Source of the DNA: Hyphomicrobiales bacterium
Lineage (GTDB): Bacteria; Pseudomonadota; Alphaproteobacteria; Rhizobiales; Rhizobiaceae
Length of the DNA: 64,000 nt
NCBI GenBank assembly: GCA_011087605.1
Contig: JAALLE010000007.1
Coordinates: 1 to 64,000 of the forward strand
Direction: 5' to 3'
The first letter of the stretch is position 1. Each line of letters opens with the position of its first letter. The translations under genes and the position numbers were made by a program. The notes under the pieces were generated by a model. It had not been told where the DNA came from. It saw only the letters and a program-made list of their open reading frames with translations, and made no database searches. Shown here piece by piece: positions 1 through 64,000 of this stretch.

Positions 1-89
1 CCGTCTGATGGGCCGTCTATAAAAGCATCAGGTTGGGGTAGCTGGGTAGTTACCCTATTTGTTCAATTAATATTTCGAAAGGCGGGTAG

Positions 90-575
90 TTGCCCGAAAA
101 CCACAATATGCAGTGTTTGAACTCCAACCTGCGGATTGTCCTGTTCCAGCCGGACATTCCCGGCAATACCGGCACAATATTGCGCCTCGCGGCCTGTCTC
201 GGCTTGGCGGTAGACATCATACAACCCGCTGGGTTTAGGCTAGACGACAAAAGTTTGAGACGTGCTGGAATGGACTATCTGGAACGAGCTGCGATGCTGC
301 TGCACGACGACTGGTCGGCGTTCGAGGCGTGGCGCAGCGATGAAAAACGCCGGCTGATCGTTCTCACCACCAAAGCGGAACAAGGCTATACGGAATTTGA
401 GTACCTGCCCGGCGATTGTCTGCTTTTTGGTCGCGAATCATCTGGAGTGCCCGAATTTGTGCACGAGGTTGCCGATCAACGACTGACCATCAAAATGGGG
501 CAGACCGGACGCTCGTTAAATATTGCGATGAGTGTCGCCATGGCCACTGGTGAAGCCATCCGCCAAACCGGATAA
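90..575 (+). CDS. trmL: tRNA (cytidine(34)-2'-O)-methyltransferase (SPOUT family)
   Basis: Translation has TrmL/SPOUT motifs: LFQPDIPGNTGTILRLAACLG, LLFGRESSGVPEFVHE, RSLNIAMSVAMATGEAIRQ. Confidence 0.93.
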   Translation: MPENHNMQCLNSNLRIVLFQPDIPGNTGTILRLAACLGLAVDIIQPAGFRLDDKSLRRAGMDYLERAAMLLHDDWSAFEAWRSDEKRRLIVLTTKAEQGYTEFEYLPGDCLLFGRESSGVPEFVHEVADQRLTIKMGQTGRSLNIAMSVAMATGEAIRQTG

Positions 576-586
576 ATCAAGTTGGC

Positions 587-1144
587 CTAAGCTGGCTGAA
601 TCATATGGATGTGTGGAATGCCGGCATCGTCGAATTCATTTCCGGATATCACAAAGCCCAGCGATTGATAAAATGACGTGGCATATGTTTGAGCGTCCAA
701 TGCAATTTGAGGTGCCAGTTTGTTGTCTCGCGCAAAGCCTATGAGATGCATCATCAGCGCGCGTCCCAGTTTCATTCCGCGAAATTGCTTCATCACCACC
801 ACTCTTTGGATCTTCGCCTTGTCGCCAAATACACAAATGCGCGCCGTAGCCGCGGGGGCACCCTCCACCCTTCCCAAAAAATGATAGGCACCGTCTTCAT
901 CATGCTCATCAATTTCAAGCTCGACCGGCACCCCCTGCTCCGCGACAAACACGATATGCCGGAGGCGATAGCACGTCTGTTTATCCTCAAGCGTTTTCGC
1001 CTCCTCAATAACCATTTCTGCCACGATGCATCCTGCGCAAAATTTCCGTAGCACCCTTCCTGAGCAAAGATATTGAGCTTGTCCAGCACCCAAGTCTTGC
1101 ATGGCTCCTAGGCGATGTGGCACTGGACATGAGCAATCCAACAA
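587..1144 (-). CDS. GNAT family N-acetyltransferase (true start probably internal)
   Basis: GNAT-like core [33 protein letters not shown]...[26 protein letters not shown]...[11 protein letters not shown]. Confidence 0.85.
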
Positions 1145-1157
1145 TCAGGTCCACGAG

Positions 1158-2072
1158 ATGCGTGAAAAACCCACATTGCCCACCGGTCTGCCGGAAGATA
1201 TCGAGACCAAGAAGACCACGGCCAAAGCATGGTTTGAGGAATTGCGCACCGATATTTGTGGGCGCCTGGAGGCGCTTGAAGATGCGGTTCAGGGGCCGTT
1301 GGGCGACCGTGAGCCGGGACGGTTTGTGCGGACCCCGTGGCAGCGTGATGAAGGCAAAGGCGGCGGCGGGGTCATGTCGATGATGTCGGGCCGCGTGTTT
1401 GAAAAGGTCGGAGTTCATGTCTCGACAGTGTATGGCGAGTTTTCGCCGGAATTTCGCAAACAGATGCCGGGCGGCGACAAGGATCCAAGATTTTGGGCAT
1501 CGGGCGTTTCGCTGATTGCCCATCCGCAAAACCCCAACGTGCCAGCCGTTCACATGAACACCCGCATGGTCGTGACTTCGTCCCAGTGGTTTGGTGGTGG
1601 TGCTGACCTGACACCGGTGCTGGATGCACGACGCGATCAGGACGACGCCGATTCAATCGACTTTCATGCGGCGATGAAACGGCCCTGTGAAAGTCACGAT
1701 GTCGCGGATTATGACGACTACAAAGCCTGGTGTGACGAGTATTTTCACCTCAACCACCGCGATGAACCGCGTGGCATTGGCGGCATATTTTTTGATTATC
1801 TGCACGGCGGAGAGGCGCTCGATCAGTGGCAGCCCAATTTCGAATTTGTTCAGGACGTGGGCCGGGCTTTTGCCGATATCTATCCCGAACTGGTCAGGCG
1901 CAATATGGAAACACCGTGGGATGATGCGGCTCGTGAGGAACAATTGATCCGCCGTGGGCGCTATGTCGAGTTCAATCTGCTGCAGGACCGGGGGACAATT
2001 TTTGGATTGAAAACCGGGGGAAATGTCAATTCTATCCTGAGCAGCATGCCACCGGTTGTGAAATTTCCCTAA
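1158..2072 (+). CDS. hemF: oxygen-dependent coproporphyrinogen III oxidase
   Basis: HemF signatures: [95 protein letters not shown] opens at 1101, start chosen at MREKPTLP. Confidence 0.95.
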
Positions 2073-2098
2073 ATCTCACCCTCAAGAGCGAAAAACCA

Positions 2099-2329
2099 CT
2101 ATTCCTCACCTGAGACAATCGCTTGTGATGTCCCGACGAGTTCGAATTCCTCAGCGATCTTGATACCACTTTCTTCAGCCAGCTCTCGACGCGCAGCGTC
2201 TTGAGGTTTTTCAATTGCTTCTATTGTTCCCTTCACAAGTTGCTTGCCTGCTTGGGGATGCCTGAAGGCGAGAAATTTGATAACTCCATCCTGATTACAC
2301 AGTACCATCGGGCATGCCTTGGATATCAT
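2099..2329 (-). pseudogene. truncated NUDIX hydrolase
   Basis: 76 aa with Nudix-box-like GTIEAIEKPQDAARRELAEESG, then TAG; C-terminal half of a typical NUDIX domain is missing; start overlaps the stop of the CCA gene (ATGA). Confidence 0.6.
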
Positions 2330-3537
2330 GGTCGTTTCGACAGCAGCTCATCCTTTGAGGCCGTGAAGTTGCCTTTCACCCATGAGCCTTCCAGTTGCAG
2401 CAGCTTTTCGGATATCGCCGGACCCGGCTCCATGCCGAGATCGATCAAATCACCTCCACGGAGTGGAAATTCAGGCTTTTTCCAGCGTTTGAGCCATTTT
2501 AACTGCCGCAGATATTTTTTCATCTCCGCATCGCTCTTTGCAATCGCCAAGTGCAGCGTGTCGGTGACGGCAGTTTGATTTTGCCAGTAGAGCCATTGAT
2601 TGAATGGGTCCTGCTTCAAAGACGCGTCCAGCGGTTCAACATGCACCCAGTTCTTCAAGCGAGACTTGACCTTGTTGGGCAGCTTCAGGCGGTCGCTGAT
2701 CGCCAATATTCGCTCTTCCATGGGGGGAATGATCGCCATCAGTCGCAACAGACCGTCAACTTGCCAGCCATGTTGACGCTCAGCTTCCATCAGACCGGGC
2801 AAGGCATCGATTCCCCATTTTTCAGTCTCTGGCAACACCGCCGACAGCACGCCAGTCTGACGCATCCACAATATCGCCCGGCTGGGGTCCGGGGCCGCCA
2901 GCAATCTGGATAATTCGTGCCAGATACGTTCCGCAGAAAGCTCTGACAATCCACCCTTTAAGCGCGTACAGGCCTTCAATCCTTCCGCATCCGGGCGAAA
3001 CTTTCCATACCAGGCAAAGAAACGAAAAAATCGCAATATGCGCAGATAATCTTCTCGAATGCGCGTCTCTGCGTCGTCAATAAAGCGTACCGTTTGCGAC
3101 AGCACATCCTGCATTCCACCGAGCGGGTCATAAACCGTGCCATCGGCATTCAAATAAAGCGCGTTGATGGTCAGATCGCGGCGGCGGGCGTCATCGACCC
3201 AATCGGTGCCATAAAGAACCTTTGCATGCCGCCCATCGGTCTCAATGTCACGCCGCAAGGTTGTGACCTCATAGGCGTCGCCATCAAGCACGACCGTTAC
3301 CGTGCCGTGTTCAATGCCGGTCGGCACCGATTTATGGCCGGCTGCCTGCATCCTTAATATGACATCGCGTGGCACCAGGTTCGTCGCAATATCCACGTCC
3401 GAAATAGGTTGATCGAGCAAAGCGTTGCGTACCGCGCCGCCAGCGATACGCGCCTCACCGTTTTCCTCGTTAAGTAGTCGCAACAATTCCTGCAGGCTGG
3501 GACTTGTGATCCAGTCCTGGTCAATACGTTCAGCCAT
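2326..3537 (-). CDS. cca: CCA tRNA nucleotidyltransferase
   Basis: Nucleotidyltransferase motifs ARIAGGAVRNALLDQPISDVDIATNL, RRRDLTINALYLNADGTVYDPLGGMQDV, RFIDDAETRIREDYLRILRFFRFFAWYG. Confidence 0.93.
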   Translation of the reverse strand: MAERIDQDWITSPSLQELLRLLNEENGEARIAGGAVRNALLDQPISDVDIATNLVPRDVILRMQAAGHKSVPTGIEHGTVTVVLDGDAYEVTTLRRDIETDGRHAKVLYGTDWVDDARRRDLTINALYLNADGTVYDPLGGMQDVLSQTVRFIDDAETRIREDYLRILRFFRFFAWYGKFRPDAEGLKACTRLKGGLSELSAERIWHELSRLLAAPDPSRAILWMRQTGVLSAVLPETEKWGIDALPGLMEAERQHGWQVDGLLRLMAIIPPMEERILAISDRLKLPNKVKSRLKNWVHVEPLDASLKQDPFNQWLYWQNQTAVTDTLHLAIAKSDAEMKKYLRQLKWLKRWKKPEFPLRGGDLIDLGMEPGPAISEKLLQLEGSWVKGNFTASKDELLSKRP

Positions 3538-4210
3538 CCGCCTCTGCCACTCCGTAAAGCCGTTCCTGCACCATGCGAATTATGCCCGCTGTGACCCCCC
3601 AAATGCGCCGCTCAACAGGCGGTTCCACCGCTTCATCGGCAAACGGCATGACGTAGTAATATACCTTCTTGTCCTCCCAGAGCCGGCTTTCGCGCGCGTG
3701 GTTTTTTTGATCCATCAAGAACCCAAGCGGCACTTCAAATGCTGCCGCGACCTCATCTTCGCTCAATGTCAGTCGCGGTTCGCCACGCACCATGCCGATC
3801 ACCGGCGATATGCAATATCCTGAACCGGAAAAATAGGGACCGAAGGTTCCAATTATGTCGACCTGGGCCGAATCCAGACCAACTTCTTCCTCGGCTTCTC
3901 GCAATGCGGCCTCTTCCGGCGATTCGCCAGGATCTATTTTTCCACCAGGAAAAGCCACCTGCCCGCTGTGAGCCGACAGGTGTTCGGTACGCTGGGTCAG
4001 CAATATTGTTGCCTCTCCACCCCGGTCGATGACCGGAATAAGCACCGCTGCAGGTTTGAACTGACGGCCCTCCACCATCATCGGATGGTTGGGGTTCATC
4101 GCCTGATCACCACCAATTGCCGCAAACAGATCGGCGCGGCTGGCAAATCGTTCCAACACGCGCTTTTCAAACGCCTCAAAACCATAAATGTCCGGGGTCA
4201 GGTAGTCCAA
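3530..4210 (-). CDS. CoA pyrophosphatase (NUDIX)
   Basis: VAFPGGKIDPGESPEEAALREAEEEVGLD Nudix box; position between DUF1285 and cca genes. Confidence 0.9.
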   Translation of the reverse strand: MDYLTPDIYGFEAFEKRVLERFASRADLFAAIGGDQAMNPNHPMMVEGRQFKPAAVLIPVIDRGGEATILLTQRTEHLSAHSGQVAFPGGKIDPGESPEEAALREAEEEVGLDSAQVDIIGTFGPYFSGSGYCISPVIGMVRGEPRLTLSEDEVAAAFEVPLGFLMDQKNHARESRLWEDKKVYYYVMPFADEAVEPPVERRIWGVTAGIIRMVQERLYGVAEADG

Positions 4211-4212
4211 GA

Positions 4213-4839
4213 TCAGGCGCTCAACTCAGCTAGTTTGTCAGACGGCATAATTGGGAATATCTCGCCCATCGACCTCAGCACAAACATGGTTGTGCCGTTA
4301 ACTTCAAGCTCCTCGCCATGGGAGATCAATTCATACATGACCGGTCGTGCCAACAGTGCTTCCAGCCGACCACGGACCAGAACGTATGGCTTGAGTTGGT
4401 CCGTTTCTCCAATAATATCAAAGCGCAATGGATTGTCCGGCCCGCATTCCACAAGGTCTCCAACATTTGTACGGAAGGTCAGAACCTGCTCATCTGCCTT
4501 TCCTGCAGCATTCATTTCGACCGCCACGAATGGCGCATCCTCAACAGTAATGCCAACCTTTTCAACCGGTGTCACCAGATAGGTTTTGCCATCCTCGTCC
4601 TTGCGCAGCACAGTTGAAAACAACCGCACCAGTGGTGCCCGGCCAATCGGCGTGCCCATGTAAAACCATGTACCGTCGCGCTTGATGACGATATCCAGAT
4701 CGCCACAAAATTCAGGATGCCACTTGTCCACAGGTGGCAATCCTGCACCGGCGTGACTGGCCCGTGACACCAGCGCTTCCAGTGCCCCTGTCGGGCTATC
4801 TGCAGATTTCGATTTTTCACCCATATTCGGCTCCTGCAT
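4213..4839 (-). CDS. DUF1285 domain-containing protein
   Basis: Family-like DIVIKRDGTWFYMGTPIGRAPLVRLFSTVLRKDEDGKTYLVTPVEKVGI. Confidence 0.88.
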   Translation of the reverse strand: MQEPNMGEKSKSADSPTGALEALVSRASHAGAGLPPVDKWHPEFCGDLDIVIKRDGTWFYMGTPIGRAPLVRLFSTVLRKDEDGKTYLVTPVEKVGITVEDAPFVAVEMNAAGKADEQVLTFRTNVGDLVECGPDNPLRFDIIGETDQLKPYVLVRGRLEALLARPVMYELISHGEELEVNGTTMFVLRSMGEIFPIMPSDKLAELSA

Positions 4840-4960
4840 GTTATCATGCCACGGTCATAGTCTTGGCCCAAACTTGGGCATAGTCACGAAATAGTGGCTA
4901 TTGTCACGCTTGTCAGCATGGCAGACTAAGTCAACCCGAATTCTCCCACGAGAGTGCAGC

Positions 4961-5971
4961 ATGAGTGAAATGACCAAAATCACCGAAGCCGATGAAAAAG
5001 CCATTATTGCAGAGGCTGAATCAGCAGTTGAGACAGTCGCCCAGGCGCGCGACGCCATTTCCAAAGTGATTTATGGACAAAAAGATGTCGTGGAAAACTC
5101 GCTGACCACGATATTTGCCGGAGGTCACGCCCTGCTCGTCGGCGTACCCGGACTGGCGAAGACCAAGCTGGTGGAAACGCTGGGCACGGTTTTGGGCCTC
5201 GAGGCCAGCCGCATCCAGTTTACGCCCGATCTGATGCCGTCCGATATTATCGGGTCGGAGATTCTTGATCAGGACGCCGATGGCAAACGCTCCTTTAGAT
5301 TTGTCAAAGGCCCGATATTTGCACAATTGCTGATGGCCGATGAAATCAACCGCGCCTCGCCGCGCACCCAGTCCGCTTTGCTGCAGTCGATGCAGGAATA
5401 TCACGTCACAATTGCCGGTGAACGGCATGACCTGCCAAGTCCGTTTCATGTGCTGGCCACTCAAAACCCGTTGGAACAGGAAGGTACCTACCCACTGCCG
5501 GAAGCTCAGTTGGACCGGTTTTTGATGCAAATCGATGTTGATTACCCTGATCTTGATGCTGAGCGGCAAATCCTGTTGGAAACAACTGGCGCCGACGAAG
5601 CTGTGGCCGAACAGGCTATGGAGTTGAGCCAATTGACCGATATTCAGGCCCTGGTGCGCCGTATGCCTGTTGGTGAAAGCGTCCTTGAAGCCATTCTTGG
5701 TCTCGTTCGGTCCGCACGTCCAGGAGCCGAAGACCAAAGCGACTCAACCCGTCACATCGCCTGGGGACCTGGTCCCCGTGCCTCGCAGGCTTTGATGCTG
5801 ACGGTTCGTGCCCGGGCATTGCTGGATGGCAGGTTGGCCCCATCTGTTGATGATGTCGTGGCACTCGCTGAACCTGTCCTTCAACACCGCATGGCGCTCA
5901 ATTTTGGTGCCCGTGCAGAGGGAATTGGCGTTCGACAGGTGATTGGCGATTTGAAGCAACGGTGGATGTGA
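4961..5971 (+). CDS. MoxR family AAA+ ATPase
   Basis: GVPGLAKTKLVETLG Walker A, LLMADEINRASPRTQSALLQSMQE, FHVLATQNPLEQEGTYPLPEAQLDRFLM; start ATG at 4961. Confidence 0.94.
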   Translation: MSEMTKITEADEKAIIAEAESAVETVAQARDAISKVIYGQKDVVENSLTTIFAGGHALLVGVPGLAKTKLVETLGTVLGLEASRIQFTPDLMPSDIIGSEILDQDADGKRSFRFVKGPIFAQLLMADEINRASPRTQSALLQSMQEYHVTIAGERHDLPSPFHVLATQNPLEQEGTYPLPEAQLDRFLMQIDVDYPDLDAERQILLETTGADEAVAEQAMELSQLTDIQALVRRMPVGESVLEAILGLVRSARPGAEDQSDSTRHIAWGPGPRASQALMLTVRARALLDGRLAPSVDDVVALAEPVLQHRMALNFGARAEGIGVRQVIGDLKQRWM

Positions 5972-5981
5972 GGTCACTGAA

Positions 5982-6890
5982 TTGGCACTGACAATCGGCA
6001 GCGCTGTTCCGTCAGAAACTGGCACAAGTGTTCTTGCGCGTGCCCGTGAACGGGCGTCGCTTATTCCGGACCTGCTGATTGAAGCCCAACGCATCGCCAA
6101 TACGGTGACCAATGGCTGGCATGGCCGCCGCCGACGGGGTAACGGCGATACCTTCTGGCAGTTCCGGCCCTACGATCAGGGTGAAAGCATGACCCGCATC
6201 GACTGGCGTCGCTCGGCGCGAGACGATTCCGTTTATGTGAGGGATCAGGAGTGGGAAGCCGCTCATACAGTGTGGATTTGGGCCGATAGTTCACCCTCAA
6301 TGCTGTTCAAGAGCGAAGCCGCCCAGGTTTCCAAGCAATCCAGAGCCTTGGTTTTGGCTTTGGCGATGACCGAAATTCTGGCCAAAAGCGGTGAGCGCGT
6401 GGGCTGGCCGGGCATCACAAATGCCCTGTCGAGCCGGGTGGCAGCAGAACGCATTGCTGCTGAGCTGATGGTTGCAACACCCGATGATGATCTGGCATTC
6501 CCGCCATTGGCGAATATTCGCCGTCGCTCGGAACTGATCGTCATCTCAGACTTTCTTGAGCCGATCGATACAACGCTTGGTCGCATCAACGAGGCAGCCG
6601 AACAGGGCATTCATGGAAGTCTGATTCATGTCGTTGATCCGGCCGAAGAACGCTTTCCCTATTCGGGGCGAACCGAATTCACCGATCCGGAAAGCGGCAA
6701 CAAGCTGACTTTTGGCCGGGCCGAAACTCTGGCTGACGAGTATGCAACGCTGTTTAAGGCCCGCCGGGATGCACTTGCCCAACAATGCAAGCGATTGGGG
6801 TGGAACTATATCGTCCATCATTCTGATAATCTGGCGTCCACGGCACTTGTGGCCCTGCATGTGCGGCTGTCTGGCGAGGCGCTGTCATGA
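5982..6890 (+). CDS. DUF58 domain-containing protein
   Basis: NGWHGRRRRGNGDTFWQFRPYDQGESMTRIDWRRSARDDSVYVRDQEWE; downstream of MoxR; TTG start. Confidence 0.92.
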   Translation: MALTIGSAVPSETGTSVLARARERASLIPDLLIEAQRIANTVTNGWHGRRRRGNGDTFWQFRPYDQGESMTRIDWRRSARDDSVYVRDQEWEAAHTVWIWADSSPSMLFKSEAAQVSKQSRALVLALAMTEILAKSGERVGWPGITNALSSRVAAERIAAELMVATPDDDLAFPPLANIRRRSELIVISDFLEPIDTTLGRINEAAEQGIHGSLIHVVDPAEERFPYSGRTEFTDPESGNKLTFGRAETLADEYATLFKARRDALAQQCKRLGWNYIVHHSDNLASTALVALHVRLSGEALS

Positions 6891-9748
6891 GTTTGCTGGG
6901 TCTGACATTCACGTCTCCTTTGATATTGTTTAGCCTTTTGAGCCTGCCTTTGATCTGGTGGCTTTTGCGTCTGACCCCGCCCCGTCCGAAACAGGAAGTC
7001 TTTCCGCCAACCCCTATTCTGGAAGAAATTGGTCAGCGTGAAGAAACACCGGCCCAAAGCCCCTGGTGGCTGACATTGTTACGGCTGCTCATGGCGGCGC
7101 TGGTAATCGGTGCGCTGGCGGAGCCAGTCTGGAACGCGCAAGACAAATCCATAACTGGTACCGGACCGGTTTTGATTGTCTTGGATAATGGCTGGGCAGC
7201 CGGCCCGAATTGGCAGGAACGCGCTGCCACAGCTGAAAAACTGCTGTCGCAGGCGGCAGACGATTCACGACCAACTGCGCTGATCTTCTCCACAGACGGC
7301 GCCAAGGCCGATGTTACGACAGTTCGCGCACAACAGCTTCTGGAAGTGGTAAAGGCAGCACAACCTCAACCTTTGCCGGTTGATTACACGGCCCTGGCCG
7401 AACGAATTCGCGAGAGCTCCGTTGGGTTTGATACTCTGGTCTGGCTTTCCAGTGGTTTGGCCCATGCGGGGGCTGATGAATTCGTCGAGGCCATAGACGG
7501 ACTGAACATTCCGCAAATTGTATATTACGCCCCAGCCACTAATAATCTGCAGGTGCTGACTCAGATCAACAATGCGCCCGAAGCACTGGTTGCCCGGGTG
7601 GAGCGACCAGATATCGAAGGTTCAAATACGGGCACTGCAACCGCCTTCGATCAAAAAGGCCGCTCGATTGCCAGTTCCAGTTTTGAGTTCACCGGCGAGG
7701 ACAGAGCCGCAGAGATTCGCTTTGTTCTACCGGTTGAACTGCGCAATGAAATCACCCGAATCGCGATTGACAACAACGGCCAGGCGGGGGCGGTGCAATT
7801 GCTTGATGAACGCTTCCGGCGGCGGCGTGTTGGTCTCGTCTCCGGAGGTAAAGCCGATCAGGCACAGCCTTTGTTGTCACCCCTTTATTATATTTCCCGC
7901 GCCCTCAACCCGTTCAGCGAAGTGCGCGAAGCGCGCGATGCAAATGTCGCGCAAGCGGTTCCCCAACTGATTGAAGAAAACGTCTCTACCATGGTGTTGG
8001 CGGATATCGGCACGTTACCCGATGCAACGCTGGAACAGTTGGAGAAATGGGTCGACAGCGGCGGAATGCTGGTGCGTTTTGCCGGACCGCGTCTTGCCAG
8101 CGCCCCCGATGATACGCTGGTACCGGTGGAACTGCGGCGCGGTGGTCGCAGTCTTGGTGGCACCCTGACCTGGGGAACACCGCAGCCGCTGACGAAATTT
8201 GAGGTCAACAGCCCGTTTGAAGGCATTACCGTTCCCGAAGATGTCGAAGTGACAAGACAGGTATTGGCGGAACCGGATATTGATCTGATCGAAAAAACAT
8301 GGGCCAGCCTGGCCGATGGAACACCACTGGTAACGGCCAGTCAGCGCGGTCAGGGCTGGATCGTTCTGTTCCATGTGACGGCGGATGCGAGCTGGTCTAA
8401 TCTTCCCCTGTCCGGGGTCTTTGTAGACATGTTGCGGCGCATAGTTGCGGTCTCCAACGGCGCGATTGCAGCCGACAAGACCCGCTCGACGACCGCTGCT
8501 TCTGCTGGCCCGGCAGTGGAAGAAGAGACCGAAAGCGTTGCCCTGCCCCCATTATCCATGATCGATGGCTTTGGATCGCTGACCGCGCCAGCCACAACGG
8601 TGAGACCGCTGCAGATTGGGGCCCAATCGACCATTCAGATCAGCGCGGATAATCCACCGGGAACCTATGGAACAAGTGATGCCTATGTCGCGATCAACCT
8701 GTTCTCGGAGCCAGCCGACCTCAGCCTGATCGATAGCGCCAAACTGCCAGCCAGCACTCAAAAAGGAAGTTATCAGACTGAAAGCGACTTTGAGTTGAAG
8801 TCGTGGCTGCTTGCAGCTGCCATATTACTGCTCGCCCTGGATTGCCTGGCAGTGTTGTGGATGGCCGGCGCCCTGCGCCGCATTCCGCAATTTGCCGCTG
8901 TTCTCCTGGTCGGTGGTCTGACCATCGCTGTTGCTGTCGCGATTCCTCTACATCGGGCGCAAGCTCAGGAATCAACTGGTGCCGCCGCCCCCGCAGCGGC
9001 GATAGATTTTGAAGATACGCTGCGCACCCGTCTGGCCTACGTCATAACTGGAGATGCACAACTCGACAGTCTCAGCAAAAAGGGATTGACCGGCCTTACC
9101 AATTTTATTGCTTCGCGCACCTCACTGGAACCGGGGCAACCGGTGGGCGTTGACATTTCCAAGGACGAACTTGCCTTCTATCCGCTGCTTTACTGGCCAA
9201 TCACCACGATGGGGACGGTGCCTGACGACAAGACGATGGCACGGGTTGATGCTTTCATGAAAAGCGGCGGCAGCGTGTTGTTTGATACACGCGATCAATT
9301 GCAGGGTGGATTTGGCAGTCGCCGGATCTCCAGTGAAACGCAGCGGCTGCGGGAAATACTGCTTTCGCTGGACATTCCACCACTGGAGCCGGTGCCAGAC
9401 GATCACGTCCTGACCCGCGCATTTTATCTTTTGAGCGTATTTCCTGGCCGATATCTGGAAGGCAAATTGTGGGTTGAAACATCAGAAGCCCGGGAAGCCG
9501 ACGCAGTCGACCGCCCGACGCGTCAGGGGGATGGGGTTTCCTCTATCCTGATCACGTCCAATGACATGGCCGGGGCCTGGGCAATAGAAGCTGACGGGTC
9601 TGCCAGCCTGCCGGTCGTGCCGCCCAACCCGACCCAGCGCACCTATGCCTATCGCACCGGCGTCAACATCGTCATGTACACGTTGACGGGTAACTACAAA
9701 TCCGATCAGGTCCATATTCCAGCGCTTCTGGAAAGGCTGGGCCAATGA
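6887..9748 (+). CDS. BatA N-terminal / DUF4159 domain membrane protein
   Basis: N-terminal TM FTSPLILFSLLSLPLIWWLLRLTPPRPKQEVFPPTPIL; C-terminal LAYVITGD...FYPLLYWPI...SGGSVLFDTRDQ...VFPGRYLEG typical of DUF4159; 4-nt overlap with DUF58 gene. Confidence 0.88.
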   Translation: MSLLGLTFTSPLILFSLLSLPLIWWLLRLTPPRPKQEVFPPTPILEEIGQREETPAQSPWWLTLLRLLMAALVIGALAEPVWNAQDKSITGTGPVLIVLDNGWAAGPNWQERAATAEKLLSQAADDSRPTALIFSTDGAKADVTTVRAQQLLEVVKAAQPQPLPVDYTALAERIRESSVGFDTLVWLSSGLAHAGADEFVEAIDGLNIPQIVYYAPATNNLQVLTQINNAPEALVARVERPDIEGSNTGTATAFDQKGRSIASSSFEFTGEDRAAEIRFVLPVELRNEITRIAIDNNGQAGAVQLLDERFRRRRVGLVSGGKADQAQPLLSPLYYISRALNPFSEVREARDANVAQAVPQLIEENVSTMVLADIGTLPDATLEQLEKWVDSGGMLVRFAGPRLASAPDDTLVPVELRRGGRSLGGTLTWGTPQPLTKFEVNSPFEGITVPEDVEVTRQVLAEPDIDLIEKTWASLADGTPLVTASQRGQGWIVLFHVTADASWSNLPLSGVFVDMLRRIVAVSNGAIAADKTRSTTAASAGPAVEEETESVALPPLSMIDGFGSLTAPATTVRPLQIGAQSTIQISADNPPGTYGTSDAYVAINLFSEPADLSLIDSAKLPASTQKGSYQTESDFELKSWLLAAAILLLALDCLAVLWMAGALRRIPQFAAVLLVGGLTIAVAVAIPLHRAQAQESTGAAAPAAAIDFEDTLRTRLAYVITGDAQLDSLSKKGLTGLTNFIASRTSLEPGQPVGVDISKDELAFYPLLYWPITTMGTVPDDKTMARVDAFMKSGGSVLFDTRDQLQGGFGSRRISSETQRLREILLSLDIPPLEPVPDDHVLTRAFYLLSVFPGRYLEGKLWVETSEAREADAVDRPTRQGDGVSSILITSNDMAGAWAIEADGSASLPVVPPNPTQRTYAYRTGVNIVMYTLTGNYKSDQVHIPALLERLGQ

Positions 9749-11841
9749 ACGATCTATCGATCACTTTTGCGCCTCTGTTTCCCTGGTCGGTTATCGCGGT
9801 TTTGTCCTTGGCCGCTGGATTGCTGGTGTTATATGGCCTGTGGCGCGGGGTGCGAGGTTCGTGGATCCGGCTGGCCGCGTTTGCCGCACTGGCGCTTGCC
9901 CTGTCCAACCCATCCCTGTTGCAGGAAGACCGCGACCCGCTAAAAACTGTGGTCGCCGTGATTGTCGATGAGACCGACAGTCAGAAGTTTGACGGACGCG
10001 ACGAACAAACCGCGCAAGCCCGATCCGGTCTTACCCAGTTACTGCAAAGATTTCCGCAGTTTGAAATACGCGAAGTGATTGCCAAAAACGGCGGCGACGA
10101 AACAGAAGAGGCGACGTCCGCCCTGTTCAGCGTTTTGAAAAAGACCCTGCAGGACGTTCCTCCCGAGCAGGTTGGCGGTGCAATCTTCCTGACCGACGGG
10201 CAAACCCACGATATACCTGAAAATGTTGAAGAACTGGGATTTAATGCGCCAATTCACAGCTTGATCAGCGGTGATGACAAGGATCGCGACCGGCGCCTGG
10301 TGATCAAGCGCGCACCGCGGTTCGGTATTGTCGGTGGTAATCAGGAAATCGTCTATTCGGTCATCGACACCAACATCGATACGGGCGGTGGTCTGGTCAA
10401 TGTCAGGGTGTTGATCGACGGCGAACTCGCCGCCATTGAACAGGTTTTTCCGGGGGAGGAATCGAGCTTCTTTTTCGATGTTCCCCATGGCGGCAAAAAT
10501 GTCATCGAACTGCACGCCGAACTGGTCGATGGAGAAATTACTCCGGTCAACAATCAGGCGTTTTCGATTATTGACGGAATCCGTGAAAACCTGCGGGTTT
10601 TGTTGGTCTCCGGCGAGCCCCATGCCGGTGAGCGCACCTGGCGAAACCTCTTGAAGTCTGATGCCTCGGTGGATCTGGTGCATTTTACCATTTTGCGACC
10701 ACCGGAAAAGCAGGACGGCACACCAATCAATCAGCTTTCGCTGATCGCATTTCCGACCCGCGAATTGTTTATCGAAAAAATTGATGAATTCGACCTGATC
10801 ATCTTTGACCGCTACCAGCGTCGCGGTGTCTTGCCATTGCTGTATTTCGACAATATCTCCCGCTATCTGGTTGATGGTGGCGCGATATTGATTGCGGCTG
10901 GTCCCGAACACGCCGATCTGGCGAGTATTCACCGAACTCCGCTGGCTCCTGTATTGCCGGTCGAGCCAACCGGCGAAGTCAGTATTGCACCATTTCATCC
11001 AACGGTTTCCGAAGCCGGTCGTCGTCATCCGGTTACACGTGGGTTGGAGGGACTACGCAGCCGTGATTCCAAGCTACCGCCCAATTGGAGTCGTTGGTTC
11101 CGGCTGATCGACGGCACCAATCCGCAGGGCGACATTGTTATGGAAGCGGGCGATGAAAAACCGCTGCTCGTCCTGAACCGTCCCGGCGAAGGTCGCATTG
11201 CCATGTTGATGTCTGACCATGTCTGGCTATGGGCCAGAGGATTTGAGGGGGGCGGTCCACACACTCAGCTGTTGCGGCGCCTGGGTCATTGGCTGATGAA
11301 GGAACCGGAACTCGAGGAGGAAGCCCTGCGTGCCGAGGCCGCAGGCAACCGTTTGGTGGTGAAACGCCAGACCATGGGCGACAAACCCGGACGTCTGGAT
11401 CTGATCACTCCGACCGGCGAGGCGGTATCGCTGGAATTCATCGACAAGGGCGATGGTCGGTTTGAGGCAGAATATGAATCTGAATCCCTGGGGCTTTTTC
11501 GCGCCGCAAATGGTGAATTGACGGCGCTTGCTCATGTCGGCCCCACCAATCCACGCGAATATGCCGACATAGTTTCGACCGGAACGAAACTCTCTTCCAT
11601 CTCTGAGCAGACGGGTGGCCTGATAAAACGGATAAGCCGGACCACCCCCGCAGCCTCCCTGCCCCGGATCGTGCCGGTTCGCGGCAATGCTGCAACCCGC
11701 GGCAATGACTGGATTGGCCTGCGCACCACCAGCGCCAGCGTATTGAACGGCGTGATCCAGATTCCGCTGCTGGCAGGCTTTCTGGGCCTCGGCATATTGC
11801 TGCTGCTGCTGTCGGCCATGTGGGTGCGCGAGGGGCGTTAG
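9745..11841 (+). CDS. large membrane protein, glutamine-amidotransferase/VWA-like, of the MoxR-DUF58 operon
   Basis: TM segments at both ends; 4-nt overlap with DUF4159 gene; RVLLVSGEPHAGERTWRNLLKSD and GGAILIAAGPEHADLASIHRTPLAPVLP. Confidence 0.8.
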   Translation: MNDLSITFAPLFPWSVIAVLSLAAGLLVLYGLWRGVRGSWIRLAAFAALALALSNPSLLQEDRDPLKTVVAVIVDETDSQKFDGRDEQTAQARSGLTQLLQRFPQFEIREVIAKNGGDETEEATSALFSVLKKTLQDVPPEQVGGAIFLTDGQTHDIPENVEELGFNAPIHSLISGDDKDRDRRLVIKRAPRFGIVGGNQEIVYSVIDTNIDTGGGLVNVRVLIDGELAAIEQVFPGEESSFFFDVPHGGKNVIELHAELVDGEITPVNNQAFSIIDGIRENLRVLLVSGEPHAGERTWRNLLKSDASVDLVHFTILRPPEKQDGTPINQLSLIAFPTRELFIEKIDEFDLIIFDRYQRRGVLPLLYFDNISRYLVDGGAILIAAGPEHADLASIHRTPLAPVLPVEPTGEVSIAPFHPTVSEAGRRHPVTRGLEGLRSRDSKLPPNWSRWFRLIDGTNPQGDIVMEAGDEKPLLVLNRPGEGRIAMLMSDHVWLWARGFEGGGPHTQLLRRLGHWLMKEPELEEEALRAEAAGNRLVVKRQTMGDKPGRLDLITPTGEAVSLEFIDKGDGRFEAEYESESLGLFRAANGELTALAHVGPTNPREYADIVSTGTKLSSISEQTGGLIKRISRTTPAASLPRIVPVRGNAATRGNDWIGLRTTSASVLNGVIQIPLLAGFLGLGILLLLLSAMWVREGR

Positions 11842-11853
11842 AAGCGTTCAGCT

Positions 11854-12366
11854 CTATCCAAAGCGGGTCACATCACCGCTTAATTGATCGAGCGTGCCGG
11901 CCACCAGCTCACAGCCAAGTATACGTGCCGGATCAGCTGGACGCGGCAGAGAAATTTTGGCGGGCGAAATGCGAACGAACCCAAAAGTCTTGTAGTAATC
12001 CAGATCACCCACCAGCATGATTGCCGGCAGAACCGAAGGACCGCTGTCAGCGCCTGCGGCGGTCACCGCGCGATGCATCAGCGCCTTGCCAATTCCCTGG
12101 CCCTTCAGCTCCTGCAATACAGCAAGCGGTCCAAGCATCAAGACAATGTCATCCCCCCATTTCACCTTAGTCAGCCGCACTGTACCGACAACTTTCTGGT
12201 CATATTGGGCAACGAAAGACAGATCCATCTCGTGATCCACCCCTTCACGCAGATAATAGGCGGCACGGGCCCGCATGCCGGGGCCGAACACGGTTTCGGT
12301 CAGGGTTTCAAGACAAGCGGCATCTTCGGGCATTTCGCTCCGAACGATAAGATCAGGTGGGGGCAT
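11854..12366 (-). CDS. GNAT family N-acetyltransferase (YhbS-like)
   Basis: VGTVRLTKVKWG...LMLGPLAVLQELKGQGIGKALMHRAV. Confidence 0.88.
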   Translation of the reverse strand: MPPPDLIVRSEMPEDAACLETLTETVFGPGMRARAAYYLREGVDHEMDLSFVAQYDQKVVGTVRLTKVKWGDDIVLMLGPLAVLQELKGQGIGKALMHRAVTAAGADSGPSVLPAIMLVGDLDYYKTFGFVRISPAKISLPRPADPARILGCELVAGTLDQLSGDVTRFG

Positions 12367-12618
12367 GGGATTTTCCAGTGGACGAAATTGGAACAGGTGG
12401 TGCCGTCAAACGGACGGCAAACGAGATCATCACCAGCGCGGCGCGCGGTGTTCAGGAAATTCGTCGTCGCTGTATTCCAAAACGGATCATAAGGATCAAT
12501 TCTCCAAGCCGACTGCCCGCTTAACACGAGAATGTTCCCCCGTCCAGACATTCAACACTTGTCGCAGCGCCTACAAATTCCTAATTGTTGCAGAATTGAG
12601 AAGCGGGATTCTTTAGTC

Positions 12619-13599
12619 ATGGGTGTGTTGGTTGAGGGAAAATGGCAAGATCAATTGCCTGCAACTAAAGATTCAGGCGGAAAATTTGTCCGCGTGGATG
12701 CCGGATTTCGCAACTGGATAACCGAGAATGGCGATGCCGGTCCCAGTGGTGTCGGGGGTTTCAAGGCAGAAGCAGACCGCTATCACCTTTATATTTCTCA
12801 CGCTTGCCCATGGGCCAACCGGACGGCAATTTTTCGTAAACTGATGGGCCTTGAGGATATCATCAGTCTATCCGTGGTCGATCACTTTATGGGAAATGAA
12901 GGCTGGACCTTTGAAGAAGCCGGGGGCGATGAGACCCGCGATCACCTGTTTGGCTCCTCACATTTGCATCAGATCTATACCAAGGCGAAATCAGATTATA
13001 CCGGCCGCGTGTCGGTGCCCGTCCTGTGGGACAAAAAGCAGCAAACAATCGTCTCCAATGAATCCAGTGAAATCATTCGAATGTTTAATTCGGCATTCAA
13101 TGAAATCACCGGTAACCAGTTGGATTATTATCCCGTGGCCAATCGCGACGAGATCGATGCCGTCAATCAACGAGTATACGATACACTCAATAACGGCGTC
13201 TATGAGTGTGGCTTTGCAACCACCCAGGCAGCTTATGAAGTGGCTTTTGCTCCGCTGTTTGAGACGCTCGACTGGCTGGAGGACATCCTTTCCGGGCAGG
13301 CCTATCTTGCCGGCGATCAGATCAGCGAAGCCGACTGGCGGCTGTTCTCCACTTTGGTCCGTTTTGATCCGGTATATGTCAGCCATTTTAAGTGCAATAA
13401 AAAACGCATTGCCGACTATCCCAATTTATCAAATTATACCCGCCAACTCTATCAATGGCCGGGTGTTGCAGAGACAATCGACTTACACCACATCAAGTCC
13501 CATTATTTCGGCAGCCATGAATCCATCAACCCAACCCGGATTGTGCCGGTTGGACCGCAGGTCGATTATTCAGCGCCTCATGACCGGGATCGGTTTTAG
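12619..13599 (+). CDS. glutathione S-transferase family protein / glutathionyl-hydroquinone reductase (YqjG-like)
   Basis: DRYHLYISHACPWANRTAIFRKLMGLEDIISLSVV...GRVSVPVLWDKKQQTIVSNESSEIIRMFN...DWRLFSTLVRFDPVYVSHFKCNKKRI. Confidence 0.93.
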   Translation: MGVLVEGKWQDQLPATKDSGGKFVRVDAGFRNWITENGDAGPSGVGGFKAEADRYHLYISHACPWANRTAIFRKLMGLEDIISLSVVDHFMGNEGWTFEEAGGDETRDHLFGSSHLHQIYTKAKSDYTGRVSVPVLWDKKQQTIVSNESSEIIRMFNSAFNEITGNQLDYYPVANRDEIDAVNQRVYDTLNNGVYECGFATTQAAYEVAFAPLFETLDWLEDILSGQAYLAGDQISEADWRLFSTLVRFDPVYVSHFKCNKKRIADYPNLSNYTRQLYQWPGVAETIDLHHIKSHYFGSHESINPTRIVPVGPQVDYSAPHDRDRF

Positions 13600-13618
13600 A
13601 GCCGTTCGAACTCAGGCT

Positions 13619-14164
13619 TCACCAGATATCGCTGATCGGTTGGTCGCGCAATATTTCGGCCAACCGGTCTTTGGTTTGTCTGGTGGTTCCTTCTGGCAGG
13701 TCGTCATAATCAAAAAACCCGATCTCGGCGATCTCATGGTCGGGAGTTTTGACGTGCGATTGATGCCATTTTGAACAGACAAAGAGCGCCACGTGGTCAA
13801 ATCGGCTTGTTGATGGGTTGCGGTACAGGTGAAACAATGCGGGAGGTTCGTCAGCTTCTACGCCGCACTCTTCCATAAGTTCCTTCTGCGCCGCCTGCTG
13901 AATTGTTTCACCGCGCTCGACGCCACCTCCCGGCAAATACCAGCCAGATACATAAGTATGGCGCACCAGCAGTATTCGCCCCTGCTCATCGCGCACCAAA
14001 ATTCTGACTCCCAAAGTCATGGCACGCCAGACCAAACCAATGCCCACATAAAGGCGTTTTCTAATCGCCGAAGGCAACAGGTTGAAGATCTTGATCACCA
14101 GCCACATTGCAAACGGCCAGAACGATTCAAAGCCGCGCTTTTCGGGCTGGCAACGCAATTGCAA
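13619..14164 (-). CDS. NUDIX hydrolase
   Basis: GWYLPGGGVERGETIQQAAQKELMEECGVEA Nudix box. Confidence 0.85.
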   Translation of the reverse strand: MQLRCQPEKRGFESFWPFAMWLVIKIFNLLPSAIRKRLYVGIGLVWRAMTLGVRILVRDEQGRILLVRHTYVSGWYLPGGGVERGETIQQAAQKELMEECGVEADEPPALFHLYRNPSTSRFDHVALFVCSKWHQSHVKTPDHEIAEIGFFDYDDLPEGTTRQTKDRLAEILRDQPISDIW

Positions 14165-14182
14165 AACATGTCGAAAGCGAAC

Positions 14183-14893
14183 CTATATGGCCTGCGGTAC
14201 CATGAGAAACCCGACAATCGCGACCACCGCCAGGGTGAACACCGCACCCAGCATGAACAGAGCAAAACCGGTGCGTCGTTTCGGCTTGGCGAATGCATTT
14301 TGGAATGATTCATCATCGGCTGCCAATGCCGCGGCATCTGGTATGGCGGTGGCAGCGGCTTCAGCAGGTCTGTCCTTTTCGGCAGAAGCTGGTTCAAATT
14401 CTTCCAGGCCGATCTCTTCAGTGGCCGCTTTGGCGCTCTTCATTGAACGCCATTCGCCCTCGATCATCTTTTCCCGTTCAAGCACCCTTTCAGCGACATA
14501 TTCGGAAACAATATCCGCCATTTTGTCCTTGTCATCGGTTTCAGCCATGACGATACGACCCATGCGGGTATCTTTCAGCAGGCGGTAGCTGAGTTTGTCA
14601 TGCCCCATCGCCACAAATGTTGTCATATCAATCCACATGCGTGGACGTTGGCCGCGGCTGACGGCAAGTTCAAACCGGTCGTCATCGTCGTCAATATCTT
14701 CAAATAGCGGCTGCAGCTCCCCTGCCAGCAGATCCAGCCTTGCTTTTTCAGCTTCTCCCAAATCAACAACTACATCGCGCTGATCTGCCTGACGGTTGCG
14801 TACCATATCCACCGCCGACTTCAGTTTGCGAATTTGATCCGTATTCGGGGTTTCAGGCGTTGCCGGCGTATCGGTTCCGTTGGTGGAAGACAT
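14183..14893 (-). CDS. hypothetical protein with C-terminal transmembrane segment
   Basis: 236-aa ORF; single C-terminal hydrophobic segment FALFMLGAVFTLAVVAIVGFLMV. Confidence 0.75.
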   Translation of the reverse strand: MSSTNGTDTPATPETPNTDQIRKLKSAVDMVRNRQADQRDVVVDLGEAEKARLDLLAGELQPLFEDIDDDDDRFELAVSRGQRPRMWIDMTTFVAMGHDKLSYRLLKDTRMGRIVMAETDDKDKMADIVSEYVAERVLEREKMIEGEWRSMKSAKAATEEIGLEEFEPASAEKDRPAEAAATAIPDAAALAADDESFQNAFAKPKRRTGFALFMLGAVFTLAVVAIVGFLMVPQAI

Positions 14894-15126
14894 ATTGGGT
14901 GTCCTTGCAAATTATACCTGCGCGTTAAGTTACTGTTAACTATAGCATGTGGAGGCGCTGATGCCCAAGTTTAAACCTGCTGGTCTCGATGTAAGCGGAG
15001 TTGAGGAACCAGCATGATTGACGTTGCTCCACAAGAGTTCGCCGTTTTACAGGGTTTGCGGTGGGCGAATCGCTTGCAATCGCCTAATTTTCACACTGAC
15101 CTGACATCTGTTCGCCGGACCTTTCC

Positions 15127-16308
15127 ATGATTACAGCCCGTTCAACTGCCTTTGTTGCGATCAGTCTTGCCTGGTTGGGAAGTGCCGCCAGTGCCCGCAC
15201 GCTGGAGCCTCAGACCATGCGCGACTGGACCGTACGCTGTACCGACGCGCGTTATTGCATCGCCGAGACCAAAGGAACATCTCGCCAGGGCGACACAATG
15301 TTGTTCAAACTCGAACGCAGCAACAAGCTGGACGCAAAGATCTTTGTAACATCCGCCCCAGAAGGCAAAATTCTCTCCCTCAAGTCGCATATTTCCGTGT
15401 CGGTCACCGGCCACGATTTTCGATTTTTCGGTCAGGTAAAGAAAGTATATGACGGCAACGAAGCGGCATTCATTGAAAAGCCCACCAATGAGAGCATTCA
15501 GAAGCTGAAGCTGGGGCGTTTTGCCGAAGTGACAATCGATTTTGACGGTGCCGACAAGGTGAAATATGACGTCTCGCTGCAGGGTGTTACATCCGTGCTG
15601 GCGATGATGGATGTGGTGCAGGGGCGGCTCGACAGGGAAGATGCCGCAGTCGTCATAGGTGGCGAAGCAAAAACCGTGCCGTCCTTTTACGACATGCAAG
15701 CCACCAGTGCTCCGCCCAAACCCGCGGCAGGGGAAAAGTCTGAAGTCGCAAAGGACCCGGAATCAGACATCGTTTATCCAGATGAAGACCAAAATCAGGA
15801 CACACCGAACGAGGAAAGCGGTCTGGGTGATCCCGACTTGATCTATGATGCGTCAAAATTGCCGGATGCGGTATTGATGCCCGGCTATCGGATGCTGGGC
15901 TGCGACCTGCCCTCAACAGTTCAGGCCTGGGGTGCGCAGACCATCAATCTGGAGCCGGGTGTGTTTCTGTATCTGGTTCCCTGCAACAATGCCGATGTAA
16001 ATGTCCCCTATTATGCAGCTCTGGAGGTCGCCGGAAGCATTGATACGCTGGAGTTTCAAGTCCCGGCCAGCGCTACGGGACAGCCAGAATCGCTGCTCAC
16101 CAACCCGCAATGGGACAAGCAGACTGAAAGCCTGATTTCGACCAAATACTTTTCCGTGAACCGCGATTGCGGTCAATATGAAAGACACGCGTTCAGAGGT
16201 GAGGAAAGTCGGTTTTATCTCAGCGAATACCGATTGAAGGAAAACTGCGACGGCAAGGTTTCATCGCCGGAAACCTATCCCATGGAGTGGAACGGCGAGG
16301 GCGATTAG
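15127..16308 (+). CDS. DUF1176-like secreted protein
   Basis: Signal peptide-like N terminus; MRDWTVRCTDARYCIAET...; C-terminal NRDCGQYERHAF...FYLSEYRLKENCDGK. Confidence 0.75.
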   Translation: MITARSTAFVAISLAWLGSAASARTLEPQTMRDWTVRCTDARYCIAETKGTSRQGDTMLFKLERSNKLDAKIFVTSAPEGKILSLKSHISVSVTGHDFRFFGQVKKVYDGNEAAFIEKPTNESIQKLKLGRFAEVTIDFDGADKVKYDVSLQGVTSVLAMMDVVQGRLDREDAAVVIGGEAKTVPSFYDMQATSAPPKPAAGEKSEVAKDPESDIVYPDEDQNQDTPNEESGLGDPDLIYDASKLPDAVLMPGYRMLGCDLPSTVQAWGAQTINLEPGVFLYLVPCNNADVNVPYYAALEVAGSIDTLEFQVPASATGQPESLLTNPQWDKQTESLISTKYFSVNRDCGQYERHAFRGEESRFYLSEYRLKENCDGKVSSPETYPMEWNGEGD

Positions 16309-17072
16309 GCCGCGGTCAACACGTTTTTGAGAATGATGTCGCGGACAAGATCGGGAGCCTCTTCAACGGGGGAATGTCCGACATTTTCCAACAGGTGCAA
16401 GTCGACACGGTCTCGCAACTGGCTGGCTTGTGTTACGGGGACAATGTTGTCGAGCTGCCCCCAAATCACCGACATCGGCAATTTCAGCTGAAGCAAATCA
16501 TCGATCGTCAAAACCCCTTGCCTGCCTCCTTCAAACACTTGTTCGCCGATCGCAATTAACGAGTCCACCGCGCCGGGTTGCGCTCGCAATTCCAATTGAT
16601 ATCCAACCATCTTTTCAGGAATTTGATAATCCGGCCCGAAAAAATGTGGCAAGACCTTTTCAACGTCCTGCCGGGTGCGGGCGGCGGCCCAGTCCATCAG
16701 CACCGGATAATTCAGTTCTGCTCCAAAACCACCGGGGGCCAGAAGCGTCACGCTGGCGATGCGATCCGGTGCCATCAGAGCAATCAAACTGGAAACGGCA
16801 CCTCCCATGGAATGACCGACCAAATGCACCTGATTGAATCCATGTGCATCCATGTCAGCAATAATCGCACGGGCTGCGATTTTTGGCTGCCCGGCATTGG
16901 GAAAACCAATGCTTTTGCCGTGCCCGGGCAGATCGTAGGCGATGGTAGGAGCCTTGAAGCTAATCGCTGTCTGCAGCCCCCACCATTGAGCGCCAACCCC
17001 ACCAAATCCATGCAGAAACAGAACCGGTTTGGAGTCCTTGCCGGTGTTGTTGATGGCGTTTGAGTAGAGCAA
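16305..17072 (-). CDS. alpha/beta fold hydrolase
   Basis: VLFLHGFGGVGAQWWGLQTAI, VHLVGHSMGGAVSSLIAL nucleophile elbow. Confidence 0.9.
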   Translation of the reverse strand: MLYSNAINNTGKDSKPVLFLHGFGGVGAQWWGLQTAISFKAPTIAYDLPGHGKSIGFPNAGQPKIAARAIIADMDAHGFNQVHLVGHSMGGAVSSLIALMAPDRIASVTLLAPGGFGAELNYPVLMDWAAARTRQDVEKVLPHFFGPDYQIPEKMVGYQLELRAQPGAVDSLIAIGEQVFEGGRQGVLTIDDLLQLKLPMSVIWGQLDNIVPVTQASQLRDRVDLHLLENVGHSPVEEAPDLVRDIILKNVLTAA

Positions 17073-17081
17073 GGTCGCTGC

Positions 17082-18770
17082 TCAGTTATCGTTGGCGAGG
17101 GACCGATTGACGGCGCTCACCAGTGCCTCAAGAGATGCCGCAACAATATTCGAGTTGATACCTGCACCAAACCAACGGTTGCCGGACTTTGTGTCCTCCA
17201 CTTCCATATAGCAGATAGCCGTGGCGTCGCTGCCATGTTGCAGGGAGTGTTCGGAATAGTCCGCCACCGATATGCTGGTTCCATAGGCATCGTTGAGAGC
17301 TGCTACAAATCCATCAATCGGGCCATTGCCCTTGCCCTTGATGACCCGGGTTTCGCCACCATCTGTCACTGTCACTTCGACGATGCGTCCGGTGGAATCC
17401 GGATCTGTGAATGTTGCGTGATCGACATAGCGAACCCGCCCATCGGGTTGGTCGACATACCGCTCCATGAAACGGGCATGAATGTCAGAAGACGGTAGCT
17501 CCCTGCCCTCTTCATCAGTAATGCGCTGCACATCATCGCGCATTTCGATCTGCAGGTTTCGGGGCAATTTTAGCCCGTAATCCGCCTCCATGACATAAGC
17601 AACACCGCCCTTTCCCGACTGGGAGTTGATGCGGATGATCGCCTCATAAGAACGGCCAACATCCTGCGGATCGATTGGCAGATAAGGAACTTCCCACATG
17701 TCTGTATTGGATTTCTCCAATGCTTTCATGCCCTTGTTGATGGCGTCCTGGTGACTGCCGGAAAAGGCTGTATAGACCAGTTCTCCCACATAGGGGTGGC
17801 GTTCGGGAATGTTCAGCTGATTGCAATATTCATAGACACCCTTGATGCGCTCAATATCGCGCACATCCATTTTGGGATCGACACCCTGGGTCATCATGTT
17901 CAATGCCAGAGTGACCACATCGACGTTGCCGGTGCGTTCGCCGTTGCCGAACAATGTACCTTCAACGCGGTCGGCACCCGCCATCAGGCCCAACTCCGTG
18001 GCTGCAATACCTGTGCCGCGGTCATTATGGGGATGCAGAGAAATCAGAACACTGTCGCGACGATCAATCTGACGACACATCCATTCAATCTGATCGGCGT
18101 AGATATTTGGCGTCGACATCTCGACGGTGGCAGGCAGGTTGATGATCAGTTTGTGGTCAGGCGACGGATCGATGACCTCGATTACCGCATTACAGATGTC
18201 GAGCGCGAATTCGAGTTCGGTACCGGTAAAACTTTCAGGCGAATACTGGTAGCGATAACTGTCCTTGCCGCCGCTTGTGGCGCTGGCCATATCGACAATC
18301 ATTTTGGCAGCATCTGTGGCGATATTCCTGATGCCGTCACGCCCCTGACCAAACACCACCCGACGCTGCAATTCGGAAGTCGAATTGTAAAAATGGACGA
18401 TCGGTGAACTGGCCCCTTCGAGGCTCTCAAACGTGCGGGTGATCAATTCGGGACGGCATTGAACCAGCACCTGAAGATCAACATCGTCCGGCACGCCGCC
18501 GTCTTCGACACACCAGCGGGCAAAGTCAAAATCGGTTTGGCTGGCCGAAGGAAATCCAATTTCAATTTCCTTAAATTGCATGTCGAGCAGCAGTGCAAAC
18601 ATGCGGGCTTTGCGCTCGTGGCCCATTGGATCAATCAGCGCCTGATTGCCGTCACGAAGATCCACGGAACACCAGATCGGTGCTTGGGTAATGGCGTTTG
18701 ATGGCCAGGTTCTGTCGGTCAAACCGACTTTGGGATAGGCGGAATACTTATTGGCTGCTTCCATCAACAT
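17082..18770 (-). CDS. leuA: 2-isopropylmalate synthase
   Basis: WCSVDLRDGNQALIDPMGHERKARMF, SLHPHNDRGTGIAATELGLMAGADRVEGTLFGNGERTGNVDVVTLALNMMTQG, C-terminal regulatory domain. Confidence 0.96.
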   Translation of the reverse strand: MLMEAANKYSAYPKVGLTDRTWPSNAITQAPIWCSVDLRDGNQALIDPMGHERKARMFALLLDMQFKEIEIGFPSASQTDFDFARWCVEDGGVPDDVDLQVLVQCRPELITRTFESLEGASSPIVHFYNSTSELQRRVVFGQGRDGIRNIATDAAKMIVDMASATSGGKDSYRYQYSPESFTGTELEFALDICNAVIEVIDPSPDHKLIINLPATVEMSTPNIYADQIEWMCRQIDRRDSVLISLHPHNDRGTGIAATELGLMAGADRVEGTLFGNGERTGNVDVVTLALNMMTQGVDPKMDVRDIERIKGVYEYCNQLNIPERHPYVGELVYTAFSGSHQDAINKGMKALEKSNTDMWEVPYLPIDPQDVGRSYEAIIRINSQSGKGGVAYVMEADYGLKLPRNLQIEMRDDVQRITDEEGRELPSSDIHARFMERYVDQPDGRVRYVDHATFTDPDSTGRIVEVTVTDGGETRVIKGKGNGPIDGFVAALNDAYGTSISVADYSEHSLQHGSDATAICYMEVEDTKSGNRWFGAGINSNIVAASLEALVSAVNRSLANDN

Positions 18771-18851
18771 GGAAAGTCATCCTTCTTGTTTTGGCTGGCA
18801 ACCGCATAGCGTTTTGCGGAGGTTAAGGCCAGAATATTTGAATTGAATTTT

Positions 18852-18897
18852 GGGGCGTCATGCTTTCCGACGGGAATTCTCGACCGCCGGACGCCCC
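18852..18897 (-). promoter_or_regulatory. candidate attenuator hairpin downstream of the leucine leader peptide
   Basis: Inverted repeat GGGGCGTC (18852-18859) / GACGCCCC (18890-18897) just after the leader stop and before leuA; no strong U-tract, so mechanism is uncertain. Confidence 0.5.
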
Positions 18898-18898
18898 T

Positions 18899-18970
18899 TT
18901 ACGTGCGCACAACCCGACGGCCGCCGATAAGCAGCAGGTCAAGATCTAGAAGGAGGGCGTGCGTGTTCAT
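18899..18970 (-). CDS. leucine-rich leader peptide of leuA: MNTHALLLDLDLLLIGGRRVVRT
   Basis: Manual minus-strand translation: ATG AAC ACG CAC GCC CTC CTT CTA GAT CTT GAC CTG CTG CTT ATC GGC GGC CGT CGG GTT GTG CGC ACG TAA; 7 Leu in 23 residues, about 130 nt upstream of leuA; followed by an 8-bp inverted repeat. Confidence 0.8.
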   Translation of the reverse strand: MNTHALLLDLDLLLIGGRRVVRT

Positions 18971-19021
18971 GGCACGAGTGTTAAGGTGAAATGGTTAAGG
19001 AAGCAAGAGCCAGGCTGACGT

Positions 19022-19677
19022 GTGCGCAAATTCATATTCTATCTGTTCATTCTGATCACGCTGCTGCCGACTGCACAATTTTCAGTTCAGAAAGGACACG
19101 CGCAAGAGCGCGATGAAAAACTGTATTTCATCGCAATTGCCTGGATAAAACCGGACCAACAGGCACGATATGATGAATTTGTGCAGGCGATTAAGCCGGT
19201 CTGGGCACGCCATAACATGGAAGTTGTGTTTCGCTCGCAGGTTATCGACACAATGATCAGTCCCGCTCATCTCACCCCCCCCCAAATGAAATCGCGGTGC
19301 TTGAGGTGGTCAGCCGGAAAGATTTTCACGCCTATATTGCGGATCCTGATTATCAGGCAATTAAACAATTGCGGCTGGATTCAGTCGACAAAATGCTGGT
19401 TTTGGAAGGTCAGGTCAGACAGCCGCCAAAATCAGAATTCATTCAATCTATTCCGCAGTTTGCGGTGATTGCCGGTGATTTTCCACCTTTCGAACCACAA
19501 CCATTGATGGATATTGGGGTTTCTGATCGGGGCGCAATAAAGGACCCTGTTCCAGCATCATTCAGCGCGGTGCAATCGGTTGCAGTGATGGCACTGTCAT
19601 ATGACGATAATCCACTGTCGTTTCTCGACAATCTAGGCCCGCAATCGTTGGCCTATGTGGTTTTGAAGGTCGAATGA
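19022..19677 (+). pseudogene. secreted DUF1330-like protein interrupted by frameshift in a C9 tract (19275-19283)
   Basis: Two overlapping ORFs (19022-19468 and 19297-19677) join as ...ISPAHLTPP(P)NEIAVLEVVSRKDFHAYIADPDYQAIKQLR... if one C is added; DUF1330-like 'EVVSRKDFHAYIADPDYQAIKQLR'. Confidence 0.75.
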
Positions 19678-19801
19678 TTGCCGGACGAAATCGTTACCGA
19701 AGTCTTAAGGGACCTGACGCCCTGCGGGTCTATCTGCATACAAATTGCTAACTTAATTGCGCTAACATAACGGTTGAAATTAATTTCGCCGGAGCACAAA
19801 A

Positions 19802-20197
19802 TTGTCGGAATACAACTCTTCTCCGTCAACGCATACCATACACCCGGGTAATTCTGCGGATGCGCCAACGCGCGAGCATCGTCGCAAGGCGTTTAAGGCT
19901 GGAATAATTTCATATCAGAATCATTCACTTACCGTAGATTGTGTAATCCGGGACATGTCGTCCAGCGGAGCGAAACTACAATTTTCAAAATCGGTCATCG
20001 TGCCCGACCATTTCACGCTGACCATCCCCATGGAAGGTCAACGGGTTGAATGTATTGCTCGCTGGCGCAAGGCCACCGTGGTCGGTGTGGAATTTGTCGG
20101 CGACATGGAGCTGGACGCCAGAAACGCGAGGAAACAATCGCTCGACATCGAATATGTGATTTCAAAGAAACAATCGATCCTGAAGATACCCGACTAA
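19802..20197 (+). CDS. PilZ domain-containing protein
   Basis: EHRRKAFKAGIISYQNHSLTVDCVIRDMSSSGAKLQF...ERVECIARW-type region, GVEFV. Confidence 0.8.
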   Translation: MSEYNSSPSTHTIHPGNSADAPTREHRRKAFKAGIISYQNHSLTVDCVIRDMSSSGAKLQFSKSVIVPDHFTLTIPMEGQRVECIARWRKATVVGVEFVGDMELDARNARKQSLDIEYVISKKQSILKIPD

Positions 20198-20219
20198 AAT
20201 CGCACCGGCTCACCTCACA

Positions 20220-21758
20220 TTATTGCAGCCGCTTTTCCAATTCGTGACGTTGAATCTTGCCGGTGGTCGAACGCGGCAATTCTTCAGCAGCAATGAAGAT
20301 AACATTTTTCGGCTGTTTGTAGCGGGCCAATGATCCCTGACAGGCGTCCAGCACCTGTTGTTCTGTCAAAGTTGAATCTTCTGAAACAACAAAAGCGACC
20401 GGTACTTCTCCCCATTTTGGGTCTGGTCGCCGCACCACCACCGCCTCGCTGACCAATGGGTTTTGCGCCAAGACCAGTTCAACTTCTGCCGGATATATGT
20501 TTTCGCCACCGGATTTGATCATATATTTGACCCGGTCCACATATTCCAGCGTGCCGTCGGCGTTTCGACGCATCACATCACCCAAATGGAACCATCCATT
20601 GCGAAAATCGCGCTTGTTGGTCTCCTCTGCCCGCCAATACCCACTGAACAGGGTTGGCCCCCGCATAGCCACCTCCCCCGGTTCTCCCGCCGCCACGTCC
20701 TTGTCTTGCGGGTCCACCAGTCGCAATTCTGTAAAGGCGCTTTGCTTCTTGGGCAGCCTGTGGGGGGCCTGACCAATATCGATGGTACAGGCGGTTGCCG
20801 GTGGCAGACCGGTTTCGGTGGCGCCGAAGGAGTTCAGGTAAGGCGTTGAAAGTGCCCGTGTTGCGGCGGCAATTTCTTCACGCGGCACCAGATCGGCCAT
20901 TGCACCGCATACTGTGATTCCTTTTGGTTTCAAACCTTTCTCGCTACAAAATGCTGCAAACTCGCCGACCATTCCTGGCATGAGTACAAACCAGCCAACC
21001 CGGTGAGCGCTTACAATCTCCATGAACTGTTCCGGTTGATACCCGTCCACAACAAACACCGTGCCGCCACGCAACAATGTCGCCAGACTGTGATCTGTGG
21101 ACGCCATATGAAACAATGGTGCCCACGCAACGAAGTTGGATCCTCTTTCCAGATTGAGATCACTGACAAAGGCCGCCGCCCGAGCAATCATTGCGCGATG
21201 ACTGATCAATGCGCCCTTCGGCATGCCGGTGGTGCCGCTGGTGTATAAGATGACCAGGCCAGCCTCACTGTCCAATGCCGCGGGAGCAAGTGGTGGCAAT
21301 TCACTCACTTGCTGCAGCAGATCCATGCCGAACTCCAAAGTCGGGATGGAACTGCTACCGATATTTTTCAGTACCACTTGGTACTCACGTTGTACAATAA
21401 GGAGTTTGGGGGTGACCAGGTCGATACAGTGGCTAAGCTCGCGATCGCTTAACCGCCAGTTCAATGCCGCGACAATTACCCCATATTTGGCTGCCGCAAT
21501 CTCCAGCACCAGATATTCAGCGCAATTGCGGGCCAGCACCCCGACCCTGTCGCCAATGCCTAGCCCCATCTCTCTCAACAGGCTGGCAAACCTGCCCGAC
21601 AGATCATCGACTTCCTGATAGGAATACTGTCGCCCGGCCTCGTCAATGGCGACAACATCTGCATGGGCACGAGCCGCAGATGCAAACAGACCGCCGATTG
21701 TCGCCTGGCCAGAGCTGAGCACATCCGGGGTGGGAAAATATTTGCTGATCTCGGACAT
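20220..21758 (-). CDS. acyl-CoA synthetase / AMP-dependent ligase
   Basis: VILYTSGTTGMPKGALISHRAM, YLNSFGATETGLP, GWFHLGDVMRRNADGTLEYVDRVKYMIKSGGENIYPAEVE, SLARYKQPKNVIFIAAEELPRSTTGKIQRHEL. Confidence 0.94.
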   Translation of the reverse strand: MSEISKYFPTPDVLSSGQATIGGLFASAARAHADVVAIDEAGRQYSYQEVDDLSGRFASLLREMGLGIGDRVGVLARNCAEYLVLEIAAAKYGVIVAALNWRLSDRELSHCIDLVTPKLLIVQREYQVVLKNIGSSSIPTLEFGMDLLQQVSELPPLAPAALDSEAGLVILYTSGTTGMPKGALISHRAMIARAAAFVSDLNLERGSNFVAWAPLFHMASTDHSLATLLRGGTVFVVDGYQPEQFMEIVSAHRVGWFVLMPGMVGEFAAFCSEKGLKPKGITVCGAMADLVPREEIAAATRALSTPYLNSFGATETGLPPATACTIDIGQAPHRLPKKQSAFTELRLVDPQDKDVAAGEPGEVAMRGPTLFSGYWRAEETNKRDFRNGWFHLGDVMRRNADGTLEYVDRVKYMIKSGGENIYPAEVELVLAQNPLVSEAVVVRRPDPKWGEVPVAFVVSEDSTLTEQQVLDACQGSLARYKQPKNVIFIAAEELPRSTTGKIQRHELEKRLQ

Positions 21759-21997
21759 TCTCCCCTGCTCTCCGTGCGTTCAGTGACTATCGTTCTATGT
21801 CAAAAAGTTGGTACATTCCCAAATCTGTGCATCCATGCATTAACCATCTTCGGCCTTTGGGACTCGTCAGATTAACCAAGTCTGTTATCCTGTTAACCAA
21901 TTGGTAACTTAGCCTGACAGGCACCCAAGGCAAGCGGCTATCCCGCGAATAATTGCCGAAATGTGCGTCCGGGCGACATGATATCTGGAGCGGAAAT

Positions 21998-22933
21998 ATG
22001 AAACGGGTTTTGGGATCGGCGGCCATCGCCAGCATAGCAATGTTCAACTCATCGATGGCTCAGCAACTTCCCCCGGCGGATGCCAAGGCGGGTGAATGTT
22101 ACGCAAAAGTTCTTATTCCCGCCAAGTATCAGACTTCGGCTGAACAGGTTGTGGCCCAACCGGCCAGCACCACGTTCAAGAAAACCCCTGCGGTTTATCG
22201 CGAGATTGAAAAATCTATTCTGATCGAAGAAGAGAGCTATGAACTGGTGCCGGTGCCACCTGTTTACGAATTGGTCAGCGAACAGGTCCTTGTTCAGCCC
22301 GAGCAGACCGTAAAATCAGTCATTCCGGCCACCTATCGCGACGCGATCAAAAAGGTCCTGGTCTCTCCTGCCCGCGTGGAGTGGAAAGTGGGACGGGGAG
22401 CCTACGAGAAGATCGACGCTGCAACCGGTGAAATCATGTGTCGGGTGGAAGTTCCCGCTGTTTTCAAGGAAATTTCGCAAAAAGTAATCGATCAACCCGC
22501 CCGAACCAATGAGGAAGTGGTTCCGGCGCGCTATGAAACCATTCAACGGCGGGTGATGAAAAACCCGCCAACGACGCGCAAGAAAATCATTCCGGCTAAA
22601 TATCGAACGGTAAAGATCAAGGAATTGATTGAAGCTGAAAAATTCGAGGTAATAGAGACCCCAGCCCGCTATGCATCGGTTCAAAAACGGGCCCTGATGG
22701 CTTCGGAAACCGTGCAATGGCGTCAAATCCTATGCGAAACCAACACAACGCCGGGTATTGTCCTGCGTTTGCAAAACGCATTGATCGGCGCCGGCTATAA
22801 ACTGGGTTTCACCCCGGACGGGGAACTTGGACCAGGAACTCTGGCCGTTATCAGCCGTTTTCAACAGGACAACAACCTGCCAACCGGTGGTCTGACCCTC
22901 AGTACAATCCAAAAACTTGGCGTTGAACTTTAG
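21998..22933 (+). CDS. secreted peptidoglycan-binding domain protein with tandem degenerate repeats
   Basis: Signal peptide MKRVLGSAAIASIAMFNSSMAQ; several copies of a ~25-30-aa unit around 'vPA.Y..i...V'; C-terminal PG_binding_1-like LRLQNALIGAGYKLGFTPDGELGPGTLAVISRFQQDNNLP. Confidence 0.82.
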   Translation: MKRVLGSAAIASIAMFNSSMAQQLPPADAKAGECYAKVLIPAKYQTSAEQVVAQPASTTFKKTPAVYREIEKSILIEEESYELVPVPPVYELVSEQVLVQPEQTVKSVIPATYRDAIKKVLVSPARVEWKVGRGAYEKIDAATGEIMCRVEVPAVFKEISQKVIDQPARTNEEVVPARYETIQRRVMKNPPTTRKKIIPAKYRTVKIKELIEAEKFEVIETPARYASVQKRALMASETVQWRQILCETNTTPGIVLRLQNALIGAGYKLGFTPDGELGPGTLAVISRFQQDNNLPTGGLTLSTIQKLGVEL

Positions 22934-23339
22934 AAAACAGCCAATCCACACTGCATACAGCGGCGAGCGGCGGCGAGCGGCGAGCAGATCGTCTCAAATC
23001 GAGGAACTCTCGACTTATTCAGGTGCTGATTGCGGACCGCAATCGATATTGCGTCCAAATCCCAGCAACTGCAGCCAGTCTTGTGCGGTTGTCATCACCG
23101 ATCTCGCTGCCTTGTCGCCCCGTCGCCTCGCCCCGTCGCCTCGCGCTGACCCCCGGCGGCCAAAATCATGGCCAAAACCACTGATGGGCCTGTGTGGCAG
23201 AGATTGATCGCCCAGCGAATGCTGCATCGTGGTAACTCATTCGCAGATCTCCCATTCCACGGCAGCGCGGAGCGTTTGGGCTTGTTATCTCCAAATCATT
23301 CCAGACATTTACTGCCCTTACACCGATTTTAAACAACAA

Positions 23340-23367
23340 AAAGCCCGGCTGTTGCCAGCCGGGCTTT
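23340..23367 (-). terminator. intrinsic terminator downstream of the minus-strand porin
   Basis: Perfect 12-bp stem AAAGCCCGGCTG-ttgc-CAGCCGGGCTTT followed on the minus strand by a T-rich tract. Confidence 0.85.
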
Positions 23368-23391
23368 CAGAATTCTTATCAGATTAACTGA

Positions 23392-24414
23392 TTAGAAGTT
23401 GCTCTGGATACGGATACGGTAGTCAGTGACGTCACGGTCAAGTCCACCAACTGGATCCTGCTCTTCGTAGTTCCAGCCGAGACGTACAACCAGGTTAGGC
23501 TCTACGTTCCAGTCAAGACCAAGTGAGTAACCGTCAACTTCGGTAGTATCGGATTCCCTGTTGTAGAAACCACCAGCAATTTTCACGTTGTCCATGATTT
23601 TATAGCTAGCACCAACGCCCCAAGCCTGAGTGTCGCCACCGGCGCCACCCCACTGAGTGCTGTCTTCCTGGCTGTTGTAGTAAGCCTGGATCAACAACCC
23701 GTCGACTGGTGCAACGTTACCGTATACGCCCCAAGCGCCTTCTTCAGCACTGGTGTCGTGTGAGTAAACAGCGCCGATGTTGAACATGGAACCGGAATAG
23801 TCAGCACGGATGTAACCGTCGACTGATTCGTCTTCAGATGGACCAGGACCGGTATTGTCCAAAGATATACCACCAACCACGGACAGGCCGTTAGCTGCAT
23901 AGGTGTAATCAAAGTACATTGTACGACCACCGCCGAAATAGGCACCATCATACATCAGGCCTGGAAGACCAGTCAGCTCGTGACGGCTGGTGCGGTAACC
24001 GGTGGAGAAACCACCGAGTTCGATGTACGCATCAAGCGCGCCCCAAGCGGTACGTGCATCACGGTTATTGTCGCCGTCGCCTTCAAGACGAATGTAAGTA
24101 CGCAGTGTACCCCAATCGGTTTCTTCACGAGCGTCGAAGTTTACGCGAGCGTGCCAGTAACCGTCACCAACAGTGGTGTCGTTAGCAGCAAGATCATAAT
24201 CGAAATCGCTGTACTCGTACTGTACGCGGACTTCACCGCTGATTTTCAGGCATCTTTCGGTGCCTGGGATGTAGAAAAAGCCAGCGCCATACATGTCGCA
24301 AACTTTAACGTAATCAACGGGCTCTGGCTCAGCGATAACAGCATCAGCGGCGCGTGCGCCGGATACTGCGATCAGTGCAGCAGCAGAACCCAAAAGAAGA
24401 GTTTTGAGTTTCAT
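23392..24414 (-). CDS. porin (alphaproteobacterial Omp2b-like family)
   Basis: MKLKTLLLGSAAALIAVSGARAADAVIAEPEPVDYVKVCDMYGAGFFYIPGTERCLKISGEVRVQ; C-terminal VTDYRIRIQSNF. Confidence 0.93.
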   Translation of the reverse strand: MKLKTLLLGSAAALIAVSGARAADAVIAEPEPVDYVKVCDMYGAGFFYIPGTERCLKISGEVRVQYEYSDFDYDLAANDTTVGDGYWHARVNFDAREETDWGTLRTYIRLEGDGDNNRDARTAWGALDAYIELGGFSTGYRTSRHELTGLPGLMYDGAYFGGGRTMYFDYTYAANGLSVVGGISLDNTGPGPSEDESVDGYIRADYSGSMFNIGAVYSHDTSAEEGAWGVYGNVAPVDGLLIQAYYNSQEDSTQWGGAGGDTQAWGVGASYKIMDNVKIAGGFYNRESDTTEVDGYSLGLDWNVEPNLVVRLGWNYEEQDPVGGLDRDVTDYRIRIQSNF

Positions 24415-25341
24415 GATTTTTAATCTCCAGTAGACAATCATTTGAGAAGGGCTAGGCCCCGAAAATGGGACAGATACTTGCGCACCCTTTCCCTGAGCCC
24501 AACCTACCCATGCGGATTAGGAACGCAATCCTCAATGCACGTATATGAGCCTGATCTGGTTGTTTCAAAGCTGGCTGTTGCACAAATAACACGCTATTGG
24601 CTCCCGACCGGCGCCTGAACCTTTAACAAGGCCTTAAAATCCGGCAAATTGGCAGCAGAAGCAACAGTTTCTTAACAGTTTCTGGACTGCCCGACCCACA
24701 GAAACCCATATAGACAAAGGGTTTTGGGAAATCCAACCGATTCTTTGCGTTCCCGGGTCCATCGATGAAAACATTTTTCCAGATGCAACAGAACCATGAT
24801 GTCAATTGCACAAGCCCTCCAGACCCTGAATCCAGCGAGATATTTTCAATTTCAAAAACTTGCACGTTTATCGCACCAAATCAGGATCGATTATTGATTC
24901 CTCTTGCGGGATCGTGGCGCCATATCCAAAACCACGATTACCTGCTTCATCGAGTACACCATGTGCCGGACAAACTCTTCTAAATATATCAACATATATA
25001 TACTAATAGTGATTTATACACATGAAACAGACTAATCATTCGTTATAAATTCGATATAATTCACTATTTTATTTTTAGTGCTCCTATATATACATCAACT
25101 TATAATATAGAATTGATATTTCTGATTTTCTTATAATTTTGCAGGCCATATAACCATGCATATCGTGATCTTTATGCAACTAATTATTCCTCATTTAATA
25201 TAATTATTTAAAAAATGTATTTTTTAATTGATCGATAATTTTCTGCCTGTATTTAGGGCGCCAGGGAAAGTTCTTCGGGTCTGGCCCATAATCAGAGGAA
25301 ATAGCCGCATCCTCATTGCAAATATCTACTGGAGATAAAAA

Positions 25342-26352
25342 ATGAAATTGAAATCCCTCCTTATGGGCTCGGCTGCGGCGCTGATCACCGTATCTGCTGC
25401 GCAGGCGGCAGATGCTGTTGTTGCAGAGCCTGAACCAATTGAATCAGTGCGCGTTTGCGATATGTATGGCGCCGGCTTCTTCTACATCCCCGGCACCGAA
25501 AAATGCCTGGCCATCAGCGGTGAATTGCGCATTCAATACGAAGGCACTACTAATGGCGACGAAGCTTCGTCTGGCGACGGCTATTGGCATGTCCGTGTCA
25601 ACCTGGATGCACGCGAAGAAACCGATTGGGGAACACTTCGCACCTATCTGCGTCTTGAAGGTGACGGCGATAACGACGGCGACGCACGCGATAACTGGGG
25701 TGCGCTTGATGCCTACATCGAACTCAGTGGCCTCTCCACCGGATATCGCACCAGCCGCGTCGAGCTGACCGGCCTTCCCGGCCTGATGCATGATGGTTCC
25801 TACTTCGGTGGTGGTCACACAATGTATATGGACTATACATTTGCTGCAAACGGTCTGTCGGTAATGGGTGGTGTGTCCTTGGACAATGAAACCGTTGGTA
25901 CCGGTGATGACGAATCCCTCGACGGTTACATTCGCGCTGATTACGCCGGATCAATGTTCAACATCGGTGCGGTCTACGGTCATGATACCAGTGAATCTGA
26001 AGGTGCCTGGGGCATTTACGCCAATGTTGCGCCCGTCGAGGGCATGTCGATCCAGGGCTATTACAACAGCCAGGAAGACAGCACTCAGTGGGGTGACGCC
26101 GGTGGCGACACTCAGGCTTGGGGCGTTGGTGCTAGCTATAAAATCATGGACAACGTGAAAATTGCTGGTGGTTTCTACAACAGGGAATCCGATACTACCG
26201 AAGTTGACGGTTACTCACTTGGTCTTGACTGGAACGTAGAGCCTAACCTGGTTGTACGTCTCGGCTGGAACTACGAAGAGAAGGATCCAGTTGGTGGACT
26301 TGACCGTGATGACGTCACTGACTACCGTGTTCGTATCCAGAGCAACTTCTAG
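25342..26352 (+). CDS. porin (paralog of 23392-24414)
   Basis: MKLKSLLMGSAAALITVSAAQAADAVVAEPEPIESVRVCDMYGAGFFYIPGTEKCLAISGELRIQ; C-terminal VTDYRVRIQSNF. Confidence 0.93.
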   Translation: MKLKSLLMGSAAALITVSAAQAADAVVAEPEPIESVRVCDMYGAGFFYIPGTEKCLAISGELRIQYEGTTNGDEASSGDGYWHVRVNLDAREETDWGTLRTYLRLEGDGDNDGDARDNWGALDAYIELSGLSTGYRTSRVELTGLPGLMHDGSYFGGGHTMYMDYTFAANGLSVMGGVSLDNETVGTGDDESLDGYIRADYAGSMFNIGAVYGHDTSESEGAWGIYANVAPVEGMSIQGYYNSQEDSTQWGDAGGDTQAWGVGASYKIMDNVKIAGGFYNRESDTTEVDGYSLGLDWNVEPNLVVRLGWNYEEKDPVGGLDRDDVTDYRVRIQSNF

Positions 26353-26377
26353 GTTCCTCAGCCATGCATGAATACTG

Positions 26378-26409
26378 AGCCCGGCCGGAAACGACCGGGC
26401 TTTTTTTTT
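26378..26409 (+). terminator. intrinsic terminator after plus-strand porin
   Basis: AGCCCGGCCG gaaa CGACCGGGCT-type stem followed by T(9). Confidence 0.85.
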
Positions 26410-26534
26410 GCCCTCCAACAATGTGCGCTCCAATAATATGTATGACGCCACATCGCGTTTGACCGCGACGGTTCGCGGTCGTAGCCTTTCTTCAGATCAG
26501 CAAGCAAAGCCAGAAACTGGCGCAAGGAGGCCGC

Positions 26535-28277
26535 ATGACCCGCACAGAAAATCTATTATCAACCACCATATTGGCAACCGCACTGGCGATTGGCGCAGCA
26601 GCAAGCGCCAGCGCGAAAGATCTGGTCCGCATCGCCACGATGCCGGCGGGTGCCGAAGTCACGGGCCTGAGCACCAATGCCGCCGGTGAACTGTTCCTCA
26701 ACGCCCAACATCCAGGCGGCAAGAACGTTTTGAAAGGCGATGCGCCCGCGGCACTTGTTGGCTATGTTCATGGTTTCAACGCCGGTGCCATTGCCGGTTC
26801 CGGCATGGCCTTGCCTGCTGAAGCCAACCACAAACAAATGAATGTCGCCAGCGGATCCTATGTCACCCTCGCCACGGCCGGGGAGAAAATGGGCAGCGGA
26901 GAAGCCTTTGGCGGCGTCTATAATACCGCCGGCGAATTGATGTTTGTTTCCAACACGCCTGATTTCAACGGTTTCGTCCCCATTAATGAGAACCAGGCCT
27001 ATCTATATACAGCCTGGGAAGGCGGTGGCCGCGAAGGTGCAAGTTCCGTCAGTCGTCTGTCTCTTAGTCGGGAAAACTCTTCCAGTCAGTGGACGGCAGA
27101 CCTTGCCACATCAAAAAATGTAAATCTGGAATCGGTGGCCGGTGGCGCCGTATTGTGTTCAGGAATCGTCACCCCCTGGGGTACACCACTGCTGGCGGAG
27201 GAATATTTCTTCTACAATTCTGCCACCTGGAACCATCCCGACAACCACGATGAAGACGAAAAAGCCGGATTTCGCGGCGGCAATGACATCAACTACATCA
27301 AGCCAAAAAGCATGAACAAATATATGGGCAAAATGACCAACCCATATCGCTATGGCTATATGATCGAGATCATCAACCCAACCAGCGCGGATGGTGAAAA
27401 GCCGGTCAAGCATTTCGCAACAGGTCGGTTGAGCCATGAAACAGCAGCCGTCATGCCGGACAACAAGACCCTTTATATGACGGATGATGATTCAGCAGTT
27501 TACAGCGACAAGAAATACAACACAGCATCCGGTGGCGTATTCTTCAAATTCGTCGCCGACACGGCGGGCGATCTGAGCGCCGGCACATTATATGCTGCCA
27601 AACTCACCCAGGACGACAGCGCCAAACCAGATGTGGCCGGGTTTGACGTTTCCTGGATCGAACTGGGGCATGGCAACAACGCCGAAATCGAAACCTGGGT
27701 CGCCGAATATGATGACGTCACCATCGCTGACTATAAAGACGGCAGCACAAATTATGTATCTGATGATGAAATCAGGGCCTGGGCCGAGACCAAATCCGGC
27801 AAGGACCTGAACGGAGACGGCACAATTGCCAAGGCAAAGGACAGCCGCGCGCCGTTTCTGGAATCTCGCAGAACTGCCGCCGCGATGGGAGCCACCAACG
27901 AATGGGACAAGTTGGAAGGTGTGACCTCGCACGGAAACACCGTCTATATATCCGCATCAGCACTCGCCTTCACGATGGACAAGAGCTGGGGTCACAAACA
28001 CTGGTCGACCGGTGAAATTGACAAACAGCAAGCCGGTGACATTGCCCTGAACGCTGAAGGATGCGGCGGCACATACGTGGCAAAGACGGGAGACGACTTC
28101 AATATCACCCGCATCGAGCCCCATGTGATTGGCAAAACAACCGCCGATGGCCGTTGCGATGACAATTTGCCGGCCAATCCAGACAATATTCTGGCGCTCA
28201 ATGACGGAACTTTGCTGATCGGCGAGGATGCCGGTCCAAAACGTCATGTTCTGGACATGCTCTGGATGGTGCGCTGA
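26535..28277 (+). CDS. PhoX-family (DUF839) phosphatase-like secreted protein
   Basis: N-terminal signal sequence; SGIVTPWGTPLLAEEYFF, GRLSHETAAVMPDNKTLYMTDDDS, PDNILALNDGTLLIGEDAG typical of PhoX/DUF839. Confidence 0.85.
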   Translation: MTRTENLLSTTILATALAIGAAASASAKDLVRIATMPAGAEVTGLSTNAAGELFLNAQHPGGKNVLKGDAPAALVGYVHGFNAGAIAGSGMALPAEANHKQMNVASGSYVTLATAGEKMGSGEAFGGVYNTAGELMFVSNTPDFNGFVPINENQAYLYTAWEGGGREGASSVSRLSLSRENSSSQWTADLATSKNVNLESVAGGAVLCSGIVTPWGTPLLAEEYFFYNSATWNHPDNHDEDEKAGFRGGNDINYIKPKSMNKYMGKMTNPYRYGYMIEIINPTSADGEKPVKHFATGRLSHETAAVMPDNKTLYMTDDDSAVYSDKKYNTASGGVFFKFVADTAGDLSAGTLYAAKLTQDDSAKPDVAGFDVSWIELGHGNNAEIETWVAEYDDVTIADYKDGSTNYVSDDEIRAWAETKSGKDLNGDGTIAKAKDSRAPFLESRRTAAAMGATNEWDKLEGVTSHGNTVYISASALAFTMDKSWGHKHWSTGEIDKQQAGDIALNAEGCGGTYVAKTGDDFNITRIEPHVIGKTTADGRCDDNLPANPDNILALNDGTLLIGEDAGPKRHVLDMLWMVR

Positions 28278-28488
28278 ACACCTAACCTTTGATGTGGGCG
28301 GTGTGAAACAATGGATTGCACCGCTCGCTGACATGGAATTAGCCCATTGCTCTGATGATTATGCGGTCGTTGTGGTGCCTGCCCTGCTTCGGTGAGCAGC
28401 AATTGAACGACCGTCAAATTGCAGCAAATCTGCGGCGCAGTAGAATCATGACCAGGCTCGGTCGCCATCAATCACACAGGAGAAATTC

Positions 28489-28884
28489 ATGTCCCTTCCC
28501 ACTTTCCATATGGTCGATGCGGCTCCACAACCGGTCGCAACATTTTCCCATGCTGCGGAGGTTGACGGCTGGATATTTTTTACCGGCCAGATGCCGACAT
28601 GGCCAGATGATCCAGACCAGCCGCTGCCGCAAGGCGTCGAGGCGCAGACCAAACGTGTGATGGATAATCTGATTATCGTCCTTCAGGGACTTGGGCTGGG
28701 CCTGGAGCACGCGGCGCAGGTCAGGATTTATCTGACCGAGTTTGAGCGTGACTATGCGGTGATGAATCAAACCTATCAGGCATATTTTGAACCCGGTAGA
28801 TTGCCTGCCCGAACCTGCATCGGTGTAACGGCGCTGGCCGTTGGCGCGCTGGTTGAAATTGACCTTGTCGCAAAGCGCCCGTGA
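28489..28884 (+). CDS. RidA family protein
   Basis: GWIFFTGQMPTWPDDP...QTKRVMDNLIIVLQGLGLGLEHAAQVRIYLTEFERDYAVMNQTYQAYFEPGRLPARTCIGVTALAVGALVEIDLVA. Confidence 0.93.
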   Translation: MSLPTFHMVDAAPQPVATFSHAAEVDGWIFFTGQMPTWPDDPDQPLPQGVEAQTKRVMDNLIIVLQGLGLGLEHAAQVRIYLTEFERDYAVMNQTYQAYFEPGRLPARTCIGVTALAVGALVEIDLVAKRP

Positions 28885-29117
28885 TTCGGTGATTTTCCGA
28901 ACAAGTGCCAGATATGGTGGTAAAGGGTTCTGATTGGCCAAATACGCCCCAATATACCGACATTTTCTGTGATTGAGGCGATTCTAAACGATTTGAATGC
29001 TCACATTTGATGGTATCATGTCTGTGGCGATGGGTCGGTGGGCGATTCACAATACTGGGCCAAATGCGATTTCCGACTTGGCGGGAGTCCGTCAAACGTT
29101 AGAGTCGGGGACTGACG

Positions 29118-29863
29118 TTGAATAACAAAGGCAACATTGTATTTTTGCATGCGGGCGAAATTGATTTCGCGCAACTGATTTCGGACGCCAAGACCGAATT
29201 CGAGTTGTTTGGAGTCTGCGACAGGATCTGCTCGGTTTTCGGACTGCCGTTTTTCAACATCTTGAAAGTGCCCAGCGAAACCGACCAAAAACTAGCCCCC
29301 CCCTTGGGCTGGTGTCCAACTGGCCGGCCTTCCTGATCTCGGAATATGACGAAAACAGCCTGCTCGAATATTCTCCGGCAATGGCTCATCTGCGGGCATC
29401 AACCGAGCCTATAATTATTACAGCGGAGCTCATGAGCAAAGCACGCGACGACGGCAAGCAGAATATTGTCGCCTATCTGTTTGCAAAATATGGAATTCGC
29501 ACCAGCGCATTGTTCAGCGTGCATCTGCCCAACGGGGAAATTGGTGGGGTCACATTTGCCGGTGAGGGACCGGAACCTGACCAAACCAAAATGGTTGAAC
29601 TTCACTATTTGTCCAATTTGCTGTTTTCAAAGATTCACGCCCTGCGGGATGAATCCGACGTCAAGGACTTTGGCCTGAAACCCCGTGAGATCGATTGTTT
29701 GCAATGGACATCGCAGGGCAAAACGAGTGACGAAATCGCCACCATACTGGGTCTCTCCCAGCACACCGTAAACCACTACCTGACGAATGCCGCTCGCAAG
29801 TTGGATACAAGCAACCGGACCCATGCAGTCAGCAAGGCCCTGCGACTGAAAATTATCTCATAA
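29118..29863 (+). pseudogene. LuxR-family regulator (autoinducer-binding-like domain + HTH) interrupted by frameshift in a C8 tract (29296-29303)
   Basis: ORFs 29118-29336 and 29312-29863 join as ...KVPSETDQKLAPPLG|LVSNWPAFLISEYDENS... if one C is added; C-terminal LKPREIDCLQWTSQGKTSDEIATILGLSQHTVNHYLTNAARKLDTSNRTHAVSKAL is a LuxR HTH. Confidence 0.85.
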
Positions 29864-29890
29864 CCCTCATTCTCCGCGCGAGTAAAACAA

Positions 29891-30346
29891 ATGCAGCTTC
29901 AATTCGATACCAATCCCAGGGCCTACAACCCGCTCGACCCTGAATCTATGGAGCTGTCACCGACTGAAGTATTGGATGCCATATCACGCTTCGATGCGGT
30001 CGGTCTTTGGCGGGCAAACCTGACCACAGGATTGGTTTACTGGTCTGATATTGTCTACGAAATCTACGGCATGGAACCTCAAAAAGGTGCGGTCAACGTT
30101 TCTGCGGCCATCGAAGCTTTTCATCCCGATGACCGGGAAGTCGTTTCACGTTGCATGGAAGAAGCTGCAAATCACAAGACGGGATACAGATTCGTCCTGC
30201 GCCTAAATCAGCCGGACGGAAACTATGCCTGGGTGAAATCCGTCGGCCTGTATCGCAAACTGGACGACGGAACCGAAGAAATTTTCGGATATATTCAGAA
30301 GTTTTCAGCTGTCGCCCGCTCGGTGACTATCCTGACTCAGGATTAG
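29891..30346 (+). CDS. PAS domain-containing protein
   Basis: FDAVGLWRANLTTGLVYWSDIVYEIYGMEPQ...FHPDDREVVSRCMEEA...GYRFVLRLNQPDGNYAWVKSVGLYRKLDDG. Confidence 0.85.
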   Translation: MQLQFDTNPRAYNPLDPESMELSPTEVLDAISRFDAVGLWRANLTTGLVYWSDIVYEIYGMEPQKGAVNVSAAIEAFHPDDREVVSRCMEEAANHKTGYRFVLRLNQPDGNYAWVKSVGLYRKLDDGTEEIFGYIQKFSAVARSVTILTQD

Positions 30347-30350
30347 GCTT

Positions 30351-30722
30351 TCAGGCCAATTGCAGCAGCTTGTCGCAAACGGCGCGCCGCAATTCAGTGC
30401 TGCTGTCTTCGCGCAATACGAAGCGGTCGACCAGAAAGCGCAAAAGCGACGCTCGTTCCTGGGGCGCAGTCGTATCATATTCCAACATTGCTTTTACCAG
30501 AAGATCAACTTGATCACCGAAGGTTGCAATATCGACTTCGCGATCCTGCTCAATGGCCAACCTCAAACGCATGTCTGCGACCTTGTAGGCGGTGATCAGC
30601 GCGGGCACTGAGGCCAATTCGACAACATTGGCATCATACTCTTTTTCAACTGAGTTGCTTACTATCTGCATCATGGTGGTCAATTCGCGAATCACGGTTA
30701 TCAACATGTGGATAATCCACAA
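30351..30722 (-). CDS. hypothetical protein
   Basis: 123-aa ORF; no family recognised; convergent with the PAS gene. Confidence 0.55.
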   Translation of the reverse strand: MWIIHMLITVIRELTTMMQIVSNSVEKEYDANVVELASVPALITAYKVADMRLRLAIEQDREVDIATFGDQVDLLVKAMLEYDTTAPQERASLLRFLVDRFVLREDSSTELRRAVCDKLLQLA

Positions 30723-30964
30723 TTATTGACAATTTCATACCTCAAGGGTTCCGCTTTTTTCTTTTCATGTCGACAGGTTACAAAAATGCCGGGTACGTCA
30801 ACGGCAACTAATTTTTAGCATAAAATCAAAAACTTGCCGATCATACTCTGTATCTCAATGTTGAATGACTTAAGATCAATAAAGCTCTAACCATCTGTTT
30901 TTGAGACTATTATTCTCGAATATGATGAGGTCGCCGGCCCCGGTTTCGATTGGCATAGCAGGCC

Positions 30965-32545
30965 TCATGCCAACCTGTTGGACCTGGGACTTTCATCCAT
31001 CTGAGCGATCAAATGAGCCACCAAACGCTCCATCAGTTCGGACTTCACATTTTCGTGACTTTCACTGAACCACAGGTTTTTTACCTGTGTCGGGTCGTTC
31101 TCGATATCAAACAATTCGCCCCAGTCTTCGTCCTTATAAACCGTCAGGCGCCAGTTTTCTGTAAGCAGGCTGCGAACCCGAGCAGTGGGTTCGAAACCCA
31201 TACGGGGGCCACTGTCATTATGTTCGACCAGTAAATCGTCACGAACGGAGACGCCGTCATTCAAAACCGGTAACAAACTACGCCCCTGAATTCCGAAATA
31301 AGGCGCCAGTCCTGCCCGGTTCAGGATCGTCGGTGCAATATCGACCGTCGATGCAAGCGCATCGCTTTGCCCATGTTTTCTTGTCGCGGGGTCGGACCAG
31401 ATAAATGGCACTTTTACGATAGAATCGCGTTGCCAGGGGCCCTTCAGTAAAAGGTCGCTATCGCCCAGATAATCCCCGTGATCGCTATTGAAACAAATGA
31501 CCGTATTTTCATAGTGGCCGCTCTGTTTCAGCCCTTCTACAATGCTGCCAATTGCGTCGTCGACCATGGTTATCATGCCGGCAGTCAGGGCCATAGATTC
31601 GCGGATCGCCTGCTCGGTGTCCATATGGACGGCTTGTTTGACCTGCGGTAATTCTCCACGCTGAAACATTTCATACTGATATTTCAGAGGTGGTGGCGGG
31701 GTGATGTGATCGGTATAGCGGATATCCAGGTCGAACTGGTCCGGTTGATACATATCCCAATATTTTCCCGGCGGATTAAACGGATGATGTGGGTCCGGAA
31801 ATGACACAAAGGTAAAAAATGGCTGGTCTGACCCGGCCCGGGACGCCAGATAATCCATGGCCCGGTCGCGAATGAAGGAAGTCGGATACAGATCTTCGGG
31901 AATAGGAGTTCGATAGGCCTGTTCTGCTGAATAATTATGTTTCAATTCGTTTGACGGGTCGTGATACCAGCTCCAGTCTTTGCCGGTTCGAATAGCATTC
32001 TTGCGAAACCATTGCTGGTAGTGGCCACCGGCCTGATCCCCGTGTGACGTGACCATGTCGACATGCTGATAGCCGTAATAATCGTCGCCAAATTCTGCCG
32101 GCTCGTCTTGCGCAAAGCGATCCGGCTCCTCCAAACCGTAATCCTCGTCGTCAGGTTTCCAGGCTTCCTTGATCGCACCGGCCTCAAACACTTCCGGGCG
32201 CACCGGTGGCTGGCTGGTGAATGGTTGCAGATGACTTTTGCCAATGGCTGCCGTGGCATAGCCCCCTGCCCGCAAGACGTCGACAAACGTGTTGGCGCGA
32301 CGCGGAAACACACAACCATTGTATCGCAATCCGTGGACAGATGGATACCGACCGGTCAGCAGACTGGCGCGATTGGGCATGCATACCGGCATGGCGACAT
32401 TGAAGTTTGACAGCCGCACACCCTGTTCAGCAATTGAATCGATGTTGGGGGTTTTGACCACTTTGTGGCCAGCACAACCCAGCCAGTCCGCCCGCTGTTG
32501 ATCTGTGATGAAAAACAAAAAATTGGGTGACTTTTTCATAGCCAT
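30965..32545 (-). CDS. type I sulfatase (S1 family)
   Basis: NFLFFITDQQRADWLGCAGHKVVKTPNIDSIAEQGVRLSNFNVAMPVCMPNRASLLTGRYPS (CxPxR formylglycine motif); HGDYLGD. Confidence 0.94.
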   Translation of the reverse strand: MAMKKSPNFLFFITDQQRADWLGCAGHKVVKTPNIDSIAEQGVRLSNFNVAMPVCMPNRASLLTGRYPSVHGLRYNGCVFPRRANTFVDVLRAGGYATAAIGKSHLQPFTSQPPVRPEVFEAGAIKEAWKPDDEDYGLEEPDRFAQDEPAEFGDDYYGYQHVDMVTSHGDQAGGHYQQWFRKNAIRTGKDWSWYHDPSNELKHNYSAEQAYRTPIPEDLYPTSFIRDRAMDYLASRAGSDQPFFTFVSFPDPHHPFNPPGKYWDMYQPDQFDLDIRYTDHITPPPPLKYQYEMFQRGELPQVKQAVHMDTEQAIRESMALTAGMITMVDDAIGSIVEGLKQSGHYENTVICFNSDHGDYLGDSDLLLKGPWQRDSIVKVPFIWSDPATRKHGQSDALASTVDIAPTILNRAGLAPYFGIQGRSLLPVLNDGVSVRDDLLVEHNDSGPRMGFEPTARVRSLLTENWRLTVYKDEDWGELFDIENDPTQVKNLWFSESHENVKSELMERLVAHLIAQMDESPRSNRLA

Positions 32546-32658
32546 ACTCAGAATTCTTGAACCTGTGTAAATTGCCGGTCTATGCTGATGAAAGCAACAT
32601 GCATCGATATCGGTCCACGGTTGTCCGTGGGAAAATGATCACCAATAAGGAGCATTTC

Positions 32659-33441
32659 ATGCGCATAGCACTCACCGGAGCCGCCTCGGGTATTGGCGCT
32701 GCCTGCGCTGCCATCTTGAAGAAGAATGGCGCGGAAGTTGTTGGATTTGACATTGCCGAGCCGACCAAAAATGTCGATCGCTGGATCCCGGTGGACATGT
32801 CCGACCCGGCGCCCATTTCACAAGCGGTGAGCCAAGCCGATGGAAAATTTGACGCCCTGCTCAACATCGCCGGCCTGCCCCCAAGAGAGGGGCTCACCCA
32901 CCGTATTTTGACGGTGAATTATTTTGGACTGGTGGCCTTCACCGAAGCTGTTTTAGGACAGCTGAACGCCGGCAGTGCAATCGTCAACCTGGCCTCCCGC
33001 GCCGGATCGCACTGGCAGGAAAACATTGATCAGGTCAAAGCTTTCATGGCTCTTGACGGCTGGGCCGACGGCCAGTTGGACGGCTTTATCGAAAACCAGT
33101 CCATCGATCCGACACGGGCATATCACCTGTCAAAGGAAGCGGTTATCGTCTGGACCATCAGCCAGACCGAGCGTTTGATTGCACGCGATCTGCGGATGAA
33201 CAGTGTCAGTCCGTCGGCCGTTGCAACCGGCATTCTCGACGACTTCATTAAAGCATTTGGAGACAGGGCCACCCAGTCACTCGCCCGCGCCGGTCGTGCC
33301 GGCACCCCGGAAGAGGTGGCGGCTCTGGTTACCTTTCTGGCGCATCCCGACAGCAATTGGCTCAAAGGCAATGACATTTTGATCGACGGGGGTATGAGTT
33401 CAATGGTCCTTGCAGACAGTTTTGAACTCAACGACGGCTGA
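32659..33441 (+). CDS. SDR family oxidoreductase
   Basis: ALTGAASGIGAACAAILKKNGAEVVGFD, DALLNIAG, AYHLSKEAVIVWT, NSVSPSAVATGIL. Confidence 0.92.
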   Translation: MRIALTGAASGIGAACAAILKKNGAEVVGFDIAEPTKNVDRWIPVDMSDPAPISQAVSQADGKFDALLNIAGLPPREGLTHRILTVNYFGLVAFTEAVLGQLNAGSAIVNLASRAGSHWQENIDQVKAFMALDGWADGQLDGFIENQSIDPTRAYHLSKEAVIVWTISQTERLIARDLRMNSVSPSAVATGILDDFIKAFGDRATQSLARAGRAGTPEEVAALVTFLAHPDSNWLKGNDILIDGGMSSMVLADSFELNDG

Positions 33442-33481
33442 AATTCTCTACAAAATGGTGGTGATTTCGAAAGGGCGACAC

Positions 33482-34126
33482 CTACCACCGCCAGATCACC
33501 GCCTGGGTACTGGACAATTCCACACCTTCGTCGCGCATTGATCTGACCAGATGATCGCGACGGGGACCGCCCATAGCCCGCGTCGCATCACACATAATGA
33601 TCACTTCAAAACCTTCTTTGCGCCCATCGAGCGCGGAAAAAGCAACACAATAATCGAAGGCCAAACCGGTTAGAAACAGGCGCTTGATGCCCTTTTCATG
33701 AAGAAAACCACTCAGGCCCGTTGAGGTTCTCTTGTCGTTTTCGAAAAACGCCGAATGACAGCCAATATGAGGATGAAGCCCCTTGCGAATAATCAAGTCG
33801 GCCTGATCCATGCATAGACTTGGATGGAACTCCGCCCCGAGTGTTCCCTGAACACAATGTTCCGGCCAAAGCACCTGATGGCCATATGGCGTATCGAGAT
33901 ATTCGAAGGGCGCCCGGTTTTTGTGAACCGTTGCAAATGACTGATGATTCCGGGGAAGCCAGTTTTGACTGCAAACGACGGTTGAGAAAATATGCATCAG
34001 CGAATTGGTTGGTGCGACAACCTGATCAGCGCCTGGGACTTCCAGAGCGCCTCCCATACAAAAATCATTTTGAACATCAATGACAAGAAGCGCATCGGTT
34101 TTCTTGTCGAGCAGTATTTCCGGCAT
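33482..34126 (-). CDS. nicotinamidase / isochorismatase family hydrolase
   Basis: DALLVIDVQNDFCMGGALEVPGADQVV...LWPEHCVQGTLGAEFHPSL...LFLTGLAFDYCVAFSALDGRKEGFEVIIMCDATRAM. Confidence 0.92.
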   Translation of the reverse strand: MPEILLDKKTDALLVIDVQNDFCMGGALEVPGADQVVAPTNSLMHIFSTVVCSQNWLPRNHQSFATVHKNRAPFEYLDTPYGHQVLWPEHCVQGTLGAEFHPSLCMDQADLIIRKGLHPHIGCHSAFFENDKRTSTGLSGFLHEKGIKRLFLTGLAFDYCVAFSALDGRKEGFEVIIMCDATRAMGGPRRDHLVRSMRDEGVELSSTQAVIWRW

Positions 34127-34372
34127 AGTCGGGCTCCAATTCTGCGCGGCAGCACATAATTTGCCCGTTTCCACCAGAGCCCAAAAAGGACCACAATTTG
34201 TGGTTCTGAAAAGATATATATTGCATCTGAAGGGGAATGATAAGTGGGGGGTGGAATTTCGTTTTGTATAACCAAAAATCCCGATTACCGGACATCCAAC
34301 AGCAGTTGAACATCCGGTAATTTGATCAGTTTATCGGGCCGCAGGTACTTTCTTTGGCCGGACAATGTGGGG

Positions 34373-34855
34373 TCACGCATGCAGGACTTTGGGAAGAAAA
34401 CCATCGAGCAATGGAAATTTGCGCAAGGCGAAAGCTCCGCTGCCCAGCAAGGCCACCGCAATGCTCACAATCACCAGCAATAGCGGAAACTCCCACCCCC
34501 CGCCTTCACTGCTGAACACCCAACCGTTTCCGGCATGGGCCCAAAACGCACCGAGCAGGATGGGCAAGGAAAGTAGCGCGGCGAGCCGGGTATAGAGGCC
34601 GAGCAGAATTGCCACACCGCCGACGATCTCACCAAAAATAGTCAAATGAGCAAAGATTGCGGGCAACCCCAGGCTGGCAAAATATCCAACTGTGCCGGGG
34701 ATCGAGAATACGAAAACTTTGAGCAGACCATGGGCCAGCAAAATGCCGCCCAGAGAAAGTCGCATCAAAAAGGCGGCGTAGTCTTGTTGAGAATGGTGGG
34801 TCACTTGAAATCTCCAATATCTGGACGGTGTTTGATGTTCCCCCCCATATGGCAC
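34373..34855 (-). CDS. DoxX family membrane protein
   Basis: FLMRLSLGGILLAHGLLKVFVFSIPGTVGYFASLGLPAIFAHLTIFGEIVGGVAILLGLYTRLAALLSLPILLGA. Confidence 0.9.
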   Translation of the reverse strand: MPYGGEHQTPSRYWRFQVTHHSQQDYAAFLMRLSLGGILLAHGLLKVFVFSIPGTVGYFASLGLPAIFAHLTIFGEIVGGVAILLGLYTRLAALLSLPILLGAFWAHAGNGWVFSSEGGGWEFPLLLVIVSIAVALLGSGAFALRKFPLLDGFLPKVLHA

Positions 34856-34917
34856 CTTGCTATTTCAATGATAATTAGCGATTTTGATACAATACTAATT
34901 CCAAAATCTTGATAATT

Positions 34918-35829
34918 ATGGATCAATTTTCCAGAATATCGATGTTCCTTTCTGTCGTTGATAATGGGAGCTTCGCCGGGGCGGCACGGGAACTGGGGAT
35001 CAGCAGTTCGGCGGTCTCCAAACAGGTCCAGAATCTGGAGCACGAGCTCAAGGTAAAATTACTGAACCGCACCACGCGCCAGGTCTCTTTGACCGAAGAG
35101 GGAGCGGTCTATTTCGAACGGGCTGGCCGGGCTCTGGTCGATTTGCAGGAAGCGAAAGAACAGATCTATGAGTTGCGGTCCAACCCTCGGGGACCAATCA
35201 AGGTCAGCCTGCCAATCAGCCTTGGGCTGAAATTTCTAACGCCGGCAATTGTCTCCTTTGCCCGCGATTATCCCGAAGTTGAGCTCAATGTCAGTCTCGA
35301 TGATCGGCATGTGGATATTGTTGCTGAAGATTACGATTTGGTCCTCAGGATTGGTTCATTGCCGGATTCCTCGCTGGTGGCGCGTCGTCTCGCATCCTGT
35401 CCATTGTTAATTTGCGCCAGTCCAGCCTATCTCAAACAACACGGTACCCCGGAAACGCCAGAAGAGCTGTCTCAACACAATGTTCTGGCCTACACACGCA
35501 ACAATGCGAGCAATGATTGGCGCTATCAAAGTGCAGATGGAAAGCCCGGGCATGTCAGTTTGAAGGGCACATTCAAATGCGACGCCGGTGATATTCTTTG
35601 CCAGTCTGCAATTGCCGGCCTTGGTATTGTGATTTTGCCGGTCTTCTACATTGCGACACATCTTGTGAGCGGAGAATTGCAGGTGATATTGCCCGAATAT
35701 GAAACCTCGCCACAGCGAGAAATCCACGCGGTGTTTCGCCCCAATCCATATATGTCGACCCGCATGCGTTTGTTCGTCGATCATCTGGCGAAAGCCTGCA
35801 GGGAGTTGCCCTGGGAGAAAAAGGCATAA
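34918..35829 (+). CDS. LysR family transcriptional regulator
   Basis: DQFSRISMFLSVVDNGSFAGAARELGISSSAVSKQVQNLEHELKVKLLNRTTRQVSLTEEG. Confidence 0.94.
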   Translation: MDQFSRISMFLSVVDNGSFAGAARELGISSSAVSKQVQNLEHELKVKLLNRTTRQVSLTEEGAVYFERAGRALVDLQEAKEQIYELRSNPRGPIKVSLPISLGLKFLTPAIVSFARDYPEVELNVSLDDRHVDIVAEDYDLVLRIGSLPDSSLVARRLASCPLLICASPAYLKQHGTPETPEELSQHNVLAYTRNNASNDWRYQSADGKPGHVSLKGTFKCDAGDILCQSAIAGLGIVILPVFYIATHLVSGELQVILPEYETSPQREIHAVFRPNPYMSTRMRLFVDHLAKACRELPWEKKA

Positions 35830-35943
35830 GCAATCTAATACGGGTTTTGGCGTCGGTGGCCGCTGTTTTTAATCGCTGACCTCCCATTATTTAGAATCGT
35901 TCATAGGAATTTGGTAAAAAATTACCTGTCATGCCAAGTTTCA

Positions 35944-37500
35944 TTACTCCCGGAGACCTGCCAACTTAACACCGTCAACGAGCCTTTTTCGATCTGCAGG
36001 GCGATAGTACAAAACCGTCTGCTCAATTTGGGATGCTCGTGCAGACGGAACTAAGTTTCGATAAGCCTTACACACAGCTTCCGCCAAATCTTGCTGACCG
36101 CCTAATGCCAAAGCTGCGGCGCGCCACAAGTGTGAACTTGGATGGGCCGGCTTTATTTGGATTGCTTGCTCAGCAGCTTCGGCGGCCGAGTCGTAGCGGG
36201 CAGCCTGAAACTCTGCGATGCTCAAATACAGGTAAAACTTGTCAATGAAAGTATCACGTGGGCTGAGCGCAATTGCCCTTTCGATGTGTTTGCGGGCGAT
36301 ATCCGCGTTTCCAGCATAAGCGTTTGAAACACCCAGCAACGCGCGGGCAAAGGCAAAATTCGGGCTCAGGTCAACAGCGCGCCCGAAGTTCATGATTGCA
36401 GCATCTTCTTCACGCGAAGTGACCGAGACGTATCCGCGGCCGATTGAAGCCCAGGGATCGTTTGGATCGGAAAGCACTGCCCGGTCGGCGGCACCACGCG
36501 CTCGGCTCAATGTTTCGTCGCGCGCTTCCCAGCCTTGAATTACACGCCACGCGAGAGTTGTCGCATAAAGGCCAAGCGCTTGTGCATAGTCGGGATCGAT
36601 AGCTATTGCTTGTTTAAGCAGCTTGACGGCGTTGGCGCCGCTTTCATTCGATTGTTTGCCATACTCATGAACCGCATGCACGAAACATTCCCACGCATCG
36701 AGGCTACTGGGGGGCCGCCGTTTCAGACGAGCGTGTTCTGCTGCGAATAGTTCAGGTGACAATCGAGCAACCAAACCTTCAGTTAATTCATCTTGAAGAT
36801 CGAATATGTCTGTGAGTTCACGATCATAGCGTTCTCCCCAAAGCTGTGTGCCTGATTCCATATCAGTCAAGGACGCATTGACTCGAATTCGCGTGCCTGC
36901 GGAACGAGCTGAACCTTGAAGGACGTATCTGACACCCAATTCGGAAGCCAGCTTTTGTGGATCATCGACGCCCCCCTTCAAAGCAAATGTAGTACTTCGA
37001 TCCGTCACAAAAAATCCGCGAAGCTTTGACAGGGCCGTAACCAGGTCTTCGGTTAGGCCGTCCGCCAGGAATTTAAACTCGGGATCAAGTCCAGAATCTG
37101 AAAATGGAAGCACGGTCAATGAAGGAGAGGAGTTTTTGCTATCTGCGATTGGATTTGGAATATTCACATCGACTTGGGATAACCGAGCAACAAACCGAAA
37201 CCCCTGACGGGGTAGCGTTTTTACAATCTCTTGACGCGAACCATCATCACCTGTGGCGGTTCTGATCGCGTTGATCCGCGCGTTGAGGGTTCCGTCACCG
37301 ACAATTCTACCTTGCCAGACTTCGTCGAATATTTCGTTCTTGGTAACCACGCGGTCTGCGTTTTCAATCAAATACACCAGAAGCGCAAATGCCTGCGGTT
37401 GAAGTGATATTGGACCCGAGGCCCCAGACAACTCACGGCGGTCAGTGTCGAGTTGGTAGTCGGCAAATTCAAAAATCATCGACCGGCAAGCCTTTCGCAA
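35944..37500 (-). CDS. winged-HTH (CadC/OmpR-type) protein with TolB-like region and TPR repeats
   Basis: FEFADYQLDTDRRELSGASGPISLQPQAFALLVYLIENADRVVTKNEIFDEVWQGRIVGDGTLNARINAIRTATGDDG; LTVLPFSDSGLDPEFKFLADGLTEDLVTALSKLRG; C-terminal TPR-like repeats. Confidence 0.88.
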   Translation of the reverse strand: MRKACRSMIFEFADYQLDTDRRELSGASGPISLQPQAFALLVYLIENADRVVTKNEIFDEVWQGRIVGDGTLNARINAIRTATGDDGSRQEIVKTLPRQGFRFVARLSQVDVNIPNPIADSKNSSPSLTVLPFSDSGLDPEFKFLADGLTEDLVTALSKLRGFFVTDRSTTFALKGGVDDPQKLASELGVRYVLQGSARSAGTRIRVNASLTDMESGTQLWGERYDRELTDIFDLQDELTEGLVARLSPELFAAEHARLKRRPPSSLDAWECFVHAVHEYGKQSNESGANAVKLLKQAIAIDPDYAQALGLYATTLAWRVIQGWEARDETLSRARGAADRAVLSDPNDPWASIGRGYVSVTSREEDAAIMNFGRAVDLSPNFAFARALLGVSNAYAGNADIARKHIERAIALSPRDTFIDKFYLYLSIAEFQAARYDSAAEAAEQAIQIKPAHPSSHLWRAAALALGGQQDLAEAVCKAYRNLVPSARASQIEQTVLYYRPADRKRLVDGVKLAGLRE

Positions 37501-37563
37501 GCAGAATCAAGCTATCCGCAAGCTAATGCTATACAAGCGGTCAAGCATGTCCCAATTACACAT

Positions 37564-37594
37564 CCTCATGTGACCTCATCGAAATCACATGAGG
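37564..37594 (+). promoter_or_regulatory. perfect 10-bp inverted repeat overlapping the predicted ribosome-binding site of a 55-aa ORF
   Basis: CCTCATGTGA (37564-37573)-N11-TCACATGAGG (37585-37594); GAGG of the right arm lies 5 nt before ATG 37600. Confidence 0.6.
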
Positions 37595-37599
37595 TTCCA

Positions 37600-37767
37600 A
37601 TGTCCACAACATCCATCGATATACGCCCCAAAAACGACTACTCCATCGCAGAGAAAAAAGCCACGACGGCTTTTCTCGACGCACTTTCCAAGCTTAACCG
37701 ATCATTTTGGGCCTACACTGAAGAAACCGGAGAAAGCAACACAAAGCCGTTTGATGGAATTTTGTGA
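37600..37767 (+). CDS. small hypothetical protein (55 aa)
   Basis: MSTTSIDIRPKNDYSIAEKKATTAFLDALSKLNRSFWAYTEETGESNTKPFDGIL; GAGG Shine-Dalgarno-like sequence upstream. Confidence 0.5.
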   Translation: MSTTSIDIRPKNDYSIAEKKATTAFLDALSKLNRSFWAYTEETGESNTKPFDGIL

Positions 37768-38089
37768 TCGCTTCTCAAATTCCGGGGCCTGAGAAATCCA
37801 ATTTACAGCACTTGAACTATGTATCTGTCCAACAGAAAGACTGCATCACAAGGACACTGATTCTCATCATTAGCTTTTAGGGCTGGGGCGAACTCTATTG
37901 CATCATCTTTCGGTGCCCGCTTTTTCGAATTTGATGAACATTTGTAGCTAAAGTTTGCGGGATGTGTACCATTAGTTTGTCGAATAGCTGTGGCAGGGAG
38001 GATATTGCATCAACCGCATTTTCACCAGACTCCGAACGAGTGGAAAAACATCCCCGGTCGACATCGACAATCGTTTTGTCAACGAAGCT

Positions 38090-39325
38090 TTGGAACAGAA
38101 TAAACTTGAAGGGCTGCGGCTGACGATCCTGACGCGGTTTCTGATGTTGGTGGTTTTTGGACTGTTGCTTGTTACCCGAGTTCCCTGGCCAGAATCGGGA
38201 TATTATCTGCTGTTCATTGCTGCATTCGGTCTGGTTGGATGGATGCAGCTGTATTTTGGCAAAATGGGTTATCCACGGGTGGCAACAATTGCCCTGATGT
38301 TTGATGCGGTGATCCTCACTTATATGATGCTGGGACCCAATCCCTGGGTTAATCCCGAATGGCCAACTGCAACACTCTATAAGTTCAGCGGGTGGAGATA
38401 CATGTTTGTATTTCTGGCTGCAGCAACCATTGGCCACTCATGGCGGGTCATTTTGGCATTTGGAGCCTGGATGGCGTTTGTCTGGTTGGTTGCGGCCGGG
38501 ATGATATCAAAATATGGCGTGAAAATTCCGGAGATTACCCAGCAATTGCAAGAAGCGCTTGATAGTGCCGTGCTGGCCAGAGTCCTTGATCCAAACAGAA
38601 TCTTCTGGTCAGCCAGAATTGCTGACGCCGTAGTATTGGCCCTGGTTGCCACGATTCTCGCCGTCAATGCGTGGCGGCGAAACAAACTGGTTTTGGCGCA
38701 GACTGAATTGGCGCGGGAGCGATCCAATCTATCGAGACACTTCGCACCCTCCATGGTGGAACTTATGGCAAATCGGGATAAGCCGTTCGGCGAAATTCGC
38801 ACCCAGAATGTCGTGATCATTTTTGCTGACATTGTTGGCTTCACCACCTTCGCCGAACGGGTTGGCCCGCATGAGGCGATCCGTTTACTTCGCCACTTTC
38901 ACGAGCAAATGGAGAGCATCATTTTTCGCCATGAAGGGACGCTCGACAAGTTTCTGGGAGACGGTGTGATGGCCAGTTTTGGCACTCCCCAGACGCGCGA
39001 AGATGATTCAGAACGTGCGCTCTTGTGCGTGAAGGACATACTCGATGTAGACCTGCCCCATGGCTTGACAATATCGGTTGGGGCTCATCGCGGTGAAGTT
39101 GTTTTAGGGGACGTTGGATCCGAGCGGCGGCTGGAATTTGCAACCATTGGCGATACGGTAAATGTTGCAGCTCGATTGGAGGCCGCGACCCGTCAGGCAA
39201 ATGTGCGTGCCTTTGTCAGCGATTCCTGTATCAAGGAGACGACGGCGATTGAGCCGTTCACCCACACAGGACCTATTGAGCTGCGAGGCCGAAAGGAGCC
39301 ACTAAATGTTTGGCAGGTAGAGTGA
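38090..39325 (+). CDS. membrane-anchored class III adenylate/guanylate cyclase
   Basis: Hydrophobic N-terminal half; cyclase domain VVIIFADIVGFTTFAERVGPHEAIRLLRHFHEQMESIIFRHEGTLDKFLGDGVMASFGTP...GLTISVGAHRGEVVLGDVGSERRLEFATIGDTVNVAARLEAATRQ. Confidence 0.92.
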   Translation: MEQNKLEGLRLTILTRFLMLVVFGLLLVTRVPWPESGYYLLFIAAFGLVGWMQLYFGKMGYPRVATIALMFDAVILTYMMLGPNPWVNPEWPTATLYKFSGWRYMFVFLAAATIGHSWRVILAFGAWMAFVWLVAAGMISKYGVKIPEITQQLQEALDSAVLARVLDPNRIFWSARIADAVVLALVATILAVNAWRRNKLVLAQTELARERSNLSRHFAPSMVELMANRDKPFGEIRTQNVVIIFADIVGFTTFAERVGPHEAIRLLRHFHEQMESIIFRHEGTLDKFLGDGVMASFGTPQTREDDSERALLCVKDILDVDLPHGLTISVGAHRGEVVLGDVGSERRLEFATIGDTVNVAARLEAATRQANVRAFVSDSCIKETTAIEPFTHTGPIELRGRKEPLNVWQVE

Positions 39326-39671
39326 AGCCCCCGCCTCGACCCGGCAAACGCCTCCAAAATATTCAATCTTTCCCCAGCCAGCTCGTTTATTTTTGTCTCT
39401 GTGCGATGGGACACATAAGTCTGGTTTCCGGGTGGGCATAGTGCACAGGTCGGAGCAAATAATTACTCCCTTTTGCTACCGGCTTTCCTGGCGCGAATGC
39501 CAAGTGCATTTTTGGGGGCGCGAGGGAGCCCGCCCTGCCTGGTTGTCACCGCCCCGTGCGACCAGGTAGGGCACTAATCCCCTGCTTTATCATTGAATTT
39601 GAGCCGTTCAGGCTGGTGTTCGGCCTCAACCCTTGCGGATTTGACATATTCAGCCGACAGCGAAAAAACTG

Positions 39672-40901
39672 TCAGGAGTTCAAAAATACGTTTATTGAAT
39701 CAAACATTTCCCGCCAGCATTCTTCATCTGGTAGCGGATGATGATTGCGACTTTCCAGCACTTTCAACTGGGCATTTGCGATGCCTTTGGCCAGTTTCTG
39801 CCCCTCTGAAATCGGGTGCACGGCGTCATCGGCTGCATGTATCACCAAGGTCGGGGCTTCAACCAGCGGCAATAAATCAGCAACCGAGTGATTGTTGTAG
39901 AAGTCCCGACCCTGAGTTTCATTTTCAATCGAGCAACTCTTTTGCAGATTTTCACCGATCCGCTTGAGCTGTTCCGGGGTGGCGGTTGGCAAATAGACCG
40001 ACAAATATCCGGAAATAAAGGCACTGCCCGGCGTTTCCCAACCGGCTTCTGCCATTTTCAAAATTGCATCGCCGTCTTCCGAACCTGTCGCCTTATTGCG
40101 CACCGATCGACCGTCGACATATCCACCCTGCAAGATCAGGTGGTTCACTCGCTCTGGATAGTGCGCTGCAAAATCAACGGCGATCATTCCGCCACTTGAT
40201 GTGCCAAACAAGATAAATTCCTTAAGCCCCAACTCGTCGGTTACCGCAAGAATGTCGTCTGCACTGCGCCTCGTGCTGAAGTCATCAACGTCCCAGTCGG
40301 ACAATCCGCAACCACGCTGATCGAGCCGGATGAGGGTGAAATCCTTGGTCAATTCATCGATAAACTCCCGTTCCGTCGGTTCATCCCAGTCCAGATCCAA
40401 GTGGGTTGGATGGTGCGATGTGCGGACCATTGGCGGCCCACTTCCCGTCACGGTGTAAGCGATTTTCACGCCATCATCGGCCGTCGCATAGCGAACATTG
40501 GGACGCGCCGCACTACTGGCTGGTTGTGGTGACGCCGTCCTCGCCGTTGCCGCCGCCGTCGCCTCATCTTTGGAAACTGTGGCAACGAACTGAAATCCGC
40601 GCCGCGGTACGGTTTTGATAATGGCTTGCGTTTTGCCGTCATCTCCGACCGCCCGCCGCGCGGCTGAAACGCATGCAGAGATGGCAGAGTCAGAAACGAT
40701 TCGCCCGTCCCAGACTTCTTCAATCAATCGATCCTTATCGATCAATACGTCAGGATTACGCACCAGAAAATGAATCAGATCAAATACTTGCGGCTCCGGT
40801 GACTGTGCTTCCCCGGCCCTGGTCAGGGTGAAGCTTTGATCGTCCAACACACACTCGGCAAATCGGTATTGCATGAACCGAACTAAACATCGCCGCCGCA
40901 C
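39672..40901 (-). CDS. winged-HTH (OmpR/CadC-type) DNA-binding domain fused to alpha/beta hydrolase
   Basis: N-terminal FAECVLDDQSFTLTRAGEAQSPEPQVFDLIHFLVRNPDVLIDKDRLIEEVWDGRIVSDSAISACVSAARRAVGDDGKTQAIIKTVPRRGFQFVA; C-terminal hydrolase RLDQRGCGLSDWD, FILFGTSSGGMIAVDFA, LVIHAADDAVHP, NHHPLPDEE. Confidence 0.9.
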   Translation of the reverse strand: MRRRCLVRFMQYRFAECVLDDQSFTLTRAGEAQSPEPQVFDLIHFLVRNPDVLIDKDRLIEEVWDGRIVSDSAISACVSAARRAVGDDGKTQAIIKTVPRRGFQFVATVSKDEATAAATARTASPQPASSAARPNVRYATADDGVKIAYTVTGSGPPMVRTSHHPTHLDLDWDEPTEREFIDELTKDFTLIRLDQRGCGLSDWDVDDFSTRRSADDILAVTDELGLKEFILFGTSSGGMIAVDFAAHYPERVNHLILQGGYVDGRSVRNKATGSEDGDAILKMAEAGWETPGSAFISGYLSVYLPTATPEQLKRIGENLQKSCSIENETQGRDFYNNHSVADLLPLVEAPTLVIHAADDAVHPISEGQKLAKGIANAQLKVLESRNHHPLPDEECWREMFDSINVFLNS

Positions 40902-41253
40902 ACTTCACAAGACATTCGTCACAAAATTGGCGTTTCCCAAGCAAAAGACAGGAGTTTCACAAGGTCTTCCTCAAGCGCGCTTCCGGCAACCATGAGAAAA
41001 CAGGGCATCAACCAGCCAAGGACAAAAACCATGATGCCGCCAATCGATCTTAATCTGATGTCACACACACCAGCACGCTACCAGATCCCCAATCAACATG
41101 GAGTTGACGGAGGCATTCCTCGGGTTTCACCTGCCGCCACCTTCCGGAAGCAGGTTCGCGCACTCGCCTCACGCCTTCGGTCCGTAGTTTCTGCGTCGAA
41201 GGTGGCGGGCAATCAACAAGGTCTCGAGACCGAAGTCGCACTGCGCTGATCGA

Positions 41254-41694
41254 TTATTGCTCCTGGGAGTGCACCTGTTCTGCAATCAGGGTGGCAACTG
41301 AAGGCCCCGGGCCAACCAGCTCCAGAACGTTTCTGTCGGGATCACGTATAAAGATGGTCTCGGTTCCACGGAACGACCGTTCGCCGGTGATCTTGATGCC
41401 GTGTTTCTCGACAAAGGCTCGTGTATCCTCCGCCGACTTCATTTTCACAGCAATATGGGTGATGCCGGGATATTTGGACTTTTCGTCCATCAGGATATTT
41501 TCCCCGGCCCTAGCCGTTGCTGGCCCGAGCAGGTTGATGTTGATACCGGCAGGATGCAGCATCACCAGAGGATGTCCGGCATCGTAGCCGCCATCTGCAA
41601 TCATCTCAAAACCCAGTAATTCGTAAAATGCCACCGACTTGTCCCGGTCGCTGATACGAATTCCAACATGATCGATATTGCTCATTTCCAACAT
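41254..41694 (-). CDS. VOC family protein (glyoxalase/dioxygenase superfamily)
   Basis: NIDHVGIRISDRDKSVAFYELLGFEMIADG...GITHIAVKMKSAEDTRAFVEKHGIKITGE...TIFIRDPDRNVLELVG. Confidence 0.92.
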   Translation of the reverse strand: MLEMSNIDHVGIRISDRDKSVAFYELLGFEMIADGGYDAGHPLVMLHPAGININLLGPATARAGENILMDEKSKYPGITHIAVKMKSAEDTRAFVEKHGIKITGERSFRGTETIFIRDPDRNVLELVGPGPSVATLIAEQVHSQEQ

Positions 41695-41818
41695 GGGATT
41701 GTCCTTTTCAAATCCATCAATTCATCCAAGACGCAGCACATTTGCCTTGTCGCTGCTTTCCATATAACTATTATCTGTGTGTTATATTATAGGGAATTTT
41801 TACAAAGATTATTTCCAG

Positions 41819-42718
41819 ATGAATGATAATCAATTTGACGGCATGGTGATTTTTTGCGCGGTGGTGGATCAGGGTGGCTTTACGGCTGCCGCAAAGGCCC
41901 TCAACCACACGACATCCCATGTCAGTAAGGTCGTGGCTCGCCTGGAGGCCCGTTTGGGCAGCCGTTTGATGAACCGCACCACCCGCACGTTCAGCCTGAC
42001 TGAATCTGGTGAAGTGTTTTACGAAAACAGCAGCCGGATCATCAAGGATGCTGAACATACTTTATCTCTGATCTCGCAAAACGAGGAGCGGGCCTTTGGC
42101 CATCTCAAGGTGAGTGTCCCGGTGATGTTTGCAGACGCCTGTTTGAACGGTTGGCTGCCGGAATTCGTCAACGCCTTTCCTGATATTACGCTGGAGATAG
42201 AATCCAGTGATCGATTTGTGGACATCGTTGCAGAGGGCTTTGACGTGGTGGTGCGCGCTGCAGATCTCGACGACAGCCTTCTGATTGCCAGGAAAATCAT
42301 GTCGACGCGGCGACTGACCGTGGCGTCCCCAGACTATCTTGCGCGCCACGGCACGCCTGCCGCACCCGGCGACCTTGAGACCCATACTCTGATCGATTTC
42401 AGCTATCGGGGAATCGCAAATATGTGGACCTATCGGGGCAAGGACGGCGGCAACCTTTCTGTCAGGGTTACGCCAAAAATACGCTGTAATATTGCCAGTA
42501 TGGAACTTGCGCTTGCCAGCTCCGGGTTTGGCATTACCCGCCTGCCCCTTCTGGTGGCAGAAAATCAACTTAAGTCGGGGGAGCTTGTCGCTATTTTGAC
42601 CGACTATGAAAACCCGCCCCTGGAACTCCACGCCATCTATCCCTCCCGCCAGCATCTGGCGCCAAAGGTGCGTGAGTTTGTCGACTTTCTGGCGCGGAAA
42701 TGCCGGGAGCTGGCGTAG
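41819..42718 (+). CDS. LysR family transcriptional regulator
   Basis: QFDGMVIFCAVVDQGGFTAAAKALNHTTSHVSKVVARLEARLGSRLMNRTTRTFSLTESG; ORF opens at 41777, start taken near MNDNQFDG. Confidence 0.92.
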   Translation: MNDNQFDGMVIFCAVVDQGGFTAAAKALNHTTSHVSKVVARLEARLGSRLMNRTTRTFSLTESGEVFYENSSRIIKDAEHTLSLISQNEERAFGHLKVSVPVMFADACLNGWLPEFVNAFPDITLEIESSDRFVDIVAEGFDVVVRAADLDDSLLIARKIMSTRRLTVASPDYLARHGTPAAPGDLETHTLIDFSYRGIANMWTYRGKDGGNLSVRVTPKIRCNIASMELALASSGFGITRLPLLVAENQLKSGELVAILTDYENPPLELHAIYPSRQHLAPKVREFVDFLARKCRELA

Positions 42719-42732
42719 AGACTAACTGAGGC

Positions 42733-44334
42733 CTATCGGCCAATTGACCGGGACAGAATGTCTGCGGGATTGTCGGGCGCAATGTCACCCACCCAGGCGA
42801 TGAAGTGGTCAGGCCGTACCAATATATAACGCGCCCGATAATCCTCGCGCCCGTCCGCCTGAGTGTCCTCAACCGTTGAAAGCGGAATGCCCAGCTGTTC
42901 TGCTGCCGCAACAAATTGCGACACCACCGCCGCATCCCCATCCAGTGCAATTAAGCAGAATCCCTGCCCCAATTCTTCAAACAAATCGCGATTCCCAGAC
43001 AGTTCAACCGGTGCCAAATGGTGCCCTGGACGCGCATCGACCTTATGCACGCCCCGCGCACCGGGCTGTCCGGCGCTGCCCAAAATAATCGGGGACCCTT
43101 CATAATGGGGCAGAAACTGGGTCACATCTGCATTGCCGCCTTCGGCACGGGTCTGCCAGGCCTGCTCGAATGCCTGCAAATTCCTGTCCGGGGAATATGC
43201 CTCGATGAATACGCGGTCGTCCTCGATCATGCGGGCAATGAAATCGCTGGATGTGGAGCCAAAGACCGGGCGGCGTTCCGCATCATAGGAGGTCAACAAG
43301 TGTTCGCCTCCCCAGCCCTGTAATATGGCGGTCAGCTTCCAGCTCAGATTACGCACATCTTCAAACCCAGTATTGATCCCATATCCCCCATAGGGCGGAT
43401 GTGAATGGGCAGCATCACCGGCAATGAATATCCGGCCATTGCGATAAGTTTTGGCGTGCGTAATCCGCAAGTCCCAAAACCCAATATGGAGAAAGTCGAT
43501 CTCGAACTCAGCCCCGATGGCCCGATGCAGATAGGCGGCAAAATCAAAGTTTTCCCGGGTCGTGTCGAGTGGAACCGGGGCGTGATAGAACCATGTTCCA
43601 TCCAGATCAACGCGCCCCAGAAATTGCCAATACCCGTCAAGTTCAGGATTGAGAATGTTATAGATGGACTTGCCGGGAAAGCGCTCGAGCAGATCGTGCA
43701 ATTGTTTTGAGTTGAAAACCAAAAGCGCCATTTTGCGGTGGTGGGGATCAACATTCTGCTCAATCGAAGCCGCCTTGCGCACAGCAGAGCGACTCCCGTC
43801 GCAGCCAACCGCATAGGGTGCGGTCAGCGAGTGATCTGCATCGTCTTCCTCAGATGTGTAGAAGATTTTTACCCCTTCGTCGCTCTGCTCTGCGGCTATC
43901 GCTTTGCAGCCGTAATGCATCACAATGCCGGGAAGTTCTGCTGCGCGGGTTCGCAATACTCGTTCCGCTTCATACTGGGGAAGCCTTTGATTTTGCGCAA
44001 AATAATAAGCCCCGACCGCGCCGCGCTTGAACCAGTCATAATGATAGTCGCCCAGCAATGTGCCGAACGCCACCATGCCGGCATTTCCAAATTCTCTCGG
44101 GATCGGAGAGGCTGCCTCAATTTCACCCAGCACATTCCAACTGCGGAAATGCTCACCGCTGCGCTGGGTCAAATTCTGGCCCTTGGGAATGTCATGGACT
44201 TGCGTCGATCGTTCGATGACCTGAACAGAATTTCCGCGCTGAGCAAGATCGATCGCCAGACCGAGACCAACCGGCCCCCCACCAACGACGATTACATCGC
44301 AATCGAATCCATCTTTCCGATCAGCCGTCACCAT
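42733..44334 (-). CDS. FAD-dependent aromatic monooxygenase (3-(3-hydroxyphenyl)propionate hydroxylase-like)
   Basis: CDVIVVGGGPVGLGLAIDLAQRGNSVQVIER; GRIFIAGDAAHSHPPYGGYGINTGFEDVRNLSWKL. Confidence 0.92.
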   Translation of the reverse strand: MVTADRKDGFDCDVIVVGGGPVGLGLAIDLAQRGNSVQVIERSTQVHDIPKGQNLTQRSGEHFRSWNVLGEIEAASPIPREFGNAGMVAFGTLLGDYHYDWFKRGAVGAYYFAQNQRLPQYEAERVLRTRAAELPGIVMHYGCKAIAAEQSDEGVKIFYTSEEDDADHSLTAPYAVGCDGSRSAVRKAASIEQNVDPHHRKMALLVFNSKQLHDLLERFPGKSIYNILNPELDGYWQFLGRVDLDGTWFYHAPVPLDTTRENFDFAAYLHRAIGAEFEIDFLHIGFWDLRITHAKTYRNGRIFIAGDAAHSHPPYGGYGINTGFEDVRNLSWKLTAILQGWGGEHLLTSYDAERRPVFGSTSSDFIARMIEDDRVFIEAYSPDRNLQAFEQAWQTRAEGGNADVTQFLPHYEGSPIILGSAGQPGARGVHKVDARPGHHLAPVELSGNRDLFEELGQGFCLIALDGDAAVVSQFVAAAEQLGIPLSTVEDTQADGREDYRARYILVRPDHFIAWVGDIAPDNPADILSRSIGR

Positions 44335-44444
44335 TCCAGGTTGTGTTCCGCTCGCAATTGTTCAAATTCCACACTCGCCAATGTCGACCAGTGACCGATT
44401 CAGTGCAACCATTTTTCGATCTTGTATGCAGGCGAAGCTACAGG

Positions 44445-45805
44445 TCAGATTGAAGCCACCAGCCCGGCGATGGCTATGCGATAAGCCGCTACTATCTCAT
44501 CACGGGCAATATGGCGTCCCTGTTTTACCGCATGGCGTCCTGCCGACCACACATCGGTCACCACACTATCTTTGGCGGCAAACACCAGCCCATCGAACAG
44601 TTGATCGGTGCGCAATGCACACAGTGCCGGATCATTGCTGTTGATGGCGACGAGGTCAGCCAGTTCCCCTTCGGCTATTTCTCCGGCTCCGCGCGCCAAC
44701 GCCTGTGCTCCGCCTTTGGCGGCGCCACCATAGAGCATCTCTCCAACAGATCCTTCTCCAACGACCATGACGTTGCGGGCAAGATCCCTCAGACGTTGGG
44801 AATATTCCAATGTTCGCAATTCTTCGGTCAGCGATATCAACACGTTGGAATCTGACCCCACGCCAAATGCCCCTGCTGCCGCGATATATTCTGGGCCGTT
44901 GAATGGACCGTCTCCCAGATTGGCTTCGGTCACTGGGCACAACCCTGCAACCGCACCGGATTTCGCCATGGCAACGGTTTCATCCGGTGTCATGTGGGTT
45001 GCATGAATAAGGCACCAGCGCGACGTGACATCCACATTATCAAGCAGCCACTCTACCGGACGCGCGCCAAGCCAAGCCGATATGTCCTCGACCTCCTTGG
45101 GTTGTTCAGCGATGTGAATGTGGATCGGACCCTTGGTGCGGATCGCCAAAGCTGCTTTCAAATCCTGTGGTGAAGTTGCCCGCAAGGAATGGGGGCAATG
45201 CCAACAAGGCAGTCCCCGGGCAAGTTGTCCGTTGCCACCTGCTCTGCTCGCTCCACCAGTTGGAAAAACCGGTCCACATCATTGCCGAATCTCGACTGCC
45301 CCGACTGCAACGCCGCCTGCCCCGCTCCGCCATAGGAATATAAAACCGGCAAATGGGTAAGACCGATTCCGGTTGCCGCTGCAGCCGCACAGATGCGGTG
45401 GGACAATTCGCCAATGTCTCGATACGGTGTTCCGTCAGCTTGGTGATGGATGTAATGGAATTCGCCAACAGCGGCATAACCGGCTTCCTGCATTTCCATA
45501 AACACCAGCGCCGCGATGGCTTCGATCTGTTCAGGTGTCAGGCTTTGGGTAAAGCGATACATCAGGTCACGCCAGGTCCAGAAACTATCCTTGCCCGCAG
45601 CGCGATACTCGGTCATGCCGGCCATTGCCCGCTGAAATGTGTGACTGTGCAGGTTTGCGAGTGCGGGCAATATCGTGTCCACACGGACGTCAACTGCCTG
45701 GGGCTGTGATGACACGATCACCTGGCTGATCCTGCCGTCGCTTGTTTCCAGACGTACATTCTCCGCCCAACCCGTCGACAGGAACGCCCGTTTCGCAAAT
45801 ATCAC
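44445..45805 (-). pseudogene. hutF: formimidoylglutamate deiminase, apparent frameshift at G5 tract 45191-45195 (C5 on coding strand)
   Basis: ORFs 45158-45805 and 44445-45185 join as ...GDCLVGIAPHSLRATSPQDLKAALA... if one C is added; LPALANLHSHTFQRAMAGMTE and HIHIAEQPKEVEDISAWLGARPVEWLLDN. Confidence 0.9.
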
Positions 45806-45825
45806 AGCACCACCTCATTTGATTT

Positions 45826-45839
45826 TATGTATAGACATA
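45826..45839. promoter_or_regulatory. candidate HutC/GntR-type operator
   Basis: TATGT-ATAG-ACATA inverted repeat containing GTATAGAC (GTNTANAC); between divergent hutF and hutIHGU. Confidence 0.5.
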
Positions 45840-45892
45840 TAGGCTATTTATTTGTACCAGAAAAGCCTAATTTGACTCCAAGTGAGGCTTCA

Positions 45893-47104
45893 ATGTCCAC
45901 GAATAATCAAGTCCTGAGCGACGTCAAAATCGCGACAATGACCCAAAACGGCAACCCCTACGGGATGTTGGACGATGCGGCGATTGCGATTGCAGATGGC
46001 CGCATTGTTTGGATTGGCAATCAGGCAGAACTGCCTGACAGCTACAAAGAGTTTGAAACGCAACAACTGGCGGGTCGTCTGGTGACGCCGGGCCTGATCG
46101 ATTGCCACACTCATATTGTTCATGGTGGCAATCGGGCGGTGGAGTTTGAGATGCGTCTCAACGGCGCCAGTTATGAAGAAGTTGCCCGTGCCGGCGGTGG
46201 CATTGTCTCGACCGTCGGCGCAACCAGACAGGCCAGCGAAGCCGAACTGATACAAACTGCCCTGCCCCGTGTTGATGCGCTGCTGGCCGAAGGAACGACA
46301 TTGCTGGAGGTCAAATCCGGTTATGGACTGGATGTGTATACCGAACTTCGTATGTTGAGGGCGGCACGGGCGCTGCCAGATCATCGACCGGTAAGAGTGG
46401 TCACCAGCTTTCTTGGCGCCCATGCGGTTCCCGCCGACTATAAGGGGCGTGACGACGCCTATATTGACGAAATCTGCATTCCCGCCCTGCGACAGGCCCA
46501 TCAGGAAGGGCTTGTGGATGCGGTGGATGGCTTTTGCGAGGGCATTGCGTTCAATCCGGAGCAGATCGCGCGGGTATTTGATGAGGCGAAGAAACTCGGC
46601 ATCCCGGTAAAATTGCATGCCGAACAATTGTCCAATCTTGGCGGTGCCAAAATGGCGGCTGGCTATGGTGCGCTTTCGGCTGATCACATCGAATATCTTG
46701 ATGAGGAAGGTGTTGTGGCGATGGCAGCAGCCGGGACAGTAGAGGTCGTATTGCCGGGTGCGTTTTATACGCTGCGCGAGACCCAGCAGCCGCCGATTGA
46801 TGCCCTGCGCAAACACCAAGCGCCGATTGCGCTGGCCAGCGACTGCAACCCCGGCTCGTCACCAATGACCTCGCTATTGCTGACGCTCAACATGGCCTGC
46901 ACCCTGTTCCGCTTGACGCCGCAAGAGGCCTTGGCAGGTGTCACGGTCAATGCGGCAAAGGCTCTGGGCCTGGATGATTGTGGAACTATTGCAGCAGGCC
47001 AGCGCGCCGATCTCGCGGTCTGGGACGTAGATCACCCGGCTGAACTCTCTTATCGAATCGGCTTCAACCCGCTGCATGCACGCATATTTGGAGGCGTATC
47101 GTGA
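45893..47104 (+). CDS. hutI: imidazolonepropionase
   Basis: [88 protein letters not shown]. Confidence 0.95.
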
Positions 47105-48639
47105 CCACCCTGACGCTGACACCGGGTTCCGTACAACTCTCTGATCTGGCCCGGATTTTTTGGGACGAGGCGGCGGTACAACTGGACCCGTCCTGCCGTC
47201 CGGCGATTGAGCGGGCACACCAGCGGATCGAGGCAGCCGTCGCTGGCAGCGATGCGGTCTATGGGGTCAATACAGGCTTTGGCAAATTGGCCAGCGTCAA
47301 GATTGCCGCAAAGGACACAGCTACGCTGCAGCGCAATCTGATCCTTTCCCATTGCTGTGGCGTTGGTCCGGCGATATCGACGCGACACGCCCGGTTGATG
47401 ATGGCGCTCAAACTATTGAGCCTGGGACGCGGAGCCTCGGGGGTTCGACTGGAGCTGGTTGATCTGCTGGAGGCAATGCTTGCTGAGGGCGTCACACCAA
47501 TTATTCCGGCGCAAGGTTCAGTTGGCGCTTCCGGCGATCTGGCCCCACTGGCGCATATGGCAGCCGTGATGATGGGAGCCGGAGAAGCGGAATATAAGGG
47601 CAAAACTTTGCCGGGCGACAAGGCGCTTGCGGCGGCCGGATTGTCGCCGGTGGAATTGGGTCCCAAAGAGGGTCTGGCCCTGATCAACGGCACCCAGTTT
47701 TCAACGGCATTTGCACTATCGGGTCTGTTCCGCGCCTGGCAGGCGGCGCAATCGGCTCTTGTTACATCGGCCCTGTCCACCGATGCGATCATGGGATCAA
47801 CGGCTCCCTTGCAACCGGAAATTCATGAACTTCGCGGCCACAAGGGGCAGATTGAAGCCGGTGCGGCCATGCGCGCCCTGCTTGACGGGTCGGTAATTCG
47901 CGAAAGTCATCGTGAAGATGATACGCGGGTTCAGGACCCCTATTGCATCCGCTGTCAGCCGCAGGTCATCGGCGCCGCCATTGATGTCATGCGCATGGCG
48001 GCAAATACCCTTGAAATCGAGGCCAATGCGGCAACCGACAATCCACTTGTGCTGACAGGTGCTGACCTGATCGTGTCGGGCGGAAATTTTCATGCCGAAC
48101 CCGTCGGCTTCGCGGCTGACATGATTGCCCTGGCCATCGCTGAAATCGGCGCGATTGCTCAACGACGCATTGCGCTCATCGTTGATCCGGTGCTGAGCCA
48201 TGATCTGCCACCCTTTCTGACGCCGGATCCGGGACTTAACAGCGGCTATATGATTGCCGAGGTAACGACTGCTGCACTGATGAGCGAAAACAAGCATCTG
48301 GCCAATCCCTGCGTCACCGATTCCACTCCAACCAGCGCCAATCAGGAGGACCACGTCAGCATGGCCGCTCACGGGGCCCGTCGGCTTGGTCAGATGGTTG
48401 ACAATCTGGAGCGAATTTTGGGGGTCGAATTGCTTTGTGCCTCGCAAGGCGTCGAATTCCGAACCCCACTTGCCACCAGCGACGCCCTCGCCCGTGTCGT
48501 GAAAAGACTTCGCGAAGAGGTGAAAACTCTGTCGGAAGATCGCTATCTGGCGCCGGATCTTGAAAAGGCGGCTTCACTGGTGGCCAGCGGCGATGTTGCC
48601 CGGGTAACTCAAGTCGACATGCCGGGCGTTGCATCATGA
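47101..48639 (+). CDS. hutH: histidine ammonia-lyase
   Basis: [36 protein letters not shown] (MIO-forming ASG), [18 protein letters not shown] start, 4-nt overlap with hutI. Confidence 0.96.
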
Positions 48640-49436
48640 ATCCGGTAGAAATTCATCGCGGCGAAAGCCCAATTGTTCTTGGTCTGCCGCATACCGGCAC
48701 CCATGTGCCGACAGATATTTTTCAGCGATTGAACAAGCGTGGACAGGGACTGGACGATACTGACTGGCACATCCACACCTTGTATGACAGCCTGCTGGAT
48801 GGAGCCACGACCGTCCGGGCGACTTTCCACCGATATGTGATCGATGCAAATCGCGACCCGTCAGGCGCATCGCTTTATCCGGGACAGAACACGACCGGGC
48901 TTGTCCCGCTAACCGATTTTGACGGCAAAGATATCTGGGCCGATCCGCCAACGCCGGAAGAAATCGAAGCGCGCCGTCAGCAATTCCACGCCCCCTATCA
49001 CGCCGCGCTGCAGGCAGAGCTTGAACGAGTCCACAAGCTCCACGGCGTGGCCATTCTTTACGACTGCCATTCAATTCGTTCCGACATTCCGTTTCTGTTT
49101 GAGGGCATCTTGCCGGACTTCAATATCGGCACGAATTCGGGCGTTACCTGCGCTTCAGAAATTGAATCAACTACGGTTGAAATCTGCAAGGAAGCAACGG
49201 CTTACAGTTCCATCCTCAATGGTCGATTCAAGGGGGGATGGACCACCCGTCATTATGGTCAGCCAGCCACCAACATTCACGCCATCCAGATGGAACTGGC
49301 GCAATCCACCTATCTGAAAAGCCAGACAGCGCCGTGGGAGTACGATGAAAACCGCGCCGCACAATTGCGCCCGCATCTGGCAAAAATTCTCACCGAGTTG
49401 GCCAAACTGGCCCCAAAATTAGGAACATCCCGATGA
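48636..49436 (+). CDS. hutG: N-formylglutamate deformylase
   Basis: [55 protein letters not shown]; in hut operon with ATGA overlap. Confidence 0.93.
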
Positions 49437-51100
49437 GCGATCCCCGCAAAAATACCCGTGACGTCTATCCGCCGACAGGTGATGAAATTACTGCCAAGAG
49501 CTGGTTGACCGAAGCACCGATGCGCATGTTGATGAACAATCTGCACCCCGAAGTTGCCGAAAACCCGCATGAACTTGTGGTCTATGGAGGCATTGGCCGG
49601 GCGGCGAGAACCTGGAATGATTTCGATCAGATCGTCGCAACGTTGAAAACCCTGGATGAAGATCAGACCTTGCTGGTGCAATCGGGAAAACCGGTAGGTG
49701 TTTTTCAAACCCACAAGGATGCGCCGCGGGTGCTGATCGCAAACTCAAACCTGGTGCCGCACTGGGCCAATTGGGATCATTTCAACGAGCTCGATAAAAA
49801 GGGCCTCGCCATGTATGGCCAAATGACTGCCGGTTCGTGGATCTATATTGGCAGCCAGGGCATTGTGCAGGGCACCTATGAAACATTTGTCGAAGCCGGC
49901 CGCCAGCACTATGGCGGCGATCTGACGGGCAAATGGATTCTCACCGGCGGCCTTGGCGGCATGGGCGGCGCTCAGCCCCTCGCCGCAGTAATGGCCGGTG
50001 CCTGTTGTCTGGCCGTCGAATGCAATCCCGAAAGCATCGATTTCCGCCTGCGCACCCGCTATGTCGATGAACGCGCCGACACGCTGGATGAAGCGCTGGC
50101 GATGATCGACGCCTGGACCAAGGCTGGAGAAGCCAAGTCTGTTGGCCTGCTGGGTAATGCAGCTGATGTATTTGCTGAACTGGTCAAGCGCGACGTCCGG
50201 CCTGATATTGTTACCGACCAGACCAGCGCCCACGACCCGATCAACGGCTATTTGCCACAGGGCTGGACCATGGCCCAATGGCGTGAAAAGCGCGAAAGCG
50301 ACCCCAAATCGGTGGAAAAGGCTGCGCGGGCAAGCATGAAAGTGCATGTGGCGGCGATGGTCGACTTCTGGAATGCGGGAATTCCCACGCTCGATTATGG
50401 CAACAATATCCGTCAGGTGGCGTTGGAAGAAGGGCTGGAAAACGCCTTCGCATTCCCCGGCTTTGTCCCGGCCTATATCCGGCCCCTGTTCTGCCGTGGC
50501 ATCGGACCCTTCCGCTGGGCCGCCCTCTCAGGTGACCCGGAAGATATCTACAAGACCGACCAGAAGGTAAAAGAGTTGCTGCCCGACGATTCTCACCTGC
50601 ATAACTGGCTCGATATGGCCCGAGACCGCATTGCATTTCAGGGACTGCCGGCGAGAATTTGCTGGGTCGGACTTGGAGTGCGACACAAACTGGGGCTGGC
50701 TTTTAATGAAATGGTTCGCAGCGGTGAACTGTCGGCCCCGATTGTCATTGGGCGCGACCATCTAGATTCCGGATCTGTTGCCTCTCCCAACCGAGAAACG
50801 GAAGCGATGAAAGATGGCTCAGATGCGGTATCCGACTGGCCGTTGCTCAACGCGTTGCTGAATACTGCATCGGGTGCCACCTGGGTCTCGCTACATCATG
50901 GTGGCGGTGTTGGCATGGGTTTCAGCCAGCATTCGGGAATGGTCATCTGCTGCGATGGTACGGATGATGCCGACCGCCGCATCGCCCGTGTATTGTGGAA
51001 TGACCCCGCCACCGGCGTGATGCGTCACGCAGATGCTGGCTATGAAGAGGCTCGGCAATGCGCTGTCGAAAACGGTCTGAACCTGCCCGGCATCCTGTAA
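49433..51100 (+). CDS. hutU: urocanate hydratase
   Basis: [88 protein letters not shown]. Confidence 0.97.
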
Positions 51101-51356
51101 TTCACGTGACCAAATTGATGTGAAGGCACGGTGCAATTGCACCGGTAGTCGAGTCGATAAACGCGGCTTTAACGCAATCTCGTTACACTGTTGGATACGC
51201 ATCCGCAGCACTCAATGTCAGGATGCAGGGCGCTGAAATGGAAACAATTAGGAACCGATAATGGAAAGTTATCACCTTGTTTTTATTTGTTTTTCAAGGC
51301 GGGTGAATCCACCTGCCTCAATGCGTCAGGTTGGAACTTAGCGTGAGGAACGTCAT

Positions 51357-51593
51357 ATGTTGAAATATCTGGCAATCATCGCAAATTTTTTCGTGTTGGC
51401 TCTAATCGCCGGAATCGTTGTCAAAACCGGCACTCCTGGTGACGAACAATTAAGCTTATTTGCAACAATTGGTGCCGCCACCTTGTTGAGTCTCATCGTA
51501 TTATTCCGCTACAGGGCGCCGGATGCTCAGTACCAAAAGTGGTTGGATGATGAGTCTGAAAGATTGCGCCGCGAGCTCGCGACCGGCGAGTAA
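51357..51593 (+). CDS. small membrane protein
   Basis: 78 aa with two hydrophobic segments (YLAIIANFFVLALIAGIVV; LFATIGAATLLSLIVLF). Confidence 0.5.
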   Translation: MLKYLAIIANFFVLALIAGIVVKTGTPGDEQLSLFATIGAATLLSLIVLFRYRAPDAQYQKWLDDESERLRRELATGE

Positions 51594-51640
51594 CACGGTT
51601 ACTCTTCGATCCGCAAACAAACGCTCTGGTTGTCCGCAGG

Positions 51641-52735
51641 CTATTTAGGGTCGTGTTCGGCTTTAAGTTTTGCCCAATCAAAGGTCACGCCAGATCCCGG
51701 CACGTCAGGTGCCACCGCCAGCGCGTTTTCGATCACCAATGGACGCTGGGTATAGTGTTCAATCGGGAATGAATGGACTTCCAACCACCCGCTGTTTGTT
51801 TGCCCTGACAGCAGACTGACATGCAGTTCCTGCATTCCGTGACTGCATACGGGGATATTGTATTCGCGGGAAAGTTCCGCAACCTGCAGAAATCCCGTAA
51901 TGCCTCCGCAATTGGAGGCGTCAGGCTGAATAAAGCTCAATTTCGCCTGTTCAAATGCGTATTCGAACTCATGAATCGTGTGCAGGTTTTCACCCATTGC
52001 CAGCGGCATGCCGGTCGCGTCGGCAATTTCGGCAAATCCCTGATAATTGTCGGGAATGGTGGGTTCTTCAAACCAGGTCAGATCGAATTCTTTAAACGCT
52101 TCGGCAGCTTTGATAGCTTGCGCCACAGACATGGAATAATTGGCATCTACCATGAATGTCACGTTCGGACCGATCAATTCGCGCACCGCGGCGATACGTT
52201 CAATATCCTGTTGCAGTTCAGACTGGCCAATCTTGATCTTAACGCCGTTGAACCCACGCTCCAGATAAGACCGCACACTGTCGAGCAGTTTTTCCAACGA
52301 GAAATTGAGATCAATGCCACCACAATAAGCCCGGCAGGTCTGCCCTGCCCCCCCAGCCATTTTCCACAATGCCTGGCCGGTGCGTTTGCCGCGCAAATCC
52401 CACAGAGCAATGTCCAACGCCGATATGGCAAATGAGGCGATGCCGCCCCGTGCCACATAATGAACGTGCCATTGCATGGCTTCATAATGCTGTTCGACAT
52501 GCTCGCAGTCCTGGCCAATCAGAAATGGTGTCAGATCATTTTCGATCATCGCCACAATGGCCTTCCCGCCAACACCGCCTGTATACGTATAGCCGGTGCC
52601 GTGAGTCCCATCTTTCAGTCGCACTGTCGTTGTGATCAGTTCAAAATGTGTATGGCTGCCATGTTTGGCGTCGACCAGCACCTCTGCCAGCGGAATCCGG
52701 AATAGTTGGGTTTTGATGATTTCAATTTTGGACAT
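51641..52735 (-). CDS. mandelate racemase/muconate lactonizing enzyme family (enolase superfamily)
   Basis: [86 protein letters not shown]; start uncertain (ORF opens at 52759). Confidence 0.92.
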
Positions 52736-52759
52736 CTGCAGTGCCTGCGGGACCTTCAA

Positions 52760-52968
52760 TTATCGCGGTATCTGAACGGCGAATTGGCCGATTGAATTTA
52801 CAAATGTCAAGCCGGACCTGGGAATTCTGCACCGGACCAGAAACGGGGCCGCATGCGCTACCGCGATGATATCGACTTCTGGCTCCAGTCTTTGGCGTGG
52901 ACCGCCGTGCTCAACATGGCAATCGCTGCGGTGGTGGTCAGGGTTTTGGTGATCAGATTTGCAGACAT
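52760..52968 (-). pseudogene. probable remnant of a substrate-binding protein N terminus
   Basis: MSANLITKTLTTTAAIAMLSTAVHA|KDWSQK (Sec signal), then stop; the neighbouring frame continues VDIIAVAHAAPFLVRCRIPRSGL; no long downstream domain. Confidence 0.35.
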
Positions 52969-53443
52969 GTTTCGAAACTTCCATGTGTGGTTTTGCCCGG
53001 CTGTTTTGGGCGGCCTGCTCAATGTCCAAACAGACAGGCTCACAGTTTCGCTAAGGTTGTGCGATTGGGCACATGTCGAAAATATTTCCCGCAAACTGCA
53101 ATGACTTTATTGCGCAGAATCCAGGTAAATCAAAACATTTCTGTTTATTTTCCGTTAGTTATCGGAGGATCAACGATTACCAAAAAAATCAGACATTGTT
53201 CGAGCTTCCATCTTGGCAATTGGCCGAGTGATCCAAAATCTCCCCCAATTCAAGTTCGACAAAGCAAATAAACTCAACGGACGGGAGCCCGATAATCGCA
53301 ATTATGGAGCGGTTCGGGGTCGAAATTGTAGCTCAACCACAGGACGCAGGCGATTCCTGTGCTAGCTCTGGATTAAGGCCTGTCAGATCGATTGTTTATT
53401 AGCTACCCTTCGTCGAATCCGCAGCAACATTTAATCACCTTCG

Positions 53444-54469
53444 GTGAGTCAGGTAATGTCCATGAGCCCAAATATCAGCAATCGGTTGAGCGCCAAACTG
53501 GCCCACATTAGAGAGGGCAGTTACAAGCCAAAGCACTTCATCATTGCTGATGCGAAAGATGCAGATATGGGCGGCGGCATAAATGGTGTCGGCTTTATTG
53601 ATGACGGCAGAGGAGTACTCAAAGCCAAAACCGCGGCCGATTACCTGACATCCATGAAGCAGATGATCGCATCGGAGCTTGCAGACATCATGCTCACGTC
53701 AATGGCGTCGGCTGAGCACCTGATGGCCGAAAATGCCTATGCCAACACAGATATATGCCCGGCAATCCGTCTCAACGACACAACGGACATTTGGGGGTTT
53801 CGAGGAGCTGTCTATCAAGACACACCGGCTCTGCCGTTTCGTACCGCGCGGCTCCAGCAGGCCCGCAATCTTTGTGCGTTGGGTCTTTATGCCATCACTT
53901 TTTACAACGATCGGGACGTGGACGTTGCAACCCTAAATGCCTACCGGGACTTTCGCGAACAGGCTGATGAAGTTGGCATGTTGCATTTTCTGGAAGTCTT
54001 CAATCCGGCATTCGACATCAACACACCGGACGCTGATCTGGGAAGTTACGTCAATGACGCGATAGTGCGCTGCCTGGCAGGTGTTGCTGGGTGCGAACAT
54101 CCTCTGTTTCTCAAAATGCAATATAATGGTGCCCGCTCGATGGAAGAACTGGCGTCATTCGATCCTGGAAAGCTGATTGTCGGCGTCCTCGGTGGCGCCG
54201 CCGGAACCACGCGCGATACGTTTGAATTGATTTCCCAAACTGAACGCTTTGGTGGCAGGGTGGCCCTGTTTGGCCGCAAGATTTATGGTGCTGAAGATTC
54301 CGTTGAACTGGTCAGATTGATGCGCGCAGTGATTGAAGATGATGTGTCCACTTCTGAAGCCGTGGAAGCCTATCACGATGGTCTGACCAAAAAGGGACTT
54401 GCGCCAATGCGCGCGCTTGAGCAAGACCGTGAGGTTACCGACCCCATATTGAAACCGGAAGCTTCATGA
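53444..54469 (+). CDS. class I aldolase-like (TIM-barrel) protein of uncertain specificity
   Basis: 341 aa; KPKHFIIADAKDADMGGGINGVGF...LADIMLTSMASAEHL...HFLEVFNPAF...FLKMQYNGARSMEEL...KLIVGVLGGAAGTTRDTFELI; overlaps PfkB gene by 4 nt. Confidence 0.65.
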   Translation: MSQVMSMSPNISNRLSAKLAHIREGSYKPKHFIIADAKDADMGGGINGVGFIDDGRGVLKAKTAADYLTSMKQMIASELADIMLTSMASAEHLMAENAYANTDICPAIRLNDTTDIWGFRGAVYQDTPALPFRTARLQQARNLCALGLYAITFYNDRDVDVATLNAYRDFREQADEVGMLHFLEVFNPAFDINTPDADLGSYVNDAIVRCLAGVAGCEHPLFLKMQYNGARSMEELASFDPGKLIVGVLGGAAGTTRDTFELISQTERFGGRVALFGRKIYGAEDSVELVRLMRAVIEDDVSTSEAVEAYHDGLTKKGLAPMRALEQDREVTDPILKPEAS

Positions 54470-55497
54470 ACGATAAAGCAGGCAAATCCGGCATTATTAC
54501 TGGTGGTTCCTGGTGTGCTGACCACAACCGGCTGGTGGAAAGATGGCCGGAAGAGGAAAGCCTGGTCAAGATTATTTCTGATGAGTTTCGGGGCGGCGGT
54601 TCTGCCTGCAATCTGGCCATAGACATAAAGCGTCTTGATCCCAACCTGCCGGTGTCTACAATTGGTCTGCTCGGCGATGATGCCGATGGTCATGCCCTGC
54701 GGAAACAGGCTGAAACCGAAGGTTTGGATTGTTCCCTATTGGCCACCCATGCAGGTCAGCAAACATCTTTTACCGACGCCTATACATCCCAGGATACCAC
54801 CCGCCGCACTCATCTTTTCTACGCCGGAACGAGTGATCACCTGACCCCTGATCACTTCGATTTCACACATGTTGACGCGAAAATATTACACCTCGGCCTG
54901 CCCGGACTGCACAACCTGCTGGATGGAGAATGGAATGGTGATGAAAACGGTTGGGTCACGGTTTTGAGGAAAGCCCAATCCAAAGGCCTCAAAACCAATC
55001 TTGAACTGTGTTCTCTGCCGCCCGAAATGCTGAAAGAGCTGGTAACTCCGTGCCTGCAACAGCTGAACTATCTGATCATCAATGAGTATGAAATTGCTGC
55101 TGTTGCCGGCAATCCCGTTGGACATGACGGAGATACAGATATCGAAACCTGTATATCAAACGCGCGGCATGTGATCTCCAATTCGCCACTGGAACTGGTG
55201 ATTGTTCATTTCCCCGGTGGGGCGGTGGCTATTACCAGGCAGGGTGAGGTGGAGCACCATGCCTCAGTGAACGTGCCGCCGGATCAGATCGCCGGGACGA
55301 ATGGTGCAGGAGATGCATTCGCCGCCGGTGCCCTTTACGGGTTGCACGAAGGCTGGCCGCTGCATCAAACATTGCAACTGGCCCACGCATCAGCAGCGGC
55401 GTCCATCAGGCATATTGGAACGACGGATGCAGTTGTCGGTTGGGCAGAATGTCTTGAACTGGCATCGCAGCACGGCTGGCGCGACCTGCAGAATTGA
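54466..55497 (+). CDS. PfkB family carbohydrate kinase
   Basis: FRGGGSACNLAIDIKRLDP; DQIAGTNGAGDAFAAGALYGLHEG (GAGD motif). Confidence 0.93.
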   Translation: MNDKAGKSGIITGGSWCADHNRLVERWPEEESLVKIISDEFRGGGSACNLAIDIKRLDPNLPVSTIGLLGDDADGHALRKQAETEGLDCSLLATHAGQQTSFTDAYTSQDTTRRTHLFYAGTSDHLTPDHFDFTHVDAKILHLGLPGLHNLLDGEWNGDENGWVTVLRKAQSKGLKTNLELCSLPPEMLKELVTPCLQQLNYLIINEYEIAAVAGNPVGHDGDTDIETCISNARHVISNSPLELVIVHFPGGAVAITRQGEVEHHASVNVPPDQIAGTNGAGDAFAAGALYGLHEGWPLHQTLQLAHASAAASIRHIGTTDAVVGWAECLELASQHGWRDLQN

Positions 55498-55614
55498 CGT
55501 GGAGGCTTTTGTGCCTGGCTGCAAGTGCGGTAAAACTGGTGCGGGTGGGCAAACTTGTCTTGTATTGATGTCGTTTTGATTTAGCTTCCCTTCTGTTGAA
55601 CGGGAGACAATCAT

Positions 55615-56490
55615 ATGTGCGGCATTGTTGGCTTATTCTTGAAGGACAAAGCGCTGCAGCCTGAACTCGGCGGCCTGCTGACTGATATGCTGGTTACCAT
55701 GTCGGACCGGGGCCCCGACAGTGCCGGAATTGCAGTCTATCGCGGTGCCGACGATGGCTTTGTGAAGATCACTCTCCAGTCCGCCAATCCTGATCAAGAC
55801 TTCGAAAATCTTGAATCGGAACTGAATGCCGATGTGGTGCGCATTGATACGCATGCCATTGTCTCCTGCCCCGCCGATCAAACGGAAGCCGTTTTGGAAC
55901 GGATCTCGGAGTCGCCGCATTTGCGGATCATGTCAACAGGCGATGCCATCGAAATCTACAAGGAAGTGGGCCTGCCCAATTCGGTCGCAGAACGTTTTGA
56001 CATCCCGCAATTGCAAGGCAGCCACGGCATTGGTCATACCCGCATGGCCACCGAAAGCGCCGTTACCACGTTGGGCGCTCATCCCTTTTCTACAGGTCCT
56101 GACCAGTGCCTGGTGCACAACGGATCGCTTTCCAACCACAACTCACTGCGGCGGCGTTTGGCGCGGCAGGGCGTCAACGTAAAGACGCAAAATGACACCG
56201 AAGTCGCGGCGGCCTATCTGACGTGGAAGATGCAAAACGGCTGTGATCTCGGCGAAGCACTGGAAGCCGGAATTTCTGACCTCGATGGGTTTTACACATT
56301 CGTCGTTGGAACCCGTGACGGGTTTGGCGTATTGCGTGACCCGATTGCCTGCAAACCAGCGGTGTTGGCAGAAACCGGGCAATATGTAGCGTTCGGCTCA
56401 GAGTACCGAGCGCTGGTGAACCTGCCCGGAATTGAAAAGGCAAATGTGTGGGAACCTGAACCCGCCACGGTCTATTTCTGGGAGCATTAG
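55615..56490 (+). CDS. glxB: class II glutamine amidotransferase (GlxB-like)
   Basis: MCGIVGLFLKDKALQPELGGLLTDMLVTMSDRGPDSAGIAVY (N-terminal nucleophile Cys); GHTRMATESAVTTLGAHPFSTGPDQCLVHNGSLSNHNSLRRRL. Confidence 0.9.
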   Translation: MCGIVGLFLKDKALQPELGGLLTDMLVTMSDRGPDSAGIAVYRGADDGFVKITLQSANPDQDFENLESELNADVVRIDTHAIVSCPADQTEAVLERISESPHLRIMSTGDAIEIYKEVGLPNSVAERFDIPQLQGSHGIGHTRMATESAVTTLGAHPFSTGPDQCLVHNGSLSNHNSLRRRLARQGVNVKTQNDTEVAAAYLTWKMQNGCDLGEALEAGISDLDGFYTFVVGTRDGFGVLRDPIACKPAVLAETGQYVAFGSEYRALVNLPGIEKANVWEPEPATVYFWEH

Positions 56491-56492
56491 TG

Positions 56493-57173
56493 ATGGAAAC
56501 CTACGACCTCACAGCAATGGAATTACGGGCCGTAAATGAGGCACTGCAAACCAAAGGTGACGGCTCCAATCAATCCTATGAGGTGATTAATCCACGCGGC
56601 AGCCACGCCATTGCTGTGGGACTGAACGCGCCCATCGAGGTAACGGTCAAAGGGTCGACCGGCTATTATTGCGCCGGCATGAACCAGCAGGCGACGGTCA
56701 ATGTGACGGGTTCTGCGGGGCCCGGCGTGGCAGAAAACATGATGTCCGGTAAAGTGGTTATCAACGGTGATGCCAGCCAATATGCCGGTGCCACTGCTCA
56801 TGGGGGGCTCCTGGTCATCAAGGGCAACGCTTCAAGTCGCTGCGGCATATCGATGAAGGGTGTCGACATCGTTGTCCATGGCAATATCGGCCATATGAGC
56901 GCTTTCATGGCGCAGTCCGGCAATCTTGTTGTCTTGGGCAATGCCGGCGATGCGCTTGGCGACAGTCTCTACGAAGCTCATATTTTTGTGCGCGGCGAGG
57001 TCAAATCACTCGGTGCGGACTGTATTCAAAAGGAGATGCGGCCGGAGCATGTCGAAACATTGAAGGAATTGCTGAAGCAGGCTGAAGCAGATGCGGAGCC
57101 AAACGAATTTCGCCGCTATGGATCGGCACGACAACTCTACAATTTCGACATCGACAATGCGGGAGACTACTGA
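56493..57173 (+). CDS. glxC: GlxC-like protein (glutamate synthase GXGXG-type beta-helix domain)
   Basis: VTVKGSTGYYCAGMNQQATVNVTGSAGPGVAENMMSGKVVINGDASQYAGATAHGGLLVIKGNASSRCGISMKGVDIVVHGNIGHMSAFMAQSGNLVVLGNAGDALGDSLYEAHIFVRGEV. Confidence 0.9.
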   Translation: METYDLTAMELRAVNEALQTKGDGSNQSYEVINPRGSHAIAVGLNAPIEVTVKGSTGYYCAGMNQQATVNVTGSAGPGVAENMMSGKVVINGDASQYAGATAHGGLLVIKGNASSRCGISMKGVDIVVHGNIGHMSAFMAQSGNLVVLGNAGDALGDSLYEAHIFVRGEVKSLGADCIQKEMRPEHVETLKELLKQAEADAEPNEFRRYGSARQLYNFDIDNAGDY

Positions 57174-58513
57174 TGGACAAGACGCCTGGAACCCATCCCG
57201 TAAAGCCTTGGACGTTTGACGATTATACCAATTCCTATATTCGCCGTGCCGCCGCGACAGGGATTTATGACATTCGTGGCGGGGGTGCCAAGCGCCGAGT
57301 GCCGCATTTTGATGATCTGTTGTTTCTCGGCGCGTCGATGTCCCGCTATCCATTGGAAGGCTATCGCGAGAAATGCGAAACCAAGGTGGCACTGGGCACA
57401 AGGTTCGCCAAAAATCCGATCATGCTCGACATACCAATCACCATTGCCGGGATGAGCTTTGGTGCGCTGTCCGGTCAGGCCAAGGAAGCGCTGGGGCGCG
57501 GCGCAAATGCTGCAGGCACATCGACGACCACCGGCGATGGCGGCATGACCGTTGAAGAACGGAGCCATTCAAACAAGCTGGTTTACCAGTATCTTCCTTC
57601 CCGCTATGGCATGAATCCGGATGATCTGCGCAAAGCCGACGCCATCGAAATCGTTGTTGGCCAGGGAGCGAAGCCCGGCGGTGGTGGCATGCTTCTGGGT
57701 CAGAAGATTTCTGATCGTGTTGCTGAGATGCGCACCTTGCCGAAGGGAATTGACCAACGTTCCGCCTGCCGCCATCCGGACTGGACCGGCCCGGATGATC
57801 TGGAAATCAAGATCCTGGAACTGCGTGAAATTACCGGCTGGCGGGTGCCGATTTATGTCAAGATTGGTGGTGCCAGACCCTATTTTGATACAACTCTGGC
57901 AATCAAAGCTGGCGCTGATGTGGTCGTGCTTGACGGCATGCAGGGCGGAACCGCAGCCACTCAGGACGTATTCATCGAACATGTTGGTCAACCGACCCTT
58001 GCCTGCATCCGACCTGCCGTCCAGGCGCTGCAGGACCTTGATGTTCACCGGGAAGTGCAATTGGTTCTTTCAGGCGGCATCAGAACCGGCGCCGATGTGG
58101 CCAAGGCCCTGGCGCTGGGCGCAGATGCGGTCAGCATCGGTACAGCGGCGCTGATTGCGCTTGGAGATAATGATCCGGCGCTGGAAGAGGAATATCAAAA
58201 GCTTGGCACGACCGCCGGGGCCTATGACGACTGGCACGAAGGTCTGGATCCGGCCGGCATCACCACACAGGACCCCCAACTGGCCGCCCGGCTGGACCCG
58301 CTGGCGGCTGGCAGACGGTTGGCAAATTATCTGAAAGTTATGACACTGGAAGCACAAACAATTGCCCGCGCCTGCGGTAAGAATCATGTTCTCAATCTGG
58401 AACCTGAAGACCTTTGCGCGCTGACAATTGAAGCATCAGCCATGGCGGGCGTTCCGCTTGCTGGCACAAACTGGATACCCGGCCAGACACCGGGAGCGGG
58501 AAACAACGACTAA
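57173..58513 (+). CDS. glxD: FMN-binding glutamate synthase family protein (GlxD-like)
   Basis: ITIAGMSFGALSGQAKEALGRGANAAGTSTTTGDGGMTVEER, GQGAKPGGGGMLLGQKIS, VLDGMQGGTAATQDVFIEHVG, VLSGGIRTGADVAKALALGADAVSIGTAALIALG. Confidence 0.93.
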   Translation: MDKTPGTHPVKPWTFDDYTNSYIRRAAATGIYDIRGGGAKRRVPHFDDLLFLGASMSRYPLEGYREKCETKVALGTRFAKNPIMLDIPITIAGMSFGALSGQAKEALGRGANAAGTSTTTGDGGMTVEERSHSNKLVYQYLPSRYGMNPDDLRKADAIEIVVGQGAKPGGGGMLLGQKISDRVAEMRTLPKGIDQRSACRHPDWTGPDDLEIKILELREITGWRVPIYVKIGGARPYFDTTLAIKAGADVVVLDGMQGGTAATQDVFIEHVGQPTLACIRPAVQALQDLDVHREVQLVLSGGIRTGADVAKALALGADAVSIGTAALIALGDNDPALEEEYQKLGTTAGAYDDWHEGLDPAGITTQDPQLAARLDPLAAGRRLANYLKVMTLEAQTIARACGKNHVLNLEPEDLCALTIEASAMAGVPLAGTNWIPGQTPGAGNND

Positions 58514-58527
58514 TCAGGGAGCAGACT

Positions 58528-59835
58528 ATGTCCAAGGATCTTGCAAAATTTGCCGCCGATAATGGCGTCAGGTTTTTTCTCTTCAACTTCACCGACCTGT
58601 TTGGAGTTCAGCGCGCCAAACTGGTGCCGGCTGAAGCAGTTGGCGATATGCAAAAGTCGGGTGCCGGATTTGCCGGCTTTGCCAGTTGGCTCGATATGAC
58701 CCCAGCGCATCCCGACATGTTCGTCATGCCGGATGCAGACAGTGTCATCCAACTGCCCTGGAAACCCCAAATTGCATGGGTTGCCGGCGATCCCTGGATG
58801 GACGGTGAGCCGGTGGCTCAGGCACCCAGGAACGTTTTGAAAGCGCTCAATGCCAGAGCAACGGCACTGGACTTTAAAATGATGTCGGGGGTTGAGCCGG
58901 AATTTCACCTGATCAATGTCGATGGATCGGGCATTTCCGATGAACGGGATATCCAGGAGAAGCCCTGCTACGACCAAAGTGCCTTGATGCGCCGCTTTGA
59001 TGTCATTTCCGAAATCTGCACCACCATGATCACGCTTGGCTGGGCGCCTTATCAAAATGACCATGAGGACGCCAACGGCCAGTTCGAGATTAACTGGGAT
59101 TTTGGCGATTGCCTGCAAACCGCCGATCAGCATGCGTTTTTCAAATTCATGGTGAAAGCCATTGCCGAGAACCACGGCCTGCGGGCAACATTTATGCCCA
59201 AACCCTTTTCCAATCTCACAGGCAATGGCTGCCACGTGCATCACTCGGTCTGGACATTGGATGGCAGCCGCTGCCTGTTTGCCGATGACGCTGGAGAGCT
59301 GGGTCTGTCGGACATGGCCTACAACTTTCTGGGCGGGCTAATGTCCCATGGCGCGGCGATGTGCGCCATCACCAACCCGACGGTCAACAGCTACAAGCGC
59401 ATTAATGCTCCCGCCACCTTGTCTGGGGCGACCTGGCCCCCCTCCTCCGTGACCTATGGCGGCAATAATCGCACGCATATGGTGCGCATTCCCGACGCAG
59501 GCCGTCTCGAATTCCGGTTGGCGGACGGTGCGGCCAACCCGTATCTGCTTCAGGCGGTATTGTTGGCGGCCGGCATTGACGGGATCGAACGCCAGCTTGA
59601 TCCTGGCAAACGTCTCGATATCGATATGTATACCGAAGGGCACAAGGCGCGGGGCGCCAAAAAATTGCCACTCAACATGCTCGATGCGATTCGCGAATTC
59701 CAGAAGGACAAATATCTGAACGGTGCGATGGGCACCGAATTCTCAAATGCCTATGTGAAGTTGAGAGATCGGGAGTGGAACCAATATTGCCACCATCTGA
59801 GCCAATGGGAACGCGACCAGACATTGGATTGTTAG
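58528..59835 (+). CDS. glnT: type III glutamate-ammonia ligase family protein (GlnT-like)
   Basis: FFLFNFTDLFGVQRAKLVPAEAVGDMQKSGAGFAGFASWLDMTPAHPDMFVMPD; GVEPEFHLI; GNGCHVHHSVW; RINAPATLSGATWPPSSVTYGGNNRTHMVRIPDAGRLEFRLADGAANPYLL. Confidence 0.9.
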   Translation: MSKDLAKFAADNGVRFFLFNFTDLFGVQRAKLVPAEAVGDMQKSGAGFAGFASWLDMTPAHPDMFVMPDADSVIQLPWKPQIAWVAGDPWMDGEPVAQAPRNVLKALNARATALDFKMMSGVEPEFHLINVDGSGISDERDIQEKPCYDQSALMRRFDVISEICTTMITLGWAPYQNDHEDANGQFEINWDFGDCLQTADQHAFFKFMVKAIAENHGLRATFMPKPFSNLTGNGCHVHHSVWTLDGSRCLFADDAGELGLSDMAYNFLGGLMSHGAAMCAITNPTVNSYKRINAPATLSGATWPPSSVTYGGNNRTHMVRIPDAGRLEFRLADGAANPYLLQAVLLAAGIDGIERQLDPGKRLDIDMYTEGHKARGAKKLPLNMLDAIREFQKDKYLNGAMGTEFSNAYVKLRDREWNQYCHHLSQWERDQTLDC

Positions 59836-59993
59836 GGTCTGGCACCCGCTTTGGAGATTGTTTGCCGGCAACTTTCTGACTGATCGTGTTCTTCGTCGCA
59901 GGTATCCTGCTTCATCAGCCAATCAATGGAATAGTCTTTGCGCGCGACATATCCGTCGAGAGTAAGCGCCATCATCACGTGCCCAGTTGGCAT
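59832..59993 (-). pseudogene. N-terminal fragment of a dihydrofolate reductase/RibD-C family protein
   Basis: Manual minus-strand translation MPTGHVMMALTLDGYVARKDYSIDWLMKQDTCDEEHDQSESCRQTISKAGARP*; first ~37 aa resemble the DHFR-like/RibD C-terminal family start, homology then lost. Confidence 0.6.
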
Positions 59994-60070
59994 AACGAAC
60001 CTCCATTCTCAATTATTATCTGCCGAATAATATTCAAGGATGGAGGAAGCACTCCAGATACTTCATCGAT

Positions 60071-60085
60071 TTTGGATTTACCAAA
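60071..60085. promoter_or_regulatory. candidate FadR/GntR-type operator, site 1
   Basis: TTTGGATTTACCAAA (TTTGG-N5-CCAAA) upstream of the GntR gene. Confidence 0.45.
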
Positions 60086-60174
60086 CCAGGCATTCCTTTT
60101 TAAAAACCAAAAACCAGCCTGGCATTACACCTATAATCAGAAAAATTTGCGATATTATTGACCAAATTCTGAAT

Positions 60175-60189
60175 TTTGGTATTACCAAA
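60175..60189. promoter_or_regulatory. candidate FadR/GntR-type operator, site 2
   Basis: Perfect palindrome TTTGGTATTACCAAA, contains TGGTNNNACCA, just upstream of the GntR gene start. Confidence 0.6.
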
Positions 60190-60211
60190 TGGATCAGAAA
60201 GGAGTCGACTT

Positions 60212-60930
60212 TGCCAGAACCCGCCTCAACCGTCATTGCCAAGGCATTGATTCAAAACATTGAGGAAGGTTCGATTGCTGTGGATGCCGCCATGCCCAGC
60301 GAACGTCGGCTCTGTGAGCAGTTTTCAACATCGCGCCCAACCGTCAGGGCAGCGCTGCAGATCATGCAGTCCATGGGCTATGTCAGTTTAAAATCGACCA
60401 GACGCCCCCGGGCGACCATGCCGTCAATTGGAGGGATATTTGATGCCGCGGGGCAAAGCTTCCGACAACTCCTCGGCGAAGCACAAAGCAGCGCGTATCT
60501 GGATCAGATCCGGCGCTATATCGAGGTTGGAGCCGTGCGAAGTGCCGCACAAAATGCAACCAATGTGCACATGACCAAAATTCATGCAGCTCTGGAACAG
60601 TGCAGCAAAGCTGTTGGTGAGCGGGTTGCATTTGGCAAGGCGGATGCCGCATTCCATCGATCACTTGTGGAAGTGACGGGCAATCCAATTATTCTCGAAC
60701 TGCACGATCGTTTTGTTTATGAGCTTGTGTCCGGGCGCGAATTCGATGAGGGCAATTCGGATGGCGACCTTAAAAGTTATAACGAGCACTGTCAGATTTA
60801 TGAATCCATCGTGGATGGAAATGCCGAACAGGCAATGTCGATTATGGACCATCACCTCTCAAGGTCATTTCGGTCGCGATTGCCGCGCCCGGAGAAATTG
60901 GCCCGGCAATCAGGGAAATCCAAGCAATAA
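60212..60930 (+). CDS. GntR family regulator (FadR/FCD-type)
   Basis: AMPSERRLCEQFSTSRPTVRAALQIMQSMGYVSLKSTRRPRATMPS wHTH; C-terminal FCD-like FHRSLVEVTGNPIILELHDRF...YNEHCQIYESIVDGNAEQAMSIMDHHLSRS; start taken at TTG 60212 (ORF open from 60040). Confidence 0.88.
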
Positions 60931-61598
60931 TGAACGCACTTGAAAAATTGGATGGGAAATTGGTTGTCTCATGCCAACCCGTTGACGATGGTCCCATGGA
61001 TCGTCCGGAGATTACTGCTGCCATGGCTCTCGCCGCCGCCGCAGGTGGAGCTGCCGGATTGCGCCTTGAAGGGCTTGATAATCTGGCCGCCACCCGCTCC
61101 CTGACCGAGCTTCCAATTATCGGTATCGTCAAGCGAGACCTCGCGGATTCTGAAGTGCGCATTTCTCCTTTCAGGCAAGACATAGTTGATCTGGCAGAAC
61201 TGGGGGCAGACATAATCGCATATGACGCAACCCAAAGGCCAAGGCCGGAACCAACCGCACAACTGGTCGAACAGATTAAACAAAGTGGCAAAATCGCCAT
61301 GGCAGATTGCGCCACTCTCGCAGACGCCAAACAGGCCCTGAGTGAAGGCGCCGATATCATCGGGACAACGCTTTCTGGCTACGCTTATCACATCGCGCCA
61401 GACGGAACCGCACCTGACACTGCACTTGTCGGTGAGTTTGCAAAACTTACTGGCTTCGTTATGGCAGAGGGCCGCTACAACAGCCCTGCTCTCGCCGCGC
61501 GCGCGATGGCGGCGGGCGCTAATTGTGTCACCGTCGGCAGCGCTGTCACCCGTGTCGAACACATTACCGACTGGTTTGTTCAGGCGGTCGCACGATGA
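60930..61598 (+). CDS. nanE: N-acetylmannosamine-6-phosphate 2-epimerase-like
   Basis: LDGKLVVSCQPVDDGPMDRPEITAAMALAAAAGGAAGLRLEGLDNLAATRSLTELPIIGIVKRD; ADIIGTTLSGY; FVMAEGRYNSPALAARAMAAGANCVTVGSAVTRVEHIT. Confidence 0.93.
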   Translation: MNALEKLDGKLVVSCQPVDDGPMDRPEITAAMALAAAAGGAAGLRLEGLDNLAATRSLTELPIIGIVKRDLADSEVRISPFRQDIVDLAELGADIIAYDATQRPRPEPTAQLVEQIKQSGKIAMADCATLADAKQALSEGADIIGTTLSGYAYHIAPDGTAPDTALVGEFAKLTGFVMAEGRYNSPALAARAMAAGANCVTVGSAVTRVEHITDWFVQAVAR

Positions 61599-62506
61599 GC
61601 AACACGCTTGCGCCAAGTGGTATCGCAGTTGACCTTGGCGGCACCAAGATTTCTGCAGCCCGAGTAACCCGCGGCACTGTTGGAGACATTATCAAGGTGG
61701 AAACCGACTCCAATGCATCAACCGACAGTCAGATCACTGCGATTTGCGAGCTGATAAAAAAGATTGGCCCATCCCCCCGCGGTGGCGAGGGCATTGGCGG
61801 TACTGCCGACAACATCGGCGTCGCGGTGGCCGGACGAGTTAGCAAGGACGGTGATTGGTATGCGGTCAATTCGGAAATACTGACACAGATCGACAAAGTG
61901 CCGCTGCGCAAAATGCTGGCACAACGATTGGGGCAAGACGTCACGGTTGAAAATGATGCCACCGCCGCCGCGTTGGGAGAATTCGCCTGTGGTGCTGGCA
62001 ACAACAGCAATTCATTCGCCTACATCACCGTATCCACTGGCGTTGGTGGCGGTATAATATTGGACGGCAGGCCCGTCGTCTCCGGTTCGGGGCTGGCGGG
62101 GCATATCGGTTTTACCACTTCCAGAATGCAAGGCGACGACTGTGGAAGCGGTCGCACCAATACAGTGGAAAGCATTGCTTCTGGACGCGCGCTTTCTGCC
62201 CGAGCCACCAAACTTGGCCATGCGGGATTGTCCGGCAAACAAGTCTACGATGCGCATCTTTCCGGCGCGGCATGGGCCACCCAACTGGTGTCTGATTCAG
62301 CCGCCGCGATTGCCGAATTGAGCACCAATCTGAAATCCGTTCTGGATGTCGACGCCGCGGTAATCGGTGGCGGCGTCGGTCTGGCTGAAGGATATGTGGA
62401 GCTTGTTGAAGTGCATCTGCAAAGTGAACCTCCACTGTTTCGACCAAAAGTGCATCGCGCAGCCCTGGCAGAGAATTCAGCCCTGATTGGTGTTCTGGTT
62501 CGTTAA
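61595..62506 (+). CDS. nanK: ROK family kinase, probable N-acetylmannosamine kinase
   Basis: IAVDLGGTKISAARV, VENDATAAALGEFACGAG, YITVSTGVGGGIILDGRPVVSGSGLAGHIGF; ATGA overlap with nanE. Confidence 0.9.
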   Translation: MSNTLAPSGIAVDLGGTKISAARVTRGTVGDIIKVETDSNASTDSQITAICELIKKIGPSPRGGEGIGGTADNIGVAVAGRVSKDGDWYAVNSEILTQIDKVPLRKMLAQRLGQDVTVENDATAAALGEFACGAGNNSNSFAYITVSTGVGGGIILDGRPVVSGSGLAGHIGFTTSRMQGDDCGSGRTNTVESIASGRALSARATKLGHAGLSGKQVYDAHLSGAAWATQLVSDSAAAIAELSTNLKSVLDVDAAVIGGGVGLAEGYVELVEVHLQSEPPLFRPKVHRAALAENSALIGVLVR

Positions 62507-63894
62507 GACAGGTTTGAGTTAAATTCGGCGCGCCAATTGGGCAATAGTGGATCACCCGTTTGTTCCAGAAAATCATTCAATTCCAGTCGCAATGCGGCAA
62601 CCCGCGACTGATGTTCATCCTGTCCAATCAAGTTGCAGATCTCAGCTGGATCATTTTCAAGATCAAACAGTTCACCACCCTGATCGCGATACCAGACATA
62701 TTTAAACCGCTGCCGTTCGATCATCCGCCAGTCGGTGACATTCATCCAGTCGCCGATGGGTCGGTGCATGGCAAAGGACGCCGGATTGTTGGGATCGGAC
62801 CAATCAGCGCGCATTAAATCACGCCCCGGCCAGTCTGTGTTCGACTGCAAATCAGTCAGGGCAGCAAGCGTTGGCGCCACGTCAACCAGGCAGGCGGGCA
62901 TGTCGGTACGTGAATTTTCCGCAATCGATCCCGGACAACGCATTATCAATGGCACACGGATTGACTCATCATAGGGCACCATTTTCTGCCACAGGCCGTG
63001 GGCACCAAGATTTTCCCCATGATCCGACGTGTAAATGACGATCGTATCGTCCAGCAGGCCCTGCTCTTCCATCTCGTCGATGACCCGCCCGACCATATCG
63101 TCGATCATTGTGACAAATCCCCAATATACCGCGTAACTCGCCCGCCAGGCGTTGAAGTCTTCACCATGGTCGAGGAACAGCTGGCGATAGTAGCTGGTCT
63201 TGTTGACGTTGTGTTCGCCGGTCTGAGGACCGAAATTTGCGGGAAGCGGAACATCTTTTGGGTCATACATGGAAAAGTACGGTTCCGGGATCATGAACGG
63301 TGGATGTGGCCCGTTATAGGAGACCACCTGAAAGAATGGTTTTTCCGTGTCGCGGTCGCGGATCATCTGCAGGGCAAAATCGGTGACATAGGCCTCATTG
63401 GTTTTGTTCACCGGCAGATCCTGACAATGAACTTTCGGAATGGACATGGAAGGTGTGCGCGTGGTCCGGGTGGCCGGATCGTTGAACATCCAGCCGTCAA
63501 TCAACCCCTGATCCTTGCACCACTGACTATAGACCGGGGTGCTGTCGCCGGCGTGATTGTCGGTGAAGTCGCCAATATTCCCCTCCCCCATATGCCACTT
63601 TCCGGCATAGTTGATCTGGTATCCGGCGCTTCGAAAATGATCCAGCATCTCACAGGATGTCAGATAACCATCCTGGTTGGACATCATGTCATTTTGGGTT
63701 GGATAGAGACCGGTAAACAGCGACGCCCGTGACGGCAGGCACAGGGGGCACGGTGTCATCGCACGGTCGAAACTGACACCCTCTTTCGCCAGACGGTCTA
63801 TATTGGGCGTACGACAGGGGGTCTGGCCGCGAAATCCCAGCGTATCTGGACGTTGCTGATCGGTGAGGATGAGCAGGACATTGGGTTTCTTGGT
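62503..63894 (-). CDS. type I sulfatase (S1 family)
   Basis: PNVLLILTDQQRPDTLGFRGQTPCRTPNIDRLAKEGVSFDRAMTPCPLCLPSRASLFTGLYPT (CxPxR); VIYTSDHGENLGAHGLWQK; ORF opens at 63978, start taken at MTKKPNV. Confidence 0.94.
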   Translation of the reverse strand, partial: TKKPNVLLILTDQQRPDTLGFRGQTPCRTPNIDRLAKEGVSFDRAMTPCPLCLPSRASLFTGLYPTQNDMMSNQDGYLTSCEMLDHFRSAGYQINYAGKWHMGEGNIGDFTDNHAGDSTPVYSQWCKDQGLIDGWMFNDPATRTTRTPSMSIPKVHCQDLPVNKTNEAYVTDFALQMIRDRDTEKPFFQVVSYNGPHPPFMIPEPYFSMYDPKDVPLPANFGPQTGEHNVNKTSYYRQLFLDHGEDFNAWRASYAVYWGFVTMIDDMVGRVIDEMEEQGLLDDTIVIYTSDHGENLGAHGLWQKMVPYDESIRVPLIMRCPGSIAENSRTDMPACLVDVAPTLAALTDLQSNTDWPGRDLMRADWSDPNNPASFAMHRPIGDWMNVTDWRMIERQRFKYVWYRDQGGELFDLENDPAEICNLIGQDEHQSRVAALRLELNDFLEQTGDPLLPNWRAEFNSNLS

Positions 63895-64000
63895 CATGTC
63901 TTCGTCAGTCTTTGCTGTTTGGTGTGAGATAGGCGCTGGTGGCGTCAAACTGACCTGACTGGGTGCGCCACTGTCCATTGAATTTCGCCACGCAATCGCG

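Follow-up and report, generated by a model that had tools for sequence, protein, structure and literature searches.

A leucine-rich leader ORF and a two-state RNA fold upstream of leuA in Rhizobiaceae: a probable attenuator-type switch lacking a canonical terminator

Upstream of leuA in the window, the whole 64,000-nucleotide stretch of DNA that was analysed, lies a short leucine-rich ORF followed by two RNA helices that compete for the same segment. With a probability of roughly 80%, we interpret this leader as a leucine-sensing, ribosome-mediated switch of the attenuator type that operates without a canonical terminator. Comparison among relatives supports both the leucine ORF and the mutually exclusive helices; that the ribosome stalls, in which direction the response runs and what the output is are inferred. 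The leader very probably senses leucine supply. It lacks one of the features that define a classical attenuator, yet its front part would work like one.

The leuA gene, encoding a 2-isopropylmalate synthase of 562 aa with Pfam LeuA domains, occupies positions 17082-18770 of the minus strand, with its ATG at 18770 and a Shine-Dalgarno (SD) sequence, AAGGA, at 18784-18780. On the same strand, the leader ORF (MNTHALLLDLDLLLIGGRRVVRT, 18899-18970) consists of 23 codons running from an ATG at 18970 to a TAA stop at 18901-18899, and its start lies 200 nt upstream of that of leuA. The seven leucine codons, in the order CTC CTT CTA, then CTT, then CTG CTG CTT, with a single other codon between the groups, make up the putative regulatory stretch (L6-L8, L10 and L12-L14; 18929-18955, minus strand), and this cluster is equivalently placed in relatives. 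A Leu-rich ORF with these coordinates and seven Leu codons had been proposed in a first-pass annotation, and both its sequence and its position are borne out here. That it arose by chance is ruled out by dinucleotide shuffles and by conservation in relatives: of 3000 dinucleotide-shuffled versions of the 300-nt upstream region, one contained an ORF with seven leucines in ten residues. Among the 46 window ORFs of at least 200 aa, leuA alone is preceded by such a Leu-rich ORF. Two further observations concern the neighbourhood of the gene. About 10 bp past leuA, an alpha/beta hydrolase gene follows on the same strand (16305-17072, minus), and its co-transcription with leuA is possible. On the plus strand, a divergent ORF contains a run of nine C at window positions 19275-19283. 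Past this run the reading seems to carry on in a different frame (19022-19468 and 19297-19677), the sign of a possible frameshift that could stem from an assembly error, from decay or from slippage.

For the comparative analysis, 80 leuA loci were taken from named genomes, and about 75 loci of Rhizobiaceae and their relatives were compared. While the first-pass annotation had named missing conservation as grounds against its reading, a short Leu-rich ORF precedes leuA in nearly all relatives, except for the distant loci that end the list. These ORFs usually comprise about 17-41 codons and share related end motifs (LLLLGLTRGCRVR, LLTLGLSGDRRAR and LLLIGGRRVVRT). Their N-terminal parts vary in length and sequence while the frame is kept, and TGA, TAA and TAG all serve as stop codons, a pattern that speaks for translation of the leader ORF.

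Near the end of the leader ORF, segment A (CGGCCGTCGGG, 18913-18923, minus strand) is the predicted partner, in an 11-bp helix, of segment B (TCCGGCGGTCG, 18881-18891, minus strand), which lies past the stop codon. Alternatively, B forms part of the 5' side of hairpin B:C (18852-18897, minus strand), which begins one base past the leader stop and combines an outer stem, GGGGCG...CGCCCC, with an inner stem from B, at a predicted -24.3 kcal/mol. The 8-bp inverted repeat GGGGCGTC/GACGCCCC that had earlier been placed just past the stop is indeed present, at 18897-18890 and 18859-18852. Since B is common to both, A:B and B:C are mutually exclusive; the leader thereby has a hallmark of attenuators, namely two exclusive helices with a common segment, the first of which begins inside the leader ORF. 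Over 52 aligned sequences, the cells of the A:B helix hold standard pairs in 571 of 572 cases (99.8%), versus 20-50% of cells in controls that shift the partner by one to three bases, and compensatory changes occur at three pairs, one of them (G-C, A-U, C-G) in 20 of the 52 sequences. The outer stem of B:C is paired in 96.2% of cells over 52 sequences, with weaker covariation than A:B and less clean slid controls. Two points count against the proposed switch: predicted stabilities average -28 kcal/mol for A:B and -22 kcal/mol for B:C, and the comparison revealed no conserved helix that would protect A. Without a translating ribosome, "on" would therefore be the default state, in contrast to the trp leader of E. 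coli. As the Leu codons directly precede A, a ribosome held on them would leave A free, whereas a ribosome at the stop codon would cover it. Judged from the sequences, the choice between A:B and B:C, together with the Leu codons, would follow the logic of attenuation.

It could also be argued that the RNA element is conserved for another reason, its fold binding a protein or ligand while the ORF is incidental and the Leu codons irrelevant. The similar-looking leuA leaders of Actinobacteria, where codon mutations were reported to behave unlike classical attenuation (PMC1262725), fit such a reading. However, in the relatives compared here frame, ATG and stop are kept despite the varying length and N-terminus, all three stop codons occur, and the Leu cluster stays placed before A, making this explanation very improbable.

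An RNA model of the element was built from 52 of the fetched leuA leaders. In the window's own genome it produced one match at a convincing score, at leuA, and none at any other gene. Within the family Rhizobiaceae, the element was found in 58 of 61 genomes, once each at a convincing score, a figure that describes a survey and not an independent test, as many of the surveyed genomes come from groups in the training set. Two of the three genomes without a match lack any leuA, and the Leu leader of the third has diverged. All 30 fetched matches have leuA nearby, with 28 placing it downstream on the same strand by a simple rule; the flanks of the other two may be truncated. No family in Rfam, Pfam or NCBIfam matches the leader, in the case of Rfam at the gathering threshold and also at a permissive one. 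The leader is likely a regulatory part for leuA across the Rhizobiaceae, corresponds to one unannotated small ORF per genome, and can be found by two RNA models, counting the one for other families introduced below.

A candidate promoter abuts the leader ORF. Its -35 element, TTGCTT, is located at 19001-19006 and its -10 element, TTAACA, at 18979-18984, 8 nt before the leader ATG (both minus strand). In most relatives, TTGC keeps the same spacing to the leader ATG and is followed, approximately 16-18 nt on, by (C)TATA or TTAAC ending approximately 7-8 nt before the ATG, and the -10 element of the window is in register with the CTATAA of relatives. By a simple pattern, a TTG/-10 pair ahead of an in-frame ATG occurs in 54 of 75 sequences, compared with 1.1% per position in the background. 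A -10 element that ends about 7-8 nt ahead of the start codon is the arrangement of a leaderless ORF, and the trpL leaders and most ilvI leaders of the same genomes have a similar promoter geometry. As the trpL RNA of S. meliloti has been reported to start at its ATG (PMC7298713), the leuA leader transcript is, by analogy, probably leaderless as well, starting at or near the leader ATG. A further transcription start inside the leader is possible.

In the proposed mechanism, transcription would start at or next to the leader ATG, as the promoter geometry suggests, and a ribosome would then translate the leader. When charged leucyl-tRNA is scarce, the ribosome would stall on the Leu codons, leaving A free to form A:B, which would block B:C and allow leuA to be expressed. 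When leucine is ample, the ribosome would reach the stop codon and cover A, so that B:C would form and leuA expression would be lowered. The most likely output seems to be hairpin-assisted premature termination, by pausing and perhaps with Rho, while mRNA decay and translational control are the alternatives.

What sets the leader apart from a classical attenuator is the missing terminator, a GC hairpin followed by a U tract. The 20 nt past the hairpin (AAAATTCAATTCAAATATTC, 18832-18851, minus strand) contain no U tract, and among relatives a mean of 2.2 U is found in the 8 nt past the leu hairpin. A terminator elsewhere between leader and leuA is likewise ruled out, as none of 75 genomes has a hairpin with a U run at any point between the leader stop and leuA. 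In contrast, the trpE(G) and ilvI leaders of nine genomes, the window's own included, carry a hairpin with T5-T7 in 18 of 18 cases, whereas T runs in the leu leaders of those nine genomes reach at most 2-4. This is a clean contrast within genomes: U tracts close the trp and ilv leaders but never the leu leader, so the leu signal is probably ended in another way (through Rho, pausing, decay or translation). The first-pass annotation had described the locus as a classical layout of ribosome-mediated attenuation, a description that stands for the conserved Leu ORF and the RNA switch and falls short at the U tract, absent from 75 of 75 relatives. It had itself remarked on a hairpin without a strong U tract, which applies here and throughout those relatives, and its hedge that control could be transcriptional or translational was apt. 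To this are added the competing A:B helix, the ORF-abutting candidate promoter and the breadth of the U-tract absence, all read from sequence. As side observations, the U-tract terminators of the nine genomes are found at both the ilvI leaders (e.g., MKNSIVLIVVGRRMGRMV) and the trpE(G) leaders (with WWW), most of which have leaderless-type promoters; the trpE(G) gene of the window's genome (106818-108956 of its contig) is reported to have one in-frame TGA within the match.

Could B:C alone nevertheless terminate transcription intrinsically, as in classical attenuation, despite the absent U tract? Its strong GC-rich hairpin right after the stop, of about -22 kcal/mol on average, the A/T-richer, G-poor sequence past it, and a switch logic like that of trpL are all compatible with this idea. 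Yet hairpins with a U run number 0 in 75 leuA leaders against 18 in 18 trp and ilvI leaders of nine genomes, and because the same genomes use U tracts for trp and ilv and never for leu, another output is favoured for leu and intrinsic termination appears unlikely. A form of the main proposal has B:C pause the polymerase or expose a G-poor tract to Rho or RNase. In relatives, G makes up about 0.11 and C about 0.30 of the 20 nt past the hairpin, giving a G-poor, C-containing stretch there, and the U tract is absent from two different hairpin architectures. However, the stretch in the window itself is A/T-rich, not C-rich, there was no sign of a conserved rut-like motif, and the argument is one of composition. 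We put this form forward tentatively, as one possibility for the output.

Translational control would offer another output, in which the leuA SD stays paired with the Leu run until a ribosome stalled on the Leu codons releases it, following the model of the actinobacterial LEU element. In the window, TCCTTCT of the Leu run is complementary over 7 bp to AGAAGGA at the leuA SD (18786-18780). Over 75 genomes, the predicted accessibility of the SD is 0.33 with the Leu run and 0.51 without it, cognate pairs of Leu run and SD pair better than permuted ones, and the leaders favour CTT and CTC codons. Within the core group, however, cognate pairs are not clearly above permuted pairs (fractions 0.06 and 0.63), the Leu run matches the trpE and ilvI SDs of those genomes to a similar degree, and in one close relative Leu run and SD pair poorly. 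We do not rely on sequestration of the leuA SD by the Leu run, the overall signal having vanished in within-group permutations and against the trpE and ilvI SDs, and the pairing signal looks compositional. An effect of the switch itself on the SD was rejected, as the choice between A:B and B:C leaves predicted SD accessibility unchanged. Translational control through the SD is regarded as improbable, somewhat more so than intrinsic termination.

A second architecture is found in families of the same order that have another LeuA type. Here, the Leu-rich ORF lies about 80-200 nt before leuA and finishes with a Leu cluster and then Pro, and its stop codon falls within the 5' hairpin arm (CCCCTGAG...CTCAGGGG). 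The hairpin is paired in 160 of 160 cells, with two-sided changes at positions that include the stop codon's middle base, and its arm would be covered directly by a ribosome sitting on the final Leu codons. A second RNA model matched in 15 of 96 genomes, each of another family, and all 15 matches lie directly upstream of leuA. A U tract is almost never present in this architecture either, with a mean of 2.0 U in 8 nt and a terminator-like site in 1 of 34. The odds are about even that alphaproteobacterial leuA generally uses a leader-peptide switch without intrinsic termination, in two architectures and beside U-tract attenuators of trp and ilv in the same cells; the two would be A:B/B:C in the Rhizobiaceae and the stop codon within a hairpin arm in many other families.

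In the open-access literature, no description of an alphaproteobacterial leuA leader was found, and leuA goes unmentioned in the main text of a paper on ribosome profiling in rhizobia. One known counterpart is the leu operon attenuator of E. coli and Salmonella (leuL), which corresponds to the Rfam leucine leader, RF00512. Common to both are the Leu codon cluster in a short ORF before leuA and exclusive RNA helices. Unlike leuL, the leader described here has no Rfam match and no U tract, and its promoter abuts the ORF. The E. coli leu leader forms a 1:2/2:3/3:4 set of helices, instead of which two helices with a common B are found here. With the rhizobial trpE(G) attenuator (trpL, rnTrpL), the leuA leader shares a leaderless-type promoter and a short ORF followed by pairing segments, whereas the trpL terminator has T5-T7 and the leuA leader has none. 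For ilvIH of alphaproteobacteria, a leader was reportedly predicted by Vitreschak et al. in 2004. It likewise has a leader ORF, with Ile, Val and Leu codons, and a leaderless-type promoter, whereas a canonical terminator with T6-T7 is present at ilvI in all nine genomes and at leuA in none. A review refers to Vitreschak et al. 2004 for putative leaders in a range of Gram-negative species. A further counterpart is the LEU element of Actinobacteria (Seliverstov et al. 2005, PMC1262725), where a Leu leader ORF before leuA is combined with alternative structures and no terminator is invoked. In that model, the Leu run and the leuA Shine-Dalgarno sequence pair at the base of a pseudoknot (PMC1262725), whereas in the present leader this pairing does not exceed that of the controls, and A:B is the helix that is conserved. 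Upstream of the leuA of Nonomuraea, an actinobacterial gene for the same protein type, a Leu-rich short ORF, MLRGLLLSCRGGGL, was observed, in agreement with the published LEU element. The leuA leader of the Rhizobiaceae also resembles the so far unexplained leuA leaders of Actinobacteria that lack a terminator.
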